Source: Sphingomonadaceae bacterium
Lineage (GTDB): Bacteria; Pseudomonadota; Alphaproteobacteria; Sphingomonadales; Sphingomonadaceae
Direction: 5' to 3'
Length of the DNA: 64,000 nt
Assembly: GCA_021732525.1 (NCBI GenBank)
Contig: JAKFUU010000012.1
Coordinates: forward strand, 186,001 to 250,000
Positions 1 through 64,000 of this stretch are shown piece after piece. How positions within the stretch are numbered: the first letter of the stretch is position 1; each line of letters begins with the position of its first letter. The position numbers and the translations under genes are program-made. The notes beneath the pieces were generated by a model, which was not told the origin of the DNA, ran no database searches, and worked only from the letters and a program-made list of their open reading frames with translations.

Positions 1-621
1 CAGTCGGGGGGCAATCTCTATTTGCCCTTCATCAATGGCCCTGTCGCCGATCTTGGCTTATTTTATATTGCCTTTGGCGCTTTTGTGATCGTCGCCTTTG
101 GCAATGCGGTAAACCTAACCGACGGGCTGGACGGCCTTGCGACCATGCCGGTTATCATTGCGTCAACGGCATTTATGTTGATCGTATATCTGGTCGGCAA
201 TGCAAAATATTCCGCCTATCTCGGATTACCCTTTATATTGGGCGCGGGCGATTTGGCGATTATTTGCGGCGCTATCGTTGGCGCGGGACTGGCTTTTTTA
301 TGGTTCAATGCACCGCCAGCGGCTATATTTATGGGCGATACGGGCAGCTTGGCCTTGGGCGGCGTGTTGGGCACGATCGCGGTTGTCGCGCACCATGAAT
401 TTGTGCTGGCGATTATCGGCGGCGTTTTTGTGGTTGAGGCAATGTCGGTGATTATCCAGGTTTTTTGGTTTAAGCGCACCGGACGGCGGGTGTTTAAAAT
501 GGCCCCCATTCATCATCATTTTGAACAAATGGGCTGGAGCGAAACCACCGTCGTCATTCGCTTTTGGATCATCGCCTTCGTGCTCGCGCTTGCGGGATTA
601 TCCACCTTAAAGCTGAGATGA
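1..621 (+). CDS. mraY: MraY, phospho-MurNAc-pentapeptide transferase (5'-truncated)
   Basis: Carboxy-terminal part of the integral membrane enzyme that transfers phospho-MurNAc-pentapeptide from UDP to undecaprenyl phosphate, making lipid I at the inner leaflet. The open frame runs in from before base 1, so the gene start lies outside the window. Visible family motifs are [24 protein letters not shown] and the cytoplasmic histidine motif [12 protein letters not shown]; several hydrophobic segments alternate with them. Its stop overlaps the murD start as ATGA, and it opens the dcw gene order seen here. Nothing looks broken apart from the window edge. Confidence 0.97.
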
Positions 622-1925
622 TTGTTAGCCCCGCCTTTGCCAACAAAAAATTCGCCATATTGGGACTGGCGCGGTCGGGGCTGGCATCGGCGAAAACATT
701 GGCGGCAAGCGGCGCGTTGATAACCGCATGGGACAGTGATGAAGCCGCGCGCGCTGCCGCTGCGGACATCGCCGAAATAGCCGATCCCATGGAGGTAGAT
801 TTGACCGGATTCGACGGGATCGTAGTATCGCCCGGCGTTCCGTTGATCCGGCATCCCATTGCGCGCAAGGCGCAGGCAGCTGGTGTTCCAATCATCGGCG
901 ATATGGAGCTGTTCGCCATGGCCCGCGCCAGCCTTCCCGAACACCGGGTTGTGGGTATTACCGGAACCAACGGCAAATCGACGACCACCGCGCTGGTTTA
1001 CCATTTGATAAAAAGTGCCGCTTTGCCCGCGCGCATGGCGGGGAATATTGGCGTACCGATCCTGTCGCAAAGCCCCTTGCCTGCGGGCGGCGTGTATATT
1101 TTGGAGCTGTCCAGCTACCAAATTGACCTGACGCACAGCTTGCAATGCGATGTGGCGGCGCTCATTAATCTGTCGCCCGATCATCTGGATCGTTATCATG
1201 GCTATGAAGGCTATATCGAGGCAAAAGCGCGGTTATTTGCAATGCAGAGCGCGCAGCAGCATAGTATTTTCGGCAATGGCGATGACGACACGCGGTCGAT
1301 TTATTTGAAACTTGCAGCGCAAAAGGATCGGGATTTCTGTCAATTGGCCGAGCCTACAGATTTGAAAGGGCAGGAAAATTGGCCATCATTGCAGGGGCCA
1401 CATAATCTTGAAAATGCGGCAATCGCGGTAAAAATTGTCGAAGCTTTGGGCATTAGCGAAAATCAATGGCGCCGTGCGATGCCCCACTTTCGAGGATTGC
1501 CGCACCGGATGGAAATTGTGGGCGAATATGCCGGTGTGCTTTATGTTAACGATAGCAAGGCAACCAATGCAGCATCAACCGCCCCGGCATTGGCCGCTTA
1601 TCCCCGCATTCATTGGATTTTGGGCGGTATCGCCAAAAGCGAGCATCTGAATGAATGCAAGCCAAATTTCGGCCATGTGGTCAAAGCCTATACCATTGGC
1701 GAATCGGGTGCGAGCCTGGGTGCGATTTTGGCGCCCTATATGCCTGTCATATCCTGCGAAATGCTGGCCACAGCGGTTGCACAAGCGGCGATGGCGGCAA
1801 AGCCCGGTGACGTGGTGATGCTGTCACCCGCCTGCGCCTCCTTCGATCAATTTAAGGATTTTGAAGCAAGAGGAGATTGTTTCAAAGCGGCCTTCGCCAA
1901 TCTGACCAAGGACGCGCACGAATGA
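618..1925 (+). CDS. murD: MurD, UDP-MurNAc-L-alanine:D-glutamate ligase
   Basis: Cytoplasmic ATP-dependent ligase adding D-glutamate to UDP-MurNAc-L-Ala. From the chosen start the protein has 435 residues, normal for MurD. It opens with a Rossmann-like motif ([11 protein letters not shown]), has the Mur ligase P-loop [12 protein letters not shown] near residue 115, and later VNDSKATN and the C-terminal domain motif [11 protein letters not shown]. The ATG at 618 overlaps the mraY stop (ATGA); a longer open frame upstream lies inside mraY and has no similarity to MurD. The stop overlaps the ftsW start in the same way, implying translational coupling. Confidence 0.97.
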
Positions 1926-3142
1926 CCATGGAGGGCAAAGATATCCCATGGGTGCTCGCGGCGAAAACGGGCAAAACCCATTTCTCCAATCGGTTGGGCC
2001 GGGGAGACCGGTCGCCGCTTGGGGTTTGGTTTTGGGAACTGGACCGGGTTTTATTGGGCTTGATGCTGGTTTTAATTGCAATCGGATTGCTAGCGGTTGC
2101 CGCCGCTTCGCCCGCCGCAGCGCAAAGATTGTCGGCGGCGGAGGATATTTTGCCGCCGCTGTATTTTTTCTACCGGCAATTAATTTGGGTGACGCTCGGC
2201 ATGCCGTTGATGTTGTTTGTTTCTATGTATCCAAAGGAACAGGCCCGGCGATTAGCCATCATTGGTTTCTTGATTATGACCGCGCTGTTGATGCTGGTGC
2301 CGATATTGGGTAAAGAGGTGAATGGAGCGCAGCGTTGGATCGGATATGGTTTTGCCAGCATCCAGCCATCCGAATTTCTGAAACCTTTTTTTGCGGTAAC
2401 ATTGGCGTGGATCATATCGTGGCAGCGCAGCGACGCCGCTTTGCCGGTCCATTTTTTTTCGATAATGGTGACCGGGTTTATAGGCCTATTCTTGATGCTG
2501 CAGCCCGATTTGGGGCAAACAATTTTAATCTGCGGTGTTTGGTTCGCTTTAATGATGGTATCGGGGGTTCCGGCTTGGCGTTTGTGGGGTTTGACGCTGG
2601 TTGCGATTGGCGGACTGCTGCTTGCCTATAACTTCTATCCAGTCGCGACGCAGCGGATCGATGCCTGGATCTTTGGCACCGAAGGTCTAACCCATGACAA
2701 GCTGGCAATGGCGACATTGACGGCGGGTGGATTCATTGGCGTTGGGCCGGGGCTTGGCACCAAAAAATACGCGCTACCTGAGGCGCAAACCGACTATATC
2801 TTTTCGGTGATCGGTGAAGAATTTGGTTTGCTTGCCTGTATAGTGATCGCCATCTTGTTTTTTGCTATTTTGGTTCGCGTGGTGATCCGCTTGCTCGACG
2901 AAAAAGATCAATTTGTCATCCTATCGGTAACGGGGCTTACTGCGGCATTTTGCGGTCAAGCGATGATCAATATAGCGGTGAATTTGGGGATATTCCCATC
3001 AAAGGGCATGACGCTTCCCTTTATCAGCTATGGCGGGTCATCAATTTTGGCATTGTCAATATGTTGCGGTTTGATACTGGCGCTGACCAAGCGCAACCCT
3101 TATCTTGACCGGTCACGCTATATGGTGAAGGGCGAGCGGTGA
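1922..3142 (+). CDS. ftsW: FtsW, SEDS-family septal peptidoglycan polymerase
   Basis: Polytopic inner-membrane glycosyltransferase of the SEDS family that polymerises lipid II at the division septum with a cognate class B PBP. About 406 residues with roughly ten hydrophobic segments. The family signatures IQPSEFLKP, EEFGL and PFISYGGSS are present. The start at 1922 gives an ATGA overlap with murD; a second ATG lies two codons later. Compared with many FtsW proteins it has a long cytoplasmic N-terminal stretch of about 40 residues before the first membrane segment. Thirteen bases separate it from murG. Confidence 0.96.
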   Translation: MTMEGKDIPWVLAAKTGKTHFSNRLGRGDRSPLGVWFWELDRVLLGLMLVLIAIGLLAVAAASPAAAQRLSAAEDILPPLYFFYRQLIWVTLGMPLMLFVSMYPKEQARRLAIIGFLIMTALLMLVPILGKEVNGAQRWIGYGFASIQPSEFLKPFFAVTLAWIISWQRSDAALPVHFFSIMVTGFIGLFLMLQPDLGQTILICGVWFALMMVSGVPAWRLWGLTLVAIGGLLLAYNFYPVATQRIDAWIFGTEGLTHDKLAMATLTAGGFIGVGPGLGTKKYALPEAQTDYIFSVIGEEFGLLACIVIAILFFAILVRVVIRLLDEKDQFVILSVTGLTAAFCGQAMINIAVNLGIFPSKGMTLPFISYGGSSILALSICCGLILALTKRNPYLDRSRYMVKGER

Positions 3143-3155
3143 AGGGGAAAAAGCC

Positions 3156-4352
3156 ATGACGGTTTCACGACATTATGTGCTGGCGGCGGGCGGCACGGGG
3201 GGGCATATTATACCCGCCTATGCATTGGGCGCTGAATTGTTGCAACGCGGCCATCATGTTGCGCTGGTCACCGATGAACGCGGCAGCAAAATTCCCGGTA
3301 TTCCGGATAAAATTGCGACGCATATTTTGCCTGCGGGGCGGATAAGCGGCGGGCCGATAGGATGGCTGCGCGCGGCGCGCGCGATTGGCCGGGGCCGGGA
3401 AATGGCCAAGATGCTGTATAGCAGTTTTCAGCCCAGCGCGGTGGTTGGCTTTGGCGGCTATCCGGCATTTCCCGCATTGCTTGGTGCCTTTGCAAAAAAT
3501 ATTCCCGCAATCATCCATGAACAAAATGCGGTATTGGGCCGGGTCAACCGCTTAACGGCAAGCAAGGTCAATGCCATCGTTACCGCCTATCCTGATATTC
3601 GGAAATTAAAACCGCGCGACCTCCCGAAAGCACATCTGCTCGGCAACCCGGTGCGGGAGGCGATATTGGCGCTGCGCGAGGAGAGCTTTCCGCCGTTTTT
3701 AGAAGATGGCATTTTCCGCGTGCTGGTAACCGGTGGCAGCCAAGGCGCATCGATATTATCCGAAATAGTGCCCGATGGCCTCGCTCGGTTGCCGCTGAAC
3801 TTACGCCGCCGCCTGCAAGTGACGCAGCAATGCCGGCAAGAAGATATTGAGGCGGTCCGCGCCACCTATGCCCAGCATCAAATTCCGGCGGAGCTGGCGA
3901 CTTATTTGCCCGATATGCCCGAACGGCTGGAATGGGCGCATTTGGTAATTTCACGCGCTGGTGCATCGACCATTGCCGAGCTGACCTGCGCCGGGCGGCC
4001 CGCAATACTGATCCCCTTGCCAACCGCGATGGACAATCATCAGGCGTTTAATGTGGTTGAAATGGTGCAAGCGGGCGGCGCGCGCGCGATTGCCCAAGAA
4101 CAATTTACGTCAAAAGAATTGGCCAAACAGATTCAGAAAATTGCGTTGCAGCCTGGTGCGCTTGAAAATGCCGCCCTTGCCGCAAAAAAATGTGGACGCC
4201 CCGCTGCGGTTTCGGATCTGGCCGATCTGGTCGAAAGCTTTGGCGCCGCGCCGATCACAAAGCCGTTAAAAAGCAAGGGTACGGGCGGGATGAATTTTAG
4301 CAAGCCATCGCCAGCGCTCGCCAAAGACATGCCGGGTGAGGGCGCTGCATGA
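3156..4352 (+). CDS. murG: MurG, lipid II synthase (GlcNAc transferase)
   Basis: Peripheral membrane GT-B glycosyltransferase that adds GlcNAc from UDP-GlcNAc to lipid I. The N-terminal [14 protein letters not shown] glycine-rich loop (near residue 12) and the central VTGGSQGA loop are the two signature loops; [12 protein letters not shown] and [12 protein letters not shown] are also typical. 398 residues, slightly long because of a low-complexity tail after residue 360. The Shine-Dalgarno-like GAAGGGGA lies just before the ATG. The stop overlaps murC as ATGA. Confidence 0.96.
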
Positions 4353-5770
4353 GGGGGGTTCCCACCGACATTGGCACCGTCCATTTCGTCGGCATCGGCG
4401 GGATTGGCATGTCGGGCATTGCCGAGGTGATGCATAATTTGGGCTATCATGTGCAGGGCAGCGATCTAGCCGATGGTTATGTGATCGACGGGCTGCGCGC
4501 CAAGGGCATAAAGGTGATGATCGGCCATAGCGCCGAAAATCTTGCGGGCGTGTCGGTGGTGGTCACTTCGACTGCGGTAAAGCCCGGTAATCCCGAACGC
4601 GATGCGGCGCTCGAACAACGTATTCCGCTGGTGCGGCGCGCCGAGATGCTGGCGGAATTGATGCGGCTGAAAAATACCGTTGCGGTTGCCGGGACGCATG
4701 GGAAAACGACCACAACCTCGATGATCGCCGCGATGCTCGATCATGGCGGCGTCGATCCTACCGTTATCAACGGGGGTATCATCAACAGCTATGGTTCCAA
4801 CGCGCGGCTGGGCGCAAGCGACTGGATGGTGGTGGAGGCCGACGAAAGCGATGGCAGTTTCCTGCGGCTTGATGGCACCATTGCTGTTGTCACCAATATC
4901 GATCCCGAACATCTCGACCATTATGGCGATTTTGACAGCATCAAGCGAGCCTTTGTAGAATTTGTCGAAAATGTGCCCTTTTACGGGGCGGCGATCATGT
5001 GCCTTGACCATCCCGAAGTGCAGTCGATTATCCCGCAGATTCGCGACCGGCGGATCGTCACCTACGGCTTTTCGGCGCAGGCCGATATTCGCGGCGAAAA
5101 TGTAACGCCCTTTGCCGGCGGCAACCGGTTTGATGTTTTGGTCCGCACGCGCGACGGGGCGCAGCGGATGATCGCGGGAATTGAATTGCCAATGCCAGGA
5201 CGGCATAATGTGCAAAACGCGCTGGCCGCAATTTCCGTAGGTCTTGAAATGGGGATGAGCGATGATGCGGTGCGCGAAGGCTTTAGCAAATTTGGCGGGG
5301 TGAAGCGCCGTTTCACCAAGGTGGGGGAGGTGGACGGCGTAACTATCATCGATGATTATGGTCATCATCCGGTTGAAATTCGTGCGGTGCTTGCCGCCGC
5401 CCGCGAAAGCGCGTCAGGCCGGGTGATCGCAGTGGCGCAGCCGCACCGATATACCCGGCTGCGCGATCATATGGATGATTTTCAGCAAGCCTTTAACGAT
5501 GCCGATATCGTCTTTGTAACCCCGGTCTATACGGCGGGAGAAACGGCCATTGCGGGCGTCGATTCGGCGGCGCTGGTTGCGGGGATGAAGCAACGCGGAC
5601 ACCGTTCGGCGGCGCTAGTATCGGATGCCGCGAATTTGGCTCAGAAGTTGGCGGAGATATTGCAACCGCAGGATATGGTCGTGTGCCTTGGCGCGGGTGA
5701 TATCACCAAATGGGCGGCTGGGTTGGCTGACGCTGTCCGGCAAGCGCGCGGCGAAGCGGCCGGGGCGTGA
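4349..5770 (+). CDS. murC: MurC, UDP-MurNAc:L-alanine ligase
   Basis: Cytoplasmic ATP-dependent ligase that adds the first residue, L-alanine, to UDP-MurNAc. 473 residues. Motifs: [14 protein letters not shown] at the N-terminal UDP-binding domain, [14 protein letters not shown] (P-loop, near residue 114), [23 protein letters not shown] and [10 protein letters not shown]. It starts four bases inside murG and is followed directly by murB, the usual dcw order. No anomalies seen. Confidence 0.97.
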
Positions 5771-6660
5771 TGATCGATCTGCCCTCTGTTCACGGTAAGC
5801 TGACGCCGAATGCGCCGCTTGCGCCGCTGGTTTGGTTCAAATCGGGCGGCGCGGCGCAATGGCTGTTTGAACCGAAAGATATTGCCGATTTGCAAGGCTT
5901 TATCCGCGATCTTGATCCGGCAATGCCGCTCATGGCGATTGGGCTGGGTTCAAATATGATCGTTCGTGATGGCGGCGTTCCCGGCGTCGTCGTGCGGCTG
6001 GGCAAGGCCTTTGCCAAGGTGGTGCCCGCGGGCGATCATATCCTAAATTGCGGCGGCGGCGCTTCGGGGATATTGGTTTCCTCCACCGCGCGCGATGCCG
6101 GGATCGCGGGGATGGAATTTCTGCGCTCGATCCCCGGCACCGTCGGCGGCTTTGTGCGGATGAATGGCGGGGCTTATGGCCGCGAGGTGAAGGATATTTT
6201 GATCGATTGCGATGTGCTGCTGCGATCTGGAGAGCTGTTGACACTGCCGGTGGCCGATCTGCGTTATAGCTATCGCCATTCCGAATTGCCCGGCGGCGCG
6301 ATCGTGGTGGCCGCGCGGTTTCGCGGGCTGCCCGGCGAGGCCAGCGTGATCCAGGCCGAAATGGACCGTATTTCCGAGGACCGCGAAGCATCGCAACCTT
6401 TGCGATCAAAAACCGGCGGTTCCACCTTCAAAAATCCCCAGGGGCATAAAGCGTGGCAACTGGTCGATGCAGCGGGATGCCGGGGCGTGCAGATTGGCGG
6501 CGCGCAGGTATCAGAAAAGCACACAAATTTTCTTCTTAACCTGGGCGATGCCACCAGCGCAGATATTGAGGCATTGGGCGAAGAAGTGCGCCGCCGGGTT
6601 TTCGAAAAGTCGGGCGTGGAATTGCAATGGGAAATACAGCGTGTGGGGAGGGCGAAATGA
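5767..6660 (+). CDS. murB: MurB, UDP-N-acetylenolpyruvoylglucosamine reductase
   Basis: FAD enzyme that reduces enolpyruvyl-UDP-GlcNAc to UDP-MurNAc with NADPH. 297 residues. Seen: [11 protein letters not shown] and [17 protein letters not shown] in the FAD-binding domain, RYSYRHSE, and [18 protein letters not shown]. Two start codons are possible, GTG at 5767 (overlapping the murC stop by four bases) and ATG at 5770 (overlapping by one); the sequence does not decide between them. A palindromic repeat separates it from ddl. Confidence 0.95.
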
Positions 6661-6683
6661 ACTTTACTTTGGCCTCTCTGTTT

Positions 6684-6774
6684 CGTCATGCTGAACCTGT
6701 TTCAGCATCCATCTATCCATTTAGGCCATTGGTCTGTGAAGACAAATGGACCCTGAAGCAAGTTCAGGGTGACG
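6684..6774. repeat. Interspersed inverted repeat (family A), copy 1
   Basis: Non-coding 91-bp dyad in the 133-bp gap between murB and ddl. The left half begins CGTCATGCTGAACCTGTTTC and the right half ends CCTGAAGCAAGTTCAGGGTG followed by ACG, so the ends are near-complements. A related unit lies at 13331-13421 between trpG and trpD. Short palindromes of this kind (CGTCATGCTGAAC.TGTTTCAGCATC) recur between genes in sphingomonad and related genomes; function unknown. A transcript through it would fold into a long hairpin. Confidence 0.75.
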
Positions 6775-6793
6775 AGCATTATGAGGTAAGATT

Positions 6794-7723
6794 ATGAGCA
6801 CCCCCGCCAATATCCATGTGGCAGTGCTAATGGGCGGTTGGTCGAACGAGCGGCCGGTGTCGCTGATGAGCGGAACCGGCGTTGCCGATGCGCTCGAGAA
6901 GCTGGGGTATAAAGTCAGCCGCATCGATATGGACCGCAATATTGCGCAGGTCTTGACCGCGCTTCGTCCCGATGTCGTGTTCAACGCGCTGCACGGTGTT
7001 CCCGGTGAGGATGGCCGGGTGCAAGGCATGCTCGATTTGATGGGCATTGTTTATACGCATAGCGATATGGCAACATCGGTGATCGCGATTGACAAGGAGA
7101 TGACCAAGCAGCGCTTGGTGCCGCATGGTATCCCGATGCCGAAGGGGAAAATCGTCAGATCCGAAAGCCTGTTTGCCGGCGATCCTTTGCCGCGCCCCTA
7201 TGTGTTGAAACCGGTCAACGAAGGATCATCGGTGGGCGTCGCGATTGTGACCGACAGCGGCAATTATGGCAATCCCATCGCGCGCGGTGCGGCGGGGCCG
7301 TGGCAGGATTTTGACAGCTTACTGGCCGAACCCTATATTAAGGGCCGCGAGCTGACCTGTGCGGTGCTCCGCGATAAGGCGCTGTGCGTGACCGAGCTGG
7401 TTACAAAAAGCGGCTTTTATGACTTTGATGCCAAATATACCGATGGGATGACGCAGCATATTTGCCCGGCGAATATTCCCGCCGATATCGAAGCTTACAT
7501 CATGGATTTGGCGCTGCGCTGTCATCGATTACTCGGCTGCAAGGGCGCGTCGCGTACCGACTTCCGCTGGGACGACGCGCAAGGCAAGGACGGCATATTC
7601 GTGCTGGAAACCAATACGCAGCCCGGAATGACCCCGCTCAGCCTGGTGCCCGAACAAGCCCGGCATGTCGGTATCAGCTATGAACAATTGGTCGATTTGA
7701 TTGTGAAAGATGCGTTGAACTAA
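6794..7723 (+). CDS. ddl: D-alanine--D-alanine ligase
   Basis: ATP-grasp ligase that makes the D-Ala-D-Ala dipeptide for the pentapeptide stem. 309 residues. N-terminal VAVLMGGWSNERPVSLMSG, the substrate-binding ALHGVPGEDGRVQGMLD, the ATP-grasp stretch YVLKPVNEGSSVGV and the C-terminal metal-binding VLETNTQPGMTPLSLVPEQ are all present. The position between murB and ftsQ is standard for alphaproteobacterial dcw clusters. Fifteen bases separate it from ftsQ. Confidence 0.96.
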   Translation: MSTPANIHVAVLMGGWSNERPVSLMSGTGVADALEKLGYKVSRIDMDRNIAQVLTALRPDVVFNALHGVPGEDGRVQGMLDLMGIVYTHSDMATSVIAIDKEMTKQRLVPHGIPMPKGKIVRSESLFAGDPLPRPYVLKPVNEGSSVGVAIVTDSGNYGNPIARGAAGPWQDFDSLLAEPYIKGRELTCAVLRDKALCVTELVTKSGFYDFDAKYTDGMTQHICPANIPADIEAYIMDLALRCHRLLGCKGASRTDFRWDDAQGKDGIFVLETNTQPGMTPLSLVPEQARHVGISYEQLVDLIVKDALN

Positions 7724-7738
7724 AATGATGCGTGCCCG

Positions 7739-8719
7739 ATGAAAGCCACAACCAAAAGGAAATCGCCGCGCCGTCCGGCGAAGAACAGATTCGATTCTCG
7801 GCAAAACCCAGCTCGGCAAAAAGCCAGACCCATTTCGATATTTGATCGTATGCTGGCCAACTTGCCGCTCGCCGAACAGGAAATACAGCGAATTTTTACA
7901 TGGATCGCGGTTGGCACTTTCGCGCTTATCTTATTTTTTGTCGCGCGTTATTTTGGCGTTGGCGATGTTATTCACCGGCATTATGCGCAACAAGCCGCAA
8001 ATGCAGGGTTTGTATTAAAACGGATCGAGCCGATCGGTATCAAACGGGCCGATGAGCTTAAAATTTACGATCTGATTTTGGCACAAAAAGACCGGGCGAT
8101 GCCGTTGGTTGACATCGAAAAAATTCGTACAGATTTGATGCAATATGGCTGGGTCAAGGATGTTCGGGTCAGCCGGCAATTGCCCGACACGTTGGTGGTG
8201 GAAATTATCGAACGCAAACCATCGGCCATCTGGGACGATAATGGCAAACAAAATTTGATCGATGAACAGGGCATTTTGCTTGAAAATATCCCCGTGGGCA
8301 GTGTCGGCGGCTTGATGGTGATAAGCGGCGACCGGGCCAATAGGAAGATAGCGGGGTTGACTGAATTGCTGGAAGCGGCTCCATCGTTAAAGCCGCAGAT
8401 TATCGCGGCAAGCTGGGTCGGCAACCGCCGTTGGGATTTGAAATTCAAGAGCGGAGAAACAGTGGCGCTACCCGAAGGCGAAATCGCCGCTGCCAAGGCT
8501 CTGGTCAATTTTGCCCGGATGGAAGGGGTTAGCCGGATATTGGGGCAAGATATCATTCATTTTGATTTGCGCGATCCGGACAAGGCCTATCTGCGCCGAA
8601 AGCCCAAAAGCAGCCCCGCTGCTCCAATTGAGGAGAATCGCAAAAACAGCGATAATGGCAATGAAACAGAAACCGAGGTAAAAGCCGAAACAGAAACGGG
8701 AGGCAGAGATACGGCATGA
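7739..8719 (+). CDS. ftsQ: FtsQ, cell division protein with POTRA domain
   Basis: Bitopic divisome protein that links early and late division proteins through its periplasmic domain. 326 residues: a basic cytoplasmic tail (about residues 1-55), one membrane helix (TFALILFFVARYF, near 60-75), a POTRA-like domain starting at GFVLKRIEPIGI and the FtsQ domain with WVKDVRVSRQLPDTLVVEI. The last 35 residues are unusually acidic (NSDNGNETETEVKAETETGG). The stop overlaps ftsA by ATGA. Confidence 0.93.
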   Translation: MKATTKRKSPRRPAKNRFDSRQNPARQKARPISIFDRMLANLPLAEQEIQRIFTWIAVGTFALILFFVARYFGVGDVIHRHYAQQAANAGFVLKRIEPIGIKRADELKIYDLILAQKDRAMPLVDIEKIRTDLMQYGWVKDVRVSRQLPDTLVVEIIERKPSAIWDDNGKQNLIDEQGILLENIPVGSVGGLMVISGDRANRKIAGLTELLEAAPSLKPQIIAASWVGNRRWDLKFKSGETVALPEGEIAAAKALVNFARMEGVSRILGQDIIHFDLRDPDKAYLRRKPKSSPAAPIEENRKNSDNGNETETEVKAETETGGRDTA

Positions 8720-9981
8720 CCACGGCGCGTGTTGAAAAAATTATCTCTGTTCTGGACATTGGCTCATCCAAAGTATGCGCTTTGATCGCGGGCAAGACCG
8801 ACAGCGGAGAATTGATCGCGCTTGGAACCGGTCAACGTGAAAGCCGGGGTATGGTGCGCGGTTGTATCGCCGATATTGAACAGGCCGAATTGTCGGTACG
8901 CCATGCGGTGGAACAGGCGGAGCGGATTGCGGGGATAAATATTGACCGCGTCACCATCGGCATTTCGGCTGGCGGCTTCGCCAGCATGCTGGCACCGGTT
9001 GAAATTGAACTTAGCGGCGATAGGATAGAGCAAGAAGATATCGATGATTTGTTGGCGGCGGGCCGGGCGAATCTCGATACGCGGGGGAAATCGGCACTCC
9101 ATATTCAACCGACTCTTTACGCGCTGGATGGCGTGGGCGGGGTTGCCAACCCGATTGGCCTGCACGCCGACCGGTTGGGCGTTGATATTCATGCCATTCT
9201 GGCCGACCCTTCACCCGTAAGAAATTTGGATATGACGGCTAGAGCCGCGCATCTTGAGGTTGATAGGGTTGTTGTATCGCCGATTGCAGCGGGTCTTGCT
9301 TGCTTAACATCGGAAGAACGCGAATTGGGCGTTGCACTTGTCGAAATGGGCGCGGCGGTCACCAATGTTTCGGTTTTTATTGGCGGCATGCTGGTTGGCC
9401 TGGAGACCATTCAGCAAGGCGGAGCGGATATTACCGATGATATCGCCTCAACTTTTGGTATGCGGCGCGCGCAAGCCGAGCGTCTGAAATGCTATTACGG
9501 TTCCGCTTTGTCCACCCCGCGCGATCATCAAGATGTGTTGGAGTTGAAAAATGAAGACAGCGCCGCAGACAGCGAGAATGCTGGTCCGCGGATAACCAAG
9601 GCGGAGCTTAACGCCGTGATCTTTCAACGGATCGATAAAATTGTTTCGGAAATCGGCCAGTCACTGAAAGCGCTTGGCTTTGCCGGACCGACAGGGCATC
9701 AAATTATTTTAACCGGAGGTGGTGCCGAGCTAAAAGGGGTGGCGGAGCATGCTCAGGCGGCGCTCGGCCGGGCTGTGCGTGTGGCCCGTCCAGCGGGTGT
9801 TTCAGGCGTGCCAGATGCGCATAGCGGACCAGCCTTTGCAACATTGATCGGTTTGGTTCAATTTTCAGCCTCCGACCTTGTGGATTTAAGTGTTTTGTTG
9901 GATAGCGATGGCGATTTTGCTGGCGGATCAACATTAAGCATTTTCGAACGCATCAAACGGGTGATAAGAGATAATTTTTAA
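8716..9981 (+). CDS. ftsA: FtsA, actin-like divisome protein
   Basis: Cytoplasmic actin-fold ATPase that tethers FtsZ to the membrane and recruits later division proteins. 421 residues. Phosphate-1 loop LDIGSSKVCALIAG near residue 14; later VVSPIAAGLACL, VEMGAAVTNVSVFIGG (phosphate 2) and ILTGGGAELKGV (adenosine motif). The extreme C-terminus (SIFERIKRVIRDNF) is a plausible amphipathic membrane-targeting helix. The start overlaps ftsQ; 106 bases separate it from ftsZ. Confidence 0.96.
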   Translation: MTTARVEKIISVLDIGSSKVCALIAGKTDSGELIALGTGQRESRGMVRGCIADIEQAELSVRHAVEQAERIAGINIDRVTIGISAGGFASMLAPVEIELSGDRIEQEDIDDLLAAGRANLDTRGKSALHIQPTLYALDGVGGVANPIGLHADRLGVDIHAILADPSPVRNLDMTARAAHLEVDRVVVSPIAAGLACLTSEERELGVALVEMGAAVTNVSVFIGGMLVGLETIQQGGADITDDIASTFGMRRAQAERLKCYYGSALSTPRDHQDVLELKNEDSAADSENAGPRITKAELNAVIFQRIDKIVSEIGQSLKALGFAGPTGHQIILTGGGAELKGVAEHAQAALGRAVRVARPAGVSGVPDAHSGPAFATLIGLVQFSASDLVDLSVLLDSDGDFAGGSTLSIFERIKRVIRDNF

Positions 9982-10087
9982 GCTTATCATGCCGTAGCGG
10001 TTAATTTTTCGAGTGTGCTCGTGACATATTTGTGTCAATAGGAGCAAAATTTTTGGAACGAGCCGGATCGGCAAAGGGGTTATAATT

Positions 10088-11611
10088 ATGAGCATCAATA
10101 TCGGTCCGCCCATGGTTGATGAATTGAAACCAAAAATTGCCGTTATCGGCGTTGGCGGCGCGGGCGGCAATGCCGTTGCCAATATGATTAAAGCCAATGT
10201 CGAGGGTGTTGATTTTATTGTCGCCAATACCGATGCGCAGGCGCTTAATGCTTCGGCGGCGGAATATCGTATTCAGCTTGGTCCAGAAATCACCCAAGGT
10301 CTGGGTGCGGGTTCACGGCCTGAGGTGGGGCGGGCCGCAGCGGAAGAAACGCTGGGTCAGGTGAAAGCGGCGCTGCAGGGTGCGCATATGTGCTTCATCG
10401 CGGCGGGTATGGGCGGCGGAACGGGAACGGGCGCTGCACCGGTTATCGCGCAGGCCGCGCGCGAAATGAATATTTTGACCGTCGGCGTGGTGACTAAACC
10501 ATTCTTATTTGAAGGCGCGCGGCGGATGCGGTCGGCCGAAGCTGGCATCCAAGAGCTGCAACAACATGTTGATACTTTGATCGTTATCCCCAATCAGAAT
10601 TTATTTTTGGTTGCTAACCCCAATACCACCTTCAAAGAGGCTTTCTTGTTGGCCGACGAAGTGTTGCAGCAAGGCGTGCGCGGGATTACCGACCTTATGG
10701 TTATGCCGGGGCTGATCAACCTCGACTTTGCCGATGTGCGCAGCGTGATGCATGAAATGGGCAAAGCCATGATGGGCACCGGCGAGGCCGAAGGCGACGG
10801 CCGGGCCTTGGAGGCCGCAGAAAGGGCGATTGCCAATCCATTGCTTGACGGCGTGTCGATGCAAGGGGCAAAAGGGGTTATTGTATCCATTACCGGCGGC
10901 GAAGATATGCGGTTGATGGAAGTTGATGAAGCCGCCAATCATATTCGCGAATTGGTTGATCCCGATGCCAATATCATTTGGGGTTCGGCCTTCAACGAAA
11001 ATCTGAATGGCAAAATCCGGGTTTCGGTTGTGGCGACAGGTATCGATAGCGATAGACCGATGCAGGATGCGGCGACGCGGTCATTCGCCTTTAATCGCAG
11101 CACGCCGCCGGCTTCCCTTACTCCGCCGGCTGCTGCAGTTTCCGCACCATCCTCGCTTGCGGGTATGTTTGCTGCGCGGCAAGATACGGTTACTCCCGAA
11201 GCAATGGCGACTGAGCCTGGATTTTCGGATAAGTTAGACGATGACAGCCTTGATCTAGGGACCGCCGAGGGTGTTGAAACATTGCCCGATGATGCCACTA
11301 TGCCAGTGGCCGACAACCCGTTACATAATGATTCCATGGGCCGTAACTTTGCTGCGGCGCAAAATGGTGACGATGACACGTTGGAACTGGGCGGCGCGGA
11401 CATTGCAGCGGACAATGAAGAGATATCGCAAAACCCTCCAACCCCTAAAGTTGATCGGCCGCATATCTCATCGGGCGGTGGAACGTTGTTTGAAAGGATG
11501 TCCAACCTATCGAGAGGTCTTACCAGCAAGGAGGACAGCGAAGATACCCCGGACGATAACGCGGTTAGTTTGAATATTCCGCGCTTCCTGGATCGGCAGA
11601 GCAACAATTGA
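10088..11611 (+). CDS. ftsZ: FtsZ, tubulin-like division GTPase
   Basis: Polymerising GTPase that forms the Z-ring. 507 residues. GTPase features: [14 protein letters not shown] at the N-terminus, the tubulin signature [13 protein letters not shown] near residue 109, and [17 protein letters not shown] (synergy loop region). The core ends around residue 330 and a roughly 160-residue acidic and serine-rich linker follows, ending with the conserved alphaproteobacterial tail [10 protein letters not shown] that binds FtsA and other partners. A G-rich AAAGGGG precedes the ATG. It closes the dcw cluster and faces hspQ convergently. Confidence 0.97.
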
Positions 11612-11679
11612 GTCTGTCTGCGTGAGCTCATCCGGTTGTTAAAATTGGTAGCGGTGTCTGGATTTTCCGTTGCAGCGTT

Positions 11680-12030
11680 TCAATGCCGCATTTCGCGCCT
11701 GATTTCGTAACGCGATCCGCTCCACGAGCCAAAAAATTTTTCAACTTCGGGATGGTCGATCTGGCCGGATTTGCCGTCGCACAGCAGATTTTGCTGGCTG
11801 ACATAGGCGCGGTAGCTACTTTCCGAATTTTCGGCGAACAGATGATAAAAAGGTTGATCCTTTGCGGGTCTTACCGCCTCTGGTATCGATTGATACCATT
11901 CCTCGCTGTTGGAAAAAACCGGGTCAACATCGAATATGACTCCCCGAAATTCAAAAATTCGGTGGCGAACGACATCACCGATTGAAAATTGCGCTTCGGT
12001 GACTGGGGCGGTGGGGGGAGTTTTACGCAT
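11680..12030 (-). CDS. hspQ: HspQ/YccV-like hemimethylated DNA-binding domain protein
   Basis: Small cytoplasmic protein of the YccV/HspQ family, linked in Escherichia coli to heat-shock physiology and Lon adaptor activity. From the chosen ATG it has 116 residues, the usual family size; the longer open frame reaching 12120 adds a basic leader not typical of the family. Recognisable segments: FSIGDVVRHRIFEFRGVIFD, QPFYHLFAE and SYRAYVSQQNLL. It is convergent with ftsZ. The function in this organism is inferred only from the family. Confidence 0.85.
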   Translation of the reverse strand: MRKTPPTAPVTEAQFSIGDVVRHRIFEFRGVIFDVDPVFSNSEEWYQSIPEAVRPAKDQPFYHLFAENSESSYRAYVSQQNLLCDGKSGQIDHPEVEKFFGSWSGSRYEIRREMRH

Positions 12031-12176
12031 AGCCGCTATATCGGGCCTGTTTTGCATCAAATCAAGCGGCTTGCGCGATCTGTCCTTGGCAAAGTGAAAT
12101 TCATGCGGTAATGGCGCCAATCCTTTTGCGGATGGACGCGCCCTTTTTTGGGCTTTGACCAGTCTATTCGCCGCGC

Positions 12177-12264
12177 GGAGAGGTGCCAGAGTGGTCGAAT
12201 GGGGCGGTCTCGAAAACCGTTGTGCGGCAACGCACCCAGGGTTCGAATCCCTGTCTCTCCGCCA
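12177..12264 (+). tRNA. tRNA-Ser(CGA)
   Basis: 88-nt class II tRNA with encoded CCA. The acceptor arms GGAGAGG and TCTCTCC pair (one G-T), the anticodon loop CTCGAAA sits on the stem GCGGT/ACCGT, the long variable arm GTGCGGCAACGCAC forms its own hairpin, and the T arm contains GTTCGAATC. The anticodon CGA reads UCG serine codons. The discriminator base is G, as expected for tRNA-Ser. Confidence 0.97.
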
Positions 12265-12300
12265 AATATTCGCCGCCTGAGGCGGGTATCCTGCTCTAAC

Positions 12301-12340
12301 GTATCGCGCGAAAAACCGGTGCCCACTTTTTCGCGCGATG
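12301..12340 (-). repeat. Interspersed palindrome (family B), copy 1, 3' of trpD
   Basis: Perfect 13-bp inverted repeat ATCGCGCGAAAAA / TTTTTCGCGCGAT (12303-12315 and 12327-12339) with an 11-nt loop, starting two bases after the trpD stop. Read from trpD the downstream arm starts with TTTTT, so it may act as a terminator, and it separates trpD from the convergent tRNA-Ser. Related copies lie at 42211-42257 (after hemA) and 54932-54970 (after era), each in the same orientation relative to the gene it follows. Confidence 0.8.
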
Positions 12341-12342
12341 CC

Positions 12343-13317
12343 CTAATATTTAATCCAGCATTCCAGCAAAGCCTTGGCCAATCCCTTGTCGATGGTTTCG
12401 GCGGCTTCCTCCGCGCCGTCGCGCAAATTGCTGGCCTCGCCCGCCACGATCAAGGCGGCTGCGGCGTTGAGGAGCACCGCGTCGCGGTAAGCCCGGTCTT
12501 GATCGGTTACCGGCTCGCCGATCAACAATCGGCGCAGGGCGGCGGCGTTATAATTCGCATCTCCGCCTTTTAATGCCAGAGGCGCGTGGCGGGAAAGCTG
12601 GGCCGATTCCGGGGCTATAACATTATTTTCAAATGCGAAACCGATGCTTTGCGTGTGGGTTGGTCCGCTGACGGAGATTTCATCCAATCCCTCTTCGCCC
12701 GAAACGACCAGCGCCCGTTCGCAACCCAGTAGCCTGATCGCGTCGGCATAGGCCGGGATTATTGCGGGGGCCGGTACGCCGATCAATTGCCGGGTAGCGC
12801 CGCCGGGATTGCAGAGCGGGCCGAGATAGTTGAAGATCGAGCGGCGGCCCAGCGCGCGGCGGATCGGCGCAATCGGGCCGAGCGCGGGATGGTGTTTTTG
12901 CGCAAATAGAAAACAAATGCCTAAATCGCCCAGTGTGTCCTGCGCCGTTTCCATCGCCCGGTCAAGATTAAGCCCGAGCGCTTCCAACGTGTCCGCCGCT
13001 CCCGCTTTGGAGGATGCCGCCCGGTTGCCATGCTTGGCCACGGGTATGCCGCAAGCCGCGACGACAATGGCCACGGCGGTGGAGATATTCAGACTGTGGC
13101 TGCCATCGCCGCCGGTGCCGCACACATCGATGGCGTTGGCAGGCGCGTTGATGGCGATCATCCGCGCGCGCATGGCTTTGGCCGCGCCCGCGATTTCTTC
13201 GGCGGTTTCGCCGCGATCGGCGAGGGTGATCAGGATATCGCAAATTTCGCTTTCGGACATTTGCCCATCGAGCATTTGGCCGAACAGTTTTTCGGATTCG
13301 AAAAGTGACAAGCTCAC
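12343..13317 (-). CDS. trpD: TrpD, anthranilate phosphoribosyltransferase
   Basis: Transfers phosphoribose from PRPP to anthranilate, the second step of tryptophan synthesis. 324 residues with a GTG start. Seen: DVCGTGGDGSHSLNISTAVA (PRPP-binding glycine loop, near residue 64), HGNRAASSKAGAADTLEALG and FNYLGPLCNPG. It is the last gene of the minus-strand ppiD-trpE-trpG-trpD set; a family A repeat lies between it and trpG. trpC, often next in related genomes, is not here: a tRNA and hspQ follow instead. Confidence 0.96.
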   Translation of the reverse strand: MSLSLFESEKLFGQMLDGQMSESEICDILITLADRGETAEEIAGAAKAMRARMIAINAPANAIDVCGTGGDGSHSLNISTAVAIVVAACGIPVAKHGNRAASSKAGAADTLEALGLNLDRAMETAQDTLGDLGICFLFAQKHHPALGPIAPIRRALGRRSIFNYLGPLCNPGGATRQLIGVPAPAIIPAYADAIRLLGCERALVVSGEEGLDEISVSGPTHTQSIGFAFENNVIAPESAQLSRHAPLALKGGDANYNAAALRRLLIGEPVTDQDRAYRDAVLLNAAAALIVAGEASNLRDGAEEAAETIDKGLAKALLECWIKY

Positions 13318-13330
13318 AAAAAAACTCCAA

Positions 13331-13421
13331 CATCATGCTGAACGGGTTTCAGCATCGATTCATCCGTCGAGGTTGAAGGGGACGATGGCGAGATGGACCT
13401 CGAACCAATTTTAGGGTGACG
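13331..13421. repeat. Interspersed inverted repeat (family A), copy 2
   Basis: Fills most of the 124-bp gap between trpG and trpD. The left end CATCATGCTGAACGGGTTTC and the right end TTAGGGTGACG resemble the ends of the unit at 6684-6774, although the middle differs and holds its own CGAGGT/ACCTCG dyad. It would be transcribed within the trp operon. Confidence 0.65.
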
Positions 13422-13441
13422 GCGAAGCGGCGGCAAATGGT

Positions 13442-14038
13442 TCACGCCCGCGCGCTCACATCCATTCCTGCGAGGCGCATAAAATTGGCCAGCATCGCGT
13501 GGCCATGCTCGGTCGCGATGCTTTCGGGGTGAAATTGCACGCCGTGGATGGGGAGTGAGGCGTGACGGAAACCCATGACATGCCCGTCGTCGCTGGTGGC
13601 ATTGACGATTAATTCTGCTGGAATATCCTCGACGACCAGCGAGTGATAGCGCGTCGCGGTGAAAGGGGAGGGGATGCCGGCGAACAGCCCGCTGCCATCA
13701 TGGCTGACCGGCGAAGTTTTGCCATGCATCAATCCGCCGCGCACCACTTTGCCGCCGAAAAACTGACCAATCGATTGATGGCCCAAGCATACGCCGAGCA
13801 GCGGTTTGCCAGCATCGGCGCAGGCGGCGACCAGATCGAGGCTGACGCCTGCCTCATCGGGCGTTTTTGGCCCCGGCGAGATTAGAAAAGCGGCAGCGCC
13901 CGACGACAGCGCCTGACCCGCCGAAATGGCATCGTTGCGCACCACATCAACATCTGCGCCCAGCTCCATCAGATAATGGACAAGGTTGAAGGTGAAGCTA
14001 TCATAATTGTCGATGACCAGAATTTGATTGCTATTCAC
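13442..14038 (-). CDS. trpG: TrpG/PabA, anthranilate synthase glutamine amidotransferase subunit
   Basis: Class I glutamine amidotransferase that supplies ammonia to TrpE (and possibly to aminodeoxychorismate synthase). 198 residues. N-terminal [15 protein letters not shown], the nucleophile Cys84 in [10 protein letters not shown], and the His/Glu pair in [13 protein letters not shown] near residue 170. Its start overlaps the trpE stop by ATGA, supporting coupled synthesis of the two subunits. Confidence 0.96.
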
Positions 14039-15570
14039 TGCCCATACTCCGCTTCACCGGCCACGTGCAAAGCCTCCTTTGCCGCCGCCAGCAAGGCACC
14101 CGCCTTCGCCTCGCATTCGGCTTGCTCATAATCGGGATCGCTATCCGCGACAATGCCTGCGCCCGCTTGGATATGCAATATCCCGTCTTTGACGATGCCG
14201 GTGCGCAGCACGATGCAGCTATCCATGTCGCCATTGGGGCTGAAATAGCCGACGCCGCCGGCATAAGCGCCGCGCGTTTCGGGTTCCAGTTCCGCAATAA
14301 TTTCGCAGGCACGCACCTTGGGTGCACCGCTGACCGTTCCCGCAGGAAAGCCAGCAAAAAGGGCGTCAATTGCGTCTTTATCACCCGTCAACCGTCCGGT
14401 GACGTTGGATACGATATGCATCACATGGCTGTAAAATTCGACCATATAGCTGTCGGTTACGTGCACGCTGCCGCGCTGTGCCACCCGGCCGACATCGTTG
14501 CGGCCCAGATCGAGCAGCATCAAATGTTCGGCGCGTTCTTTGGGATCGGCGAGCAGCGACGCTTTGTTAACGACATCTTCTGCCGTATTTTTGCCGCGCG
14601 GGCGTGTTCCGGCGATCGGACGGATCGTGACCTCGCCGCCGCGCGCGCGCACCAAAATTTCGGGGGAGGAGCCGACAATCGCAAAACCCGGTAGGTCGAG
14701 AAAATATAAGAAAGGCGACGGATTGATCCGCCGCAAGGCGCGGTATAAATCCATCGGCGGCAGCGGGAAGGGCGCCGTAAACCGCTGCGCCAGCACCACC
14801 TGAAAGATGTCGCCCGCCGCGATATAATTTTGGGCGGCGCGCACCATTTGCTTGTAATGACCGCCCGGTAAAACGGGTTTTAGCGCGATATCGTCCGTGT
14901 CGCCCGCTGTTCCTATATCGCGCGCGGATGGGGCTGGGCTTGCCGCCAATTTGCGTGCGCAACCGTGCAGCCGGTCGGTGGCAGCGGCGATCAATTTTTC
15001 GGGATCGCTATTGCTATCGGGCCAAACGGGGGCAACCAGGAACATTTCATCCTTCAACCGGTCGAATATAATGATCACCGTTGGACGCACAAATAGCATA
15101 TCAGGTAGCCGCAGTTCGGATTGCGGCGCGCGCGGCAGATTTTCGACCAAGCCAACGGTTTCATAACCAAAATAACCAACCAAGCAGGCCAGCGCATCGG
15201 GCAGTTCGGCGGGCACATCCATCTGGCACTGACCAACAAGCGCACGCAGGGCGCCCAGAGCGGATTGAGGCGCGGCAACGAAGGCGTCGCGGTCATATAG
15301 CCAATTGCGGTTAATTTCGGCATGTTCATTCTGTGCCCGAAAAACAAGATCAGGAGCCAAACCGATTAAGCTGTGGCGTCCGCGTGTTTCGCCGCCTTCG
15401 ACCGATTCGAGGATGAAATCACCGCGCCCGGCTTGAATTAACTTTAGCGCCGCCGAAACCGGTGTTTCCGTATCCGCAATGCGCCGGTGCCAAATCAGCG
15501 CGGGTTTTCCAGCCACCAACGCGCTCAGCGCAGCGCGCGCGTTATGTGCGGCCAGATTAATTTGCGTCAT
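14035..15570 (-). CDS. trpE: TrpE, anthranilate synthase component I
   Basis: Chorismate-binding subunit that makes anthranilate with TrpG. 511 residues. An N-terminal TrpE domain is followed by a chorismate-binding domain containing [54 protein letters not shown] and [15 protein letters not shown]. The start lies 14 bases inside ppiD, so the two are translationally linked. Confidence 0.96.
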
Positions 15571-17497
15571 TACTGGTTAGGCGTTTTCGCAAATTGGCAA
15601 TGGCGTCATCATCTTTTGTCACGCCAACCTCTTTGAGCGCGGCGGCGATAAATTGCGCCGAAAGTTCCGCATTTATAAAATTGGACAATTCAGCAGATTT
15701 TGCCGCCACCAATGCTGGGTTACCCGCCGCGTTGCCTTTTACCACGCGGTCGAGTTTGACGAGCAACCAGCCCGCTTCGCCGGGTGCGGTCAAGGTTTTG
15801 GCCGTACCTTCCTTCATCGAGAAGAGCAGCAGCAGCGCGGGCGGTAAACCGCCACCATTCTGGCTTAATCCCGCTCTCGTTCCCGATATGGTTTCGGGCG
15901 CTGGAGCCTTGATTTTGAGCGCGGCCAAACTGTCGGCAATGGATTTTCCCGCAGCGATTATTTTGCGCAATTGTTCCGCCGCAATCTTGGCCCGTTTTTT
16001 CCCTTCGGCAAGCTTCCACTGCTGCACAACGATAGGCCTCACCTTGGAAAGCGGCGGCGGCGCCGCCTTTTCTAAATCGGCAACCGCGATCATTGCAAAG
16101 GTCTTTCCAGGAACCACCTCGATCAACTGCGCGCTGCCATCTTCGTCCAGTTGAAACGCCGCGGGCAGGATGGCGCGCATCTCCTCAATGGACTTATAAT
16201 TTGGGTTCGCCGGGCTGGCACCGTTGGCAAACAGTTTGGGTGTCACTTCTATTTTAAGATTTTGCGCCTTTGCGACATCGTTGATTGATTGGCCGTCGGC
16301 AAAGGCATCTTCAATCTCGCCGGTAAATTCGGCCAAAACCGCTTCCCGCTTCTGGCTTTCGAGCAGCAAGGTGATTTGAGTGCTGGCCTGCGCGAGCGAG
16401 CGAGCCTCCACCTTGCGAACATCGGTTGCTTTGGCGACAAAATATCCCAAGCTGCCGCGCGCGGGCACCGCAAGCTCGCCTTTGGCGGCGGCAAATACCG
16501 CGTCGGCAACGGCTTTGGACGATACGCCGGTTAAGGCTTCTTTTGATAAGGCTTTTTCGGTGGTTACCGACAATCCCAATTGCGCCGCGACGGCTTCGAA
16601 TGATTTTCCGCCATTGATCTGCGCAATCGCCGCCTTTGCAGCGGCTTCGGTTGGAACGACAAAGCGGCTGACATCGCGAACTTCGGATGCGGCAAAGCTG
16701 CGTTGATTTTTCTGGTAATATTCCGCAATTTCGGCGGCGGTCGGCTTGGCCCTGCTATCAACAATGCTGCGGTCGAATAAAGCGTAGCTGATCGCGCGCT
16801 GTTCGGGGATCGTGAAGCGTGCGCTATTTTCAGCGTAAAATTTCGCCAATATAGCCGGGGCTGGATCGTTGCTGGGCAGGAAAGATTGCGAGGGCACCAG
16901 GGCAAACTGCCCGCTACGCTGTTCCAGTTGAAGTGACGCATAAGGCAGGGCAAAGCTGGATGGGGGAGCCACGCCCGAACCAAAAGCGCTGCCCATTTGC
17001 TGATTAAACAGATCTTGCGCATAAAGATCGCGAAAGCTTTTCTCGCTCAACCGGTTTTGCGCCAAAAAGGCTTGAAATGCCTCCTGGCTAAATTGTCCGT
17101 CGAGCCCTTTTGCACCGGGCAGTTTCTTGATCTCATAATCGACAATCCGTTTGCTAACGGCCAATCCCGCCGCTTTACCAAATTCGGACAGGCCATAGCT
17201 GGAGATTAAACGCTGTATTGTTGATTCAAAACCGCCGCTTTCGGCAAAATTGGCCATATCCAAATTGGGATTTTGCTGCCGTTCGGCGCGCAAACGATTT
17301 TGCAGTGTGTCGTTTAATTCGCCGATGGTGATGTTTTTTTCACCAACCTTTGCGACATTGCCGCCGCCTAGTCCGCCAAAACTACTGTTGCCGGTCACAT
17401 CGCCAAGCACAAAGCCAACCGCGATTATCACAACGAATAGCAATGCGAAAATCGCTCCAAATCGTGATGTGACGATGGACCGGATGAAAGTGATCAT
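15557..17497 (-). CDS. ppiD: PpiD-like periplasmic peptidyl-prolyl isomerase/chaperone
   Basis: Membrane-anchored periplasmic folding factor of the SurA/PpiD type. About 646 residues from the start MITFIRSIVTSRFGA: one N-terminal membrane helix (residues about 12-32), a SurA_N-like chaperone region with ENLNTLQNRL-type helical segments, a PpiC-like parvulin domain near residues 250-360 (EVRDVSRFVVPTEAAAKAAI) and a long C-terminal region. A longer frame reaching 17557 adds 20 residues before the membrane helix and is less likely. It is the first gene of the trp-containing minus-strand operon and diverges from tpiA. Confidence 0.88.
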   Translation of the reverse strand: MITFIRSIVTSRFGAIFALLFVVIIAVGFVLGDVTGNSSFGGLGGGNVAKVGEKNITIGELNDTLQNRLRAERQQNPNLDMANFAESGGFESTIQRLISSYGLSEFGKAAGLAVSKRIVDYEIKKLPGAKGLDGQFSQEAFQAFLAQNRLSEKSFRDLYAQDLFNQQMGSAFGSGVAPPSSFALPYASLQLEQRSGQFALVPSQSFLPSNDPAPAILAKFYAENSARFTIPEQRAISYALFDRSIVDSRAKPTAAEIAEYYQKNQRSFAASEVRDVSRFVVPTEAAAKAAIAQINGGKSFEAVAAQLGLSVTTEKALSKEALTGVSSKAVADAVFAAAKGELAVPARGSLGYFVAKATDVRKVEARSLAQASTQITLLLESQKREAVLAEFTGEIEDAFADGQSINDVAKAQNLKIEVTPKLFANGASPANPNYKSIEEMRAILPAAFQLDEDGSAQLIEVVPGKTFAMIAVADLEKAAPPPLSKVRPIVVQQWKLAEGKKRAKIAAEQLRKIIAAGKSIADSLAALKIKAPAPETISGTRAGLSQNGGGLPPALLLLFSMKEGTAKTLTAPGEAGWLLVKLDRVVKGNAAGNPALVAAKSAELSNFINAELSAQFIAAALKEVGVTKDDDAIANLRKRLTSNDAN

Positions 17498-17657
17498 AAT
17501 AATCCTGTTTGATTGTATTAAAACTGATGTTGGTTGTCGCTTTAGGCGGCATGGCATACCGTTTCAAGCGGGTAAGGATATATTTACGCAGCTAAGTTGG
17601 CGCAGCGATAGTCAGCGGCTACATGCGTTGTAGAATCAGCCAAACGAAGGGGAGCTC

Positions 17658-18401
17658 ATGCGAAAATTGATCGTTGGAAATTGGAAAATGAACGGCCAAT
17701 TGGCGCAGCTTGATGAAATTAAGGCGATTGCCGCCGAGGCGGAAAAATATAAAACGGTCGGCACTGGGCTGTGCTTGCCGGCAACGTTGATCTGTGCCGC
17801 TGCGCGTGCGTGCAGCCATTTAGCCATTGGCGGCCAGGATTGCGACTTTCGCGGCGGCGGCGCGCATACCGGCTGTATATCGGCTGCGATGCTGGCCGAT
17901 GCGGGTGCGGCGATGGTGATCGTGGGTCATAGCGAGCGGCGCGCAGATCAAGGTGAAAGCGACGCCGATGTGCGTGCCAAAGCGGCGGCCGCACTGGCGG
18001 CAAATTTGCGCGTCATTATTTGTGTGGGCGAAACCGAAACCGAACGCGATGCCGGCCGGGCCGAACCGGCGGTGATGGCGCAGCTTGGGGGATCGCTGCC
18101 CGATGTTGCGGAGGGCGGCCGTGTCTGCATCGCTTATGAACCGGTTTGGGCGATTGGCACCGGGCGAATCCCCTCGCTTGATGATGTCCGCGCGATGCAT
18201 GCCGCTATTCGCGCCGAATTGCACGCCCGCTGCGGCAAAAAAGAGGCGGATAAAATTGCGATTTTATATGGCGGATCGATGAATGGTGAAAATGCGGCGG
18301 GCCTGCTGGCGCTGCCCAATGTGGATGGCGGTTTAATCGGCGGAGCCAGCCTCGCTTGCGAAAAATTTGCGCCCATTCTGGCGGCGGCTGCGGCGGCTTG
18401 A
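17658..18401 (+). CDS. tpiA: Triosephosphate isomerase
   Basis: Glycolytic TIM-barrel enzyme interconverting dihydroxyacetone phosphate and glyceraldehyde 3-phosphate. 247 residues. Catalytic residues are visible: Lys10 in GNWKMNG, His91 in VGHSERR, and Glu161 in AYEPVWAIGTG; the phosphate loop ILYGGSMNGENA follows. AGGGGAGCTC directly before the ATG is a good ribosome site. It is divergent from ppiD and followed by secG and pyrG. Confidence 0.97.
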   Translation: MRKLIVGNWKMNGQLAQLDEIKAIAAEAEKYKTVGTGLCLPATLICAAARACSHLAIGGQDCDFRGGGAHTGCISAAMLADAGAAMVIVGHSERRADQGESDADVRAKAAAALAANLRVIICVGETETERDAGRAEPAVMAQLGGSLPDVAEGGRVCIAYEPVWAIGTGRIPSLDDVRAMHAAIRAELHARCGKKEADKIAILYGGSMNGENAAGLLALPNVDGGLIGGASLACEKFAPILAAAAAA

Positions 18402-18497
18402 ACCGGGCGCCCGCGAATTATCATTGAAGATCGATGATGTAATGACTATGTGAACGGCGCTGCCAGGCAAATGGCAATCATCGTTGCGGAAATATTT

Positions 18498-18932
18498 ATG
18501 GGCCTTTTTCATTTTTTAATCGTTGTTCAGGGCATAATTGCCGCCGCATTGGTCGGTGTTATCTTGATGCAACGATCCGAAGGCGGCGGGCTTGGCACCG
18601 GCGGCAGCCCGTCGGGTCTGATGTCGGCGCGCGGTGCAGCCGACTTTATGACCCGCACGACAACCGCACTCGCAACGATGTTTATTCTGCTGTCGATCAC
18701 GCTGGCATTTGTCGCCGCGCGGCAGGGCGGCGGAGAATTGGATGAAGGCTTTACCCGCGATGAAGCGCCGATTTTGAATGGAAATACCGGCCAATCGTCA
18801 AATCCCCAAGCGGCTGCGGGGCAGGCTCCTGCTGCGGGCGCGGCGCAAACCGGCACCGCGGCCGATGCTGCGGCACCCGCGACGGACAAAGCGGCCCCGG
18901 CGGATACAACCGACATACCGCTCGACCAATAA
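18498..18932 (+). CDS. secG: SecG, preprotein translocase subunit
   Basis: Small two-helix subunit of the SecYEG channel. 144 residues from the ATG beginning MGLFHFLIVVQ; an open frame extends upstream to a GTG at 18450 but the added residues are not SecG-like. Helix 1 is FLIVVQGIIAAALVGVILMQ, then the conserved GGGLGTGGSPSGLMSARG loop, then helix 2 near residues 50-70. The last 65 residues are an Ala/Pro/Thr-rich tail, longer than in enteric SecG but common in alphaproteobacteria. Confidence 0.93.
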   Translation: MGLFHFLIVVQGIIAAALVGVILMQRSEGGGLGTGGSPSGLMSARGAADFMTRTTTALATMFILLSITLAFVAARQGGGELDEGFTRDEAPILNGNTGQSSNPQAAAGQAPAAGAAQTGTAADAAAPATDKAAPADTTDIPLDQ

Positions 18933-19016
18933 AGCCGGCCGCCGCACAATATATTTGTGCAAATTGGATTCGCTGGCTTGCCAAATCTGCCCGCTTGCTC
19001 TTAAGCCTTTTCTCCC

Positions 19017-20648
19017 ATGACACGGTTTATTTTTATCACCGGCGGCGTGGTTTCCTCGCTTGGCAAAGGTTTGATGGCGGCGTCGCTGGCGGCGTTGTTG
19101 CAAGCGCGCGGATATAAGGTGCGGATTCGCAAATTTGACCCCTATCTGAATGTCGATCCGGGCACCATGTCGCCCTATCAACATGGCGAGGTTTATGTGA
19201 CCGACGACGGCGCAGAGACCGATCTTGATCTGGGCCATTATGAACGGTTTACCGGTGTGTCGGCGCGGCAATCGGACAATGTCACCTCGGGCCGGATTTA
19301 TCAGACGATCATCCAACGCGAACGGCGCGGCGATTATCTGGGCGCGACGGTGCAGGTTATTCCCCATGTTACCGATGCGATCAAGGAATTTGCCTTGGCG
19401 GATACCGATGATCTCGATTTTGTCTTATGCGAAATTGGCGGCACCGTCGGCGATATCGAATCACTGCCCTTCATCGAGGCGATTCGTCAGCTTCGCAATG
19501 ATCTGGGGCGGGATCGCACCTTGTCGGTGCATGTCACTTTGGTGCCTTACATCGCGGCGGCGGGCGAGCTTAAGACCAAACCAACCCAGCATAGCGTGCG
19601 CGAATTAACCTCGCTGGGGATTCAGCCGGACTTGCTATTATGCCGGTGCGAACATCCGCTGCCCGACGGCGAACGTGCCAAAATTGCGGCATTTTGCAAT
19701 GTCCGCAAACAAGCGGTTATTCCGGCGCTGGATGCGCAAAGCATCTATGCGGTGCCCTTGCAATATCACGGGGAGGGCCTTGATGATGAAGTGCTGCATG
19801 CCTTTGGCATAAAGGATGCGCCGTCCCCCGATTTGGCGCGCTGGCAAGATATTATGAACCGTTTTAACAATCCCGAAGGCGAAGTGACAATTGGGGTTGT
19901 GGGCAAATATGTCGGTTTGCAGGATGCTTACAAATCGTTGCATGAAGCGTTGGTCCATGGCGGTATGGCAAACCACGTTAAAGTGAATGTCAAATGGCTC
20001 GATGCGGAATTGTTTGAAAATGAAGAGGAATTGGCGGCAAATTTGGAACCGATGCACGCGATATTGGTGCCCGGCGGTTTCGGCGAACGCGGCAGCGAGG
20101 GGAAAATTGCATCGGTAAAATTTGCCCGCGAACATAAGGTGCCGTTTTTTGGCATTTGCTTGGGCATGCAGATGGCATGTATCGAAGCGGCGCGTAATAC
20201 ATCGGGTATTGCCGAGGCTTCGACAACCGAATTTGGCGATACGGATGAGCCGGTCGTTGGGCTGATTACCGAATGGATGACGAAGGAAGGGGCGGAGGCG
20301 CGCGCGGCTGGCGGTGATCTGGGCGGCACGATGCGGCTGGGCGCTTATGATGCGCGGCTTGACGGCAACAGCCATGCCGGGGCAATTTATGGCGCGACGA
20401 TGATATCCGAACGCCACCGCCACCGCTATGAAGTCAATTCGCATTATACCGACCGGCTGCGCGATGGCGGCTTGCTATTTTCGGGAATGTCGCCCGATGG
20501 CGCGTTGCCCGAAATTGTTGAGCGGCCCGATCATCCCTGGTTTATCGGGGTGCAGTTTCACCCGGAATTAAAATCCCGGCCGTTTGAACCGCACCCCTTG
20601 TTCGCCAGTTTTATCAAAGCCGCCGTGGCGCAAAGCAGGCTGGTTTAG
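19017..20648 (+). CDS. pyrG: CTP synthase
   Basis: Converts UTP to CTP with ATP and glutamine. 543 residues. The N-terminal synthetase domain has [39 protein letters not shown] and [12 protein letters not shown]; the C-terminal amidotransferase domain has GGFGERG, the nucleophile in [11 protein letters not shown] near residue 380, and [11 protein letters not shown]. Its stop overlaps the stop of the convergent hsp20 gene by three bases. Confidence 0.98.
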
Positions 20649-21139
20649 GCGGCTTTGCTGGCCCCTTTGTCTTCGGGTGATTCATTGGGCGCTTTGTGAT
20701 CGATCACATTGGCGCTGGCCGGTGCACCGATCGCTATTTTGCGCGGTTTTAACGCTTCGGGAATTTCACGCAGCAGATTGATTTTCAACAAGCCATCGGC
20801 AAGGTCGGCGCCGGTAACGACCATATAGTCGGCCAGTTGAAACCGCCGTTCGAAATTACGATTGGCAATGCCCATATGCAGAAATTCGCGCGGTTCGCTG
20901 TCGTCGCATTGCTTGCGGCCGGCCACGATCAGCATATTTTGCTGCGCCGTGATATCAATCTCATCGGACCGAAAACCGGCAACCGCGACGGTGACAATAT
21001 AATCATTTTCCGCCATGCGTTCGATGTTAAACGGCGGATAATTTTCATTTTGGGAAACCCGGCCGGCATTTTCGAGCAGTTCGAACAGATGGTCAAAACC
21101 CACGGTTGTCCGGCGGTAAGGGGTGAAGTCTAAACGCAT
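20645..21139 (-). CDS. Hsp20/IbpA-like small heat-shock protein
   Basis: Alpha-crystallin-type holdase chaperone. 164 residues from the ATG beginning [20 protein letters not shown], which has AGGAG at the right distance; the longer frame to 21199 would read through the thermometer hairpin. The alpha-crystallin domain spans about residues 35-125 with [20 protein letters not shown] and the [15 protein letters not shown] strand; the usual IXI-type end is [10 protein letters not shown]. The C-terminal extension is charged. Expression is probably heat-controlled through the hairpin at 21142-21165. Confidence 0.93.
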
Positions 21140-21141
21140 AT

Positions 21142-21165
21142 CAAATTCTCCTTTTGAGCAATTTG
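21142..21165 (-). promoter_or_regulatory. ROSE-like RNA thermometer hairpin masking the hsp20 ribosome site
   Basis: On the minus strand the leader just before the hsp20 ATG can fold CAAATT...AATTTG (six perfect pairs), then CT/AG closing a CAAA loop, with a G facing GAG in between. The Shine-Dalgarno AGGAG is inside the stem and faces TTGCT, which matches the U(U/C)GCU anti-Shine-Dalgarno of ROSE elements, thermometers common upstream of alphaproteobacterial small heat-shock genes. The ATG begins two bases after the hairpin. The base pairing is seen; the thermometer role is inferred. Confidence 0.65.
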
Positions 21166-21261
21166 CTGGATGTAAGAGGCCCAAATTTTGGCAGCTCATC
21201 GCAAAAAAATAGGATTGCCGGATTTTGATTTCAAGGGTTTGATTTCAAGGGGCTGAAATAT

Positions 21262-21293
21262 AAAAGGCCGCCCGATTTATCAGGCGGCCTTTT
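21262..21293 (-). terminator. Strong intrinsic terminator between hsp20 and lolC
   Basis: Perfect 11-bp arms AAAAGGCCGCC / GGCGGCCTTTT with a 10-nt loop. On the minus strand the hairpin is followed by TTTTATATTT, the better U-run; on the plus strand only TTTTC follows. It stands upstream of two divergent genes and ends neither, so it probably ends a small unrecognised transcript. Confidence 0.75.
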
Positions 21294-21565
21294 CAAGCGA
21301 ACGCTTGTATAACGGCGTTTATCCGAATTTATTTTGCAATAATCCGCCATTCCCTGAACCATTGGCCGCGTTGCAGACCGTTGATGTCTTTTGACAGATA
21401 CCGATGAACCCACCGAAGGCAATTTGTTCGGTCATGTGTTTGACATATTTCTGCTGCGCTGTTGCAGCGCTGCAACAGCTTATGCCGCGAATATCGCGCT
21501 TGTCAGCGTTGTTTTATCGGCTTAATGCCGCCGCATATGTTTCAATATGCACATTTGTCCGCCGC
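21294..21565. other. Gene-free stretch between the terminator and lolC
   Basis: With the terminator and thermometer this forms a gap of about 430 bases. No recognisable protein is encoded: short frames on both strands lack family motifs and good ribosome sites. It contains a perfect 22-bp palindrome at 21458-21479 and a TTGACA hexamer at 21440-21445. A minus-strand transcript running from here to the terminator at 21262 would be an sRNA of 130-200 nt. Confidence 0.4.
21458..21479. promoter_or_regulatory. Perfect 22-bp palindrome upstream of lolC
   Basis: GCTGTTGCAGC is followed directly by its exact complement GCTGCAACAGC with no spacer. It lies 87 bases before the lolC start and about 13 bases after a TTGACA that could be a -35 box, which puts it where a -10 element or operator would be. 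There is no T-run, so it is not an intrinsic terminator. A dimeric regulator site is possible but no regulator is indicated. Confidence 0.4.
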
Positions 21566-22816
21566 ATGATTTTATCGCGATATGAACGCATGGTCGCCAA
21601 GCGCTATCTCGCGCCGGGCAAGGGCGAAGGCTTTATTTTCCTCGTTGCCGCGATCAGCTTGGTGGCCGTGGCGCTTGGGGTGGCGGCGCTGATTATCGTG
21701 ATGAGCGTGATGAACGGTTTTCGCGCCGAGCTATTTGACAAAATCGTTGGTTTGAATGGCCATGCGGTTGTTCAAGGATATGGCGGGCGCATATCCGATT
21801 GGCGCGATATGCTCGCCGATATTCGCAAAACCCCCGGCGTGGTCAGCGCAACGCCATTGATCGAACAGCCGTTGCTCGCCACCAATAATGGCCGGGTGGA
21901 GGCGGTTCTGGTGCGCGGAATGCAGGTGAAAGATATATTGATCAACGACACGCTGGCGGGAAAAACCATCGCGGGCAGCCTGGAAAAGCTGAGGCCGGGT
22001 GCAGAAAAAATTGGCGTGGGTTCGCGGTTGGCGATCAATTTGGGCGCGCGGCTCGGCGACCGGATTACGATTATCAACCCGCAAGGCCGGCCAACGCCCT
22101 TTGGCACCGTGCCGCGCGAAATCAGCTATGAAATTGCGGCGATTTTCGAAGTGGGCGTTTATGATTATGACAAGGCTTTTGTGGTCATGCCGCTCGAAAA
22201 TGCGCAAACGCTAATGCTGGCGGGTGATGATGTCGGTATTATCGAGCTGAAAACCAATGACCCTGAAAATGTGAATGAGATTTTGGCCCCGTTGCTGCCC
22301 AAAATTGGGGCCAAGGCGTCGATTGTTGACTGGCGCCGGCTAAATGCGTCTTTGTTCGAAACATTGGCGGTCGAGCGGGTGGTGATGTTCGTTGTGCTGT
22401 CGATCATTGTGCTGGTGGCGGTGTTCAATATATTGTCATCGCTGATTATGCTGGTGCGCGCCAAAACCCGCGACATTGCGATTTTGCGCACGATGGGGGC
22501 GAGCCGGCAATCGTTGCTGCGGATATTTATAACTGTCGGGGTTTTGATCGGCACGGCGGGCATTATGTTTGGGTTGATATTGGGATTTGTTTTCCTCTAT
22601 TTCCGGCAGGCCGTGGTAAATTTCGTCCAGTTGATTACCGGCCAGAATTTGTGGGATCCATCGATCCGGTTTTTGACCGAGCTGCCATCACGAACCGATC
22701 CCTTTGAGGTTGCGGCGATCATACTGCTTGCGTTGCTATTCAGCTTTCTTGCTACTTTATATCCCGCATTCAAGGCGGCCAGCACCGATCCGGTTCAGGT
22801 GTTGCGTTATGAATGA
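21566..22816 (+). CDS. lolC: LolC/LolE-type lipoprotein release permease
   Basis: Inner-membrane subunit of the ABC transporter that extracts outer-membrane lipoproteins from the inner membrane for transfer to LolA. 416 residues from [15 protein letters not shown]; the upstream 54 codons are not LolC-like. One N-terminal membrane segment ([19 protein letters not shown]), a large periplasmic domain (about residues 55-260), then three FtsX-type segments near residues 275, 325 and 380. Its stop overlaps lolD by eight bases. No second permease gene is present, so it may act as a homodimer. Confidence 0.93.
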
Positions 22817-23498
22817 ACCTAAAGCCGCTATCGCCAATTTGATCGATGTCCGCCGTAGCTTTGTGCAAGGGGATGTCACGATCGACGTTTTGCGCGGCGT
22901 AAATTTGCAAATTTGCGAAGGCGAGCTTGTCGCCTTGCTTGGGCCATCGGGGACGGGTAAATCGACGTTGTTGCAAGCGCTCGGATTGCTGGAAGGCGGA
23001 TTCACCGGTTCGATCAAGATCGACGGCGCCGAAACACGCGATTTGGGCCCCGATGCGCATACCCATATCCGCCGGGAAAAATTGGGCTTCGTCTATCAAT
23101 TCCATCATCTATTACCCGATTTCAATGCGTTGGAGAATGTTATGCTGCCGCAATCGATCGCGGGCGTCGGCGACGATGAAGCGGCCGCAAGAGCAACAAG
23201 CCTGCTGACTGCGCTGGGATTAGGTGCGCGGTTGGAACATCGGCCTGCGAAGTTATCGGGCGGGGAGCAGCAGCGGGTTGCCGTCGCCCGGGCGCTGGCG
23301 AACAAGCCGCGGTTGGTGCTGGCCGATGAACCGACGGGAAATCTGGATGAACATACCGCAAACATCGTCCTGTCGGAATTTATGGGTCTCGTGCGCGAAC
23401 AAGGCACCGCCGCCTTAGTCGCCACGCATAACGAACGGCTGGCGGCAAAGATGGACCGGGTTGTGCGCTTGCATGACGGAATTTTGACCGAAGGATAA
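22809..23498 (+). CDS. lolD: LolD, lipoprotein-releasing ABC transporter ATPase
   Basis: ATPase partner of the adjacent permease. 229 residues. Walker [14 protein letters not shown] near residue 45, the signature [15 protein letters not shown] and Walker [17 protein letters not shown] are intact, and the H-loop ATHNERLA is present. The start at 22809 lies inside the 3' end of lolC; the longer frame from 22704 only repeats lolC coding sequence in another frame. Confidence 0.96.
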
Positions 23499-23505
23499 GC
23501 CGATC

Positions 23506-23988
23506 ATGTCAATTTTTGATTATACTGCAAAATTGCCCGATAATCAGCAAATGCCGATGGAGGAACAGCGCGGCAAAGTTCTGCTGGTCGTGAACACTGC
23601 GTCAAAATGCGGTTTCACGCCGCAATATGAAGGGTTGGAGGCGCTTTATGGCAAATATCGGGATCAAGGCCTGGAAATACTCGCCTTTCCTTGCAACCAA
23701 TTTGGCGCGCAGGAACCGGGCGATGCGCAGGAGATCCAGAATTTCTGTGCGCTCAATTATAACGTCAGCTTTCCGTTGATGGCCAAGATTGATGTCAATG
23801 GCGACGCCGCCGATCCTTTGTGGGAATATTTGAAGCAGCAGCAGGCTGGCCTTATGGGATCGCGCGCGATAAAATGGAATTTCACCAAATTTTTGGTGGA
23901 TCGCAGCGGCAAAGTGGTGGCGCGCCATGGTCCGCAGATTAAACCCGAATCTTTGGCGCGGGATATCGAGCGGCTATTGGCGCAATAA
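23506..23988 (+). CDS. Glutathione peroxidase family protein (thiol peroxidase)
   Basis: 160-residue peroxidase that reduces hydroperoxides, in bacteria often with thioredoxin. The peroxidatic residue is a cysteine, not selenocysteine: Cys35 in NTASKCGFTPQY. The other tetrad motifs are FPCNQFGAQEPG and IKWNFTKFLVDR. It sits seven bases after lolD, so it is probably cotranscribed, but the functions are unrelated. Confidence 0.94.
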   Translation: MSIFDYTAKLPDNQQMPMEEQRGKVLLVVNTASKCGFTPQYEGLEALYGKYRDQGLEILAFPCNQFGAQEPGDAQEIQNFCALNYNVSFPLMAKIDVNGDAADPLWEYLKQQQAGLMGSRAIKWNFTKFLVDRSGKVVARHGPQIKPESLARDIERLLAQ

Positions 23989-24099
23989 CCGCCCGCCAAA
24001 AATGTCCCGCCCGCCAAAAAATTTCCGCGAGCAAAGATTTTCCACAGGCAAAGGCAGGGGCGTATTTTACGAATCGGCATTATGGGCTTAGCCTGAATT

Positions 24100-27000
24100 A
24101 TGGCTTTCGTCCCCTTTGTTCCTTTGCGCATTTTTTCAGCTTACACGATGCTGGAAGGTGCGATCGAGCCAAAGGCCATCGCCAAGCACGCCAAGAAACT
24201 TGGTTTTCCGGCAATCGCAATCACCGATCGTAACGGCTTGTATGGGGTTATGCCGTTTGAAGATGGTGCGCGCGGGGAGGGTATTCAACCGATCATTGGT
24301 ATGATGCTGGCGGTAGGACGTCCCGGCAGCGCGGCGCAAGGCGGGTTTGAGCGCGATTGGCTGGCGCTTTATGCACAAGATGAGGCGGGGTATCAAAATC
24401 TATGCCGGCTGGCGTCCTATGCCCATTTGGACCGGCCCGAAGATCAGGAGGCCAATGTCAGTTTCGAACAACTGTCCGCGCATGCCGCCGGGATAATCGC
24501 TCTGACCGCCGGCGCAGAGGGGGCGTTGGCAAAGATGCTGGCCGGCGGGCAGACCGCCGCCGCTGCGGCCTATCTGGCACGGCTTCAGGATATTTTCGCC
24601 GGCCGCCTCTATATCGAACTCAGCCGCCGCAATGACGAAACCGAAGAAGCGGCGGAAAATGCCTTGATCGAAATGGCTTATGCGCATGATCTGCCGCTGG
24701 TGGCCACCAATCCGGCCAAATTTGCCGAGCCGGATTTTTTCGAAGCGCATGATGCCATGCTGTGTATTGCCGACGGCGAATATATCGAAAATACCGATCG
24801 CCGGAAATCTTCGCGCGATGCCTGGATCAAAACCGGCAAGCAGATGGCGGAGATATTCGCGGATATTCCCGAAGCCCTTGCCAATACATTGGTGGTTGCG
24901 AAAAGATGCGCGGTGGGTGCGCCGCGCCGTGCACCCATTTTGCCCAGCCTGGCCGGTGATTTGGAAGCCGAGAAACAACAATTGCGCGACGACGCCAAAG
25001 CGGGGTTGATCCACCGGCTGCAAAAAGCGGGATTGACCGATGAAGCCTTGCGCAAATTTTATTTTGAGCGGCTGGAATTTGAATGCGATGTTATTTGCGA
25101 GATGGGTTTCCCCGGCTATTTCCTGATCGTTGCCGATTTCATTAAATGGGCGAAAGCGAGGGACATTGCGGTTGGCCCTGGACGCGGTTCGGGCGCGGGT
25201 TCGGTGGTGGCCTGGTCGCTGACGATCACCGATTTGGACCCGATCGAACTGGGATTGTTGTTCGAACGTTTTTTGAATCCAGACCGCGTGTCGATGCCCG
25301 ATTTCGATATCGATTTTTGTGAAACGCGGCGCGGGGAGGTGATCCGCTATGTCCAGCAAAGATATGGCACGCGGCAGGTAGCGCAAATTATCACCTTTGG
25401 AAAGTTGAAGGCGCGCGCGGTGCTGCGCGATACGGGCCGCGTGCTGCAAATGAATTTGGGGCATGTCGACCGGCTGTGCAAACTGGTACCCAATCATCCG
25501 ACCGACCCGTGGGATTTGCGAAAGGCGCTGGCGGGCGTGCCCGAATTGCGCGAAGAATATCGCCGCGATGATCAGGTTAAAAAGCTGTTCGATCTGGCGA
25601 TGAAACTGGAAGGTTTGCCCCGGCATAGCTCCACCCATGCCGCGGGCGTGGTGATCGGTGACCGCGATCTTTCCGAATTGGCACCGCTGTATCGTGACCC
25701 CCGGTCGGATATGCCGGTGACGCAATTTGACATGAAATATGTCGAGGCGGCGGGGTTGGTAAAATTTGATTTTCTGGGGCTGAAAACCTTGTCGGTGCTG
25801 CAACGTGCGCAGCAGATGCTGGCAAAACGCGGTATATTCATCGATCTGGATAATCAGCCGGTTAACGATCCGGTGGTTTATGATCTGCTTCAGCGCGGCG
25901 ATACGGTTGGCGTGTTCCAGCTCGAATCCGAAGGGATGCGGCGCACGCTATCGGCGGTCAAACCCACCAATTTTGGCGATATCATCGCGCTGGTTTCGCT
26001 CTATCGGCCCGGTCCGATGGATAATATCCCGATGTTTGGGCGGCGCAAAAACGGCGAAGAAGGGATCGAATTTCCGCATCCGTTGCTTGGCCCCATATTA
26101 AACGAGACTTACGGTATTTTCGTTTATCAGGAACAAGTGATGCAGGCCGCGCAGATATTGGCGGGCTATACGCTGGGCGGCGCGGATTTGCTCCGCCGCG
26201 CCATGGGTAAGAAGATTCAGGCGGAAATGAATGCGCAGCGCGAAATTTTCGTGAAAGGTTGTAAAGACAATAATAATATCGAACCGCAAAAAGCAAATGA
26301 GCTGTTTGACTTGATCGATAAATTTGCCGGATACGGTTTTAACAAGAGCCATGCGGCGGCTTACGCGATGTTATCCTATCAGACGGCCTGGTTGAAAGTG
26401 CACCATCCCGAGGAATTTTTTGCAGCATCCATGTGTTTCGACATGCATCAAACCGATAAGCTGGGGATTTTCATCGACGATATGCGGCGGTTGGATGTCG
26501 CCAGCCTGCCGCCCGATATTAACGCCAGCGAGGCCGAATTTTGCGTCGAACAAACAGATGGCGATGCGCTGGCGGTGCGTTATGGCCTTGCCGGCCTTAA
26601 GAATGTGGGCGAAAAGGCAATGGAATCTTTGGTCGATGAGCGCGAGCAAGGCGGTAAATTCGTCAGCTTGGACGATTTTGCCAACCGCGTTGACCCAGCG
26701 CAGATCAACCGCCGCAGCCTTGAAAATATGGCGGCAGCAGGTGCTTTTGATTGTTTGGAGTCCAATCGCGGCGCTGTTTGGGCCGCCGCTGAAATGATTC
26801 TTGCCAGCGCGGTTTCGGCGAAGTTATCCAGGACCAGCGGGCAGGGTGGTTTGTTCGGCGGTGATGGCGGGGCGGATGCCGCAAACATTCGTTTGAACGC
26901 CGATATGGCTTGGTCCATGAGCGCAATGATGAACCGCGAAAAAGATGCCTTTGGCTTTTATTTCGCCGCGCATCCCGTTAGCCAGTTTGGCGCTGTTGCC

Positions 27001-27591
27001 GGCGGCCACGGCGCGAAAAGCCATGCGGAATGGCTCCAAAGCGGGCACATCCCTGCTGGGATGCGCAAACCGGCAACCATCGCTGCGCTGGTCGAAGCGG
27101 TGCGCTGGCGGCAATCGCGGCGGGGAACGCGCTTCTTGCTGATCGATTTGTCCGATAGCAGCGGCCAATTTTCCGCCAGTTGTTTTGAGGATGGTTTGGC
27201 CGAGATATTGGTGCAGGCGGCCAAAGAGCAACAATGCCTGTTACTCAATGCCGAAATGGATATGAAGGCGGGGGAGGAAACACCGCGATTTTCAATCAAA
27301 AATGCGCAGCCGTTGGCCGGCCTGGCTGGTGCTGCCCGGTTGAAAATGGAAATGGAAGTGGCAAAGCCCGAGGCGATGCAGCAATTGGCGCGCATGTTCG
27401 CGCCGCTGCAAGGCGGGAAAAGCGAATTGGTCATTCGCACCCCCATCGGCGGCGGCGATTATGCCCAGATAATCCTGGGCAGCCGGTTTCAGATTGATGC
27501 CGAGTTAAAGGGGCAGGTGGAAACAATCGACGGCATCACAAATGTTCAGCTTGCGCCATTGTCAAAAACCCATTTAAGTTTGGTGCGATAG
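24100..27591 (+). CDS. dnaE: DNA polymerase III alpha subunit
   Basis: Replicative C-family polymerase. 1163 residues, normal for DnaE1. The N-terminal PHP domain starts FVPLRIFSAYTMLEGAIEPK; catalytic aspartates lie in MPDFDIDFCETRRGEVI near residue 404; GPGRGSGAGSVVAW, FDFLGLKTLSVL and GYGFNKSHAAAYA are typical. A tandem helix-hairpin-helix region and an OB-fold follow in the last 350 residues. The 111-base gap before it holds the repeated motif CCCGCCAAAAA but no clear promoter. Confidence 0.97.
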   Translation: MAFVPFVPLRIFSAYTMLEGAIEPKAIAKHAKKLGFPAIAITDRNGLYGVMPFEDGARGEGIQPIIGMMLAVGRPGSAAQGGFERDWLALYAQDEAGYQNLCRLASYAHLDRPEDQEANVSFEQLSAHAAGIIALTAGAEGALAKMLAGGQTAAAAAYLARLQDIFAGRLYIELSRRNDETEEAAENALIEMAYAHDLPLVATNPAKFAEPDFFEAHDAMLCIADGEYIENTDRRKSSRDAWIKTGKQMAEIFADIPEALANTLVVAKRCAVGAPRRAPILPSLAGDLEAEKQQLRDDAKAGLIHRLQKAGLTDEALRKFYFERLEFECDVICEMGFPGYFLIVADFIKWAKARDIAVGPGRGSGAGSVVAWSLTITDLDPIELGLLFERFLNPDRVSMPDFDIDFCETRRGEVIRYVQQRYGTRQVAQIITFGKLKARAVLRDTGRVLQMNLGHVDRLCKLVPNHPTDPWDLRKALAGVPELREEYRRDDQVKKLFDLAMKLEGLPRHSSTHAAGVVIGDRDLSELAPLYRDPRSDMPVTQFDMKYVEAAGLVKFDFLGLKTLSVLQRAQQMLAKRGIFIDLDNQPVNDPVVYDLLQRGDTVGVFQLESEGMRRTLSAVKPTNFGDIIALVSLYRPGPMDNIPMFGRRKNGEEGIEFPHPLLGPILNETYGIFVYQEQVMQAAQILAGYTLGGADLLRRAMGKKIQAEMNAQREIFVKGCKDNNNIEPQKANELFDLIDKFAGYGFNKSHAAAYAMLSYQTAWLKVHHPEEFFAASMCFDMHQTDKLGIFIDDMRRLDVASLPPDINASEAEFCVEQTDGDALAVRYGLAGLKNVGEKAMESLVDEREQGGKFVSLDDFANRVDPAQINRRSLENMAAAGAFDCLESNRGAVWAAAEMILASAVSAKLSRTSGQGGLFGGDGGADAANIRLNADMAWSMSAMMNREKDAFGFYFAAHPVSQFGAVAGGHGAKSHAEWLQSGHIPAGMRKPATIAALVEAVRWRQSRRGTRFLLIDLSDSSGQFSASCFEDGLAEILVQAAKEQQCLLLNAEMDMKAGEETPRFSIKNAQPLAGLAGAARLKMEMEVAKPEAMQQLARMFAPLQGGKSELVIRTPIGGGDYAQIILGSRFQIDAELKGQVETIDGITNVQLAPLSKTHLSLVR

Positions 27592-27615
27592 CGAATTTGG
27601 AGCGAGGAGAATATT

Positions 27616-29214
27616 ATGCTGGGCGGGATTCAGACGGGCAAGCTGCTGGTCACCAATCTGATTGACCATGCGGCGCGCGAGCATGCGGGGCGCGAGCTGG
27701 TGTCTTATTGGGCCGATGGCACGCTGACCCGGTCAAGCTGGGGCGAAGTCGGTTTGGATGCAAGAAAATTCGCCGGAGCCATGCGGCGATTGGGCATGAC
27801 AAAAGGTGACCGGATCGCGACTCTAGCGATGAACCATCTGCATCACCTGTCAAGTTGGTATGGCACTGCGGGCATTGGCGGCGTGCTGCATACCGTCAAC
27901 CCCCGGCTGTTTGAGGAACAGCTCGTCTATATTTTCAACCATGCCGAAGACCGCGTGCTGCTGTTCGATAAGATGTTCACGCTCATCGTTGAGAAGATCA
28001 AACCAAAGCTGACTAGCATCGAACATTATATTCAGTTTGACGGGGCAAAGGCGGGTTACCCGATTTACCGCGAATTGGTGGACGCCGAAAATGGCGATTT
28101 TGAATGGGCGGAGATGGAAGAGACCGACCCTGTTGGGCTTTGCTATACCAGCGGCACGACCGGCAACCCCAAGGGCGTGCTTTACACCCACCGTTCCAAC
28201 GTGATCCATGCGATTACCGAAGTGCAACCCGATGTGATGAATCTGGCAACGCGTTCGGTGATGCTGCCGGTCGTTCCGATGTTTCACGCCAATGCCTGGG
28301 GCATTCCCTTTGCCGCCGCCGCTGTTGGTGCCAAGCTGGTTTTTTCGGCGAGCAATGAGGCAAGCGTGCTGTGGAAGTTGATCCGTGAGGAAAAAGTTAC
28401 TCACAGCGCGGGTGTGCCGACGGTATGGCTGGGTATGTTTGCCGATTTGGACGCCAATGGCGGCGATTATGGCGCGCTGGACATGGTGGTTATCGGCGGA
28501 TCGGCCTGTCCGCGGGCGATGATCGAGCGGTTGATGATGGCGGGCGTCCGGGTGGGCCATGCCTGGGGCATGACCGAAACCTCGCCGATTGGCACGGCCG
28601 GCGCTTATCCGGCCAATTGGGATGATCTCAGCGCCGAGGAACAGGTCGATGTGATCTGTATGCAGGGCCGTCCGCCCTTTGGCGTGGAGCTGCGTATTGT
28701 CGATGATGCGGGGGACGAAATGCCGCGTGATGGCCAATCGAGCGGTCAATTGCAAATTCGCGGGCCATGGGTCATTCAGCGCTATTTTCAGGCTGAAGAG
28801 GATGCCGTGGGCGATAATGGCTGGTTCGACACTGGCGATGTTGCGATATTGCATCCCGACGGCACGATGCAGATTACCGACCGCGCGAAAGATGTCATCA
28901 AATCGGGCGGCGAGTGGATCAGCTCGATCGAACTTGAAAATGCGGCCGTCGGCTGCCCCGGCGTTGCCGAGGCCGCTGCGGTGGGCGTTTATCACCCCAA
29001 ATGGGATGAGCGGCCGTTACTGATCGTCGTTCGCAAGCCTGGAAGCGATGTCAGCGGCGCGGATGTGCAAAATTATCTGATCGACAAGGTGGCAAAATGG
29101 TGGCTGCCCGATGAGGTGGTTTTCGTCGACGCGCTTCCGCACACCGCGACTGGCAAAATCCTGAAACGGGCGCTGCGCGATGAATATAAGGATTATCGGC
29201 TGGCCAGCGTCTGA
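27616..29214 (+). CDS. AMP-forming acyl-CoA synthetase (medium/long-chain type)
   Basis: ANL-superfamily enzyme that activates a carboxylic acid to acyl-CoA through an acyl-AMP intermediate. 532 residues. The P-loop-like [20 protein letters not shown] near residue 175, [21 protein letters not shown] and the C-terminal hinge and catalytic lysine region [15 protein letters not shown] ... TATGKILKR are intact. It resembles AlkK-type fatty-acyl and DmdB-type ligases; the exact substrate cannot be read from sequence. GAGGAG precedes the ATG. Confidence 0.93.
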
Positions 29215-29235
29215 GCTATTTCGTCTGAGCTATTT
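29208..29235. repeat. Perfect 14-bp tandem duplication at a convergent gene junction
   Basis: CGTCTGAGCTATTT occurs twice in direct succession. The first copy carries the stop codon of the acyl-CoA synthetase gene and the second carries the stop codon of moaB on the other strand. It looks like a small slippage duplication that leaves both proteins intact. Confidence 0.7.
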
Positions 29236-29757
29236 TTCCCGCAAGCGCGGCATTAATTCGACAAAGTTGCACGGGCGAAAACGGCTATCCAATTGATGCA
29301 CCAAAATCTTGTCCCACCCATCCTTGACCGCGCCGTTCGAGCCAGGCAGCGCAAAAATATAGGTTCCGCGCGCCAGCACCGCGCAGGCGCGCGATTGGAT
29401 GGTAGAAACGCCGATGCTTTCGTAGCTGAGCCAGCGGAACAGCTCACCAAATCCGGGGATTTCTTTGGACTTTACCCGGTCCAATGCTTCGGGCGTAATG
29501 TCCCTGCCGGTCAAACCCGTCCCGCCGGTACAGATGATGCAGTCGATTTTGTCATTATCGATCCAGTTGTGGAGCAGCGACGTTAGTTTTGCGGTATCAT
29601 CGCGCTCAATATGGCGTTCGACAAGATTATGTCCGGCGGCGGTGATCCGATCGGCCAGAATATCGCCGCTGGTGTCATTTTCGCGAATTCTGGTGTCAGA
29701 AACCGTTACCAAGGCGATGTTAACGGGTCTGAACACGGCGGTCTCATCGATTGGCAA
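29230..29757 (-). CDS. moaB: MoaB, molybdenum cofactor biosynthesis protein
   Basis: MogA/MoaB-family protein, likely adenylating molybdopterin before molybdenum insertion. 175 residues. Motifs: TVSDTRIRENDTSGDIL, CTGGTGLTGRDITPEA and ALPGSNGAVKDGWDKIL. The start is TTG: AGGAG lies nine bases upstream and there is no in-frame ATG nearby. The start lies 14 bases inside the transglycosylase gene, so translation is coupled to it. Confidence 0.95.
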   Translation of the reverse strand: MPIDETAVFRPVNIALVTVSDTRIRENDTSGDILADRITAAGHNLVERHIERDDTAKLTSLLHNWIDNDKIDCIICTGGTGLTGRDITPEALDRVKSKEIPGFGELFRWLSYESIGVSTIQSRACAVLARGTYIFALPGSNGAVKDGWDKILVHQLDSRFRPCNFVELMPRLREK

Positions 29758-31516
29758 AGCTGGAGACTCCTTTTGCCGATCCGCCGCTTGCGCGTATTGG
29801 TTGCACAGCGATGCTGCGCCCGTCTTTGCCGGGAAATGCCGGCCATAGATATTGCGCTAGGCCTGTCATGCTGCCGCCGTTTTTGCCGCTTTGCATTTCG
29901 TAAATCCAATAATTGCGCAGGATGATCGCAACATAACCGCGCGTTTCCCAATAAGGGATTGATTCTATAAAAAGCAATGGATCGCCGTTATCGCGTATCT
30001 CCTCTTTCCACCGGTTAATCGGTGTCGGTCCCGCGTTATAAGCCGCTATAACTTTGGGCAGCAGCCCTTCGGTGGCGGCCATATCGCGCAATTGTTCCAT
30101 ATAGCTTTGGCCATATTCCAAATTTATAGCTGGATTGTATAAATCATCCGCCTGAAATGACCGGGACCGCGCGCGCGCGATATCCCCTGCGGTGCCGGGG
30201 CGGACTTGCAACAGGCCGCGGGCGTTCGCGGTGCTGACAACCGCCGTGCGAAATGCCGATTCCTGCAAAATATGCGCAAAAGCCAGCAAAGGGTCCACGC
30301 GCCAGCCATCGGTGGGTGTCCAGCGCGGGGTTGGGTAACGCGCCAAGGCATCGCTATTGCCGCCCACCGGGCCATAATGCGCCATCCAAAGCTGGGTGGC
30401 AGGCAAATTGAGCGACCCGGCCAATTTAGCCAAATTCGAATGCTGCGCGCTTTCGCCGATGCGCGCTTGAAAGCGGATGGCCTCATCCGCAAGGTCATTC
30501 TGCCCAATTTCAGACAGGCCGACCGCGATTTGGATATTTTCCGCTTGTTTCAGGCGGTCCCAATTTAGTTTGCTGTTTTGCGCTTGCTTGCCCGCTAACG
30601 ATTCCATACCCAACGCTTCGGCGGCGAGCAAGCCGTAGAATGTTTCGGGCAGGCGCGCGGCATTCTGCAACCGCGGCTGCGCTTGTTGCGGTATTTTTGC
30701 CGCAACGGCGGCGCGCGCGCTCCAAAACAGGCCGGCAGCACGCAAGTCATCATTGCTGGCAAAATGCGCGACATGGTCAAACGCATCCAAAGCCGCGCGG
30801 TAATTTTTCAGCCGCCAATTGGCCAATGCGTTCACCCAATGCGCCTGAACACCCCAATCGCCGCCGCTTGCCTTGGCGGTGTTTGAAACGCGCAGCGAAT
30901 TTTCATCCTGATTTTCAATATAATAGGACCAGGCCACGCGGTAACGCAATTCGGTTAACCCAGCGGCCGAAAGCGTGCTCGCCTTGCTTTCAACCAAGCT
31001 TTCCGCCGATGCGGGGTCATCATTGCGGATAAATTCGTTAATATCGTCGCGCAGCTTGCTTGCATCGGCCACGCCATCGGGAAGATCGCGCTTGGGCGCG
31101 TTGCCCAAATAGGACAATCGCTGAGTGATCGGTCGTTCGGGCAAATCGGTTGCACCGCGTTTGATCGCAAGGCTTTCGAGCCGTTCGGCTTGCGGCAGAT
31201 AGGGCGCTTTGCGGAGCAGTGCGGCAAGCTGCGGCGCTTCCACCTTTGGGCTGTTGGCGGCCAGATAAAGCTGCGCCTGCGCCATCAAGGCGAGCGGCTT
31301 ATCCCCGGCTTTATCGATTAGCTTTTGCGCCTCGGCCCATTTTTCGGCCTTAATCGCAGCAAAAATTTCTGCATAGTCGCGTTTGTCGTCGCTGCGAAGC
31401 AGGTTAAATTCCGGTGGGTTTACCGCGTTTCGTATCGTATCGCTGGTCGTCGCGACGCCGTTGGGGATCACCGAAAAAAAGAATGAGAATACCGTTAATA
31501 ATCGGAGAGACTTCAC
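29744..31516 (-). CDS. Lytic murein transglycosylase (Slt-like)
   Basis: Periplasmic enzyme cleaving peptidoglycan to 1,6-anhydro-muropeptides. 590 residues, GTG start preceded by GAGGAAA. A signal peptide (LLTVFSFFFSVIPNGVA) is followed by a long alpha-helical superhelical region and a C-terminal SLT domain with the catalytic Glu in HILQESAF, then ANARGLLQVRPGTAGDIA and VIAAYNAGPTPINRW. The start overlaps the upstream UDG-like gene as GTGA and its 3' end overlaps moaB. Confidence 0.93.
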   Translation of the reverse strand: MKSLRLLTVFSFFFSVIPNGVATTSDTIRNAVNPPEFNLLRSDDKRDYAEIFAAIKAEKWAEAQKLIDKAGDKPLALMAQAQLYLAANSPKVEAPQLAALLRKAPYLPQAERLESLAIKRGATDLPERPITQRLSYLGNAPKRDLPDGVADASKLRDDINEFIRNDDPASAESLVESKASTLSAAGLTELRYRVAWSYYIENQDENSLRVSNTAKASGGDWGVQAHWVNALANWRLKNYRAALDAFDHVAHFASNDDLRAAGLFWSARAAVAAKIPQQAQPRLQNAARLPETFYGLLAAEALGMESLAGKQAQNSKLNWDRLKQAENIQIAVGLSEIGQNDLADEAIRFQARIGESAQHSNLAKLAGSLNLPATQLWMAHYGPVGGNSDALARYPTPRWTPTDGWRVDPLLAFAHILQESAFRTAVVSTANARGLLQVRPGTAGDIARARSRSFQADDLYNPAINLEYGQSYMEQLRDMAATEGLLPKVIAAYNAGPTPINRWKEEIRDNGDPLLFIESIPYWETRGYVAIILRNYWIYEMQSGKNGGSMTGLAQYLWPAFPGKDGRSIAVQPIRASGGSAKGVSSFANR

Positions 31517-32328
31517 AAAATTTCCTCACTCATCAGCATCAGCAAATCTTTCCAGGCTTGGGCCTTCAAAATCGGACGAACCAATAATGTTCGCGGATGG
31601 AATGTGGTAACTGCGGCCAGTTTTTGCCCACTATGGTTAAAATAGTGTAAATTTCCGCGTGCCGTCATCAATTCTGCGCTGAATAGTGCGTTGCATGCCG
31701 CCGAACCGAGCACTAGCACGGCTTTGGGCCGAATTATGTCCATTTGATGCAGGATAAACGGCACCAAAGTCTGGGGTGATCCATCGGGCAACTCTCCCGC
31801 CGCTGGTCTTGTGGTGGCCAATGCGGTCAGGCAACAATCGGCCATATGGCAGCCCATTGCCCGCACCATATTGGCCAGCAAATGGCCATAAGCGCTGTGC
31901 CCCAATTGCCCCGCAGTAATCTCATCAAAATCGGGCAGGTCGGAAATAATCATCAACCGGGCACCGGTTTGGCCCGCCGGCCGCGCGCTGCCCCCGCCAA
32001 ATTGATTGCCGGGGAGCGCCGCGCCATTGCCGATCATCTCGGCCAGCTTGTCCAGACTATCGGGCCATTCGGCGGGTGATATGCCGGGGGTGTTGGGAGG
32101 ATGGGCCGGTGCGGTGCGGTGCGGGGGTGCCTGATGCCGCATGGGCGGCTGAGACAGCAAAGATGACGCATGCGGCGATTGGCCTGCGGACGCCTCTGCG
32201 CCGCCGGCTTCGGCGGCGTCCAACCAGCCTGCCGGATGTTCCTGCACCAGATAATCGACACCCGCCATCCGCCAAAATTCGATAATCGCTGCCGCTTGCT
32301 GGAATGCCGATGATGAAATTTGGTTCAT
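31513..32328 (-). CDS. Uracil-DNA glycosylase family protein with degenerate active site
   Basis: 271 residues. The C-terminal half has the fold signature of family 4/5 uracil-DNA glycosylases: a VLVLGSAACNALFS strand-helix and TFHPRTLLVRP, which corresponds to the HPS/HPxxLLR motif. At the place of the usual GEAPG motif it has ISDLPDFDEITAGQ, and the N-terminal CxxC iron-sulfur ligands of family 4 are absent. The first 120 residues are low-complexity Ala/Pro-rich. It may be a non-catalytic DNA-binding relative or have changed chemistry. First gene of a three-gene operon. Confidence 0.75.
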   Translation of the reverse strand: MNQISSSAFQQAAAIIEFWRMAGVDYLVQEHPAGWLDAAEAGGAEASAGQSPHASSLLSQPPMRHQAPPHRTAPAHPPNTPGISPAEWPDSLDKLAEMIGNGAALPGNQFGGGSARPAGQTGARLMIISDLPDFDEITAGQLGHSAYGHLLANMVRAMGCHMADCCLTALATTRPAAGELPDGSPQTLVPFILHQMDIIRPKAVLVLGSAACNALFSAELMTARGNLHYFNHSGQKLAAVTTFHPRTLLVRPILKAQAWKDLLMLMSEEIL

Positions 32329-32444
32329 GGAAATTCGCAGTCACCTGTTGACGCCGATGCAGAATGCTTGGCATGGTGTTATTATTGGCCGGATGGTTAT
32401 GCAAATGACCCGAAATTGGATTATGAGTAAAGGGAAATAAGGCG

Positions 32445-34091
32445 ATGAGCGAGCGGGAATCCATGCCCTATGATGTCGTGATTGTCGGCGCAGGCCCGGC
32501 GGGGCTATCGGCGGCGATCCGATTGAAACAGATCAATCCCGAAATTTCGGTCTGTATCCTTGAAAAAGGATCCGAAGTCGGCGCGCATATCCTGTCCGGC
32601 GCGGTGTTCGACCCCAAGGCGATCGACGAGCTGATCCCCGATTGGCGCAAACAAGATTGCCCGATGGCCGAAACCCCGGTAACCGACAATCAGCATTGGG
32701 TGCTGAGCGCCAAACGCAAATGGGGTGTCCCGCATATTGCCGCGCCGCCATTTATGAATAACAAGGGTACCTATACCGGCAGCCTTGGCAATTTATGCCG
32801 CTGGCTTGGCGGACAGGCGGAGAGTTTGGGGGTTGAAATTTTCCCCGGTTTTCCGGCGGCCGAAGTGTTGTATCATGACGATGGTTCGGTGAAGGGTGTG
32901 GCCACCGGTGATATGGGCGTGGCGCACGATGGCAGCCGCAAAAGCGACTATCAACCCGGATTGGAACTGCATGCCAAATATACCCTGTTCGCGGAGGGCG
33001 CGCGTGGGCATTTGACCAAGCAAGTGAAAGCGAAATATGATCTGGAGGCCGACGCGCAGCCGCAGGTTTACGGCATCGGCCTGAAAGAATTATGGGATAT
33101 CCCCAAGGAAAATCATGCGCCGGGCCGGGTGATCCATACGCAAGGTTGGCCGGTCAAAGATGAAGACGGTTTTGGCGGCGGGTTTTTATATCATCAATCG
33201 GGGGGACAAGTTGCGCTGGGCTATGTGGTTTGGCTGGGCTATACCAACCCGTATCTGTCGCCGTTTGAAGCGTTCCAGCAATGGAAGACGCACCCGGCCA
33301 TCGCGTCGATATTGAAGGGCGGAAAGCGCGTATCCTACGGCGCGCGGGCGATTTGTGACGGCGGCTGGCAATCGGTGCCTAAGCTTGCTTTTCCGGGCGG
33401 CGCGCTGATTGGCTGCACCGCTGGTTTTTTGAATGTGCCGCGGATTAAGGGCAGCCACACGGCAATGAAATCGGGCATGATGGCGGCCGATGCCGCCGCC
33501 GCCGCGATTGCCGAGGGGCGGAGCGGGGATGAATTATCGGCCTATCCCGCCGCTTATGAAGCAAGCTGGGTTTATAAAGAGTTGCGCATGGTGCGCAATT
33601 TTGAACCGATTATCTCCAAATTCGGCGGTGTTCTGGGCACGCCGATTGCGGGCCTCAACCTGTGGCTCGAATATCTGGGGCTACGCCTGCCCTTCACGAT
33701 GAAGCACAAGCCCGATGCGGAAAAATCGGCACGGGCGGATATGTATGAGCCGATCAAATATCCCAAAGCCGACGGGGTGATCAGCTTTGACCGGTTATCT
33801 TCGGTGTTTCTGTCCAACACCAATCATGCCGAGAATCAACCGGTTCATTTGCAGTTGAAAGACGCCGATTTGCAGCTTTCCAGTGAGTTTAAAGATTTTG
33901 CCGGACCGTCCAGCCGCTATTGCCCCGCCGGGGTATATGAGTGGATACAAGAGGAGGGCAAAGATCCGAAATTTCAGATAAATTCGCAAAATTGCGTCCA
34001 TTGCAAAACTTGCGACATTAAAGACCCCAATCAAAATATCAATTGGGTCGCTCCGGAGGGTGGCGGTGGCCCCAATTATCCCAATATGTAA
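32445..34091 (+). CDS. Electron transfer flavoprotein-ubiquinone oxidoreductase
   Basis: Inner-membrane-associated FAD and [4Fe-4S] enzyme passing electrons from ETF, mainly from fatty-acid and amino-acid oxidation, to ubiquinone. 548 residues. FAD-binding VVIVGAGPAGLSAAIRL near residue 10, CTAGFLNVPRIKGSHTAMKS, and the C-terminal cluster ligands in RYCPAGVYEW and NCVHCKTCDIKDP followed by WVAPEGGGGPNYPNM. Another in-frame ATG six codons in could be the start. Confidence 0.96.
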   Translation: MSERESMPYDVVIVGAGPAGLSAAIRLKQINPEISVCILEKGSEVGAHILSGAVFDPKAIDELIPDWRKQDCPMAETPVTDNQHWVLSAKRKWGVPHIAAPPFMNNKGTYTGSLGNLCRWLGGQAESLGVEIFPGFPAAEVLYHDDGSVKGVATGDMGVAHDGSRKSDYQPGLELHAKYTLFAEGARGHLTKQVKAKYDLEADAQPQVYGIGLKELWDIPKENHAPGRVIHTQGWPVKDEDGFGGGFLYHQSGGQVALGYVVWLGYTNPYLSPFEAFQQWKTHPAIASILKGGKRVSYGARAICDGGWQSVPKLAFPGGALIGCTAGFLNVPRIKGSHTAMKSGMMAADAAAAAIAEGRSGDELSAYPAAYEASWVYKELRMVRNFEPIISKFGGVLGTPIAGLNLWLEYLGLRLPFTMKHKPDAEKSARADMYEPIKYPKADGVISFDRLSSVFLSNTNHAENQPVHLQLKDADLQLSSEFKDFAGPSSRYCPAGVYEWIQEEGKDPKFQINSQNCVHCKTCDIKDPNQNINWVAPEGGGGPNYPNM

Positions 34092-34104
34092 CCGCCGATA
34101 TCGC

Positions 34105-35802
34105 ATGCGATTGCTGGGCCTTGCCATTTGCGTGGTAGCAATGGCAGCCGCTTGGATACCGCCCGCTTATGCTGTCCAGGATGATCCCAAGGATGAAACG
34201 GACGTGAAGCAATATTTTGCGGCGCGGCTGGCCGATATTGATAACCGCAATAAAGATGCACTTTCCGGCTATTTGGGATTGCTTAAGGATAATATAGATA
34301 GTTCGGCGCTGGCCGACCGTGTGCTTGATAATGCCATGCGCAGCGGTGACATGGCGGCGGCGCTCATCGCGGCTCGCGCGTTGGAGCTTAAGAATCAGGC
34401 AAATGGCACAACATCGATATTGCTTTTTGCCGATGCTTTTCGCCGGCGTGATTGGGCCAATGCAGAAATTGCCGCGGCGGAATTTGGGGTTAAGAGCGGT
34501 TACGGTTTCGCCGCCCCGATGCTGCAAAGCTGGATCAACATCGCCCGGAATAAACCGCATGGATTTGAAATTTCACCGGCCAACGAAGAGAGCACGCTGG
34601 CTTTCTATTCCACCGATCAACGGGTCTATTTCGAACTGGCGGCAGGGAATTTGCAGGAAGCACGGTCCTTGCTGGCGACTTTTCGCGGTATGGACGCGGA
34701 TTTTGCGCGTGATTTGCTCATTCAGGCCGCGCCGATCTATGCCGCCAATGGTGAAAGAGAATTTGCCGAAAGCTTGATCAGAGGGGTGGCAGATAGCGAT
34801 TATCTGTCAAAGGCTGCCAAAGCCCACAAAAATAGCACCGGTGCATCTTTGGCCCCGCTGAAGGGGGTTGCCACGCTTCACACGCGGCTGGCGGGCGCGT
34901 TGATCGAGCAAAATGCCCCTGATCAGGGATTAATCTTCGCGCGCGTCGCACTTTGGCTTGATCCGCAAAGCGATGCGGCACGCCGAACTTTGGCGCGGGC
35001 GCTGCAGGCGTTGAAATCGGACGATGCGGCGCAGCTTACCTGGTCGTCGATCAATATGAAATCGCCTTATTGGCCGGCAGCGATCAATGAGCAGGTGCGC
35101 TATTATAGCGGGATAGGGCAGCATGAAACCGCACAAAAGCTTGCGGATACCGCTTTTGCGCAGCGGCGCGATTCGGCCTACCTGCGGCTTTTAAGGGCCT
35201 ATGCCCAAGAGGCTGGGGGCAATCATCAACAAGCAAGCCTTATCTATGAACAATTGATCAAGGAAACTCAAGGCAATCGGAGCGATCCGGTGCAGCGGGC
35301 TTTATATCTACTATTTTATGCGACCGCGCTTGATAAAAGTGGGAAGTGGGGCGAGGCAAAATTGCATTTGGATCAAGCACGTCAGATTGATCCAAAAAAC
35401 CCATATATTTTGAATTACTTAGGTTATGGTTTACTCGAACATGGCGAAGATCTGTCGCAGGCGTTGGCCTATGTTAAACAAGCGCATGCGTTGTCGCCCG
35501 ATTCCGCCGCTATCACCGATTCGCTGGGCTGGGGCTATTATGTGACGGGCGATTATACGCGCGCCGTCCTTTACCTGGAACGTGCGGTGCAAAAATCGGG
35601 CGACGATCCGGCGATCAATGAACATATGGGGGATGCCTATTGGCAAGCCGGGCGGCGGGTTGACGCGCGTTACGCTTGGCAGACGGCGAAGCTATTGACG
35701 GACGGGTCAAATGCAGAACGTTTGGCGCAAAAGCTTGATATTGGCCTGGCCAAAAATTCGGCGCTGAATAAGATTGCGCCGATAATATCGCAAAACCCCT
35801 GA
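34105..35802 (+). CDS. Secreted tetratricopeptide-repeat protein
   Basis: 565 residues from MRLLGLAICVVAMAAA, a typical signal peptide ending near PAYA. The rest is alpha-helical with TPR-like repeats, clearest near residues 430-540 (NPYILNYLGYGLLEHGEDLSQ, DSLGWGYYVTGDYTRAVLYL). It is 13 bases after the ETF-QO gene and just before ispE. No catalytic motif is visible; a scaffold or assembly role in the periplasm is a guess from the fold. Confidence 0.85.
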   Translation: MRLLGLAICVVAMAAAWIPPAYAVQDDPKDETDVKQYFAARLADIDNRNKDALSGYLGLLKDNIDSSALADRVLDNAMRSGDMAAALIAARALELKNQANGTTSILLFADAFRRRDWANAEIAAAEFGVKSGYGFAAPMLQSWINIARNKPHGFEISPANEESTLAFYSTDQRVYFELAAGNLQEARSLLATFRGMDADFARDLLIQAAPIYAANGEREFAESLIRGVADSDYLSKAAKAHKNSTGASLAPLKGVATLHTRLAGALIEQNAPDQGLIFARVALWLDPQSDAARRTLARALQALKSDDAAQLTWSSINMKSPYWPAAINEQVRYYSGIGQHETAQKLADTAFAQRRDSAYLRLLRAYAQEAGGNHQQASLIYEQLIKETQGNRSDPVQRALYLLFYATALDKSGKWGEAKLHLDQARQIDPKNPYILNYLGYGLLEHGEDLSQALAYVKQAHALSPDSAAITDSLGWGYYVTGDYTRAVLYLERAVQKSGDDPAINEHMGDAYWQAGRRVDARYAWQTAKLLTDGSNAERLAQKLDIGLAKNSALNKIAPIISQNP

Positions 35803-35809
35803 AGCAAAA

Positions 35810-36619
35810 ATGCTGACTGAAACCGCCTTCGCCAAGATTAATCTTGCGTTGCATCTGCGCAAAAGGCGCGATGATGGCTATCATGAGTTGGAGACGGTGT
35901 TTGCATTCGTTGATGCTGGTGACCGGCTGACCGCCGAACCTGCGGAGCACGATGCGATGACTATTGCGGGCGAGTTTAGCGCGCTGCTGACCGATCCTGC
36001 CGATAATATCGTTATGAAGGCGCTGAGCTTGCTTCCCCGCGCGCAGCCTTGGCATGTGCGGCTGGAGAAGAATTTGCCTGTGGCGGCGGGGCTGGGCGGT
36101 GGGTCGGCGGATGCGGGCGCGCTATTTCGGCTGGCGGAGCGCGTCGGCGCGCTGCCCGTTGATTGGCTTGCGCGTGCGGTATCGTTGGGCGCGGATGTTC
36201 CCGCCTGCGTGCGCTCGGTCACGATGGCGGGGTTTGGCACCGGAACCGAACTTGCCGCAATTGAGAATGATTTGAGCGGGACGCCGATATTGCTCCTCAA
36301 TCCGCGCATTCCATTGGCAACCGGGCCGGTGTTTAAGGGATGGCAGGGCGATGATCAAGGCGCGTTACCGGCGGGAAGTGCGCGGGACGCGGCGCTATAT
36401 GGCCGCAATGATTTGGAAGATAGCGCCGTGACATTGGTTCCTGAAATCCGCGATGTAATCGAATGTATCCGCATATCGGGCGCCTTTGTAGCGCGCATGT
36501 CGGGTTCGGGCGCGACCTGTTTTGGTCTTTATAAGGACGCGGCCGCAATGGTCGCAGCGCAGGCGGATATCGCCCGGAAAAGGCCCGGCTGGTGGCAACT
36601 TGCCGGGCGGCTGCGTTAG
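35810..36619 (+). CDS. ispE: IspE, 4-diphosphocytidyl-2-C-methyl-D-erythritol kinase
   Basis: GHMP kinase of the non-mevalonate isoprenoid pathway. 269 residues. N-terminal AFAKINLALHLRKRRDDGYHE, the ATP loop LPVAAGLGGGSADAGALF near residue 90, and the C-terminal MSGSGATCFGLY. It follows the TPR gene by seven bases and precedes an N-formylglutamate amidohydrolase gene by four bases. Confidence 0.96.
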   Translation: MLTETAFAKINLALHLRKRRDDGYHELETVFAFVDAGDRLTAEPAEHDAMTIAGEFSALLTDPADNIVMKALSLLPRAQPWHVRLEKNLPVAAGLGGGSADAGALFRLAERVGALPVDWLARAVSLGADVPACVRSVTMAGFGTGTELAAIENDLSGTPILLLNPRIPLATGPVFKGWQGDDQGALPAGSARDAALYGRNDLEDSAVTLVPEIRDVIECIRISGAFVARMSGSGATCFGLYKDAAAMVAAQADIARKRPGWWQLAGRLR

Positions 36620-36623
36620 GAAA

Positions 36624-37379
36624 ATGAGCAGCTTCGAAATCATCGGAAATCCGGGCATTGGCGGGATATTGATCGTCGGCGACCATGCATCGAATGCTCT
36701 GCCCAGCGGGCTGGATTTGTCCTTGCCACGCGAAGACATGGCGCAGCATATCGCTTGGGACATTGGGGTTGCCGCCGTGGCCAAGCGGATGGTGAGCGGT
36801 TCTAAAGCCGGCGCGGGTAACATCAGCGGGATATTGGCCGTATATTCGCGGTTGCTGGTGGATTTGAACCGGGAGGCGGCCGAAGCGGCGGTCATCCCGC
36901 TATCCAGCGATGGCCGGGAGATTCCAGGAAATCAGATCAGCGATGCCGAGCGCCAACGGCGGCTGGAGCGTTTCTACCATCCTTATCATAACAAGCTGAC
37001 GCAGTTGATTGCCGTTTACCGGCCAGCTTTGCTGTTGTCGCTGCATAGTTTTACCCCGCGCCTTGCCAGCAAGCCGGACGAGAAGCGACCATGGGAGGTG
37101 GGGGTGCTGTATAACCGCGACGACCGTGCGGCGCGTATCGCCATTCCTGAGTTTTCGGCGGCGGGCTTTATCGTCGGCGATCAATTGCCTTATTCGGGCA
37201 AAGATTTGAATGCGACGATGAACCGGCATGGGGAGGGCACGGCAACGCCCTATCTGGGCATTGAAATGCGTCAGGATTTGGTATCGCGCGAAGATGGTCA
37301 AGCAAGATTCGCTGCAATCCTGATCAAAATTTGTAAGCTTGTTACGGAAAAGCTTGGCGTGGCGGGTCAAAAGCCATAG
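36624..37379 (+). CDS. N-formylglutamate amidohydrolase family protein
   Basis: 251 residues from [15 protein letters not shown]; the upstream frame from 36522 overlaps ispE and is not conserved-looking. Metal-site motifs [25 protein letters not shown] and [10 protein letters not shown] fit the family, which hydrolyses N-formylglutamate in histidine breakdown or acts on related compounds. No other hut genes are nearby, so a role in histidine degradation is not supported by context. Confidence 0.85.
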
Positions 37380-37407
37380 ATGCAGGCGCAATCAACGGAG
37401 CCGCATC

Positions 37408-39129
37408 ATGACGCATATTTTTGACAAATCACACCTTCCCAGCCGCCATGTTTCGGTGGGGCCGGAACGCGCGCCGCATCGCAGCTATTATTATGCCATG
37501 GGGCTGTCCGAGGAGGAGATTGCCCGGCCCTTCGTGGGTATTGCATCGGCGGGCAATGACAGCGCGCCGTGTAATACGATGCTCGATCATCAGGCCGATA
37601 TAGCACGCGCCGGCGTCGAAGCGGGCGGCGGTATGCCCCGGCGTTTTAACACGATTACCGTGACCGACGGCATCGCGATGGGGCATCAGGGGATGAAAAG
37701 CTCGCTGGTCAGCCGCGAGGTGATTGCCGATTCGGTTGAGCTTTCGGTGCGCGGCCATTGTTATGATGCGCTGGTTGCTTTTGCCGGATGCGACAAGTCT
37801 TTGCCGGGAATGATGATGGCGATGCTGCGGCTCAATGTCCCGTCGATTTTTGTTTATGGCGGGTCGATCTTGCCGGGGCGGTTTCAAGACCGCGATGTTA
37901 CCGTTGTCGATGTGTTTGAAGGTGTTGGCAGATATGCCGCCGGTGCCTGTCCTTTGTCCGAATTGACAGCGCTGGAAAAGGCCGCATGTCCCGGTCACGG
38001 CGCATGCGGCGGGCAATTTACCGCCAACACGATGGCCTGCGTTGCCGAAGCCATCGGGCTTTCGCTGCCGGGTAGTAATATGGTGCCCGCGCCTTATACC
38101 ACGCGCGATCAAATGGCGCATGCGGCGGGCGCGCAGGTGATGGAATTGCTGGCGCGGAAAATTCGCCCGCGCGACATATGCACCCGCGAAGCCTTTGAAA
38201 ATGCCGCGCGCGTGGTGGCGGCGACGGGCGGATCGACCAATGCCGCGCTGCATCTGCCCGCGATGGCGCATGAGGCGGGGATTGAAATGGATCTGTTTGA
38301 TGTTGCCGAAATCTTCAAAACCACGCCTTATATGGCCGATTTGAAGCCAGGCGGGCAATATGTGGCCAAAGATATGTATGAGGCCGGCGGCGTTTACATG
38401 CTCATGAAATCGCTGCTGCGGGAAGGGTTGCTGCATGGCAATTGCATGACCGTCACCGGCAGGACGCTGGGCGAAAATATTGACGAGGTCACATGGAACC
38501 CGGATCAAAAGGTCATCTATGATGCAAAAGCGCCAATCATGCCGACGGGCGGGGTCGTGGGCTTGCGCGGGTCGCTGGCGCCTGATGGGGCCATCGTCAA
38601 AGTTGCGGGCATGGACCGGCTGCAATTTTCGGGACCGGCGCAGGTTTTCGATTGCGAGGAAGATGCCTTTGCCGCGGTCGAAAATCGCGCGATCAACGAA
38701 GGTTCGGTCATCGTTATCCGCTATGAAGGACCAAAGGGCGGTCCGGGCATGCGCGAAATGCTGTCGACCACGGCGGCGCTTTACGGGCAAGGGATGGGCG
38801 AGAAAGTCGCGCTGATCACCGATGGGCGTTTTTCGGGCGCAACGCGCGGCTTTTGCATCGGCCATGTCGGACCCGAAGCAGCGGAAGGCGGGCCGATTGG
38901 TTTGATTGAAGATGGCGATATCATCAACATTGATGCAGAAGCAGGCACCATCGACCTTGACGTTTCGGCAGATATTCTGGCCCGGCGGCGTAAAGATTGG
39001 CAGCCGCGCATGACCGATTATGGGGCAGGGGCATTATGGCGCTATGCACAAAATGTCGGCCCGGCTTATAAGGGCGCGGTCACCCATCCAGGAGCCAAGA
39101 ACGAACGCCATGTCTATGCCGATATTTAA
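37408..39129 (+). CDS. ilvD: Dihydroxy-acid dehydratase
   Basis: Iron-sulfur dehydratase of branched-chain amino-acid synthesis. 573 residues from [12 protein letters not shown]; the longer frame from 37339 lies over the previous gene's end. Cluster and active-site motifs: [44 protein letters not shown] and [16 protein letters not shown] sugar-acid dehydratase of the same superfamily is possible but less likely. The last 20 bases overlap the following lipoprotein gene. Confidence 0.92.
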
Positions 39130-39565
39130 ACATATAGTGGGTTTTACCGTCTTACTAACGCTTGCGGCTTGCAGCGGCGGTGATGGCAGCGGTGCCTTTG
39201 AGGAAGCCGATCGCCAAGCCGATGAAGCGGGCAAGATCGAATGCGCGCTGGCCGGAGCGGCTTCATTTGCCCGTGTTTGCACGACCGAGCGGATAGCGGG
39301 GACGGGCGGCCCACTGCTGATCATCCGGCATCCCGACGGCGGATTTCGGCGCTTCAACATTTTAACCGACGGACGCGGATTGGCGGCGGCACAAGGCGCG
39401 GATCCAACGAGCATATCGATTTTGAACGACGGCCAGATTGAGCTGAAATCTGCCGACGATAAATACCGGCTGCCCGCAAAGATAAAGACGAACGCAACCG
39501 GGTCAGCGCCCGCAAATATTACCCCGCCAAAGGAAAAGATAACGCCGGGCGCAGACGCCGGTTGA
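39110..39565 (+). CDS. Small predicted lipoprotein of unknown function
   Basis: 151 residues from [17 protein letters not shown] lipoprotein signal peptide is clear: hydrophobic stretch then lipobox LAAC with the lipidated Cys near residue 22 and Ser-Gly-Gly after it. The mature part has two further cysteines, a compact region [20 protein letters not shown]-like in character, and a Lys/Pro-rich end. GGAG lies about 16-20 bases upstream. No family recognised. Confidence 0.78.
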
Positions 39566-39596
39566 TTGCCGCGCATTGTCCGTGCATGGCGGCGGA

Positions 39597-40796
39597 GTGA
39601 CCGATAGTGACTTGATATTACGCGTGGCCGCGCGCGGCGACGGCGTGACCGCCGATGGCCGCTATATCCCCTATGCCGCGCCGGGCGACCGGCTCGATCC
39701 GTCGGGAGGGTTGGTGCACGGGCCGCACCATGCCGATCCGCCATGTCCGCATTTCACGCTGTGTGGCGGCTGCCAATTGCAACATCTGGATGAAGAAAGC
39801 CTGGGCCGCTTTGTATCGGGCCGGGTGGTGCACGCGCTGGCGGCGCAGCATGTTACGGCGCAGCAAGTGATGCCGGTTCATCTGTCGCCGCCGGCTGCGC
39901 GCCGCCGCGTTGCCGTGCGCTCGGCATGGATGGGCAAGCATTTTCATTTGGGGTTCAGCACCGAAAAAAGCCATCGGATCATCGATCTTGAGCAATGCGA
40001 CATCATGACGCCAACTTTATTTAACCTGCTCGATCCATTGCGCAAATTTCTGGCGGCGCGTGTTGATCGAAAGCGGCAAGCGCAGGTTAAGCTGGCGGCC
40101 ACCGACCAAGGCACCGACATGCTCATCGAAAATTGGACAGCGGATGATTTGGACAATCACGAGGCGCTGTCGCAATTTGCGGTGGCCAATGGTCTCGCCC
40201 GCTTATCGCTGGATGAGGGATATGGCCCGACGACCTTTTATGAGCCAGAACCGGTCACAGTTACGCTGGGCGGCGTTGCGGTGGGCTATCCGCCCTATGG
40301 ATTTTTGCAAGCCACCCCGGATGGGGAGGCCGCTTTGGTCGCGGCGGTCGATTTGATATTGGACGATGCGAAGCGGGTAGCGGATTTATTCGCGGGGCTG
40401 GGCACATTTGCGCTATCATTGGATCGGTCCCGCAAATATTATGCGGCGGAGGCCGATCTCGAACCGATCACTCATTTGAAACAAGCGGCTGCGCGGGCCG
40501 GACGTGCGCTCTTCACCGATCATCGCGATCTTTTCCGCCGGCCGCTCATCGCCGAGGAGCTGAATAAATTTGATGCGGTGGTCCTCGATCCGCCGCGCGC
40601 GGGGGCCAAGGAACAGGTGGCGCATTTGGCCGAAAGCCGCGTGGCGACGATTGCCTATGTCAGCTGCAATCCATCGAGCTTCGCAAGAGACGCCAAGCGA
40701 CTGATTGACGGCGGTTATATCTTGCATCGCTTATGGCCGGTGGGTCAATTTCGCTGGTCATCGCATATAGAGATGGTTGGAGAATTTAAGAGATAA
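39597..40796 (+). CDS. RlmD/TrmA-type RNA m5U methyltransferase
   Basis: SAM-dependent methyltransferase forming 5-methyluridine in rRNA (RlmD-like) or tRNA. About 399 residues from a GTG at 39597; an in-frame TTG at 39576 would add seven residues. The iron-sulfur ligands CPHFTLCGGC near residue 60 point to the RumA/RlmD type. SAM motif DLFAGLGTFALSL, catalytic DPPRAGAKEQV and Cys/Glu in YVSCNPSSFARD ... HIEMVGEF are present. The N-terminal TRAM domain seems short. Confidence 0.88.
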   Translation: MTDSDLILRVAARGDGVTADGRYIPYAAPGDRLDPSGGLVHGPHHADPPCPHFTLCGGCQLQHLDEESLGRFVSGRVVHALAAQHVTAQQVMPVHLSPPAARRRVAVRSAWMGKHFHLGFSTEKSHRIIDLEQCDIMTPTLFNLLDPLRKFLAARVDRKRQAQVKLAATDQGTDMLIENWTADDLDNHEALSQFAVANGLARLSLDEGYGPTTFYEPEPVTVTLGGVAVGYPPYGFLQATPDGEAALVAAVDLILDDAKRVADLFAGLGTFALSLDRSRKYYAAEADLEPITHLKQAAARAGRALFTDHRDLFRRPLIAEELNKFDAVVLDPPRAGAKEQVAHLAESRVATIAYVSCNPSSFARDAKRLIDGGYILHRLWPVGQFRWSSHIEMVGEFKR

Positions 40797-40872
40797 TATC
40801 GTTATATATATCTAAATATATGATTTAGTAACAAAATTTATCAAATGAAATAATCGTCTCATCGCCCCGCTT

Positions 40873-40910
40873 CTTGCAATATCTGCATATTGTGATATCC
40901 TTGTTGCAAG
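40873..40910. promoter_or_regulatory. Dyad element upstream of hemA
   Basis: CTTGCAA (40873-40879) and TTGCAAG (40904-40910) are exact complements, with a second nested pair ATATC/GATAT at 40879-40883 and 40894-40898. It lies in the 196-bp AT-rich gap before hemA, the only gap in this region large enough for a promoter. It could be a regulator site; it does not match an FNR box. Confidence 0.35.
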
Positions 40911-40992
40911 TCATTCGCGCTGGATTTTTCTGAAATGGCGCGTTAGTGATCGTCGAAATATATTCAGTTTGGCGATTACAGGGCGTGACAGC

Positions 40993-42213
40993 GTGAATTA
41001 TAACGAAATTTTTGATAAGGCGATTGACCGGTTGCACGAAGAAGGCCGCTACCGGATATTCATCGATATTTTGCGCAACAAGGGCAAATTTCCCAATGCG
41101 CGCTGTTTTGCCGGGCATAATGGGCCGAAACCGATTACCGTTTGGTGCTCCAACGATTATCTATGCATGGGGCAGCATCCCCAAGTGATTTCGGCAATGG
41201 AAACCGCGCTGCATGATGTGGGCGCCGGGTCGGGCGGCACGCGCAATATTGGCGGCAATACGCATTATCACGTGGAGTTGGAGGCGGAACTTGCCGATTT
41301 ACATGGCAAGGATGCAGCCTTGCTGTTTACGTCGGGCTATGTTTCGAATGACGCAACGCTTTCGACCTTGGCGAAGATATTGCCGGGCTGCATCATTTAT
41401 TCGGACGAATTGAACCATGCATCGATGATCGCGGGCATCCGCAATGCGGGCTGCGAAAAGCGCGTATGGCGGCATAATGATCTGGCGCATTTGGAAGAAT
41501 TATTGGCCGCCGATGATCCGCAAGCGCCCAAGCTGATCGCGTTTGAAAGCGTTTATTCTATGGACGGCGATGTCGCTCCGATTGTGGCGATCTGCGATTT
41601 GGCTGACCGATATAATGCGCTGACTTATTGTGACGAGGTGCATGCAGTGGGCATGTATGGGGCGCGGGGCGGCGGCATTAGCGAACGCGACGGGGTTGCG
41701 GAGCGCGTTACCATTATCGAAGGCACGCTGGGCAAGGCTTTTGGCGTGATGGGCGGCTATATTGCGGCGGACCGGCGGATTGTCGATGTGATCCGTTCTT
41801 ATGCGCCCGGATTTATCTTCACGACCAGCCTTTCACCGGTATTGGTCGCGGGGGTGCTCGCGGCGGTCAAGCATTTGAAAGCGTCGAGTGACGAGCGCGC
41901 AGCGCAGCAGGCCAATGCCGCGATGCTCAAGGCCTTGTTTGCCGAAGCGGGCCTGCCGGTGATGATGAGCGAGACACATATCGTGCCGTTGATGGTTGGT
42001 GACCCGGTGAAGGCCAAGAAGATCGCCGATATATTGCTTGCCGAATATGGCGCTTATGTGCAGCCGATCAACTATCCCACCGTGCCGCGCGGCACCGAAC
42101 GGCTGCGCTTCACACCGGGGCCGCAGCATGATGAAGCGATGATGCGCGATCTCACCAAGGCGCTGTCGGAGATATGGCAACGGATGGAATTGCAGATGGC
42201 AAAGGCGGCTTAA
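40993..42213 (+). CDS. hemA: 5-aminolevulinate synthase (C4 pathway)
   Basis: PLP enzyme condensing glycine and succinyl-CoA to start tetrapyrrole synthesis; this Shemin route is typical of alphaproteobacteria. 406 residues from the GTG that begins [14 protein letters not shown], the usual ALAS N-terminus; an upstream TTG at 40969 is less likely. Key parts: [35 protein letters not shown] and the PLP lysine Lys248 in [14 protein letters not shown] family B repeat begins at its stop codon. Confidence 0.96.
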
Positions 42214-42257
42214 AGCATCATGCGAATAAAGTGGACACCGGTTTTTCGCGCGATGAT
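42211..42257 (+). repeat. Interspersed palindrome (family B), copy 2, 3' of hemA
   Basis: Begins with the hemA stop codon (TAAAGCAT) and continues with GTGGACACCGG and TTTTTCGCGCGATGATCC. The 5' arm (ATCATGCGAATAAA) is mutated relative to the perfect arm at 12301-12340, so pairing with TTTTTCGCGCGAT is imperfect. Read from hemA the order is hairpin then T-run, the same as at trpD and era. Confidence 0.75.
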
Positions 42258-42304
42258 CCAATCTGCGCGCGAACAGGATTTGGACCACCGCCTATCAATG
42301 GACG

Positions 42305-43282
42305 TCAAGCAATCATTGCGGCGAAAATATCCCAATCCACATTGCCGCCCGATAGCGTTACCACCGCCGTTCCTTGCGGCTCAATCTTGCCGGTAAGAAC
42401 CGCCGCGAGCGCCGCCGCCCCGCCGGGTTCAACGACGAGGTGGAGACGTTCAAACACCAACCGCATCGCCGCGCTGATTTCGGCTGGCGTCACGGCCGCG
42501 CTGCTATGCACGCGGCCCTTCAATATATCAAAATTGATCGGGAAGGTGCAGGGCGTTTGTAGCGCGTCGCAGGGCGTGGGGTAGTTTTGATCCGCCACGG
42601 GTTGTATCATTCCTGCATCCAGCGAGCGGATCACATCGTCCCAGCCTTCGGGTTCGGCAATCGAAATAAGCGCATCGGGGCAAGCCAGCGATAATCCCGC
42701 CGAAAGCCCGCCGCCCCCGCAGCAGGCGATGATATGGAGCGGGCCTTCAATCCCCCGTGCCTTGACTTGCGCCTCTGCTTCCAATCCTAAAGTCCCCTGC
42801 CCCTCAATCACCCAAGGGTCGCCAAAAGCATGGACGAGCGTAGCGCCCGTGCGTGCGGTCAGCTCCGCGGCAATCGCATCGCGGTCTTCGCCGGGGCGCT
42901 GATAGAGAATAATATCTGCGCCTAACGCCTGGGTGGCCGCTATTTTCGCTTTGGGAGCATTATGCGGCATCACAATGGTCGCCGCCACCCCGAGCCGCCG
43001 CGCGGCCCAGGCCACGCCCTGCGCATGGTTTCCGCTGGAAACGCCGACAACGCCGCGTGCGCGCTCTTTATCGGTTAAATCCGAAAGCCGGTGCCAAGCG
43101 CCGCGGATTTTGAACGCCCCGATGGGTTGCAGCATCTCGGCCTTGCACCACAATATCCGGCCATCCACCTCCAACGGCAACAGCGGCGTAGGCGGTAATA
43201 TTGCGGTGATTTTCGCGGCCGCCCTTGCTATACCCGCCGCGCAGGGTTTTCGGCTTGGATCAAGCAAATCTTGTGCTGTCAT
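42305..43282 (-). CDS. Threonine/serine dehydratase (fold-type II PLP enzyme)
   Basis: 325 residues. The PLP lysine is in PIGAFKIRGAWH near residue 57; the phosphate loop is CCGGGGLSAGL and SSGNHAQGVAWAARRLG is typical. There is no ACT regulatory domain, so it is the short catabolic or serine racemase-like type rather than the allosteric biosynthetic IlvA. It is divergent from the polyamine locus and convergent with hemA. Confidence 0.9.
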   Translation of the reverse strand: MTAQDLLDPSRKPCAAGIARAAAKITAILPPTPLLPLEVDGRILWCKAEMLQPIGAFKIRGAWHRLSDLTDKERARGVVGVSSGNHAQGVAWAARRLGVAATIVMPHNAPKAKIAATQALGADIILYQRPGEDRDAIAAELTARTGATLVHAFGDPWVIEGQGTLGLEAEAQVKARGIEGPLHIIACCGGGGLSAGLSLACPDALISIAEPEGWDDVIRSLDAGMIQPVADQNYPTPCDALQTPCTFPINFDILKGRVHSSAAVTPAEISAAMRLVFERLHLVVEPGGAAALAAVLTGKIEPQGTAVVTLSGGNVDWDIFAAMIA

Positions 43283-43336
43283 AAAGGCAGTCTATATCCG
43301 AATTTCGATGATTCTCCAGCAGTAAGGACAAAGTGG

Positions 43337-44545
43337 ATGAGCAAAATTTTGGTGATTGGCGCGGGCGGGGTCGGGTCAGTTGCGGTGCATAAAATGGCTT
43401 TCAATTCGGATATTTTTGGCCGCATTAGTTTGGCCAGCCGCACCAAATCGAAATGCGATGCGATTGCTGCATCGGTAATGACGCGCTGCGGTGTTGATAT
43501 TGATACATATGCGCTGGATGCCGATGATGTACCCGCCGCCACCGCGCTGCTCAATCAGATCAAGCCTGCCTTGGTCGTCAATCTCGCGCTGCCTTATCAA
43601 GACCTCAACATCATGGAGGCGTGTCTGGCGGCGGGCGTGCATTATATGGACACCGCAAATTACGAACCGCTCGATGTCGCCAAATTTGAATATCACTGGC
43701 AATGGGCCTACCAAGATCGCTTCAGGGAAGCCGGGCTGACGGCGTTGCTCGGTTCCGGTTTTGACCCCGGCGTTACATCCGTGTTCACCACATATCTGAA
43801 AAAGCATCATTTTGACCAGATCGATACGCTCGATATCCTCGATTGCAACGGCGGCGACCATGGCCAGGCCTTTGCCACCAATTTCAACCCGGAAATTAAT
43901 ATCCGCGAAGTGACCGCGGTGGTACGCCACTGGGAAAATGGCGACTGGGTGGAAACCCCGCCCATGTCGGTGAAACAAAGCTTTGATTTTGAGGCGGTTG
44001 GCACAAAAAACATGTATCTGATGTATCATGAGGAAATCGAAAGCCTGAAAACCCATCTGCCCGAAATCAAGCGCATCCGGTTCTGGATGACCTTTGGCGA
44101 TGAATATATCAAGCATCTGACCGTGCTGCAGAATGTCGGCATGACGCGGATTGATCCCGTGATCTATGAAGGCAAAGAGATCATCCCGCTGCAATTTTTG
44201 AAGGCCGTCCTGCCCGAACCCGCCTCGCTGGGGCCGACAACCAAAGGCAAGACCAACATCGGCTGCATCGCCACCGGTTTGGGCAAGGACGGCACCGAAA
44301 AGACGCTCTATATCTACAATATCTGCGACCATGAAGACGCCTATGCCGAAACCGGCAATCAGGCGGTCAGCTATACCACCGGCGTGCCCGCGATGATTGG
44401 CGCAGCGATGTTGCTCACGGGCAAATGGGCGGGTGCCGGCGTTTGGAATATCGAGCAGTTTGATCCCGATCCCTTCATGGAGATGCTGAACCAGCACGGC
44501 CTGCCCTGGCAGGTGAAGGAACTGGACGGGGCGTTGAAATTTTGA
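43337..44545 (+). CDS. Carboxynorspermidine/carboxyspermidine dehydrogenase
   Basis: Saccharopine-dehydrogenase-fold enzyme that reductively condenses aspartate semialdehyde with putrescine or diaminopropane to give a carboxylated triamine. 402 residues from MSKILVIGAGGVGSVAVHKM, which is the NAD(P) loop. Downstream motifs VNLALPYQDLNIMEACLAAG, DTANYEP and LGSGFDPGVTSVF fit the CANSDH/LYS1-like family. Its function is supported by the decarboxylase that follows after a 482-bp inserted unit. The original frame opens earlier (43271) but has no better start. Confidence 0.88.
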   Translation: MSKILVIGAGGVGSVAVHKMAFNSDIFGRISLASRTKSKCDAIAASVMTRCGVDIDTYALDADDVPAATALLNQIKPALVVNLALPYQDLNIMEACLAAGVHYMDTANYEPLDVAKFEYHWQWAYQDRFREAGLTALLGSGFDPGVTSVFTTYLKKHHFDQIDTLDILDCNGGDHGQAFATNFNPEINIREVTAVVRHWENGDWVETPPMSVKQSFDFEAVGTKNMYLMYHEEIESLKTHLPEIKRIRFWMTFGDEYIKHLTVLQNVGMTRIDPVIYEGKEIIPLQFLKAVLPEPASLGPTTKGKTNIGCIATGLGKDGTEKTLYIYNICDHEDAYAETGNQAVSYTTGVPAMIGAAMLLTGKWAGAGVWNIEQFDPDPFMEMLNQHGLPWQVKELDGALKF

Positions 44546-44550
44546 GGTTT

Positions 44551-45032
44551 TTTGTTTCGCGCAAAGACGCAGAGTTTCGCAGAGACCACAGAGGGGATGT
44601 TGGTGAAGATTGATGAAATTAGCGCAATAGTCGTCGACGAAGCCATCGCCATCCACCGCGCGCTTGGACCGGGATTATTTGAAATCGTATATGAATCAAT
44701 TTTAGCCGGGCGGCTCGAAAACAGAGGCTTGAAAGTTTTACGACAGGTGCCCGTTCCTTTGGTGTTTGATGGCCAATCTTTCGGCACCGCATTCAGGATA
44801 GATATACTCGTTGAAGATAGGCTTGTCCTTGAAATTAAAGCGGTCGAACAACTAAGCAAAGCACATGCCAAGCAGTTACTTACTTATTTGAGGATATTGA
44901 AGCAGCCCGTTGGGCTGCTTCTGAATTTTTCGGGTGCGACGATGAAGGAGGGCATTAGGAGGATGGTCAATGACTATAAACCAGAATAATCTCTGCGACC
45001 TTTGCTCCCTCTGCGTCGCTGCGCGAAACAAA
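44551..45032 (+). mobile_element. 482-bp GxxExxY unit with terminal inverted repeats
   Basis: The left end (44551-44574, TTTGTTTCGCGCAAAGACGC then AGAG) and the right end (45009-45032) are inverted repeats matching at 22 of 24 positions. Inside them more CGCAGAG-like motifs occur in roughly 10-base steps, pointing inwards from both ends. One ORF fills the middle. The unit starts five bases after the upstream stop codon and ends four bases before the AGGAGGG ribosome site of the next gene, so both neighbours remain intact. There is no transposase; how it moves is unknown. Confidence 0.75.
44597..44989 (+). CDS. GxxExxY family protein (PD-(D/E)XK-like core)
   Basis: 130 residues, or 128 from a GTG at 44603 that is better spaced from GAGGGG. 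The family motif is GPGLFEIVYE near residue 23 (G-L-F-E-I-V-Y). A nuclease-like core follows: FRIDILVEDRLVLEIKAVE, with D...ExK spaced as in PD-(D/E)XK enzymes, then a helix AKQLLTYLRILK and a strand VGLLLNF. Catalysis is not shown. It is the only gene of the inverted-repeat unit and has no link to polyamine metabolism. Confidence 0.85.
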   Translation: MLVKIDEISAIVVDEAIAIHRALGPGLFEIVYESILAGRLENRGLKVLRQVPVPLVFDGQSFGTAFRIDILVEDRLVLEIKAVEQLSKAHAKQLLTYLRILKQPVGLLLNFSGATMKEGIRRMVNDYKPE

Positions 45033-45046
45033 TTTTAGGAGGGTAT

Positions 45047-46291
45047 ATGGAAACCAAAGCAGGCGATCCTGGCGCATTTGCCCGATTTGATTTGAACCGT
45101 GTGCCGTCGCCTGCCTTTGTCGTGGATGAGGCGGCGGTGCGGCGCAATTTGGTGATCCTGGCCGATGTCAAAGCGCGGTCGGGTGCGCGAATATTGCTGG
45201 CGCTGAAGGCTTTTTCAATGTGGTCCATGGCCGATATTGTCGGTGAATATCTCGACGGTGTATGCACCAGCGGGCTGTGGGAGGCACGGTTGGCGCGGGA
45301 GCATTATAAGGGTGAAATCGCCACCTATTGCGCGGGTTACAAAGCCGCGGACATGGCCGAAATCGTTGCCATTTCCGATCATGTCATTTTCAACAGCCCG
45401 AACCAGCACCGCCGTTTTTCATCCCACCTGAACGACACCGTCGATGTCGGTCTGCGCATCAATCCCGAATATGCCACGGGAGAGGTCGCCAAATATGACC
45501 CCTGCTCACCTCAGTCTCGATTAGGCTTTCCGGTCAGTCAGTTGCGGGCGGCGCATTTGGAGGGCATTTCCGGCCTGCATTTTCACACATTATGCGAACA
45601 GGATTTTGCGCCGCTACAGGCCACTTGGGCTGCGCTGAAACCGCATATCGCGCCGTATTTCGGTCAGCTCAAATGGATAAACTTCGGCGGCGGCCACCAT
45701 ATCACCCGCGCCGATTATCAGCGCGAGGAGCTGATCGCTTTCATCCGCGACATTCGCGCCGAAACCGGTCTTGCCATCTATCTGGAACCCGGTGAGGCGG
45801 TTGCGCTCGACGCGGGTATTCTTGTCGGTGAAATTCTCGACGTGTTTGACAACGGCATGGCGGTCGGAATTACCGACATCAGCGCCACCTGCCATATGCC
45901 CGACGTGATCGAAGCTCCCTATCGCCCTGCGATGCTAGGCGAGCTTCCCCCCTCCCCTTTAGGGGAGGGGACGGGGGTGGGGGCTGTCAAAACAGCGCTG
46001 GGTGACTTGGACAAGCCCCACCCCAACCCCTCCCCTAAAGGGGAGGGGCTTATCCGCCTGGGCGGTCCATCTTGCCTCGCCGGCGATATTATCGGCGATT
46101 ATGGCTTTCCTCAGCCTGCACAGCCCGGTCAGCGCTTTGCCTTTCTTGATCAGGCGCATTATTCCATGGTAAAAACCACCAGCTTCAACGGCGTGCCGCT
46201 CCCGTCCATCTGGCTGTGGAACAGCGACACTGACGAATTGCGCTGCGTCCGGGAATTTGGCTGGGAAGAGTTTCGGGATCGGTTGAGTTAA
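45047..46291 (+). CDS. nspC: Carboxynorspermidine decarboxylase with in-frame repeat insertion
   Basis: Fold-type III PLP decarboxylase converting carboxy(nor)spermidine to (nor)spermidine. 414 residues from an ATG with a strong AGGAGGG. PLP lysine in LLALKAFSMW near residue 50; FGGGHHITR, LEPGEAVALDAG, LGGPSCLAGDIIGDYGF and LDQAHYSMVKTT are intact. Between residues about 301 and 335, in a loop before LGGPSCLAGD, a Pro/Gly-rich segment (PPSPLGEGTGVG ... HPNPSPKGEG) is encoded by a palindromic DNA repeat. The reading frame is maintained and catalytic motifs survive. Confidence 0.92.
   Translation: METKAGDPGAFARFDLNRVPSPAFVVDEAAVRRNLVILADVKARSGARILLALKAFSMWSMADIVGEYLDGVCTSGLWEARLAREHYKGEIATYCAGYKAADMAEIVAISDHVIFNSPNQHRRFSSHLNDTVDVGLRINPEYATGEVAKYDPCSPQSRLGFPVSQLRAAHLEGISGLHFHTLCEQDFAPLQATWAALKPHIAPYFGQLKWINFGGGHHITRADYQREELIAFIRDIRAETGLAIYLEPGEAVALDAGILVGEILDVFDNGMAVGITDISATCHMPDVIEAPYRPAMLGELPPSPLGEGTGVGAVKTALGDLDKPHPNPSPKGEGLIRLGGPSCLAGDIIGDYGFPQPAQPGQRFAFLDQAHYSMVKTTSFNGVPLPSIWLWNSDTDELRCVREFGWEEFRDRLS
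45949..46048. repeat. GC-rich palindromic repeat (family C), inside nspC
   Basis: Two inverted arms, 45949-45982 and 46016-46048, each containing the self-complementary core CCCCTCCCCTTTAGGGGAGG. The arms are near-perfect complements around a 33-bp centre. The whole unit is translated in frame. A second copy of the arm lies at 63580-63610 near the epimerase gene. Confidence 0.85.
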
Positions 46292-46348
46292 GAAAAATTT
46301 GAATCATCTCTCTTTACAAACTCCCCATCGAATCCTATATGCCTCCCT

Positions 46349-46435
46349 CCGCTGCCCCAGGGGGACTTCCAATAACCGCAAGGCAGCGTGGTTTTCGCAT
46401 TTTTAAGTTTAACAGACTATTGGGGGTCCCTTGCG
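46349..46435 (+). promoter_or_regulatory. Structured leader of the ornithine decarboxylase gene (speF-like)
   Basis: CGCTGCC (46350-46356) pairs exactly with GGCAGCG (46382-46388). CGCAAGG (46377-46383), which overlaps the second arm, pairs exactly with CCTTGCG (46429-46435), and GGGAC (46362-46366) with GTCCC (46426-46430). The pairings are mutually exclusive or pseudoknotted, as in a switch, and the last arm touches the likely start codon. Position and character fit the speF motif described upstream of alphaproteobacterial ornithine decarboxylases; that identification is from memory. Confidence 0.5.
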
Positions 46436-47668
46436 TTGCACAATCATCCTGACGCTTTCGCCGTAGACGCACTTGCCGTAGCCCGCGCGCTGTCGCCGGA
46501 CGAGCCGATCACGCTCCTTCGCCCGCATGCCGCGCGCCGCGCCGCCCGCTTCTTTGTTGAGAAGTTTCCGGGAAAATCGCTCTATGCGGTGAAGGCTAAT
46601 CCTTCGCCCGCGCTGCTGGAAACGCTTTGGGATGCGGGCATTACGCATTATGACGTCGCCTCGCTGGGCGAGGTTCGCCTCGTGCATAAATTTCTACCGC
46701 AAGCGAAATTATGTTTCATGCATCCGGTAAAGTCGGAGCGGGCGATAGCGCAAGCCTATCACAATCACGGTGTGCGCGCCTTTTCGCTGGATAACCAAGA
46801 AGAGCTGGACAAGATTGTGCGCGCCACCGCCAGCGACGGCGTGCGGGCAGGTGACCTTGAACTATGCGTGCGCCTGCGCGTGCCTTGCGAACATGCCAAG
46901 CTTAGCCTTGCATCCAAATTTGGCGCAGCGCCGGATGAGATTGCCGAACTGCTGACCGCGACTCGTCAAGTCGCCGACAGTTTGGGTATTGCTTTTCATG
47001 TCGGCAGCCAAGCAATGTCGCCGCAGGCCTATACCGATGCGATGGAGCTTGTTCGTGCGGCGATTGTCGCGGCCTCGGTAACGGTTGACATCATCGATGT
47101 GGGCGGCGGTTTTCCATCGGTCTATCCGGGTATGGAGCCGCCCGCGCTGGAGGCTTATTTCGAGGCGATCCATCGCGCTTTTGAAAGCCTGCCGATCAGC
47201 TATTCGGCCGAATTATGGTGCGAGCCGGGCCGGGCGCTCTGCGCCGAATATGCCTCCTTGCTGGTGAAGGTCGAAAAGCGGCGCGGCGATGAACTTTACA
47301 TCAACGACGGCGCTTATGGCGCGCTGTTTGATGCGGCGCATGTCGGTTGGCGCTTTCCGGTGATCGCGCTGAACCCGGAAACCAATATCAATATGCAGAT
47401 GAGCGCGTTTAGCTTTTATGGACCGACCTGCGACGATATGGACCATATGGCGGGGCCATTTATCCTGCCCGATGATATGGCGGCGGGCGATTATATCGAA
47501 ATTGGGATGCTCGGCGCTTATGGCTGCGCGATGCGCACCGAATTTAACGGCTTTGGCGATGTCGATACGATCATTGTGGAAGACGAGCCGATGGCTTCGC
47601 TTTACCGCAACGTCGCGGCGAATTACGCCGGGCGGGCCGCCCGTTCGGGCGAAGCGGCCTCCCAATAA
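46436..47668 (+). CDS. Type III ornithine/lysine decarboxylase
   Basis: PLP-barrel decarboxylase likely forming putrescine (or cadaverine). About 410 residues from a TTG at 46436; an open frame continues upstream to a GTG at 46388, but that codon lies in a leader stem and the added residues look untranslated. PLP lysine in SLYAVKANPSPALL; HVGSQAMSP, DVGGGFPSVYPGM, CEPGRALCAEYA and the dimer-contributed Cys in GAYGCAMRTEFNG are all present. It supplies the amine substrate for the two upstream enzymes. Confidence 0.92.
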   Translation: MHNHPDAFAVDALAVARALSPDEPITLLRPHAARRAARFFVEKFPGKSLYAVKANPSPALLETLWDAGITHYDVASLGEVRLVHKFLPQAKLCFMHPVKSERAIAQAYHNHGVRAFSLDNQEELDKIVRATASDGVRAGDLELCVRLRVPCEHAKLSLASKFGAAPDEIAELLTATRQVADSLGIAFHVGSQAMSPQAYTDAMELVRAAIVAASVTVDIIDVGGGFPSVYPGMEPPALEAYFEAIHRAFESLPISYSAELWCEPGRALCAEYASLLVKVEKRRGDELYINDGAYGALFDAAHVGWRFPVIALNPETNINMQMSAFSFYGPTCDDMDHMAGPFILPDDMAAGDYIEIGMLGAYGCAMRTEFNGFGDVDTIIVEDEPMASLYRNVAANYAGRAARSGEAASQ

Positions 47669-47733
47669 GTTGCGTTTGACAATCTAATGTGGCTGTAGCA
47701 CAAACTCGCTCATGGATTATGGGAGGGTTTGGC

Positions 47734-48165
47734 ATGACGCCGCAAATTTTGGCTCCGGCAGCAATTTTGGTCTTATGGTCGTTGATAATGCTATTTTGGA
47801 CAGCCGCAGGGCGCGTTTCTGCGGCGAGCAGGATGAAGATCGATATGCCGAATCCCGTCGGCGGTAGAGGGCAAGATCTCGATCTACTATTGCCGCCTAG
47901 CGTTGCATGGAAATCGCATAATTACACGCATTTGATGGAGCAACCGACGATTTTTTATCCGACGGTTGTGATTTTGGCCTTGGTGGGTGCTGGAACCGGA
48001 TTGAATCTCGCGCTCGCATGGGGTTATGTTGGCCTGCGCATCATACATAGTCTTTATCAGGCACTGATCAACAAAGTCACCGTCCGGTTGCCGATATTTT
48101 TGGCATCGACCGCGTGTCTGATTATTCTCGCTATAAATGCCATTATCGCGACAATCTCACTCTAA
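47734..48165 (+). CDS. MAPEG family membrane protein 1
   Basis: 143 residues from an ATG seven bases after GGGAGG. Four hydrophobic segments with the MAPEG-type motif KSHNYTHLMEQPTIFYP between the first two, which carries the Glu and Asn implicated in glutathione binding in the family, and GLRIIHSLYQ. It forms a tandem pair with the next gene, 12 bases later, and the two are clearly homologous. The substrate is unknown. Confidence 0.85.
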   Translation: MTPQILAPAAILVLWSLIMLFWTAAGRVSAASRMKIDMPNPVGGRGQDLDLLLPPSVAWKSHNYTHLMEQPTIFYPTVVILALVGAGTGLNLALAWGYVGLRIIHSLYQALINKVTVRLPIFLASTACLIILAINAIIATISL

Positions 48166-48177
48166 GGAGCCTTAATA

Positions 48178-48606
48178 ATGCAAAGCGAAATTTTACAGCC
48201 CATCGTCGTGTTGGCGGCTTGGACGATGATCATGTGGGCATGGATGTATGCCACCCGGCTTCCCGCCATGGCCAAGGTTCCGGGGCTGGATGCCAAAAAT
48301 ATGGTTGGCGGCTTGGGGACCGATCTTGATAAGGTCCTACCCGGTAAAATTCAATGGATTGCCCATAACTACAATCATTTGCACGAACAACCTACGGTAT
48401 TTTATGCGGTGGCCTTGTCGTTGGCCTTCATGGATCAAGGCGATGGCATTAACGCTGGCCTCGCTTGGACCTATGTGATCCTGCGCGTCGCGCACAGCCT
48501 GGTGCAGGCGCTGTGGAACCGGGTGATGGTGCGCTTTATGATCTTTTTAACATCGGGCGTTGTTTTGGTGGCGATGACATTGCACGCGGCGCTGGCGGTA
48601 TTTTGA
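48178..48606 (+). CDS. MAPEG family membrane protein 2
   Basis: 142 residues, AAGGAGCC before the ATG. Same layout as the preceding gene with IAHNYNHLHEQPTVFYAV and LRVAHSLVQALWNRV. Divergence between the two is substantial, so the duplication is old; they may form hetero-oligomers. The nitrilase gene follows within six bases. Confidence 0.85.
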   Translation: MQSEILQPIVVLAAWTMIMWAWMYATRLPAMAKVPGLDAKNMVGGLGTDLDKVLPGKIQWIAHNYNHLHEQPTVFYAVALSLAFMDQGDGINAGLAWTYVILRVAHSLVQALWNRVMVRFMIFLTSGVVLVAMTLHAALAVF

Positions 48607-48611
48607 AACCG

Positions 48612-49556
48612 ATGAAGGCGGCCATAGTCCAGCATGCGCCCATCCCGCTGGCGATTGGCGACGGCATCGCGCAGGCAGCGAGGCTGGCCGCGCAGGCGGT
48701 GGAGGCCGGGGCGCAGATAGTGGCCTTTGGCGAGACATTCCTCGGCGGCTATCCCTTGTGGCTGGATGAGGCGGCGGATGCCGCCAAATGGGATCATCCT
48801 GGCACCAAGGCGCTGCACCGGATTATCCTGGAACAAGCGGTGACCGAAAATGATCCGCGGTTGGAGCCGTTGCAGGCGCTGTGTGACCGGTCGGGCGCGC
48901 TGATTTCCATCGGCGCGCATGAAAGGCGGCGGTCAAGCCTGTATAATAATCAGCTATTATTCCGGCCCAGCATGGCCCCGCTCAACCACCGCAAGCTGGT
49001 GCCAACGCATGGCGAGCGGCTGATCTGGAACCGGGGCGACGGTTCAACGTTACAGCCACATGATGACGGCGGCGTGCGGATCGGCAGCCTGATCTGCTGG
49101 GAACATTGGATGCCTTTGGCGCGCGCCGCGATGCATAATCAGGGCGAACAGATTCACGTTGCGGCATGGCCCACGGTGCGCGAAAGCTATGCCATCGCCT
49201 CGCGCCATTATGCTTTTGAAGGGCGCTGTTTTGTGCTGGCGGCGGGAACGGTGCAGCATCGCAGCGACCTGCTCGATGGGTTGGACCGGGTTGGCGGCGA
49301 TAATGAGGCGCGCGCGTTGATCGCTTCGCTGGCCGATGCGCAATTGCAATTTGGCGGCAGCATGATCTGCGCCCCCGATGCCAGTATTTTGGCGCAGGCG
49401 GGCGCGCAATCGGAAATTATCTATGCCGATTTGGACATGGGAATGATTGGCGCGGAGTTGGCCGCGCTTGACACCGATGGTCATTATTCGCGCCCGGATG
49501 TCTTTGAATTAACCGTTGATAAACGGCCAAAAGACGGGGTTGTCTGGCAGGATTAA
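48612..49556 (+). CDS. Nitrilase (carbon-nitrogen hydrolase family)
   Basis: 314 residues from MKAAIVQHAPIPLAIGDG; the longer frame from 48465 is out of place inside the MAPEG gene. The catalytic triad is complete: Glu in VAFGETFLGGYPLWLD, Lys in NHRKLVPTHGERLIW and Cys in IGSLICWEHWMPLARA. The WEHWMP sequence after the Cys is that of true nitrilases rather than amidases. The substrate is unknown. It converges with murI. Confidence 0.9.
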   Translation: MKAAIVQHAPIPLAIGDGIAQAARLAAQAVEAGAQIVAFGETFLGGYPLWLDEAADAAKWDHPGTKALHRIILEQAVTENDPRLEPLQALCDRSGALISIGAHERRRSSLYNNQLLFRPSMAPLNHRKLVPTHGERLIWNRGDGSTLQPHDDGGVRIGSLICWEHWMPLARAAMHNQGEQIHVAAWPTVRESYAIASRHYAFEGRCFVLAAGTVQHRSDLLDGLDRVGGDNEARALIASLADAQLQFGGSMICAPDASILAQAGAQSEIIYADLDMGMIGAELAALDTDGHYSRPDVFELTVDKRPKDGVVWQD

Positions 49557-49564
49557 AACCGGAC

Positions 49565-50401
49565 CTATAGCCTTTCGAACCGCAGCAGATTGAATATTGT
49601 CAGCGCCGCTTGATAGCGCTGGGCCGATGTCAAATCGCCGGTGGTAACAAAAATTCCGGGGGACCGGACGCGCGGCCATTTTTGCCCTTCGGTCAGATGA
49701 CACACCCGGCGGGCGATCCCCGCAGAACCATCGATAAAGCCAACGCCGGGCGCGGCATGCGCCAGCTCGGCTTGCAACAGCGGGAAATGGGTGCATCCCA
49801 AAATCACAATATCCAAATTTTCGCCATCCCGTTGCTGTTTCAACCCATCGATGGCGCGCGCGCAAATATTGGGGTCGACGGCCTCTCCCCTGAGCTTGGC
49901 TTCGGCGGCATGGACCAGTTCCGGCGCGCCGTGGCGCAGCAACCGCATATTGGCGGCGAAATCGGCTTGCAATTGATCGACATAGGCTTGCCGAATGGTG
50001 GCCGCCGTGCCGAGCAGGCCGATAACCCCGCTTTTGGTCGCAGCAGCGGCGGGTTTGATCGCCGGAACCGTGCCGACCACGGGAATATTAAGCGCAGCGC
50101 GGACATGCGATAGGGCGATGGTGCAGGCGGTGTTACAGGCAATGATGATCAACCGGGGCCGATATCGTTCGGCCAACCGGCCAAGCAATGCGGGAACGCG
50201 CGCAGCAATTTCGCTTTCGCTGCGTGTGCCATATGGCATCGCAGCATAGTCGGCGGCATAGATGATGGGTGCGAAGGGCAGCGCCGCTTGCACCTTGCGC
50301 AGGACGGAAAGCCCGCCGATTCCCGAATCGAAAAAAAGCAGCGGCGCGTCGGCGCACGGCGAAAGATCAGCTATCATCTTAAACGCGGTAACCCTCCGCA
50401 T
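49565..50401 (-). CDS. murI: Glutamate racemase
   Basis: Makes D-glutamate for peptidoglycan. 278 residues (270 from an internal ATG at 50377). Both catalytic cysteines are seen: Cys89 in IIACNTACTIAL and Cys203 in ILGCTHFPLLQ, with FFDSGIGGLSVLRKV at the N-terminus. It is divergent from plsY with about 115 bases between the starts. Confidence 0.95.
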   Translation of the reverse strand: MRRVTAFKMIADLSPCADAPLLFFDSGIGGLSVLRKVQAALPFAPIIYAADYAAMPYGTRSESEIAARVPALLGRLAERYRPRLIIIACNTACTIALSHVRAALNIPVVGTVPAIKPAAAATKSGVIGLLGTAATIRQAYVDQLQADFAANMRLLRHGAPELVHAAEAKLRGEAVDPNICARAIDGLKQQRDGENLDIVILGCTHFPLLQAELAHAAPGVGFIDGSAGIARRVCHLTEGQKWPRVRSPGIFVTTGDLTSAQRYQAALTIFNLLRFERL

Positions 50402-50515
50402 TTATCAAGGCAAGCGCCCGCATTGCGGCGGTATTTTAATGTTATCTCCTATGCTTGCTTGAGGTGGCGGGGTTACCGGGTTATTCAGGGGAAAGCCAAA
50501 AGGAATCGGGATATT

Positions 50516-51112
50516 ATGGAGATGGTTGGTCCGCCGTTATTAGCCCTGATTTTGGGTTATTTTTTGGGCGGAATCCCCTTTGGCTTGATCTTGACCAAGC
50601 TATTCAAAGCGGGCGATTTGCGCCAAATTGGTTCGGGCAATATCGGCGCAACCAATGTTTTGCGCACCGGGCGTAAGGGGCTTGCGGCGGCGACTCTGCT
50701 CTTGGACCTGCTGAAAGGTTTTGCGGCGGTGGCAATCGCGGCGCGCTTTATCCCCGATTTTGCGGTTTGGGCGGCGGTGGGGGCGATATTGGGGCATTTA
50801 TATCCCGCTTGGCTGCGCTTTAAAGGAGGTAAGGGCGTGGCGACTTATGCCGGCGTCCTGTTTGCGTTATTTTGGCAGGGCGGCGCGGTTTATGCCGCCG
50901 TTTGGTTGCTATCGCTGGCGATTTTTCGCCTATCGTCGCTGGCGGGCATGTTGGCCGTGGTCAGCGCCCCCGTGGCCGCGCTTTATTTTGGCCAGACGCA
51001 GTTTTTGCCAATTTTGGCGGCCTTATCCTTGCTCGTCATTTGGAAGCATCGGGATAATATTCGGCGGTTGCTGGCGGGCACCGAACCGCGGGTGGGTTCG
51101 GGTGCAAAATAG
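50516..51112 (+). CDS. plsY: PlsY, acyl-phosphate:glycerol-3-phosphate acyltransferase
   Basis: Polytopic membrane enzyme that acylates glycerol 3-phosphate using acyl-phosphate, the first step of phospholipid synthesis. 198 residues from the ATG beginning MEMVGPPLLALIL. The three cytoplasmic motifs are present: GSGNIGATNVLRTG, HLYPAWLRFKGGKGVAT and FGQTQFLPIL region before IWKHRDNIRRL. dprA follows 12 bases later. Confidence 0.95.
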   Translation: MEMVGPPLLALILGYFLGGIPFGLILTKLFKAGDLRQIGSGNIGATNVLRTGRKGLAAATLLLDLLKGFAAVAIAARFIPDFAVWAAVGAILGHLYPAWLRFKGGKGVATYAGVLFALFWQGGAVYAAVWLLSLAIFRLSSLAGMLAVVSAPVAALYFGQTQFLPILAALSLLVIWKHRDNIRRLLAGTEPRVGSGAK

Positions 51113-51124
51113 CGAGGTGGCCGG

Positions 51125-52225
51125 TTGACCGAAGCGGATGTTTTTGCCCGGCTGCGGTTGATCCGCTCGCCCAACGTCGGCCCGGTGACATATCGGCAGT
51201 TGATTGCCCGGTTTGGCACTGCAGCGGCGGCGTTGGAGGCGATACCCGAACTTGCCGCGCGGGGCGGAAAAAGGCAGTTTTCGCCCGCCCCGGAAAATAG
51301 CATCCATGCGGAAATTCAGCATTTGCAGAAATATGGCGCGAAGATGCTGTTTATGGATGACCAGGATTATCCCGACCTGTTGGCGCAGCTTGACAATGCA
51401 CCGCCAGTTATCAGCTATTTGGGCAATATTGCGCTGATCAACCGCAATATCATTGCGATGGTCGGTGCCCGCAATGCGTCGGCGGGGGCATGCCGTTTTG
51501 CCCGGCAGCTGGCATTGGAGCTGGGGGAGCGCGATATTGTCGTTGCCTCCGGTCTGGCCCGCGGTATTGACACCGCCGCGCATCAGGGCGCGTTACCGGG
51601 CGGTACCATCGCCGTTATTGCGGGCGGTATTGATGTGGCTTATCCACCGGAAAACCGGGCGTTACAGGATGAAATTGCCGCACGCGGGCTGCTGATCGCT
51701 GAACAGCCGCCGGGAACCGAGCCCTTTGCCCGGCATTTTCCCTATCGCAACCGGATTATCGCCGGGATCGCGCAGGCGACTTTGGTGGTTGAGGCTGCGC
51801 CGCGTTCGGGATCGTTAATAACCGCGCGGCTCGCCGCCGAAGCGGGGCGGGACGTTATGGCGGTTCCCGGCTCCCCGCTCGACCCGCGTTCGCGCGGTTG
51901 CAATCAATTGATCCGCGATGGCGCAACGTTGATTCAGGATGTGGATGACGTTACCGAATTGCTGCGCCCGATTGACCGGCGGATGACGATGCGCTCGCCG
52001 CCGTTGTTTCGCGAGAATGATGACCAGGAAGCGCCCAAATTCGATAGCAGCGATGCAGCGCGGGAGGCCGTTTTGCGGCTGCTCAGCATGAATTATGCGC
52101 CGGTGGATGAACTGATCCGGCAATCGGGCGTGGGTGCATCTGCCGTGCAAATGACGCTGCTTGAATTGGAGCTGGCCGGGCGGCTTGAACGCGGTGCGGG
52201 TGCCAAGGTCCGGTTGACGGGCTGA
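51125..52225 (+). CDS. dprA: DprA, DNA-processing protein A
   Basis: Loads RecA on incoming single-stranded DNA during transformation. 366 residues with a TTG start preceded by GAGGTGG. An N-terminal helical domain, then the Rossmann core with IAMVGARNASAGACRFAR, VASGLARGIDTAAH, AVIAGGIDVAYPPEN and VPGSPLDPRSRGCNQLIRDGA, and a C-terminal winged-helix domain (residues about 300-366). Presence of dprA alone does not prove natural competence. Confidence 0.95.
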   Translation: MTEADVFARLRLIRSPNVGPVTYRQLIARFGTAAAALEAIPELAARGGKRQFSPAPENSIHAEIQHLQKYGAKMLFMDDQDYPDLLAQLDNAPPVISYLGNIALINRNIIAMVGARNASAGACRFARQLALELGERDIVVASGLARGIDTAAHQGALPGGTIAVIAGGIDVAYPPENRALQDEIAARGLLIAEQPPGTEPFARHFPYRNRIIAGIAQATLVVEAAPRSGSLITARLAAEAGRDVMAVPGSPLDPRSRGCNQLIRDGATLIQDVDDVTELLRPIDRRMTMRSPPLFRENDDQEAPKFDSSDAAREAVLRLLSMNYAPVDELIRQSGVGASAVQMTLLELELAGRLERGAGAKVRLTG

Positions 52226-52328
52226 AATCAGCGCTGGACTTCGCGTCAAAAATCAGGCTTGACGGCGCGTGATTTTCCCATTCACCCTACGCACGCACGT
52301 GAGACCTTTGGAAAAAGACAAATAAAAT

Positions 52329-54920
52329 ATGCGATTAGTTATTGTTGAATCACCGGCAAAAGCAAAAACGATTGAGAAATATCTTGGCCCCGGACATATA
52401 GTTTTGGCGTCTTATGGCCATGTCCGCGACCTTCCGGCCAAGGACGGCTCGGTTGATCCCGACAATGGCTTTGCGATGTTGTGGGATAATTATGCCGATA
52501 AGGCAAAACAGCTCAAGGCGATCACCGATAGCGCGAAAAAGGCCGATAGTTTGATATTGGCCACCGACCCGGACCGTGAAGGCGAAGCAATTAGCTGGCA
52601 TGTCAAAGAAGTGCTGGCGCAAAAAAAATCCTTGCCAGCGAATGTGCAGCGCGTCACCTTTAACGCCATCACCAAGGCGGCGGTGACCGACGCGATGCAA
52701 CGTCCGCGAGAGCTAGATCATGATTTGATCGACGCCTACCGGGCGCGCCGGGCGCTGGATTATCTGGTTGGATTTACGCTGTCGCCGGTGCTTTGGCGCA
52801 AGCTGCCCGGCGCGAAATCGGCGGGCCGGGTGCAATCGGTGGCATTGCGGCTTATCGTCGAGCGGGAACGCGAAATAGAAAGCTTTAAGCCGCAAGAATA
52901 TTGGTCGGTCAAAGCCGCGATGGAACATAAGGGGCAGGCGTTTGACGCGCGGTTGACGCGTTATAAGGGCGAAAAGCTCGATAAGATGGGTTTGACAACC
53001 GAAGCCGAGGCCGAAGCGGCGCGTTCGGCGGTGGACGGTGCGCGCTTTAATGTGGAAAGCGTGGAGACCAAGCCGGTCACGCGCAATCCTTCCCCGCCCT
53101 TCACCACATCGACTTTGCAGCAAGAAGCCGCCCGCAAGCTGGGCTTTGCCGCCAGCCACACGATGCGGATCGCGCAAGGGCTATATGAAGACGGCGCAAT
53201 CACCTATATGCGCACCGACGGGGTGCAGATGGATCCAAGCGCCATTTCGGCGGCGCGTAAAGCGATATCGGACCGTTTCGACGGCGGCTATGTTCCCGAC
53301 AAGCCGCGATTATATCAGGCAAAGGCAAAAAATGCGCAGGAAGCGCATGAAGCCATTCGCCCCACCGATTTTACCCGGTCCGCCAACGGATCGGGCGATT
53401 ATGCCAAGCTGTATGACTTGATCTGTAAACGCGCGTTGGCCAGTCAGATGGAATCGGCGCGGCTCGAACGCACGACCATCGATATGGCGGATGGCACCGG
53501 CCAGCATGGTTTGCGTGCCACCGGGCAAGTGATGAAATTCCCCGGATTTCTTGCGGTTTATGAAGAAGGCCGCGATGATAGCGACAGCGAAGATGCCGCT
53601 CTGCTGCCGCCCATGTCGGCGGGCGATGCACCGGCCAAAAAAGCGGTGGAAAAAACGCAGCATTTCACGCAAGCGCTGCCGCGTTATTCCGAAGCCAGCC
53701 TGGTCAAACGGCTGGAAGAATTGGGGATTGGCCGCCCGTCCACTTATGCCTCGACATTACAAGTGCTCAAAGATCGCGCCTATGTCAGGGTGGAAAAAAA
53801 CCGATTCTTTGCCGAGGAATCGGGAAGGCTGTTAACGGCATTTTTGGAGCGATTTTTTGAACGCTATGTCGCTTATGATTATACGGCGGACTTGGAGGAT
53901 CAACTCGATTTCATCAGCGCGGGTAAAGCCGACTGGCAAGCCTTTCTAAATATATTTTGGCGGGATTTTAAGCCCAAAACCGACGAAGTAATGGAACGCC
54001 AACCCTCCGAGGTAACGGCAGAGCTCGACGTGTTTTTGGCCCCCTATCTTTTCCCCGATAGGGCGGATGGCACCGACCCCCGGCAATGCCCCAAATGCGG
54101 TGCCGGCAAATTGGCGCTACGCGGCGGCCGGTTTGGAGCCTTTGTGGCTTGCTCCAACTATCCCGAATGTAAATTTACGCGCAAATTTGGTCAGGCGGGC
54201 GGCGCGGATAATGGCGATACCGGGCCGGAGCTGCTTGGTAAGCATCCGGTGACAGGCGAAGAAATTAATCGCAAGTCTGGCCGTTTCGGGCCTTATTTTG
54301 AAATAGGAGAGGGCAAAGAGGCCAAGCGCGCGTCCATTCCCAAAGATGTGCCCAGCGAGGATGTGGGCGTTGAATGGGCGATTAAACTGCTTTCATTGCC
54401 GCGTGAATTGGGCATGCATCCCGAGAGCGGTGAGCCGATTATCGCCGCGATCGGCCGTTATGGCCCCTATCTGATGCACCAAAAGAAGTATGCGCGGCTG
54501 CAATCGACGGCGGAGGTTTTTGAAACCGGCATGAATGCTGCCGTCGTTAAATTGGCCGAAGCCGCCGCCAATCCGGGGCGCGGCCGGGGCGAGGCGCGCG
54601 AACCGTTAAAGATTTTGGGTCCCCATCCGCGCAGCGAAGCCGAAATCAAGTTGATGGAAGGGCGTTTTGGCCCCTATGTAACGGATGGGACGACCAACGC
54701 CACGCTGCCAAAATCGATCGCGCCCGATCAATTGACGTTGGAAGAGGCCGCGCAATTGATCGATGACCGCGCCGCCAAAGGCCCGGCGAAGGGCAAGAAA
54801 AAAGCCGCACCCCGGAAAAAAAATGAGCCAAAAAAAGCATCTGTTAAAAAAGCACCTGTAAAAAAGGCACCTGCAAAAAAAGCGGTGTCAAAGGTTCGCG
54901 TGACCAAGGCTAAGGCTTGA
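52329..54920 (+). CDS. topA: DNA topoisomerase I
   Basis: Type IA topoisomerase relaxing negative supercoils. 863 residues. TOPRIM domain from MRLVIVESPAKAKTIEKYLG with TDPDREGEAISWH; catalytic Tyr293 in AITYMRTDGVQ; a C4 zinc finger CPKCGAGKLALRGG ... CSNYPECKF near 585-615; several GRFGPY-type C-terminal repeats; and a lysine/alanine-rich tail of about 40 residues that probably binds DNA. The tail contains near-repeated codons for VKKAPxKKA. Confidence 0.97.
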   Translation: MRLVIVESPAKAKTIEKYLGPGHIVLASYGHVRDLPAKDGSVDPDNGFAMLWDNYADKAKQLKAITDSAKKADSLILATDPDREGEAISWHVKEVLAQKKSLPANVQRVTFNAITKAAVTDAMQRPRELDHDLIDAYRARRALDYLVGFTLSPVLWRKLPGAKSAGRVQSVALRLIVEREREIESFKPQEYWSVKAAMEHKGQAFDARLTRYKGEKLDKMGLTTEAEAEAARSAVDGARFNVESVETKPVTRNPSPPFTTSTLQQEAARKLGFAASHTMRIAQGLYEDGAITYMRTDGVQMDPSAISAARKAISDRFDGGYVPDKPRLYQAKAKNAQEAHEAIRPTDFTRSANGSGDYAKLYDLICKRALASQMESARLERTTIDMADGTGQHGLRATGQVMKFPGFLAVYEEGRDDSDSEDAALLPPMSAGDAPAKKAVEKTQHFTQALPRYSEASLVKRLEELGIGRPSTYASTLQVLKDRAYVRVEKNRFFAEESGRLLTAFLERFFERYVAYDYTADLEDQLDFISAGKADWQAFLNIFWRDFKPKTDEVMERQPSEVTAELDVFLAPYLFPDRADGTDPRQCPKCGAGKLALRGGRFGAFVACSNYPECKFTRKFGQAGGADNGDTGPELLGKHPVTGEEINRKSGRFGPYFEIGEGKEAKRASIPKDVPSEDVGVEWAIKLLSLPRELGMHPESGEPIIAAIGRYGPYLMHQKKYARLQSTAEVFETGMNAAVVKLAEAAANPGRGRGEAREPLKILGPHPRSEAEIKLMEGRFGPYVTDGTTNATLPKSIAPDQLTLEEAAQLIDDRAAKGPAKGKKKAAPRKKNEPKKASVKKAPVKKAPAKKAVSKVRVTKAKA

Positions 54921-54931
54921 TCGGCGTCAGG

Positions 54932-54970
54932 GTATCGCGCGAAAAACCGACTCCCACTTTTTCACCCAAT
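54932..54970 (-). repeat. Interspersed palindrome (family B), copy 3, 3' of era
   Basis: Lies in the 53-bp gap between the convergent topA and era genes. One arm, ATCGCGCGAAAAA (54934-54946), is identical to that at 12303-12315; the other (TTTTTCACCCAAT) is degenerate. Read from era it follows TTAAAGCATTGGG, the same beginning as after hemA. Confidence 0.75.
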
Positions 54971-54973
54971 GCT

Positions 54974-55867
54974 TTAATCCACCCATTCCAGCCCTATGTC
55001 GCGATATAGGCTGCGGTCTTCGTCCCAATCGGGTTTAACCTTCACATGCAGATAGAGGTGGACGCGCACGCCCATAATTTCGGCAAGCTGCAGCCGTGAG
55101 GCTTCGCCGATGGTTTTTATCATGCTACCGCGCTTGCCCAGAATAATCGCCCGCTGCGTGGGGCGGCTGACCAAAATCTGTTGATGAATTTCAACCGAGC
55201 CGTCACCGCGCTCGGTATATTTTTCGGTCTCCACCGCGCAGGCATAGGGCAGCTCTTCGTGCAATTTCAGATAGAGCTGTTCGCGGGTGATTTCGGCGGC
55301 CATTAATCGCTGCGATGCGTCCGACACCTGATCTTCGGGAAAATGCCATTCGCCGGGCGGCATGGCCGCCGCCATCGCCGATTTCAGCTCCGGCATGCCG
55401 TCGCCGGTCAGCGCGCTGATATAAAAAATTTGTTCAAATGCGCATTGATCGAGGATTTTCTGAGTCAGCTGCAGCAGTTTTTCTTTTTTTGAAATATCGA
55501 CCTTGTTCAAAATCAGCCATTTGCGTTCGGGGCGGCCGGATAATCCATCGATAATTTTTTCAACCTTTGCCCCGGCGCCCGCGCGGCCATCGACAATGAG
55601 CGCAATGAGATCGGCATCGCTTGCCCCGTCCCAAGCCGCCGCCACCATCGCCCGGTCCAAACGGCGCGCCGCAGCAAATATCCCCGGCGTATCGACCAAA
55701 ATGATCTGAACATCGCCCTCCATCGCCACACCCAACATCCGCGCGCGCGTGGTTTGCGCCTTTGGGCTGACGATCGCGACCTTTTGCCCGACGAGAAAAT
55801 TTACCAAGGTCGATTTTCCCGCATTGGGCGCACCGATCACCGCAACATGACCGCATTTTTGGTTCAT
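54974..55867 (-). CDS. era: Era GTPase
   Basis: GTPase needed for 30S subunit maturation; its KH domain binds the 3' end of 16S rRNA. 297 residues. G1 IGAPNAGKSTLVNFLVGQ, G3 VDTPGI, G4 LNKVD, then the KH domain containing ILGKRGSMIKTIGEASR. Overlaps the rnc stop (ATGA), in the usual lepB-rnc-era order. Confidence 0.96.
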   Translation of the reverse strand: MNQKCGHVAVIGAPNAGKSTLVNFLVGQKVAIVSPKAQTTRARMLGVAMEGDVQIILVDTPGIFAAARRLDRAMVAAAWDGASDADLIALIVDGRAGAGAKVEKIIDGLSGRPERKWLILNKVDISKKEKLLQLTQKILDQCAFEQIFYISALTGDGMPELKSAMAAAMPPGEWHFPEDQVSDASQRLMAAEITREQLYLKLHEELPYACAVETEKYTERGDGSVEIHQQILVSRPTQRAIILGKRGSMIKTIGEASRLQLAEIMGVRVHLYLHVKVKPDWDEDRSLYRDIGLEWVD

Positions 55868-56532
55868 GCGTTTTTTTCCAAAAATAGCGCGGCTGCTGCG
55901 GTTTGGGCGGCTTGCTTGCTGGCCGCCGTTGCCGTGACCGGATCAAATCCCTTAACGATAACGGTCACGTCAAACTGCATCGCATGCGGCGGCCCTTCTT
56001 TTCTGGTCACGCTATATTCGGGCATTTTACGGTTTTGGGCGGCGCACCATTCTTGCAGCGCCGATTTGGGGTGTTTGGGCGCGATTTTTGCTGCTTCGAT
56101 ATGCGGCGACCATAAAGCCGTTACAAAGGCGCTTGCCGCCAAAAATCCCTGTTCCAAAAATAACGCGCCGATCAATGCCTCAATCGCGTCGCCCAGGACA
56201 TTGTCGCTGTCCTGCGCGCCGTCATCGCGGGCTTGCTTGCCCAGATCCAAATGGCGGGGTAGGCCGATATCCCGCGCTATTTCGGCGCAGACCGCGCCCG
56301 AAACCAGGCTATTGAAGCGGTGCGACAAGCGCCCTTCGGCCTCGCCGGGATAGCGTTCGTATAAAAGCTGAGCAATGGATAGTCCCAATACCCGGTCGCC
56401 CAAAAATTCCAACCGTTGATAATCGGGTTTTCCGGTGCTGCCATGGGTTAGCGCGCGGACATAATTTTCGGCATTTTCGGGCGGGCGGCCAAGCAGGCCC
56501 GTCAGCCAGTCCCATGTTGTTCGCTCGATCAA
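55864..56532 (-). CDS. rnc: Ribonuclease III
   Basis: Double-strand-specific RNase for rRNA and mRNA processing. 222 residues from a TTG at 56532 whose bases overlap the lepB stop as TTGA; longer starts up to 56592 would lie inside lepB. The signature RLEFLGDRVLGL near residue 40, the second catalytic segment GDAIEALIGALFLEQG, and a C-terminal double-strand RNA-binding domain (PKSALQEWCAAQ onwards) are intact. Confidence 0.92.
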   Translation of the reverse strand: MIERTTWDWLTGLLGRPPENAENYVRALTHGSTGKPDYQRLEFLGDRVLGLSIAQLLYERYPGEAEGRLSHRFNSLVSGAVCAEIARDIGLPRHLDLGKQARDDGAQDSDNVLGDAIEALIGALFLEQGFLAASAFVTALWSPHIEAAKIAPKHPKSALQEWCAAQNRKMPEYSVTRKEGPPHAMQFDVTVIVKGFDPVTATAASKQAAQTAAAALFLEKNA

Positions 56533-57452
56533 AAACCTTCCCCAACGCGGTTCCACCGGGCCGCAGTAAACCATGTCCATGGGAGCAGCCAATTTGCCGA
56601 CCCATCGGTTGAAAAAACCGTAAACATCGCGCGGCCAACCAAATTTTCAACCGGGATCAAGCCGATTGCTCCGCCCTCGCGCGCCGGAAAGCGGCTGTCG
56701 CTGCTGCGATCCCGGTTGTCGCCCATGGCAAATACGTGATTTTCGGGTATGATGTAAGCCGGGGTGTTATCCGCGTCGATCCCCGAATCTTGATCGCCAA
56801 AGCCAAAACCCAGGTCAAGAATTTCGTAGCTTTTCCCCGCGGGCAATGTTTCGCGGTATCGCGGATAGCGGCACTGCGTTCCGCCCGATGCGGCGGCTTG
56901 TTCAAATTCGGATCGGTAGCATGGACTGGGCGGCGTGCCATTCGATTGTGCTTCAAGATTGGCCGCATCTTTCATATTTTGCGTCACCGGAATGACAAAA
57001 TCGGAGATTCGTTGTTTTTTAACTGCGATATCGTTGATGAACAGCACGCCGCCGCGCATTTGAATTTGGTCCCCCGGAAGCCCGATGATGCGCTTGATAT
57101 AATCGTCCCGCTGCGTTGGCGGCGCTTTGAACACCGCCACGTCGCCGCGTTTGGGCAGGCTTGCGAAAATTTTCCCCGGAATGATTGGCAAACCGAAAAC
57201 TATGCTATGCTTGGAATAACCATAAGGCCATTTGGCGACGAGCAGATAGTCGCCGATCAACAAGCGCGGATGCATCGATTCGGATGGAATGTTGAAGGGT
57301 GAGGCAATGAAGCTGCGCAATATCATCATGAAAATGGCAAGTTTTATCAGAAATTTGCCAAAATCCTTCCACTCGGATTCGGGCTTTTTGGCGGTGATGG
57401 CGCTTTCTTCTGTGCCGGCAGTTGCCGCCATATTGATATCGGTATTTTGCAC
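56529..57452 (-). CDS. lepB: Signal peptidase I
   Basis: Membrane serine-lysine protease that removes signal peptides on the periplasmic side. 307 residues. One membrane segment near residues 33-50, catalytic Ser59 in NIPSESMHP and Lys120 in DYIKRIIGLPGD, and box E AMGDNRDRSSDSR. A cysteine-containing insertion (residues about 165-200) enlarges the periplasmic domain. It starts the minus-strand lepB-rnc-era operon and is divergent from pgi. Confidence 0.95.
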   Translation of the reverse strand: MQNTDINMAATAGTEESAITAKKPESEWKDFGKFLIKLAIFMMILRSFIASPFNIPSESMHPRLLIGDYLLVAKWPYGYSKHSIVFGLPIIPGKIFASLPKRGDVAVFKAPPTQRDDYIKRIIGLPGDQIQMRGGVLFINDIAVKKQRISDFVIPVTQNMKDAANLEAQSNGTPPSPCYRSEFEQAAASGGTQCRYPRYRETLPAGKSYEILDLGFGFGDQDSGIDADNTPAYIIPENHVFAMGDNRDRSSDSRFPAREGGAIGLIPVENLVGRAMFTVFSTDGSANWLLPWTWFTAARWNRVGEGF

Positions 57453-57562
57453 GGGGCCTCAAAAAAATATGAATATTATGAACCGGTTTGACTGGCCTTC
57501 TAAGGCCAAGCCGCGCTATTGACCAGCACTCAGATTCACAATGAACCAGAAAAGAGCGCCGC

Positions 57563-59059
57563 ATGCCCACGCAAATTTGGCAGCAAATTGCCGCAACGTC
57601 CCCCTCAACATTGTCGCAGTTATTTCGGGATGACCCCAATCGAACCCAAAAATTGATGATAAAGCAATGTGATTTGTTATTCGATTTTTCCAAGACGCAT
57701 TTGCACGGGGATTTGTTGGGCGCATTTGAAAAGCTGTGCGGTGTTATGAATCTGGCGCAGGCCAAAGAAAAACTCTTCACCGGCGCGCTCGTCAACCCCA
57801 CCGAAGCGCGCGCCGCCGAACATACTGCCGAACGCGGCAATGGCCATGCGGATAGCGTGGCGGCGGCAAGGGCGCTGCAGGCGCGGATGCGCGGGTTGAT
57901 CGAGGCGATTGACGCCGGCGCGATGGGGGAGGTTAAACATGTGCTGCATATCGGCATTGGCGGTTCGGCGCTGGGGCCAAAACTGCTGATCGATGCGCTG
58001 GGGCGTGACGACGCGCGTTATGATGTAAAGGTCGTATCCAACGTTGATGCCAGCGCGCTGGCCGAGGCGGTGGCCGGCATGGACCCGCATAAGACGATCA
58101 TCGCCGCCGCATCCAAAACATTCACGACCACCGAAACCTTAATGAATGTGTCGAGCGCGTTGCAATGGATGCGTGGATGCGGGGTGGCGGACCCCGAAGG
58201 CCGCGTTATCGCGCTGACCGCTAACCCCGAAGCGGCGCTGGCATGGGGCGTTGATGAAAGCCGGATTTTGCCGTTTAATGCCGCGGTGGGCGGGCGTTAT
58301 TCGCTTTGGTGCTCCATCGGATTTCCGGTGGCGATCGGCCTTGGCTGGGCGGCCTATGAAGAGCTGCTCGAAGGGGCGGCCGCGATGGACCGGCATTTTC
58401 GCGCTGCGCCTTCATTGGAAAATGCGCCGGTTCTGGCGGCCTTTGCCGATCTCTATTATGCACAAGTTAAAGGATGCGAGACCCGCGCGGTCTTTGCCTA
58501 TGATGAACGCTTGCGCTTGCTGCCCGATTATTTGCAGCAGCTGGAGATGGAATCGAACGGCAAATCGGTGACCGCGGGCGGCGATCCGCTGGGGCGGAAC
58601 AGCGCGCCCGTCACCTGGGGCGGGGTGGGCACCGATGCGCAGCATGCGGTGTTCCAATTGCTCCACCAAGGCACGCATTTGATACCAGTTGAATTTATCG
58701 CGAGCAAAATGCCGGGGCATGATTTTGACGCGGCGCATCATGAAACCTTGCTAATCAATTGTTTCGCGCAAGGCGCAGCGTTAATGGCGGGGCGTCAATC
58801 GGATGACGGCGCGCGCGCCTATGCCGGGGACCGGCCATCGACGACCATTCTTATGGAGGATGTAACGCCGTCGGCGCTGGGCGCGCTGATCGCCTTTTAC
58901 GAACATCGCACTTATACAAATGCCGTGCTATTGGGTATCAATCCGTTTGACCAATTTGGCGTCGAATTGGGTAAGGAAATTGCCAAGGGGATAGCCGAAA
59001 ATGGTCCGGCGGGCTTTGACCCTTCAACCATGGCTTTGATTGCCGAGGCCGGGCTTTAA
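57563..59059 (+). CDS. pgi: Glucose-6-phosphate isomerase
   Basis: Interconverts glucose 6-phosphate and fructose 6-phosphate. 498 residues, the shorter bacterial form. Motifs: HIGIGGSALGPKLL, the SIS-domain ASKTFTTTETLMN, GGRYSLWCSIGFPVAIGLG, LPDYLQQLEMESNGKS and GVELGKEIAKG. About 110 bases separate it from the divergent lepB. Confidence 0.96.
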   Translation: MPTQIWQQIAATSPSTLSQLFRDDPNRTQKLMIKQCDLLFDFSKTHLHGDLLGAFEKLCGVMNLAQAKEKLFTGALVNPTEARAAEHTAERGNGHADSVAAARALQARMRGLIEAIDAGAMGEVKHVLHIGIGGSALGPKLLIDALGRDDARYDVKVVSNVDASALAEAVAGMDPHKTIIAAASKTFTTTETLMNVSSALQWMRGCGVADPEGRVIALTANPEAALAWGVDESRILPFNAAVGGRYSLWCSIGFPVAIGLGWAAYEELLEGAAAMDRHFRAAPSLENAPVLAAFADLYYAQVKGCETRAVFAYDERLRLLPDYLQQLEMESNGKSVTAGGDPLGRNSAPVTWGGVGTDAQHAVFQLLHQGTHLIPVEFIASKMPGHDFDAAHHETLLINCFAQGAALMAGRQSDDGARAYAGDRPSTTILMEDVTPSALGALIAFYEHRTYTNAVLLGINPFDQFGVELGKEIAKGIAENGPAGFDPSTMALIAEAGL

Positions 59060-59087
59060 CCACCCAATTTAAATTTAGGAAATTCCT

Positions 59088-60431
59088 ATGGCATTTGACT
59101 ATGATTTATTCGTTATCGGCGCGGGTTCGGGCGGGGTTCGGGCTTCCCGGATTGCGGCGGGGCATGGCGCAAGAGTGGCGGTGGCGGAGGAATATCGCGT
59201 GGGCGGCACCTGTGTCATCCGCGGCTGTGTGCCCAAAAAACTGCTGGTTTACGGATCGCATTTTGCCGAAGATTTGGCCGATGCGAAGCGCTTTGGCTGG
59301 AACACCAATGGCGCAAGCTTTGACTGGAATATCCTGCGCGATAATGTCGCGGCTGAGGTCGACCGGCTGGAGGGGCTATATGGCCAAACGCTGGAAAATA
59401 ATCAGGTTCAGCTTTTTGCCCAGCGCGCGGCGATTACCGGGCCTAACGAAGTCCGATTGGCCGATGGTTCAACGGTGACCGCAAAATATATCCTGATCGC
59501 GACCGGCGCATGGCCCGCCATTCCGCAAATTCCCGGCGCGGATTTGGGGATTACCTCCAATGAGGTATTTGGCCTTAAAAACCTTCCCAAACGCGCGGTT
59601 ATTGCGGGCGCGGGTTACATTGCCAATGAATTTGCGGGGATTTTTAACGAGCTGGGTGTCCAAGTGACTTTGGCGAGCCGCGGCGACAAGATGCTGCGCA
59701 GTTACGATCAGGAAATTGTCGGCAAGCTGCTCGATATCAGCCGGGAGAAGGGGATTGATATCCGCTTGAATTTTCCATTTTTGGGCGTGTCGCGGCAAGC
59801 CGATGGCAGCTTATTGGTAGATGGGGGCGATGCAGGCAATATCGAAACTGACCTGATCCTATGGGCGATCGGGCGGGTGCCCAAGGTGGCGGGATTGGGG
59901 CTGGAGAATGCGGGCATTTTGCAAGACGCAAGCGGCGCGGTGATCGCCGGCGATTATAACCAAACCAATGTGCCGAGCGTTTACGCGGTGGGCGATGTCA
60001 CCAACCGCGTTCAACTTACCCCCGTTGCGATCCGCGAAGGCCATGCCTTTGCCGATAGCGTGTTTGGCGGCAATCCGCGGATTATCGATTATGCGTCGAT
60101 CCCCACTGCGGTATTCAGCAATCCGCCGATCGCGAGCGTTGGCCTGACCGAAGAAGAGGCGCGGGCGCAGTTGAGCGCGGTCAAAATCTTCAAAAGCGAT
60201 TTTCGCGCGATGAAAAATGTGCTGGCGGGGCGGAATGAACGCGCGCTTTATAAGATGGTGGTGGACGGGCAAACCGATAAGGTCGTCGGCCTGCATCTGA
60301 TCGGTCCCGATAGCGGCGAGATATTGCAGGCCGCCGCGGTTGCCGTCAAGGCAGGTCTGACCAAGCAGGATTTTGATGATACAGTCGCGCTGCATCCGAG
60401 CATGGCCGAAGAATTGGTGTTATTGAAGTAA
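59088..60431 (+). CDS. gor: Glutathione-disulfide reductase
   Basis: FAD dithiol-disulfide oxidoreductase reducing glutathione disulfide with NADPH. 447 residues. FAD loop VIGAGSGGVRASR, redox-active cysteines in VGGTCVIRGCVPKKLL near residues 43-48, VIAGAGYIANEFAGIF for NADPH, YAVGDVTNRVQLTP and the C-terminal His/Glu pair in ALHPSMAEELV. The VIRGCVPKK sequence distinguishes it from lipoamide and mercuric reductases. Cotranscription with pgi is likely (28-base gap). Confidence 0.95.
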   Translation: MAFDYDLFVIGAGSGGVRASRIAAGHGARVAVAEEYRVGGTCVIRGCVPKKLLVYGSHFAEDLADAKRFGWNTNGASFDWNILRDNVAAEVDRLEGLYGQTLENNQVQLFAQRAAITGPNEVRLADGSTVTAKYILIATGAWPAIPQIPGADLGITSNEVFGLKNLPKRAVIAGAGYIANEFAGIFNELGVQVTLASRGDKMLRSYDQEIVGKLLDISREKGIDIRLNFPFLGVSRQADGSLLVDGGDAGNIETDLILWAIGRVPKVAGLGLENAGILQDASGAVIAGDYNQTNVPSVYAVGDVTNRVQLTPVAIREGHAFADSVFGGNPRIIDYASIPTAVFSNPPIASVGLTEEEARAQLSAVKIFKSDFRAMKNVLAGRNERALYKMVVDGQTDKVVGLHLIGPDSGEILQAAAVAVKAGLTKQDFDDTVALHPSMAEELVLLK

Positions 60432-60458
60432 GGCGGCGCAGGCACAATCGCCGATTGA

Positions 60459-61412
60459 TCATTCGTCATTGCTGTTGCAGGATTTTGTTCCAATATGCGG
60501 CTTTCCGCGCCGTTTGGCGAGTGTGATCTGTTTCTGACGCTCGGCAAAACGCGCGCGGTCGGCCTCGCTGCGCTGGTCAAAGCAATGGGGGCATGCGACA
60601 CCGGTGATATAATGAAGTGACGCCTTGTCCGCGGTGCTGATCGGTTGCCGGCAAGCGTGGCACAATTCCATCGAACCCAGTTCCAACCCATGTTTCACCG
60701 ACACGCGCTCATCAAAAACAAAACATTCGCCCTGCCATTTGCTTTGGTCTGCCGGGACAGTTTCCAGATAGCGTAAGATCCCGCCTTCCAAATGATAGAC
60801 CTCATCAATCCCTTCGGCTTTCAAGAAGGCGGTTGATTTTTCGCAGCGGATGCCGCCGGTGCAAAACATCGCAAATTTGGGCTTGTTGCTGCCTGCGGTA
60901 AGCGCCGCGCGATTTTCGCGAAACCATGCAGGAAAATCGCGGAATGATTTGGTTTTCGGGTCCACCGCGCCTTCGAAGCTACCGATGCCTACCTCATAGT
61001 CATTGCGCGTGTCGATCAAGATCGTGTCGGGATCGGCGATCAAGGCATTCCAATCCTTTGGCTGCACATAAGTGCCCACCTCGCGCTTGGGATCAATGCC
61101 CGCCACGCCCATCGTGACGATTTCTTGCTTCAACCGCACTTTCATCCGGTAAAAGGGCATTTCGCGCGCGCCCGAATATTTAACGTCTAATTCGGCGCAG
61201 CCGGGCCAGCGGCGGATATGGTCGATGATTGCCGCTATTCCGCCTTCGGTGCCCGCGATGGTGCCATTCACCCCCTCGCTGGCCAGCAATATCGTTCCCT
61301 TTATGCCTTGCTGCTTACACAGGCGCTGCAATGGAAATTGCAACGCTTCCGGCATATCAAAGGCGGCGAAACGATATAATGCGGCCACCAATATGGGCAT
61401 CTGCTCAGTCAT
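60459..61412 (-). CDS. trhO: TrhO, tRNA uridine(34) hydroxylase
   Basis: Rhodanese-domain enzyme (YceA family) that hydroxylates uridine 34 of certain tRNAs, the oxygen-dependent route to 5-hydroxyuridine. 317 residues. N-terminal acylphosphatase-like domain ([11 protein letters not shown]), central rhodanese domain with [13 protein letters not shown] and the Cys motif [15 protein letters not shown], then a cysteine-rich CHACRQPI ... CPHCFDQR end. Convergent with gor. Confidence 0.93.
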
Positions 61413-61586
61413 ATCGGGCTATATAGTCATTTCCCGCTGCGTCGCTAGGCTGATTTCACGCGGCGCGCAGGGCAATCCAAAAGCGGTTTAATTGAATGAT
61501 TAAAATTTGCATTCGCGGCGGCACAATGGCAAAGTTGGATATATAGCGCCAATGATAATCAACGACAAATACAATGGGGAGCGTCC

Positions 61587-63113
61587 ATGTCCGCCAATAT
61601 CGCCGAACTGGAACAACGCCGCGCCGCCGCGCAAATGGGCGGCGGGCAAAAACGGATCGATGCGCAGCATGCCAAGGGGCGGTTGACGGCGCGCGAACGA
61701 TTATCAATCTTGCTCGACGAAGGATCATTTGAGGAGCTGGATGCCTATGTCGAGCATAATTGCGTCGATTTCGGCATGGCGGATCAGAAAATTCCCGGCG
61801 ACGGCGTGGTAACGGGCAGCGGCACGATCAACGGCCGTTTGGTTTATGTCTATAGTCAGGATTTTACCGTGTTTGGCGGCTCGCTTTCCGAAGCGCACGC
61901 CAAGAAGATCTGCAAAGTGATGGATAATGCCATGAAAGTCGGCGCGCCTGTCATCGGTTTGAACGACAGCGGCGGCGCGCGCATTCAAGAAGGGGTGGCG
62001 TCGCTTGGCGGCTATGCCGAGGTGTTCCAGCGCAACGTGCTGGCATCGGGCGTCGTGCCGCAGATCAGCCTTATCATGGGGCCATGCGCGGGCGGCGCGG
62101 TCTATTCGCCGGCGATGACGGATTTTATCTTCATGGTCAAAGACAGCAGCTATATGTTCGTCACCGGCCCAGATGTCGTCAAAACGGTAACCAACGAGGT
62201 TGTCAGCCAGGAAGAATTGGGCGGCGCAATATCGCATACCACCAAATCGGGCGTTGCGGATAATGCGTTTGAAAATGATATCGAAGCCTTGCTCGCCTGC
62301 CGCGATTTTTTCGACTTTCTGCCCGAAAATAACCGCAGCGGCGTGCCCGAACGCCCGACCAGCGACCCATGGGACCGGCAGGAACCAAGCCTCGATACCA
62401 TCATCCCGCCATCCGCGAACCAGCCCTATGACATGCATGAAGTGATTCGCAAGACATTGGATGAGGGCGATTTTTTGGAGGTGCAACCAGGCCATGCGGG
62501 CAATATCATCATCGGTTTTGGCCGGATGGAGGGCCGCAGCGTGGGCATTGTCGCCAATCAGCCGATGGTGCTGGCGGGTTGCCTTGATATCAACAGCAGC
62601 CGAAAGGCGGCGCGTTTCGTACGTTTTTGTGATGCCTTTGAAATTCCGATCCTCACCTTCGTCGATGTCCCCGGATTCCTGCCCGGCACGGCGCAGGAAT
62701 ATGGCGGCATCATCAAGCATGGGGCGAAGCTATTATTCGCCTATGCCGAGGCGACCGTGCCCAAAATCACCATCATCACGCGCAAAGCCTATGGCGGCGC
62801 CTATGACGTGATGGCATCGAAGCATCTGCGCGGCGATTTGAACTATGCCTGGCCGACCGCCGAAATCGCGGTGATGGGCGCGAAGGGCGCGGTGGAGATT
62901 ATCTTTCGCGGCCTGAGCGCGGAGGAGCAGGCGGTGAAGACGAAGGAATATGAAGACCGTTTCGCCAACCCGTTTGTGGCGGCGAGCAAGGGCTTTATTG
63001 ACGAGGTGATTTATCCGCATTCCACGCGGCGGCGGATTGCCTTGGGCCTCAGGAAATTGCGAAACAAGGCGTTGGAAAACCCTTGGAAGAAACATGATAA
63101 TATTCCGCTATGA
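61587..63113 (+). CDS. pccB: Propionyl-CoA carboxylase beta subunit
   Basis: Carboxyltransferase subunit that makes methylmalonyl-CoA from propionyl-CoA. 508 residues; GGGGAGCG precedes the ATG. Carboxyltransferase motifs: [56 protein letters not shown] and [16 protein letters not shown]. The downstream epimerase belongs to the same pathway, but an inserted block of about 610 bases now separates them. Confidence 0.95.
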
Positions 63114-63532
63114 GTGAGCCGCTTCTCATTGCCATTTTTGGACTTCTAGCTGCCGGACTTGGTGCAGTTGTCCACTCACTTTTTCAACGATGGCAAACCA
63201 AAGACGACAGCCTTCGCAGCCAAAAAATTGAGTCGTACGCGTCGTACTTTAATGGCGTCGCACAGCTATCGCACGCTTTAACCAACGAGGAATTGGCACG
63301 AGGCAATGCCATCGTTGCTGAGGCGCGAGGTCGTATTGCTCTATATGGCTCACCTGAGGTTATTGAGGCAATGACTAGAGCGTTTCGGTGCGGCCCAATT
63401 CGAGACGAAGATGCGGCGATTCACGCTGCTATGATCCGAGCTATGCGTAATGATGCTGATTTGGCGAGCGGCCATCCAAGTGAACAGGCGCTTTTTGAGA
63501 TGCTCTTCGGGACGAAAGATAAGCGAGTATGA
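63110..63532 (+). CDS. Unknown protein with N-terminal membrane segment
   Basis: 140 residues. A hydrophobic segment at about residues 5-25 ([20 protein letters not shown]) is followed by a charged, mostly helical domain ([28 protein letters not shown]). Codon use differs from its neighbours: more A/T at third positions and codons such as CGA and CTA. The start overlaps the pccB stop (ATGA) and the stop overlaps a duplicated epimerase start (ATGA). No family recognised; probably brought in by transfer. Confidence 0.7.
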
Positions 63533-63720
63533 AACTAGGCCGTCTCAACCATATTGGCGTCGCAACGCCTCTTAAGCCCATCCCCTTTAGGGGAGGGGTT
63601 GGGGTGGGGCCGGTCGGCATTGCGCAAGGGCTGCGAAGCCCCACCCCGCTGCGACTAGGCACCTGCGCCAAGGCTACGGCGCCAAGTCTCGCTGCCCCTC
63701 CCCTGAAGAGGAGGGGGTAA
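63529..63720 (+). pseudogene. Duplicated, truncated 5' end of the epimerase gene fused to a repeat
   Basis: The first 14 codons encode [14 protein letters not shown], identical to the start of the epimerase gene at 63725, but the DNA differs at 9 of 42 positions and every difference is synonymous. After codon 14 the frame enters the GC-rich repeat and ends after 63 codons. The glyoxalase-fold body is missing, so this cannot be active. Confidence 0.8.
63580..63717. repeat. GC-rich palindromic repeat (family C), upstream of the epimerase gene
   Basis: The left arm has the same core as in nspC: CCCCTTTAGGGGAGGGGTTG then GGGTGGGG. CCCCACCCC near 63639 and CCCCTCCCCTGAAGAGGAGG near 63695-63714 form complementary segments, so the unit is longer and less regular than the nspC copy. 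Its final AGGAGG (63709-63714) is ten bases before the epimerase ATG and is the likely ribosome site. Confidence 0.75.
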
Positions 63721-63724
63721 GTAC

Positions 63725-64000
63725 ATGAAACTCGGAAGATTAAACCATATCGGCGTCGCCACGCCCTCTATCGCGGACAGCATCGTCTTTTACCGCGACG
63801 TCATGGGCGCGACGAAGATTCATGCGCCGTTTGACCTGCCCGATCAGGGGGTGAAGGTGTGCTTTGTCGATACGCCTGCTTCGGCAGGCTCAGGACAGGC
63901 GGAAAGCGGCGGCACGCAGATTGAGCTGATCGAGCCGCTCCCCGGCAACACCAGCATCGCGTCCTTCCTTGAGAAGAACCCGCAAGGCGGCCAGCATCAT
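63725..64000 (+). CDS. mce: Methylmalonyl-CoA epimerase (3'-truncated by window)
   Basis: Glyoxalase/VOC-fold enzyme that interconverts (R)- and (S)-methylmalonyl-CoA after PccB. 92 codons are visible, starting [20 protein letters not shown], with the metal-ligand motif beginning NHIG and GTQIELIEPLPG and KNPQGGQHH at the edge. Between FVDTP and ESGGTQIELIEP lies ASAGSGQA, encoded by a CCTGCTTCGGCAGG hairpin sequence; it looks like a small repeat inserted in frame. The 3' end is beyond the window. Confidence 0.93.
   Translation, partial: MKLGRLNHIGVATPSIADSIVFYRDVMGATKIHAPFDLPDQGVKVCFVDTPASAGSGQAESGGTQIELIEPLPGNTSIASFLEKNPQGGQHH

Follow-up and report, generated by a model that had tools for sequence, protein, structure and literature searches.

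How does a gene for a small nuclease come to lie, between mirrored ends, in the gap that separates two polyamine genes, and does it have any means of getting there by itself? The question arises at one locus of a 64,000-nucleotide stretch of Sphingomonadaceae DNA, which we refer to as the window and which belongs to a genome of 3.0 Mb in 68 contigs (G000). The initial annotation of this locus described a compact unit and suggested that it is mobile or selfish, with a nuclease-like protein that may act on its own ends.

The unit extends from position 44551 to position 45032 of the window. It is bounded by terminal inverted repeats (left, 44551-44574; right, 45009-45032; no strand assigned), which on inverted-repeat comparison pair at 22 of 24 positions, just as had been annotated. 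The 24-nt arms are thus 92% complementary, with 2 mismatches, and their score of 38 was matched by 0 of 5000 dinucleotide shuffles, which reached at most 30 in a test that used two spacers only, of 51 and 57 nt. By sequence reading, both ends also carry arrays of short words. On the left, CGCAAAG, CGCAGAG, CGCAGAG and CACAGAG follow one another on the forward strand in steps of 8, 10 and 9 nt (44560-44593; word starts at 44560, 44568, 44578 and 44587), and the right array is their mirror image on the reverse strand (44991-45023; word starts at 44991, 45000, 45009 and 45017). The extra CGCAGAG-like motifs that the annotation placed inside both ends are therefore there, but the step of about 10 bases that it gave them does not hold: spacing within both ends is 8-10 nt here, and a set of 120 loci shows a period of 8 nt, sometimes of 9, instead of 10 (30 of 150 loci were left out of this set, as they did not reach an arm score of 34 or had short flanks). 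The unit is filled by a single forward-strand gene of 130 aa (44597-44989), and a scan of this ORF matched PF13366 only. No transposase was found in the unit, in agreement with the annotation, and a Y1 search found no Y1 transposase in its genome either.

The encoded protein is a clear member of the GxxExxY family (TIGR04256; PDDEXK_3, PF13366). Profile searches against PF13366 and TIGR04256 gave E values of 2.5e-37 and 6.5e-37, and the scores lie well over the curated cut-offs (126.4 bits against 35 for TIGR04256 and 128.3 against 22 for PF13366). The GxxExxY motif and the D...ExK core that had been read from the translation are both present with the active-site residues intact, and G26xxE29xxY32, D69 and E79xK81 are invariant across 56 aligned GxxExxY sequences. 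A likeness to Cas4 and RecB-like nucleases comes from a weak profile match (Cas4b, E 2.2e-4 over residues 66-103) and from Q93xxxY97, which follows the ExK and resembles a RecB/Cas4 motif; a search of PHROGs gave one weak CRISPR-associated match. However, the matched Cas4 profiles span 158-168 positions, against 130 residues in this protein, and there are no CRISPR genes in the unit. A sequence search of solved structures gave no convincing relative (best E 0.53). On these sequence grounds the window protein is predicted to be a Cas4-like PD-(D/E)XK nuclease.

The neighbouring genes both read forward. Upstream lies a carboxynorspermidine synthase-like member of the saccharopine dehydrogenase family (43271-44545; ORF as listed, assigned by profiles), which scores 428 bits, under the equivalog cut-off of 800, and downstream an nspC-like carboxynorspermidine decarboxylase (45047-46291; 399 bits, cut-off 409). 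The upstream stop codon ends at 44545, and the AGGAGG ribosome site of the decarboxylase, found on the forward strand by sequence reading, is at 45037-45042, just beyond the unit and ahead of the ATG at 45047; the unit thus lies between stop codon and ribosome site, as annotated. Among 30 loci of the genus at this junction, 3 contain the unit, 17 have genes that overlap by one nucleotide with no insert, 8 carry unrelated palindromic repeats and 2 have short spacers, so the empty sites that the annotation proposed to look for in relatives do exist. Another unit lies between the same neighbours at L041. The annotation had set against its own reading an operon gene present at the same place in all relatives, with ends found nowhere else. 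Neither holds, with 3 of 30 loci filled and ends at most of the GxxExxY genes tested. The unrelated repeats belong to two families (L069, L072, L074, L075, L076, L079, L080 and L083, at the junction corresponding to 44546-45046), and their presence in 8 of 30 loci indicates that this junction takes insertions repeatedly. Apart from the junction, the nspC-like ORF itself contains a palindromic repeat of ~106 nt in frame (45943-46051; peptide PSPLGEGTGVG...PHPNPSPKGEG), which has copies at other G000 sites and in G019, G022, G023 and G026 and at which the nspC matches of G019 and G006 break.

Are such ends peculiar to this locus? We scored the 250 nt upstream of each gene against the reverse complement of the 250 nt downstream, with mismatched loci as the null. 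For the 41 intact loci of the genus (two broken copies, L102 and L103, were left out), the median score is 48 for own pairs and 19 for mismatched pairs, and 36 reach the mismatched 95% mark of 37; L037, L041, L095, L096 and L099 fall short. Other genera and phyla gave a similar result, with a median of 44 against 19 over 101 loci (8 of 109 were dropped for short flanks), 72 of which reach the 95% mark and 41 the 99% mark, both marks being inflated by words that unrelated loci have in common. As a control we took the longest other ORF at these loci (n = 79), which gave 19 against 18, with a score of at least 38 in 1 case. The search for matching ends at other GxxExxY genes, suggested at annotation, thus had a positive outcome.

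Typical ends read CTCACGC-RRAG-RCGC-RRAG-RCGC-RRAG, with variation, and consist of mirrored words of ~8 nt, often CGCRRAG. They occur in loci titled Verrucomicrobia, Planctomycetota, Desulfobacteraceae, Flavobacterium, Dolichospermum and others. Binning errors in MAGs are possible, for instance at L114. The family itself was found in 19 of 45 genus genomes and in 35 of 249 genomes of a phylum sample; one search kept the best 80 of 574 confirmed matches and the phylum sample supplied loci for its best matches, so divergent members are under-sampled. What the window contains is a real, discrete unit that is widespread across bacterial phyla.

The end sequences differ from lineage to lineage in step with the protein: the more alike the proteins of two elements, the more alike are their arms (Mantel r 0.53, 0/300 permutations). 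The arms in this test were picked by their own left-right match, which favours similarity within an element, and a comparison in fixed windows repeats the analysis without that choice: in 292 of 391 pairs of same-site orthologues, the two ends within an element are more alike than corresponding ends between elements, and this holds on average at 6 of 8 sites, with S4 and S8 reversed. G000 alone encodes four GxxExxY genes, all with inverted ends and with three visibly different word types among them.

Ends also occur with no gene between them. A triple-word pattern, which detects CGC-type words only, gave 127 matches in the 45 genus genomes, against 5 for the reversed pattern, with at most 30 matches per genome; about 11 of the 127 come from one conserved stretch that is perhaps coding. 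By eye, we counted ~25 convergent pairs without a full gene between them, in 12 genomes, against 4 gene-bearing pairs, and four of the 12 genomes (G020, G021, G034 and G040) have no GxxExxY match. Where an enclosed gene could be assigned among the listed pairs, again by eye and for CGC-type words in the 45 genomes, it was a GxxExxY gene only. The gene-less units are ~55-150 nt long, with one of 243. Three of them lie in G000 within one stretch that includes nuo genes, and unit E of this genome separates nuoC from nuoD, two genes that share 4 nt in 24 of 30 loci and have unrelated repeats between them in 5 others. Of the five gene-less G000 units examined, 4 fit end types of GxxExxY lineages that the same genome encodes: D and L022 fit the window-type (nspC-site) ends best, and E and F the SDR-site ends. 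The fifth, L019, has no clear end-type match.

Gene-less units can also stand in series. Five of them lie in tandem, 175 nt apart, at G026:C24:4472-5245, and at L040 (1440-2750) a GxxExxY unit precedes a shortened version of itself, with an internal deletion and both ends, which is present in three direct copies 246 nt apart. At the three gene-less units near the nuo genes (L110 1590-1630, 7850-7890 and 10895-10940), a similar CCCGCC-type stretch, recognised by eye, lies between the unit and the neighbouring start codon.

Comparison of occupied and empty sites shows how closely the units are fitted to their surroundings. At the SDR junction of L002, 5 of 34 loci contain a unit, and in the 29 empty loci the two genes keep one and the same spacing; Pfam identifies the downstream gene as an SDR, presumably fabG by name, and the upstream gene we take to be fabD, the upstream tail of L131 having no Pfam match. 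A family sample of 99 genomes, every one of which matched the query in some part, yielded 30 loci, with the unit in 6, at most 54 nt between the genes in 15 and longer spacers in 9. In a table of 25 occupied loci, two rows of which (L115 and L330) are the same junction, 23 rows have the left end 0-12 nt past the upstream stop, and 24 have the right end 16-31 nt ahead of the ATG. Where the two genes overlap in relatives, filled sites retain the stop and the start alike, so a short duplication or a later repair is needed. A fixed target-site duplication, suspected from single loci, could not be established. Over the 120 loci, own flanks agree better than those of mismatched loci (p 0.0006-0.003) and show no excess over a shifted control of the same loci (p 0.07-0.5), and within the SDR site p is 0.19.

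Of the genus units found at single sites, we followed L093 into relatives, leaving out L037, L059, L094 and L098, and junctions L104 to L109 were likewise left out of the analysis. The L093 junction lies between convergent ORFs, and the 20 genus loci compared there take many forms. G006 has a full unit, G026 a full unit in the opposite orientation and G017 a broken unit that is also in the opposite orientation, and G014 and G029 have gene-less units with both ends; among the other loci, seven short forms resemble remnants, another seven sites are empty (17-20 nt) and one holds a different repeat. Comparison of G006 with G026 shows an inverted unit within collinear flanks. No target-site duplication was seen between the empty and filled forms of this site.

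On a tree of 85 proteins from 16 shared sites, built on few columns and rooted at the midpoint, 16 site changes suffice, against a minimum of 15 and a shuffled mean of 56. One old jump between sites can be made out from the position of the nspC-site clade among the SDR-site lineages, and two Verrucomicrobial units fall inside the sphingomonad clade in this tree sample. Where a site is shared, the DNA of the units has diverged roughly as far as that of the flanks, or further, with few exceptions, the clearest being L056/L060 (unit 98%, flanks 90-94%); no gene-bearing unit was therefore caught in a recent jump. For the window site, homing between genera in recent times was rejected on the same ground, since units there diverge as much as their flanks or more. 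For 7 of 15 pairs dS is finite and dN/dS is 0.03-0.22; dS is saturated in the other 8, which include every window-site genus pair given, so this range excludes the window lineage. Mapped onto a nuoD tree (30 genomes), the SDR-site label requires 3-4 changes, a clustering not beyond chance (129 of 500 shuffles were as low), and gain and loss of units cannot be told apart well. Carriage by phages or plasmids was rejected too: tblastn with the window protein (E 1e-5), which could miss distant members, matched 0 of 50,697 phage records and 8 of 72,556 plasmids. A motif scan of viral contigs gave 1 match.

Lineages therefore sit at fixed junctions across genera, patchily, and free jumping is not seen, so the idea of a freely moving element is not supported. 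Gene-less copies, inversion and empty sites argue for mobility, and together with the discreteness of the unit and its functional-looking ends they bear out part of the initial reading as a mobile or selfish unit. Mobility of the unit over long times is well supported.

GxxExxY genes are not alone in having such ends. We retrieved 30 loci of PF05635 (23S IVP, a four-helix bundle), 22 of which entered the test and 20 of which had enough flank; 12 of the 20 lie above the mismatched 95% mark (median 37.5 against 18), and the ends above the mark are inverted arrays of 7-8-nt words. Examples of PF05635 genes outside rRNA between inverted 7-8-nt word arrays are L280, L281, L287, L295, L296, L297 and L309, with many perfect word copies at L281 and L287. 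No rRNA was found beside any of 20 PF05635 and 20 GxxExxY loci scanned (by Rfam for the GxxExxY loci; the scan of the PF05635 loci left out L309). Since these genes have partly the same end architecture, the GxxExxY protein type is not the sole route to such ends; the claim that the nuclease must be the mover is weakened, and the end architecture becomes the more general finding.

The best overall explanation, which we consider somewhat probable, is a bacteria-wide class of minimal selfish units in which a gene for a Cas4-like PD-(D/E)XK nuclease lies between mirrored arrays of ~8-nt words and the nuclease acts on these ends. We infer this action from the sequences. The nuclease, probably as several copies along the words, would recognise its own lineage's words at both ends and would nick or cut at the arrays, and the bracketed DNA, with or without the gene, could then be copied or moved into new junctions at a low rate, gene-less units being served in trans. 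A unit would survive mainly where both neighbours are spared, either in the gap from a stop codon to the following ribosome site or between convergent genes, and there it would be inherited for long periods and often lost. A stronger form of this proposal, which we offer tentatively and with some doubt, is a bacteria-wide transposable class in which a lone Cas4-like PD-(D/E)XK nuclease, without a DDE, HUH or recombinase partner, recognises and moves mirrored 8-nt word arrays, gene-less copies included, and in which the IVP units are a parallel class with a different protein.

It is also conceivable, if unlikely, that the word-array ends are non-autonomous repeats moved in trans by another enzyme, and that the GxxExxY gene is a passenger between two of them. 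Gene-less units outnumber gene-bearing ones (~25 pairs, five in one tandem array, against 4, by eye) and occur in genomes without a GxxExxY match, PF05635 genes can lie between analogous arrays, and movement of REPINs by a trans-encoded enzyme was proposed in 2011 (PMC3116915). A passenger would not be expected to have same-type ends in many phyla, tracking its own sequence, nor to be the only gene tied to triple-word pairs (45 genomes, CGC-type words). A Y1 transposase was rejected as the mover, since 41 of the 45 genomes, among them G000, have no match to Y1_Tnp.

Homing elements are usually recognised by sites that stay the same across genera, occupied in some genomes and cleanly empty in others, and by purifying selection, and we see all of these. 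The protein could accordingly be a free-standing homing endonuclease that cuts the empty junction, with the unit copied in by repair and the arrays doing something else, such as autoregulation; yet this leaves unexplained why arrays are conserved at both ends and why gene-less units are scattered over unrelated junctions, and among same-site pairs only in L056/L060 is the unit clearly, if slightly, more alike than its flanks (98% against 90-94%), which makes this quite improbable. We give very little credence to an ordinary operon gene whose flanking palindromes form RNA hairpins for processing, stability or attenuation. Its neighbours do both run in the direction of the gene in 79 of 135 loci and both opposite to it in 6 (15 more loci had too little flank), and selection is purifying where measurable; however, the gene is absent from most relatives, lies between convergent genes in 33 of the 135 loci and is found in both orientations at one site. 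Differences between the arms show no preference for G-U pairs (of the transitions, 102 are compatible with such pairs and 135 are not), so RNA pairing does not keep the arms alike and was rejected as the origin of their match.

In the openly licensed literature we found no description of flanking arrays of GxxExxY genes, passing mentions only of GxxExxY (PF13366/TIGR04256), no mention of PDDEXK_3 and no occurrence of the literal end strings. That the unit recurs, and does so in gene-less, flipped and empty forms as well, suggests a kind of selfish DNA that has been little studied, and the common GxxExxY family gains a concrete candidate substrate in its conserved, lineage-specific ends. Some short dispersed palindromes may have a cognate nuclease, and should the nuclease prove to move the units alone, an enzyme type would be added to those that move DNA. 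How rRNA intervening sequences spread is a long-standing question, on which the matching architecture of the IVP loci may shed light.

Several known systems resemble the unit in part. The Coxiella 23S intervening sequence (PMC4990558) is a 428-nt element that has terminal inverted repeats, a single small ORF and heptamers in tandem close to one end and that has been proposed as selfish or mobile, all of which recalls the GxxExxY units; its S23p/IVP fold differs, however, and such sequences sit in rRNA and are cut from the RNA by RNase III. We rejected this assignment, as the window ORF matches PF13366 only, its neighbours are protein genes and no rRNA was found in 20 GxxExxY loci. A DDE-type insertion sequence or its MITE is not indicated either, since the nuclease ORF fills the unit and no transposase was found in it.

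The RAYT-REPIN system offers a closer parallel, and RAYTs, too, are mostly chromosomal. RAYT genes encode nucleases, are present in low copy number and differ from one another, and repeats or inverted repeats can lie on either side of them; REPINs are dispersed doublets of two inverted repeats, ~71 bp apart, for which movement in trans is proposed (PMC3116915 and PMC3733652). The likeness extends to gene-less inverted-repeat units (here ~55-150 nt) and to long persistence, and in G000 the gene-less units D, E, F and L022 have ends of the types found at its own GxxExxY genes. In contrast, RAYTs are Y1 tyrosine (HUH) enzymes whereas these units code for PDDEXK_3, REPs are single hairpins whereas the GxxExxY ends are tandem arrays of ~8-nt words, and copy numbers are lower here, at no more than 30 triple-word matches per genome. 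Lacking the defining Y1 enzyme, the GxxExxY unit is not a member of the RAYT-REPIN system, but by analogy its way of working would be closest to that system, with a different nuclease at its centre.
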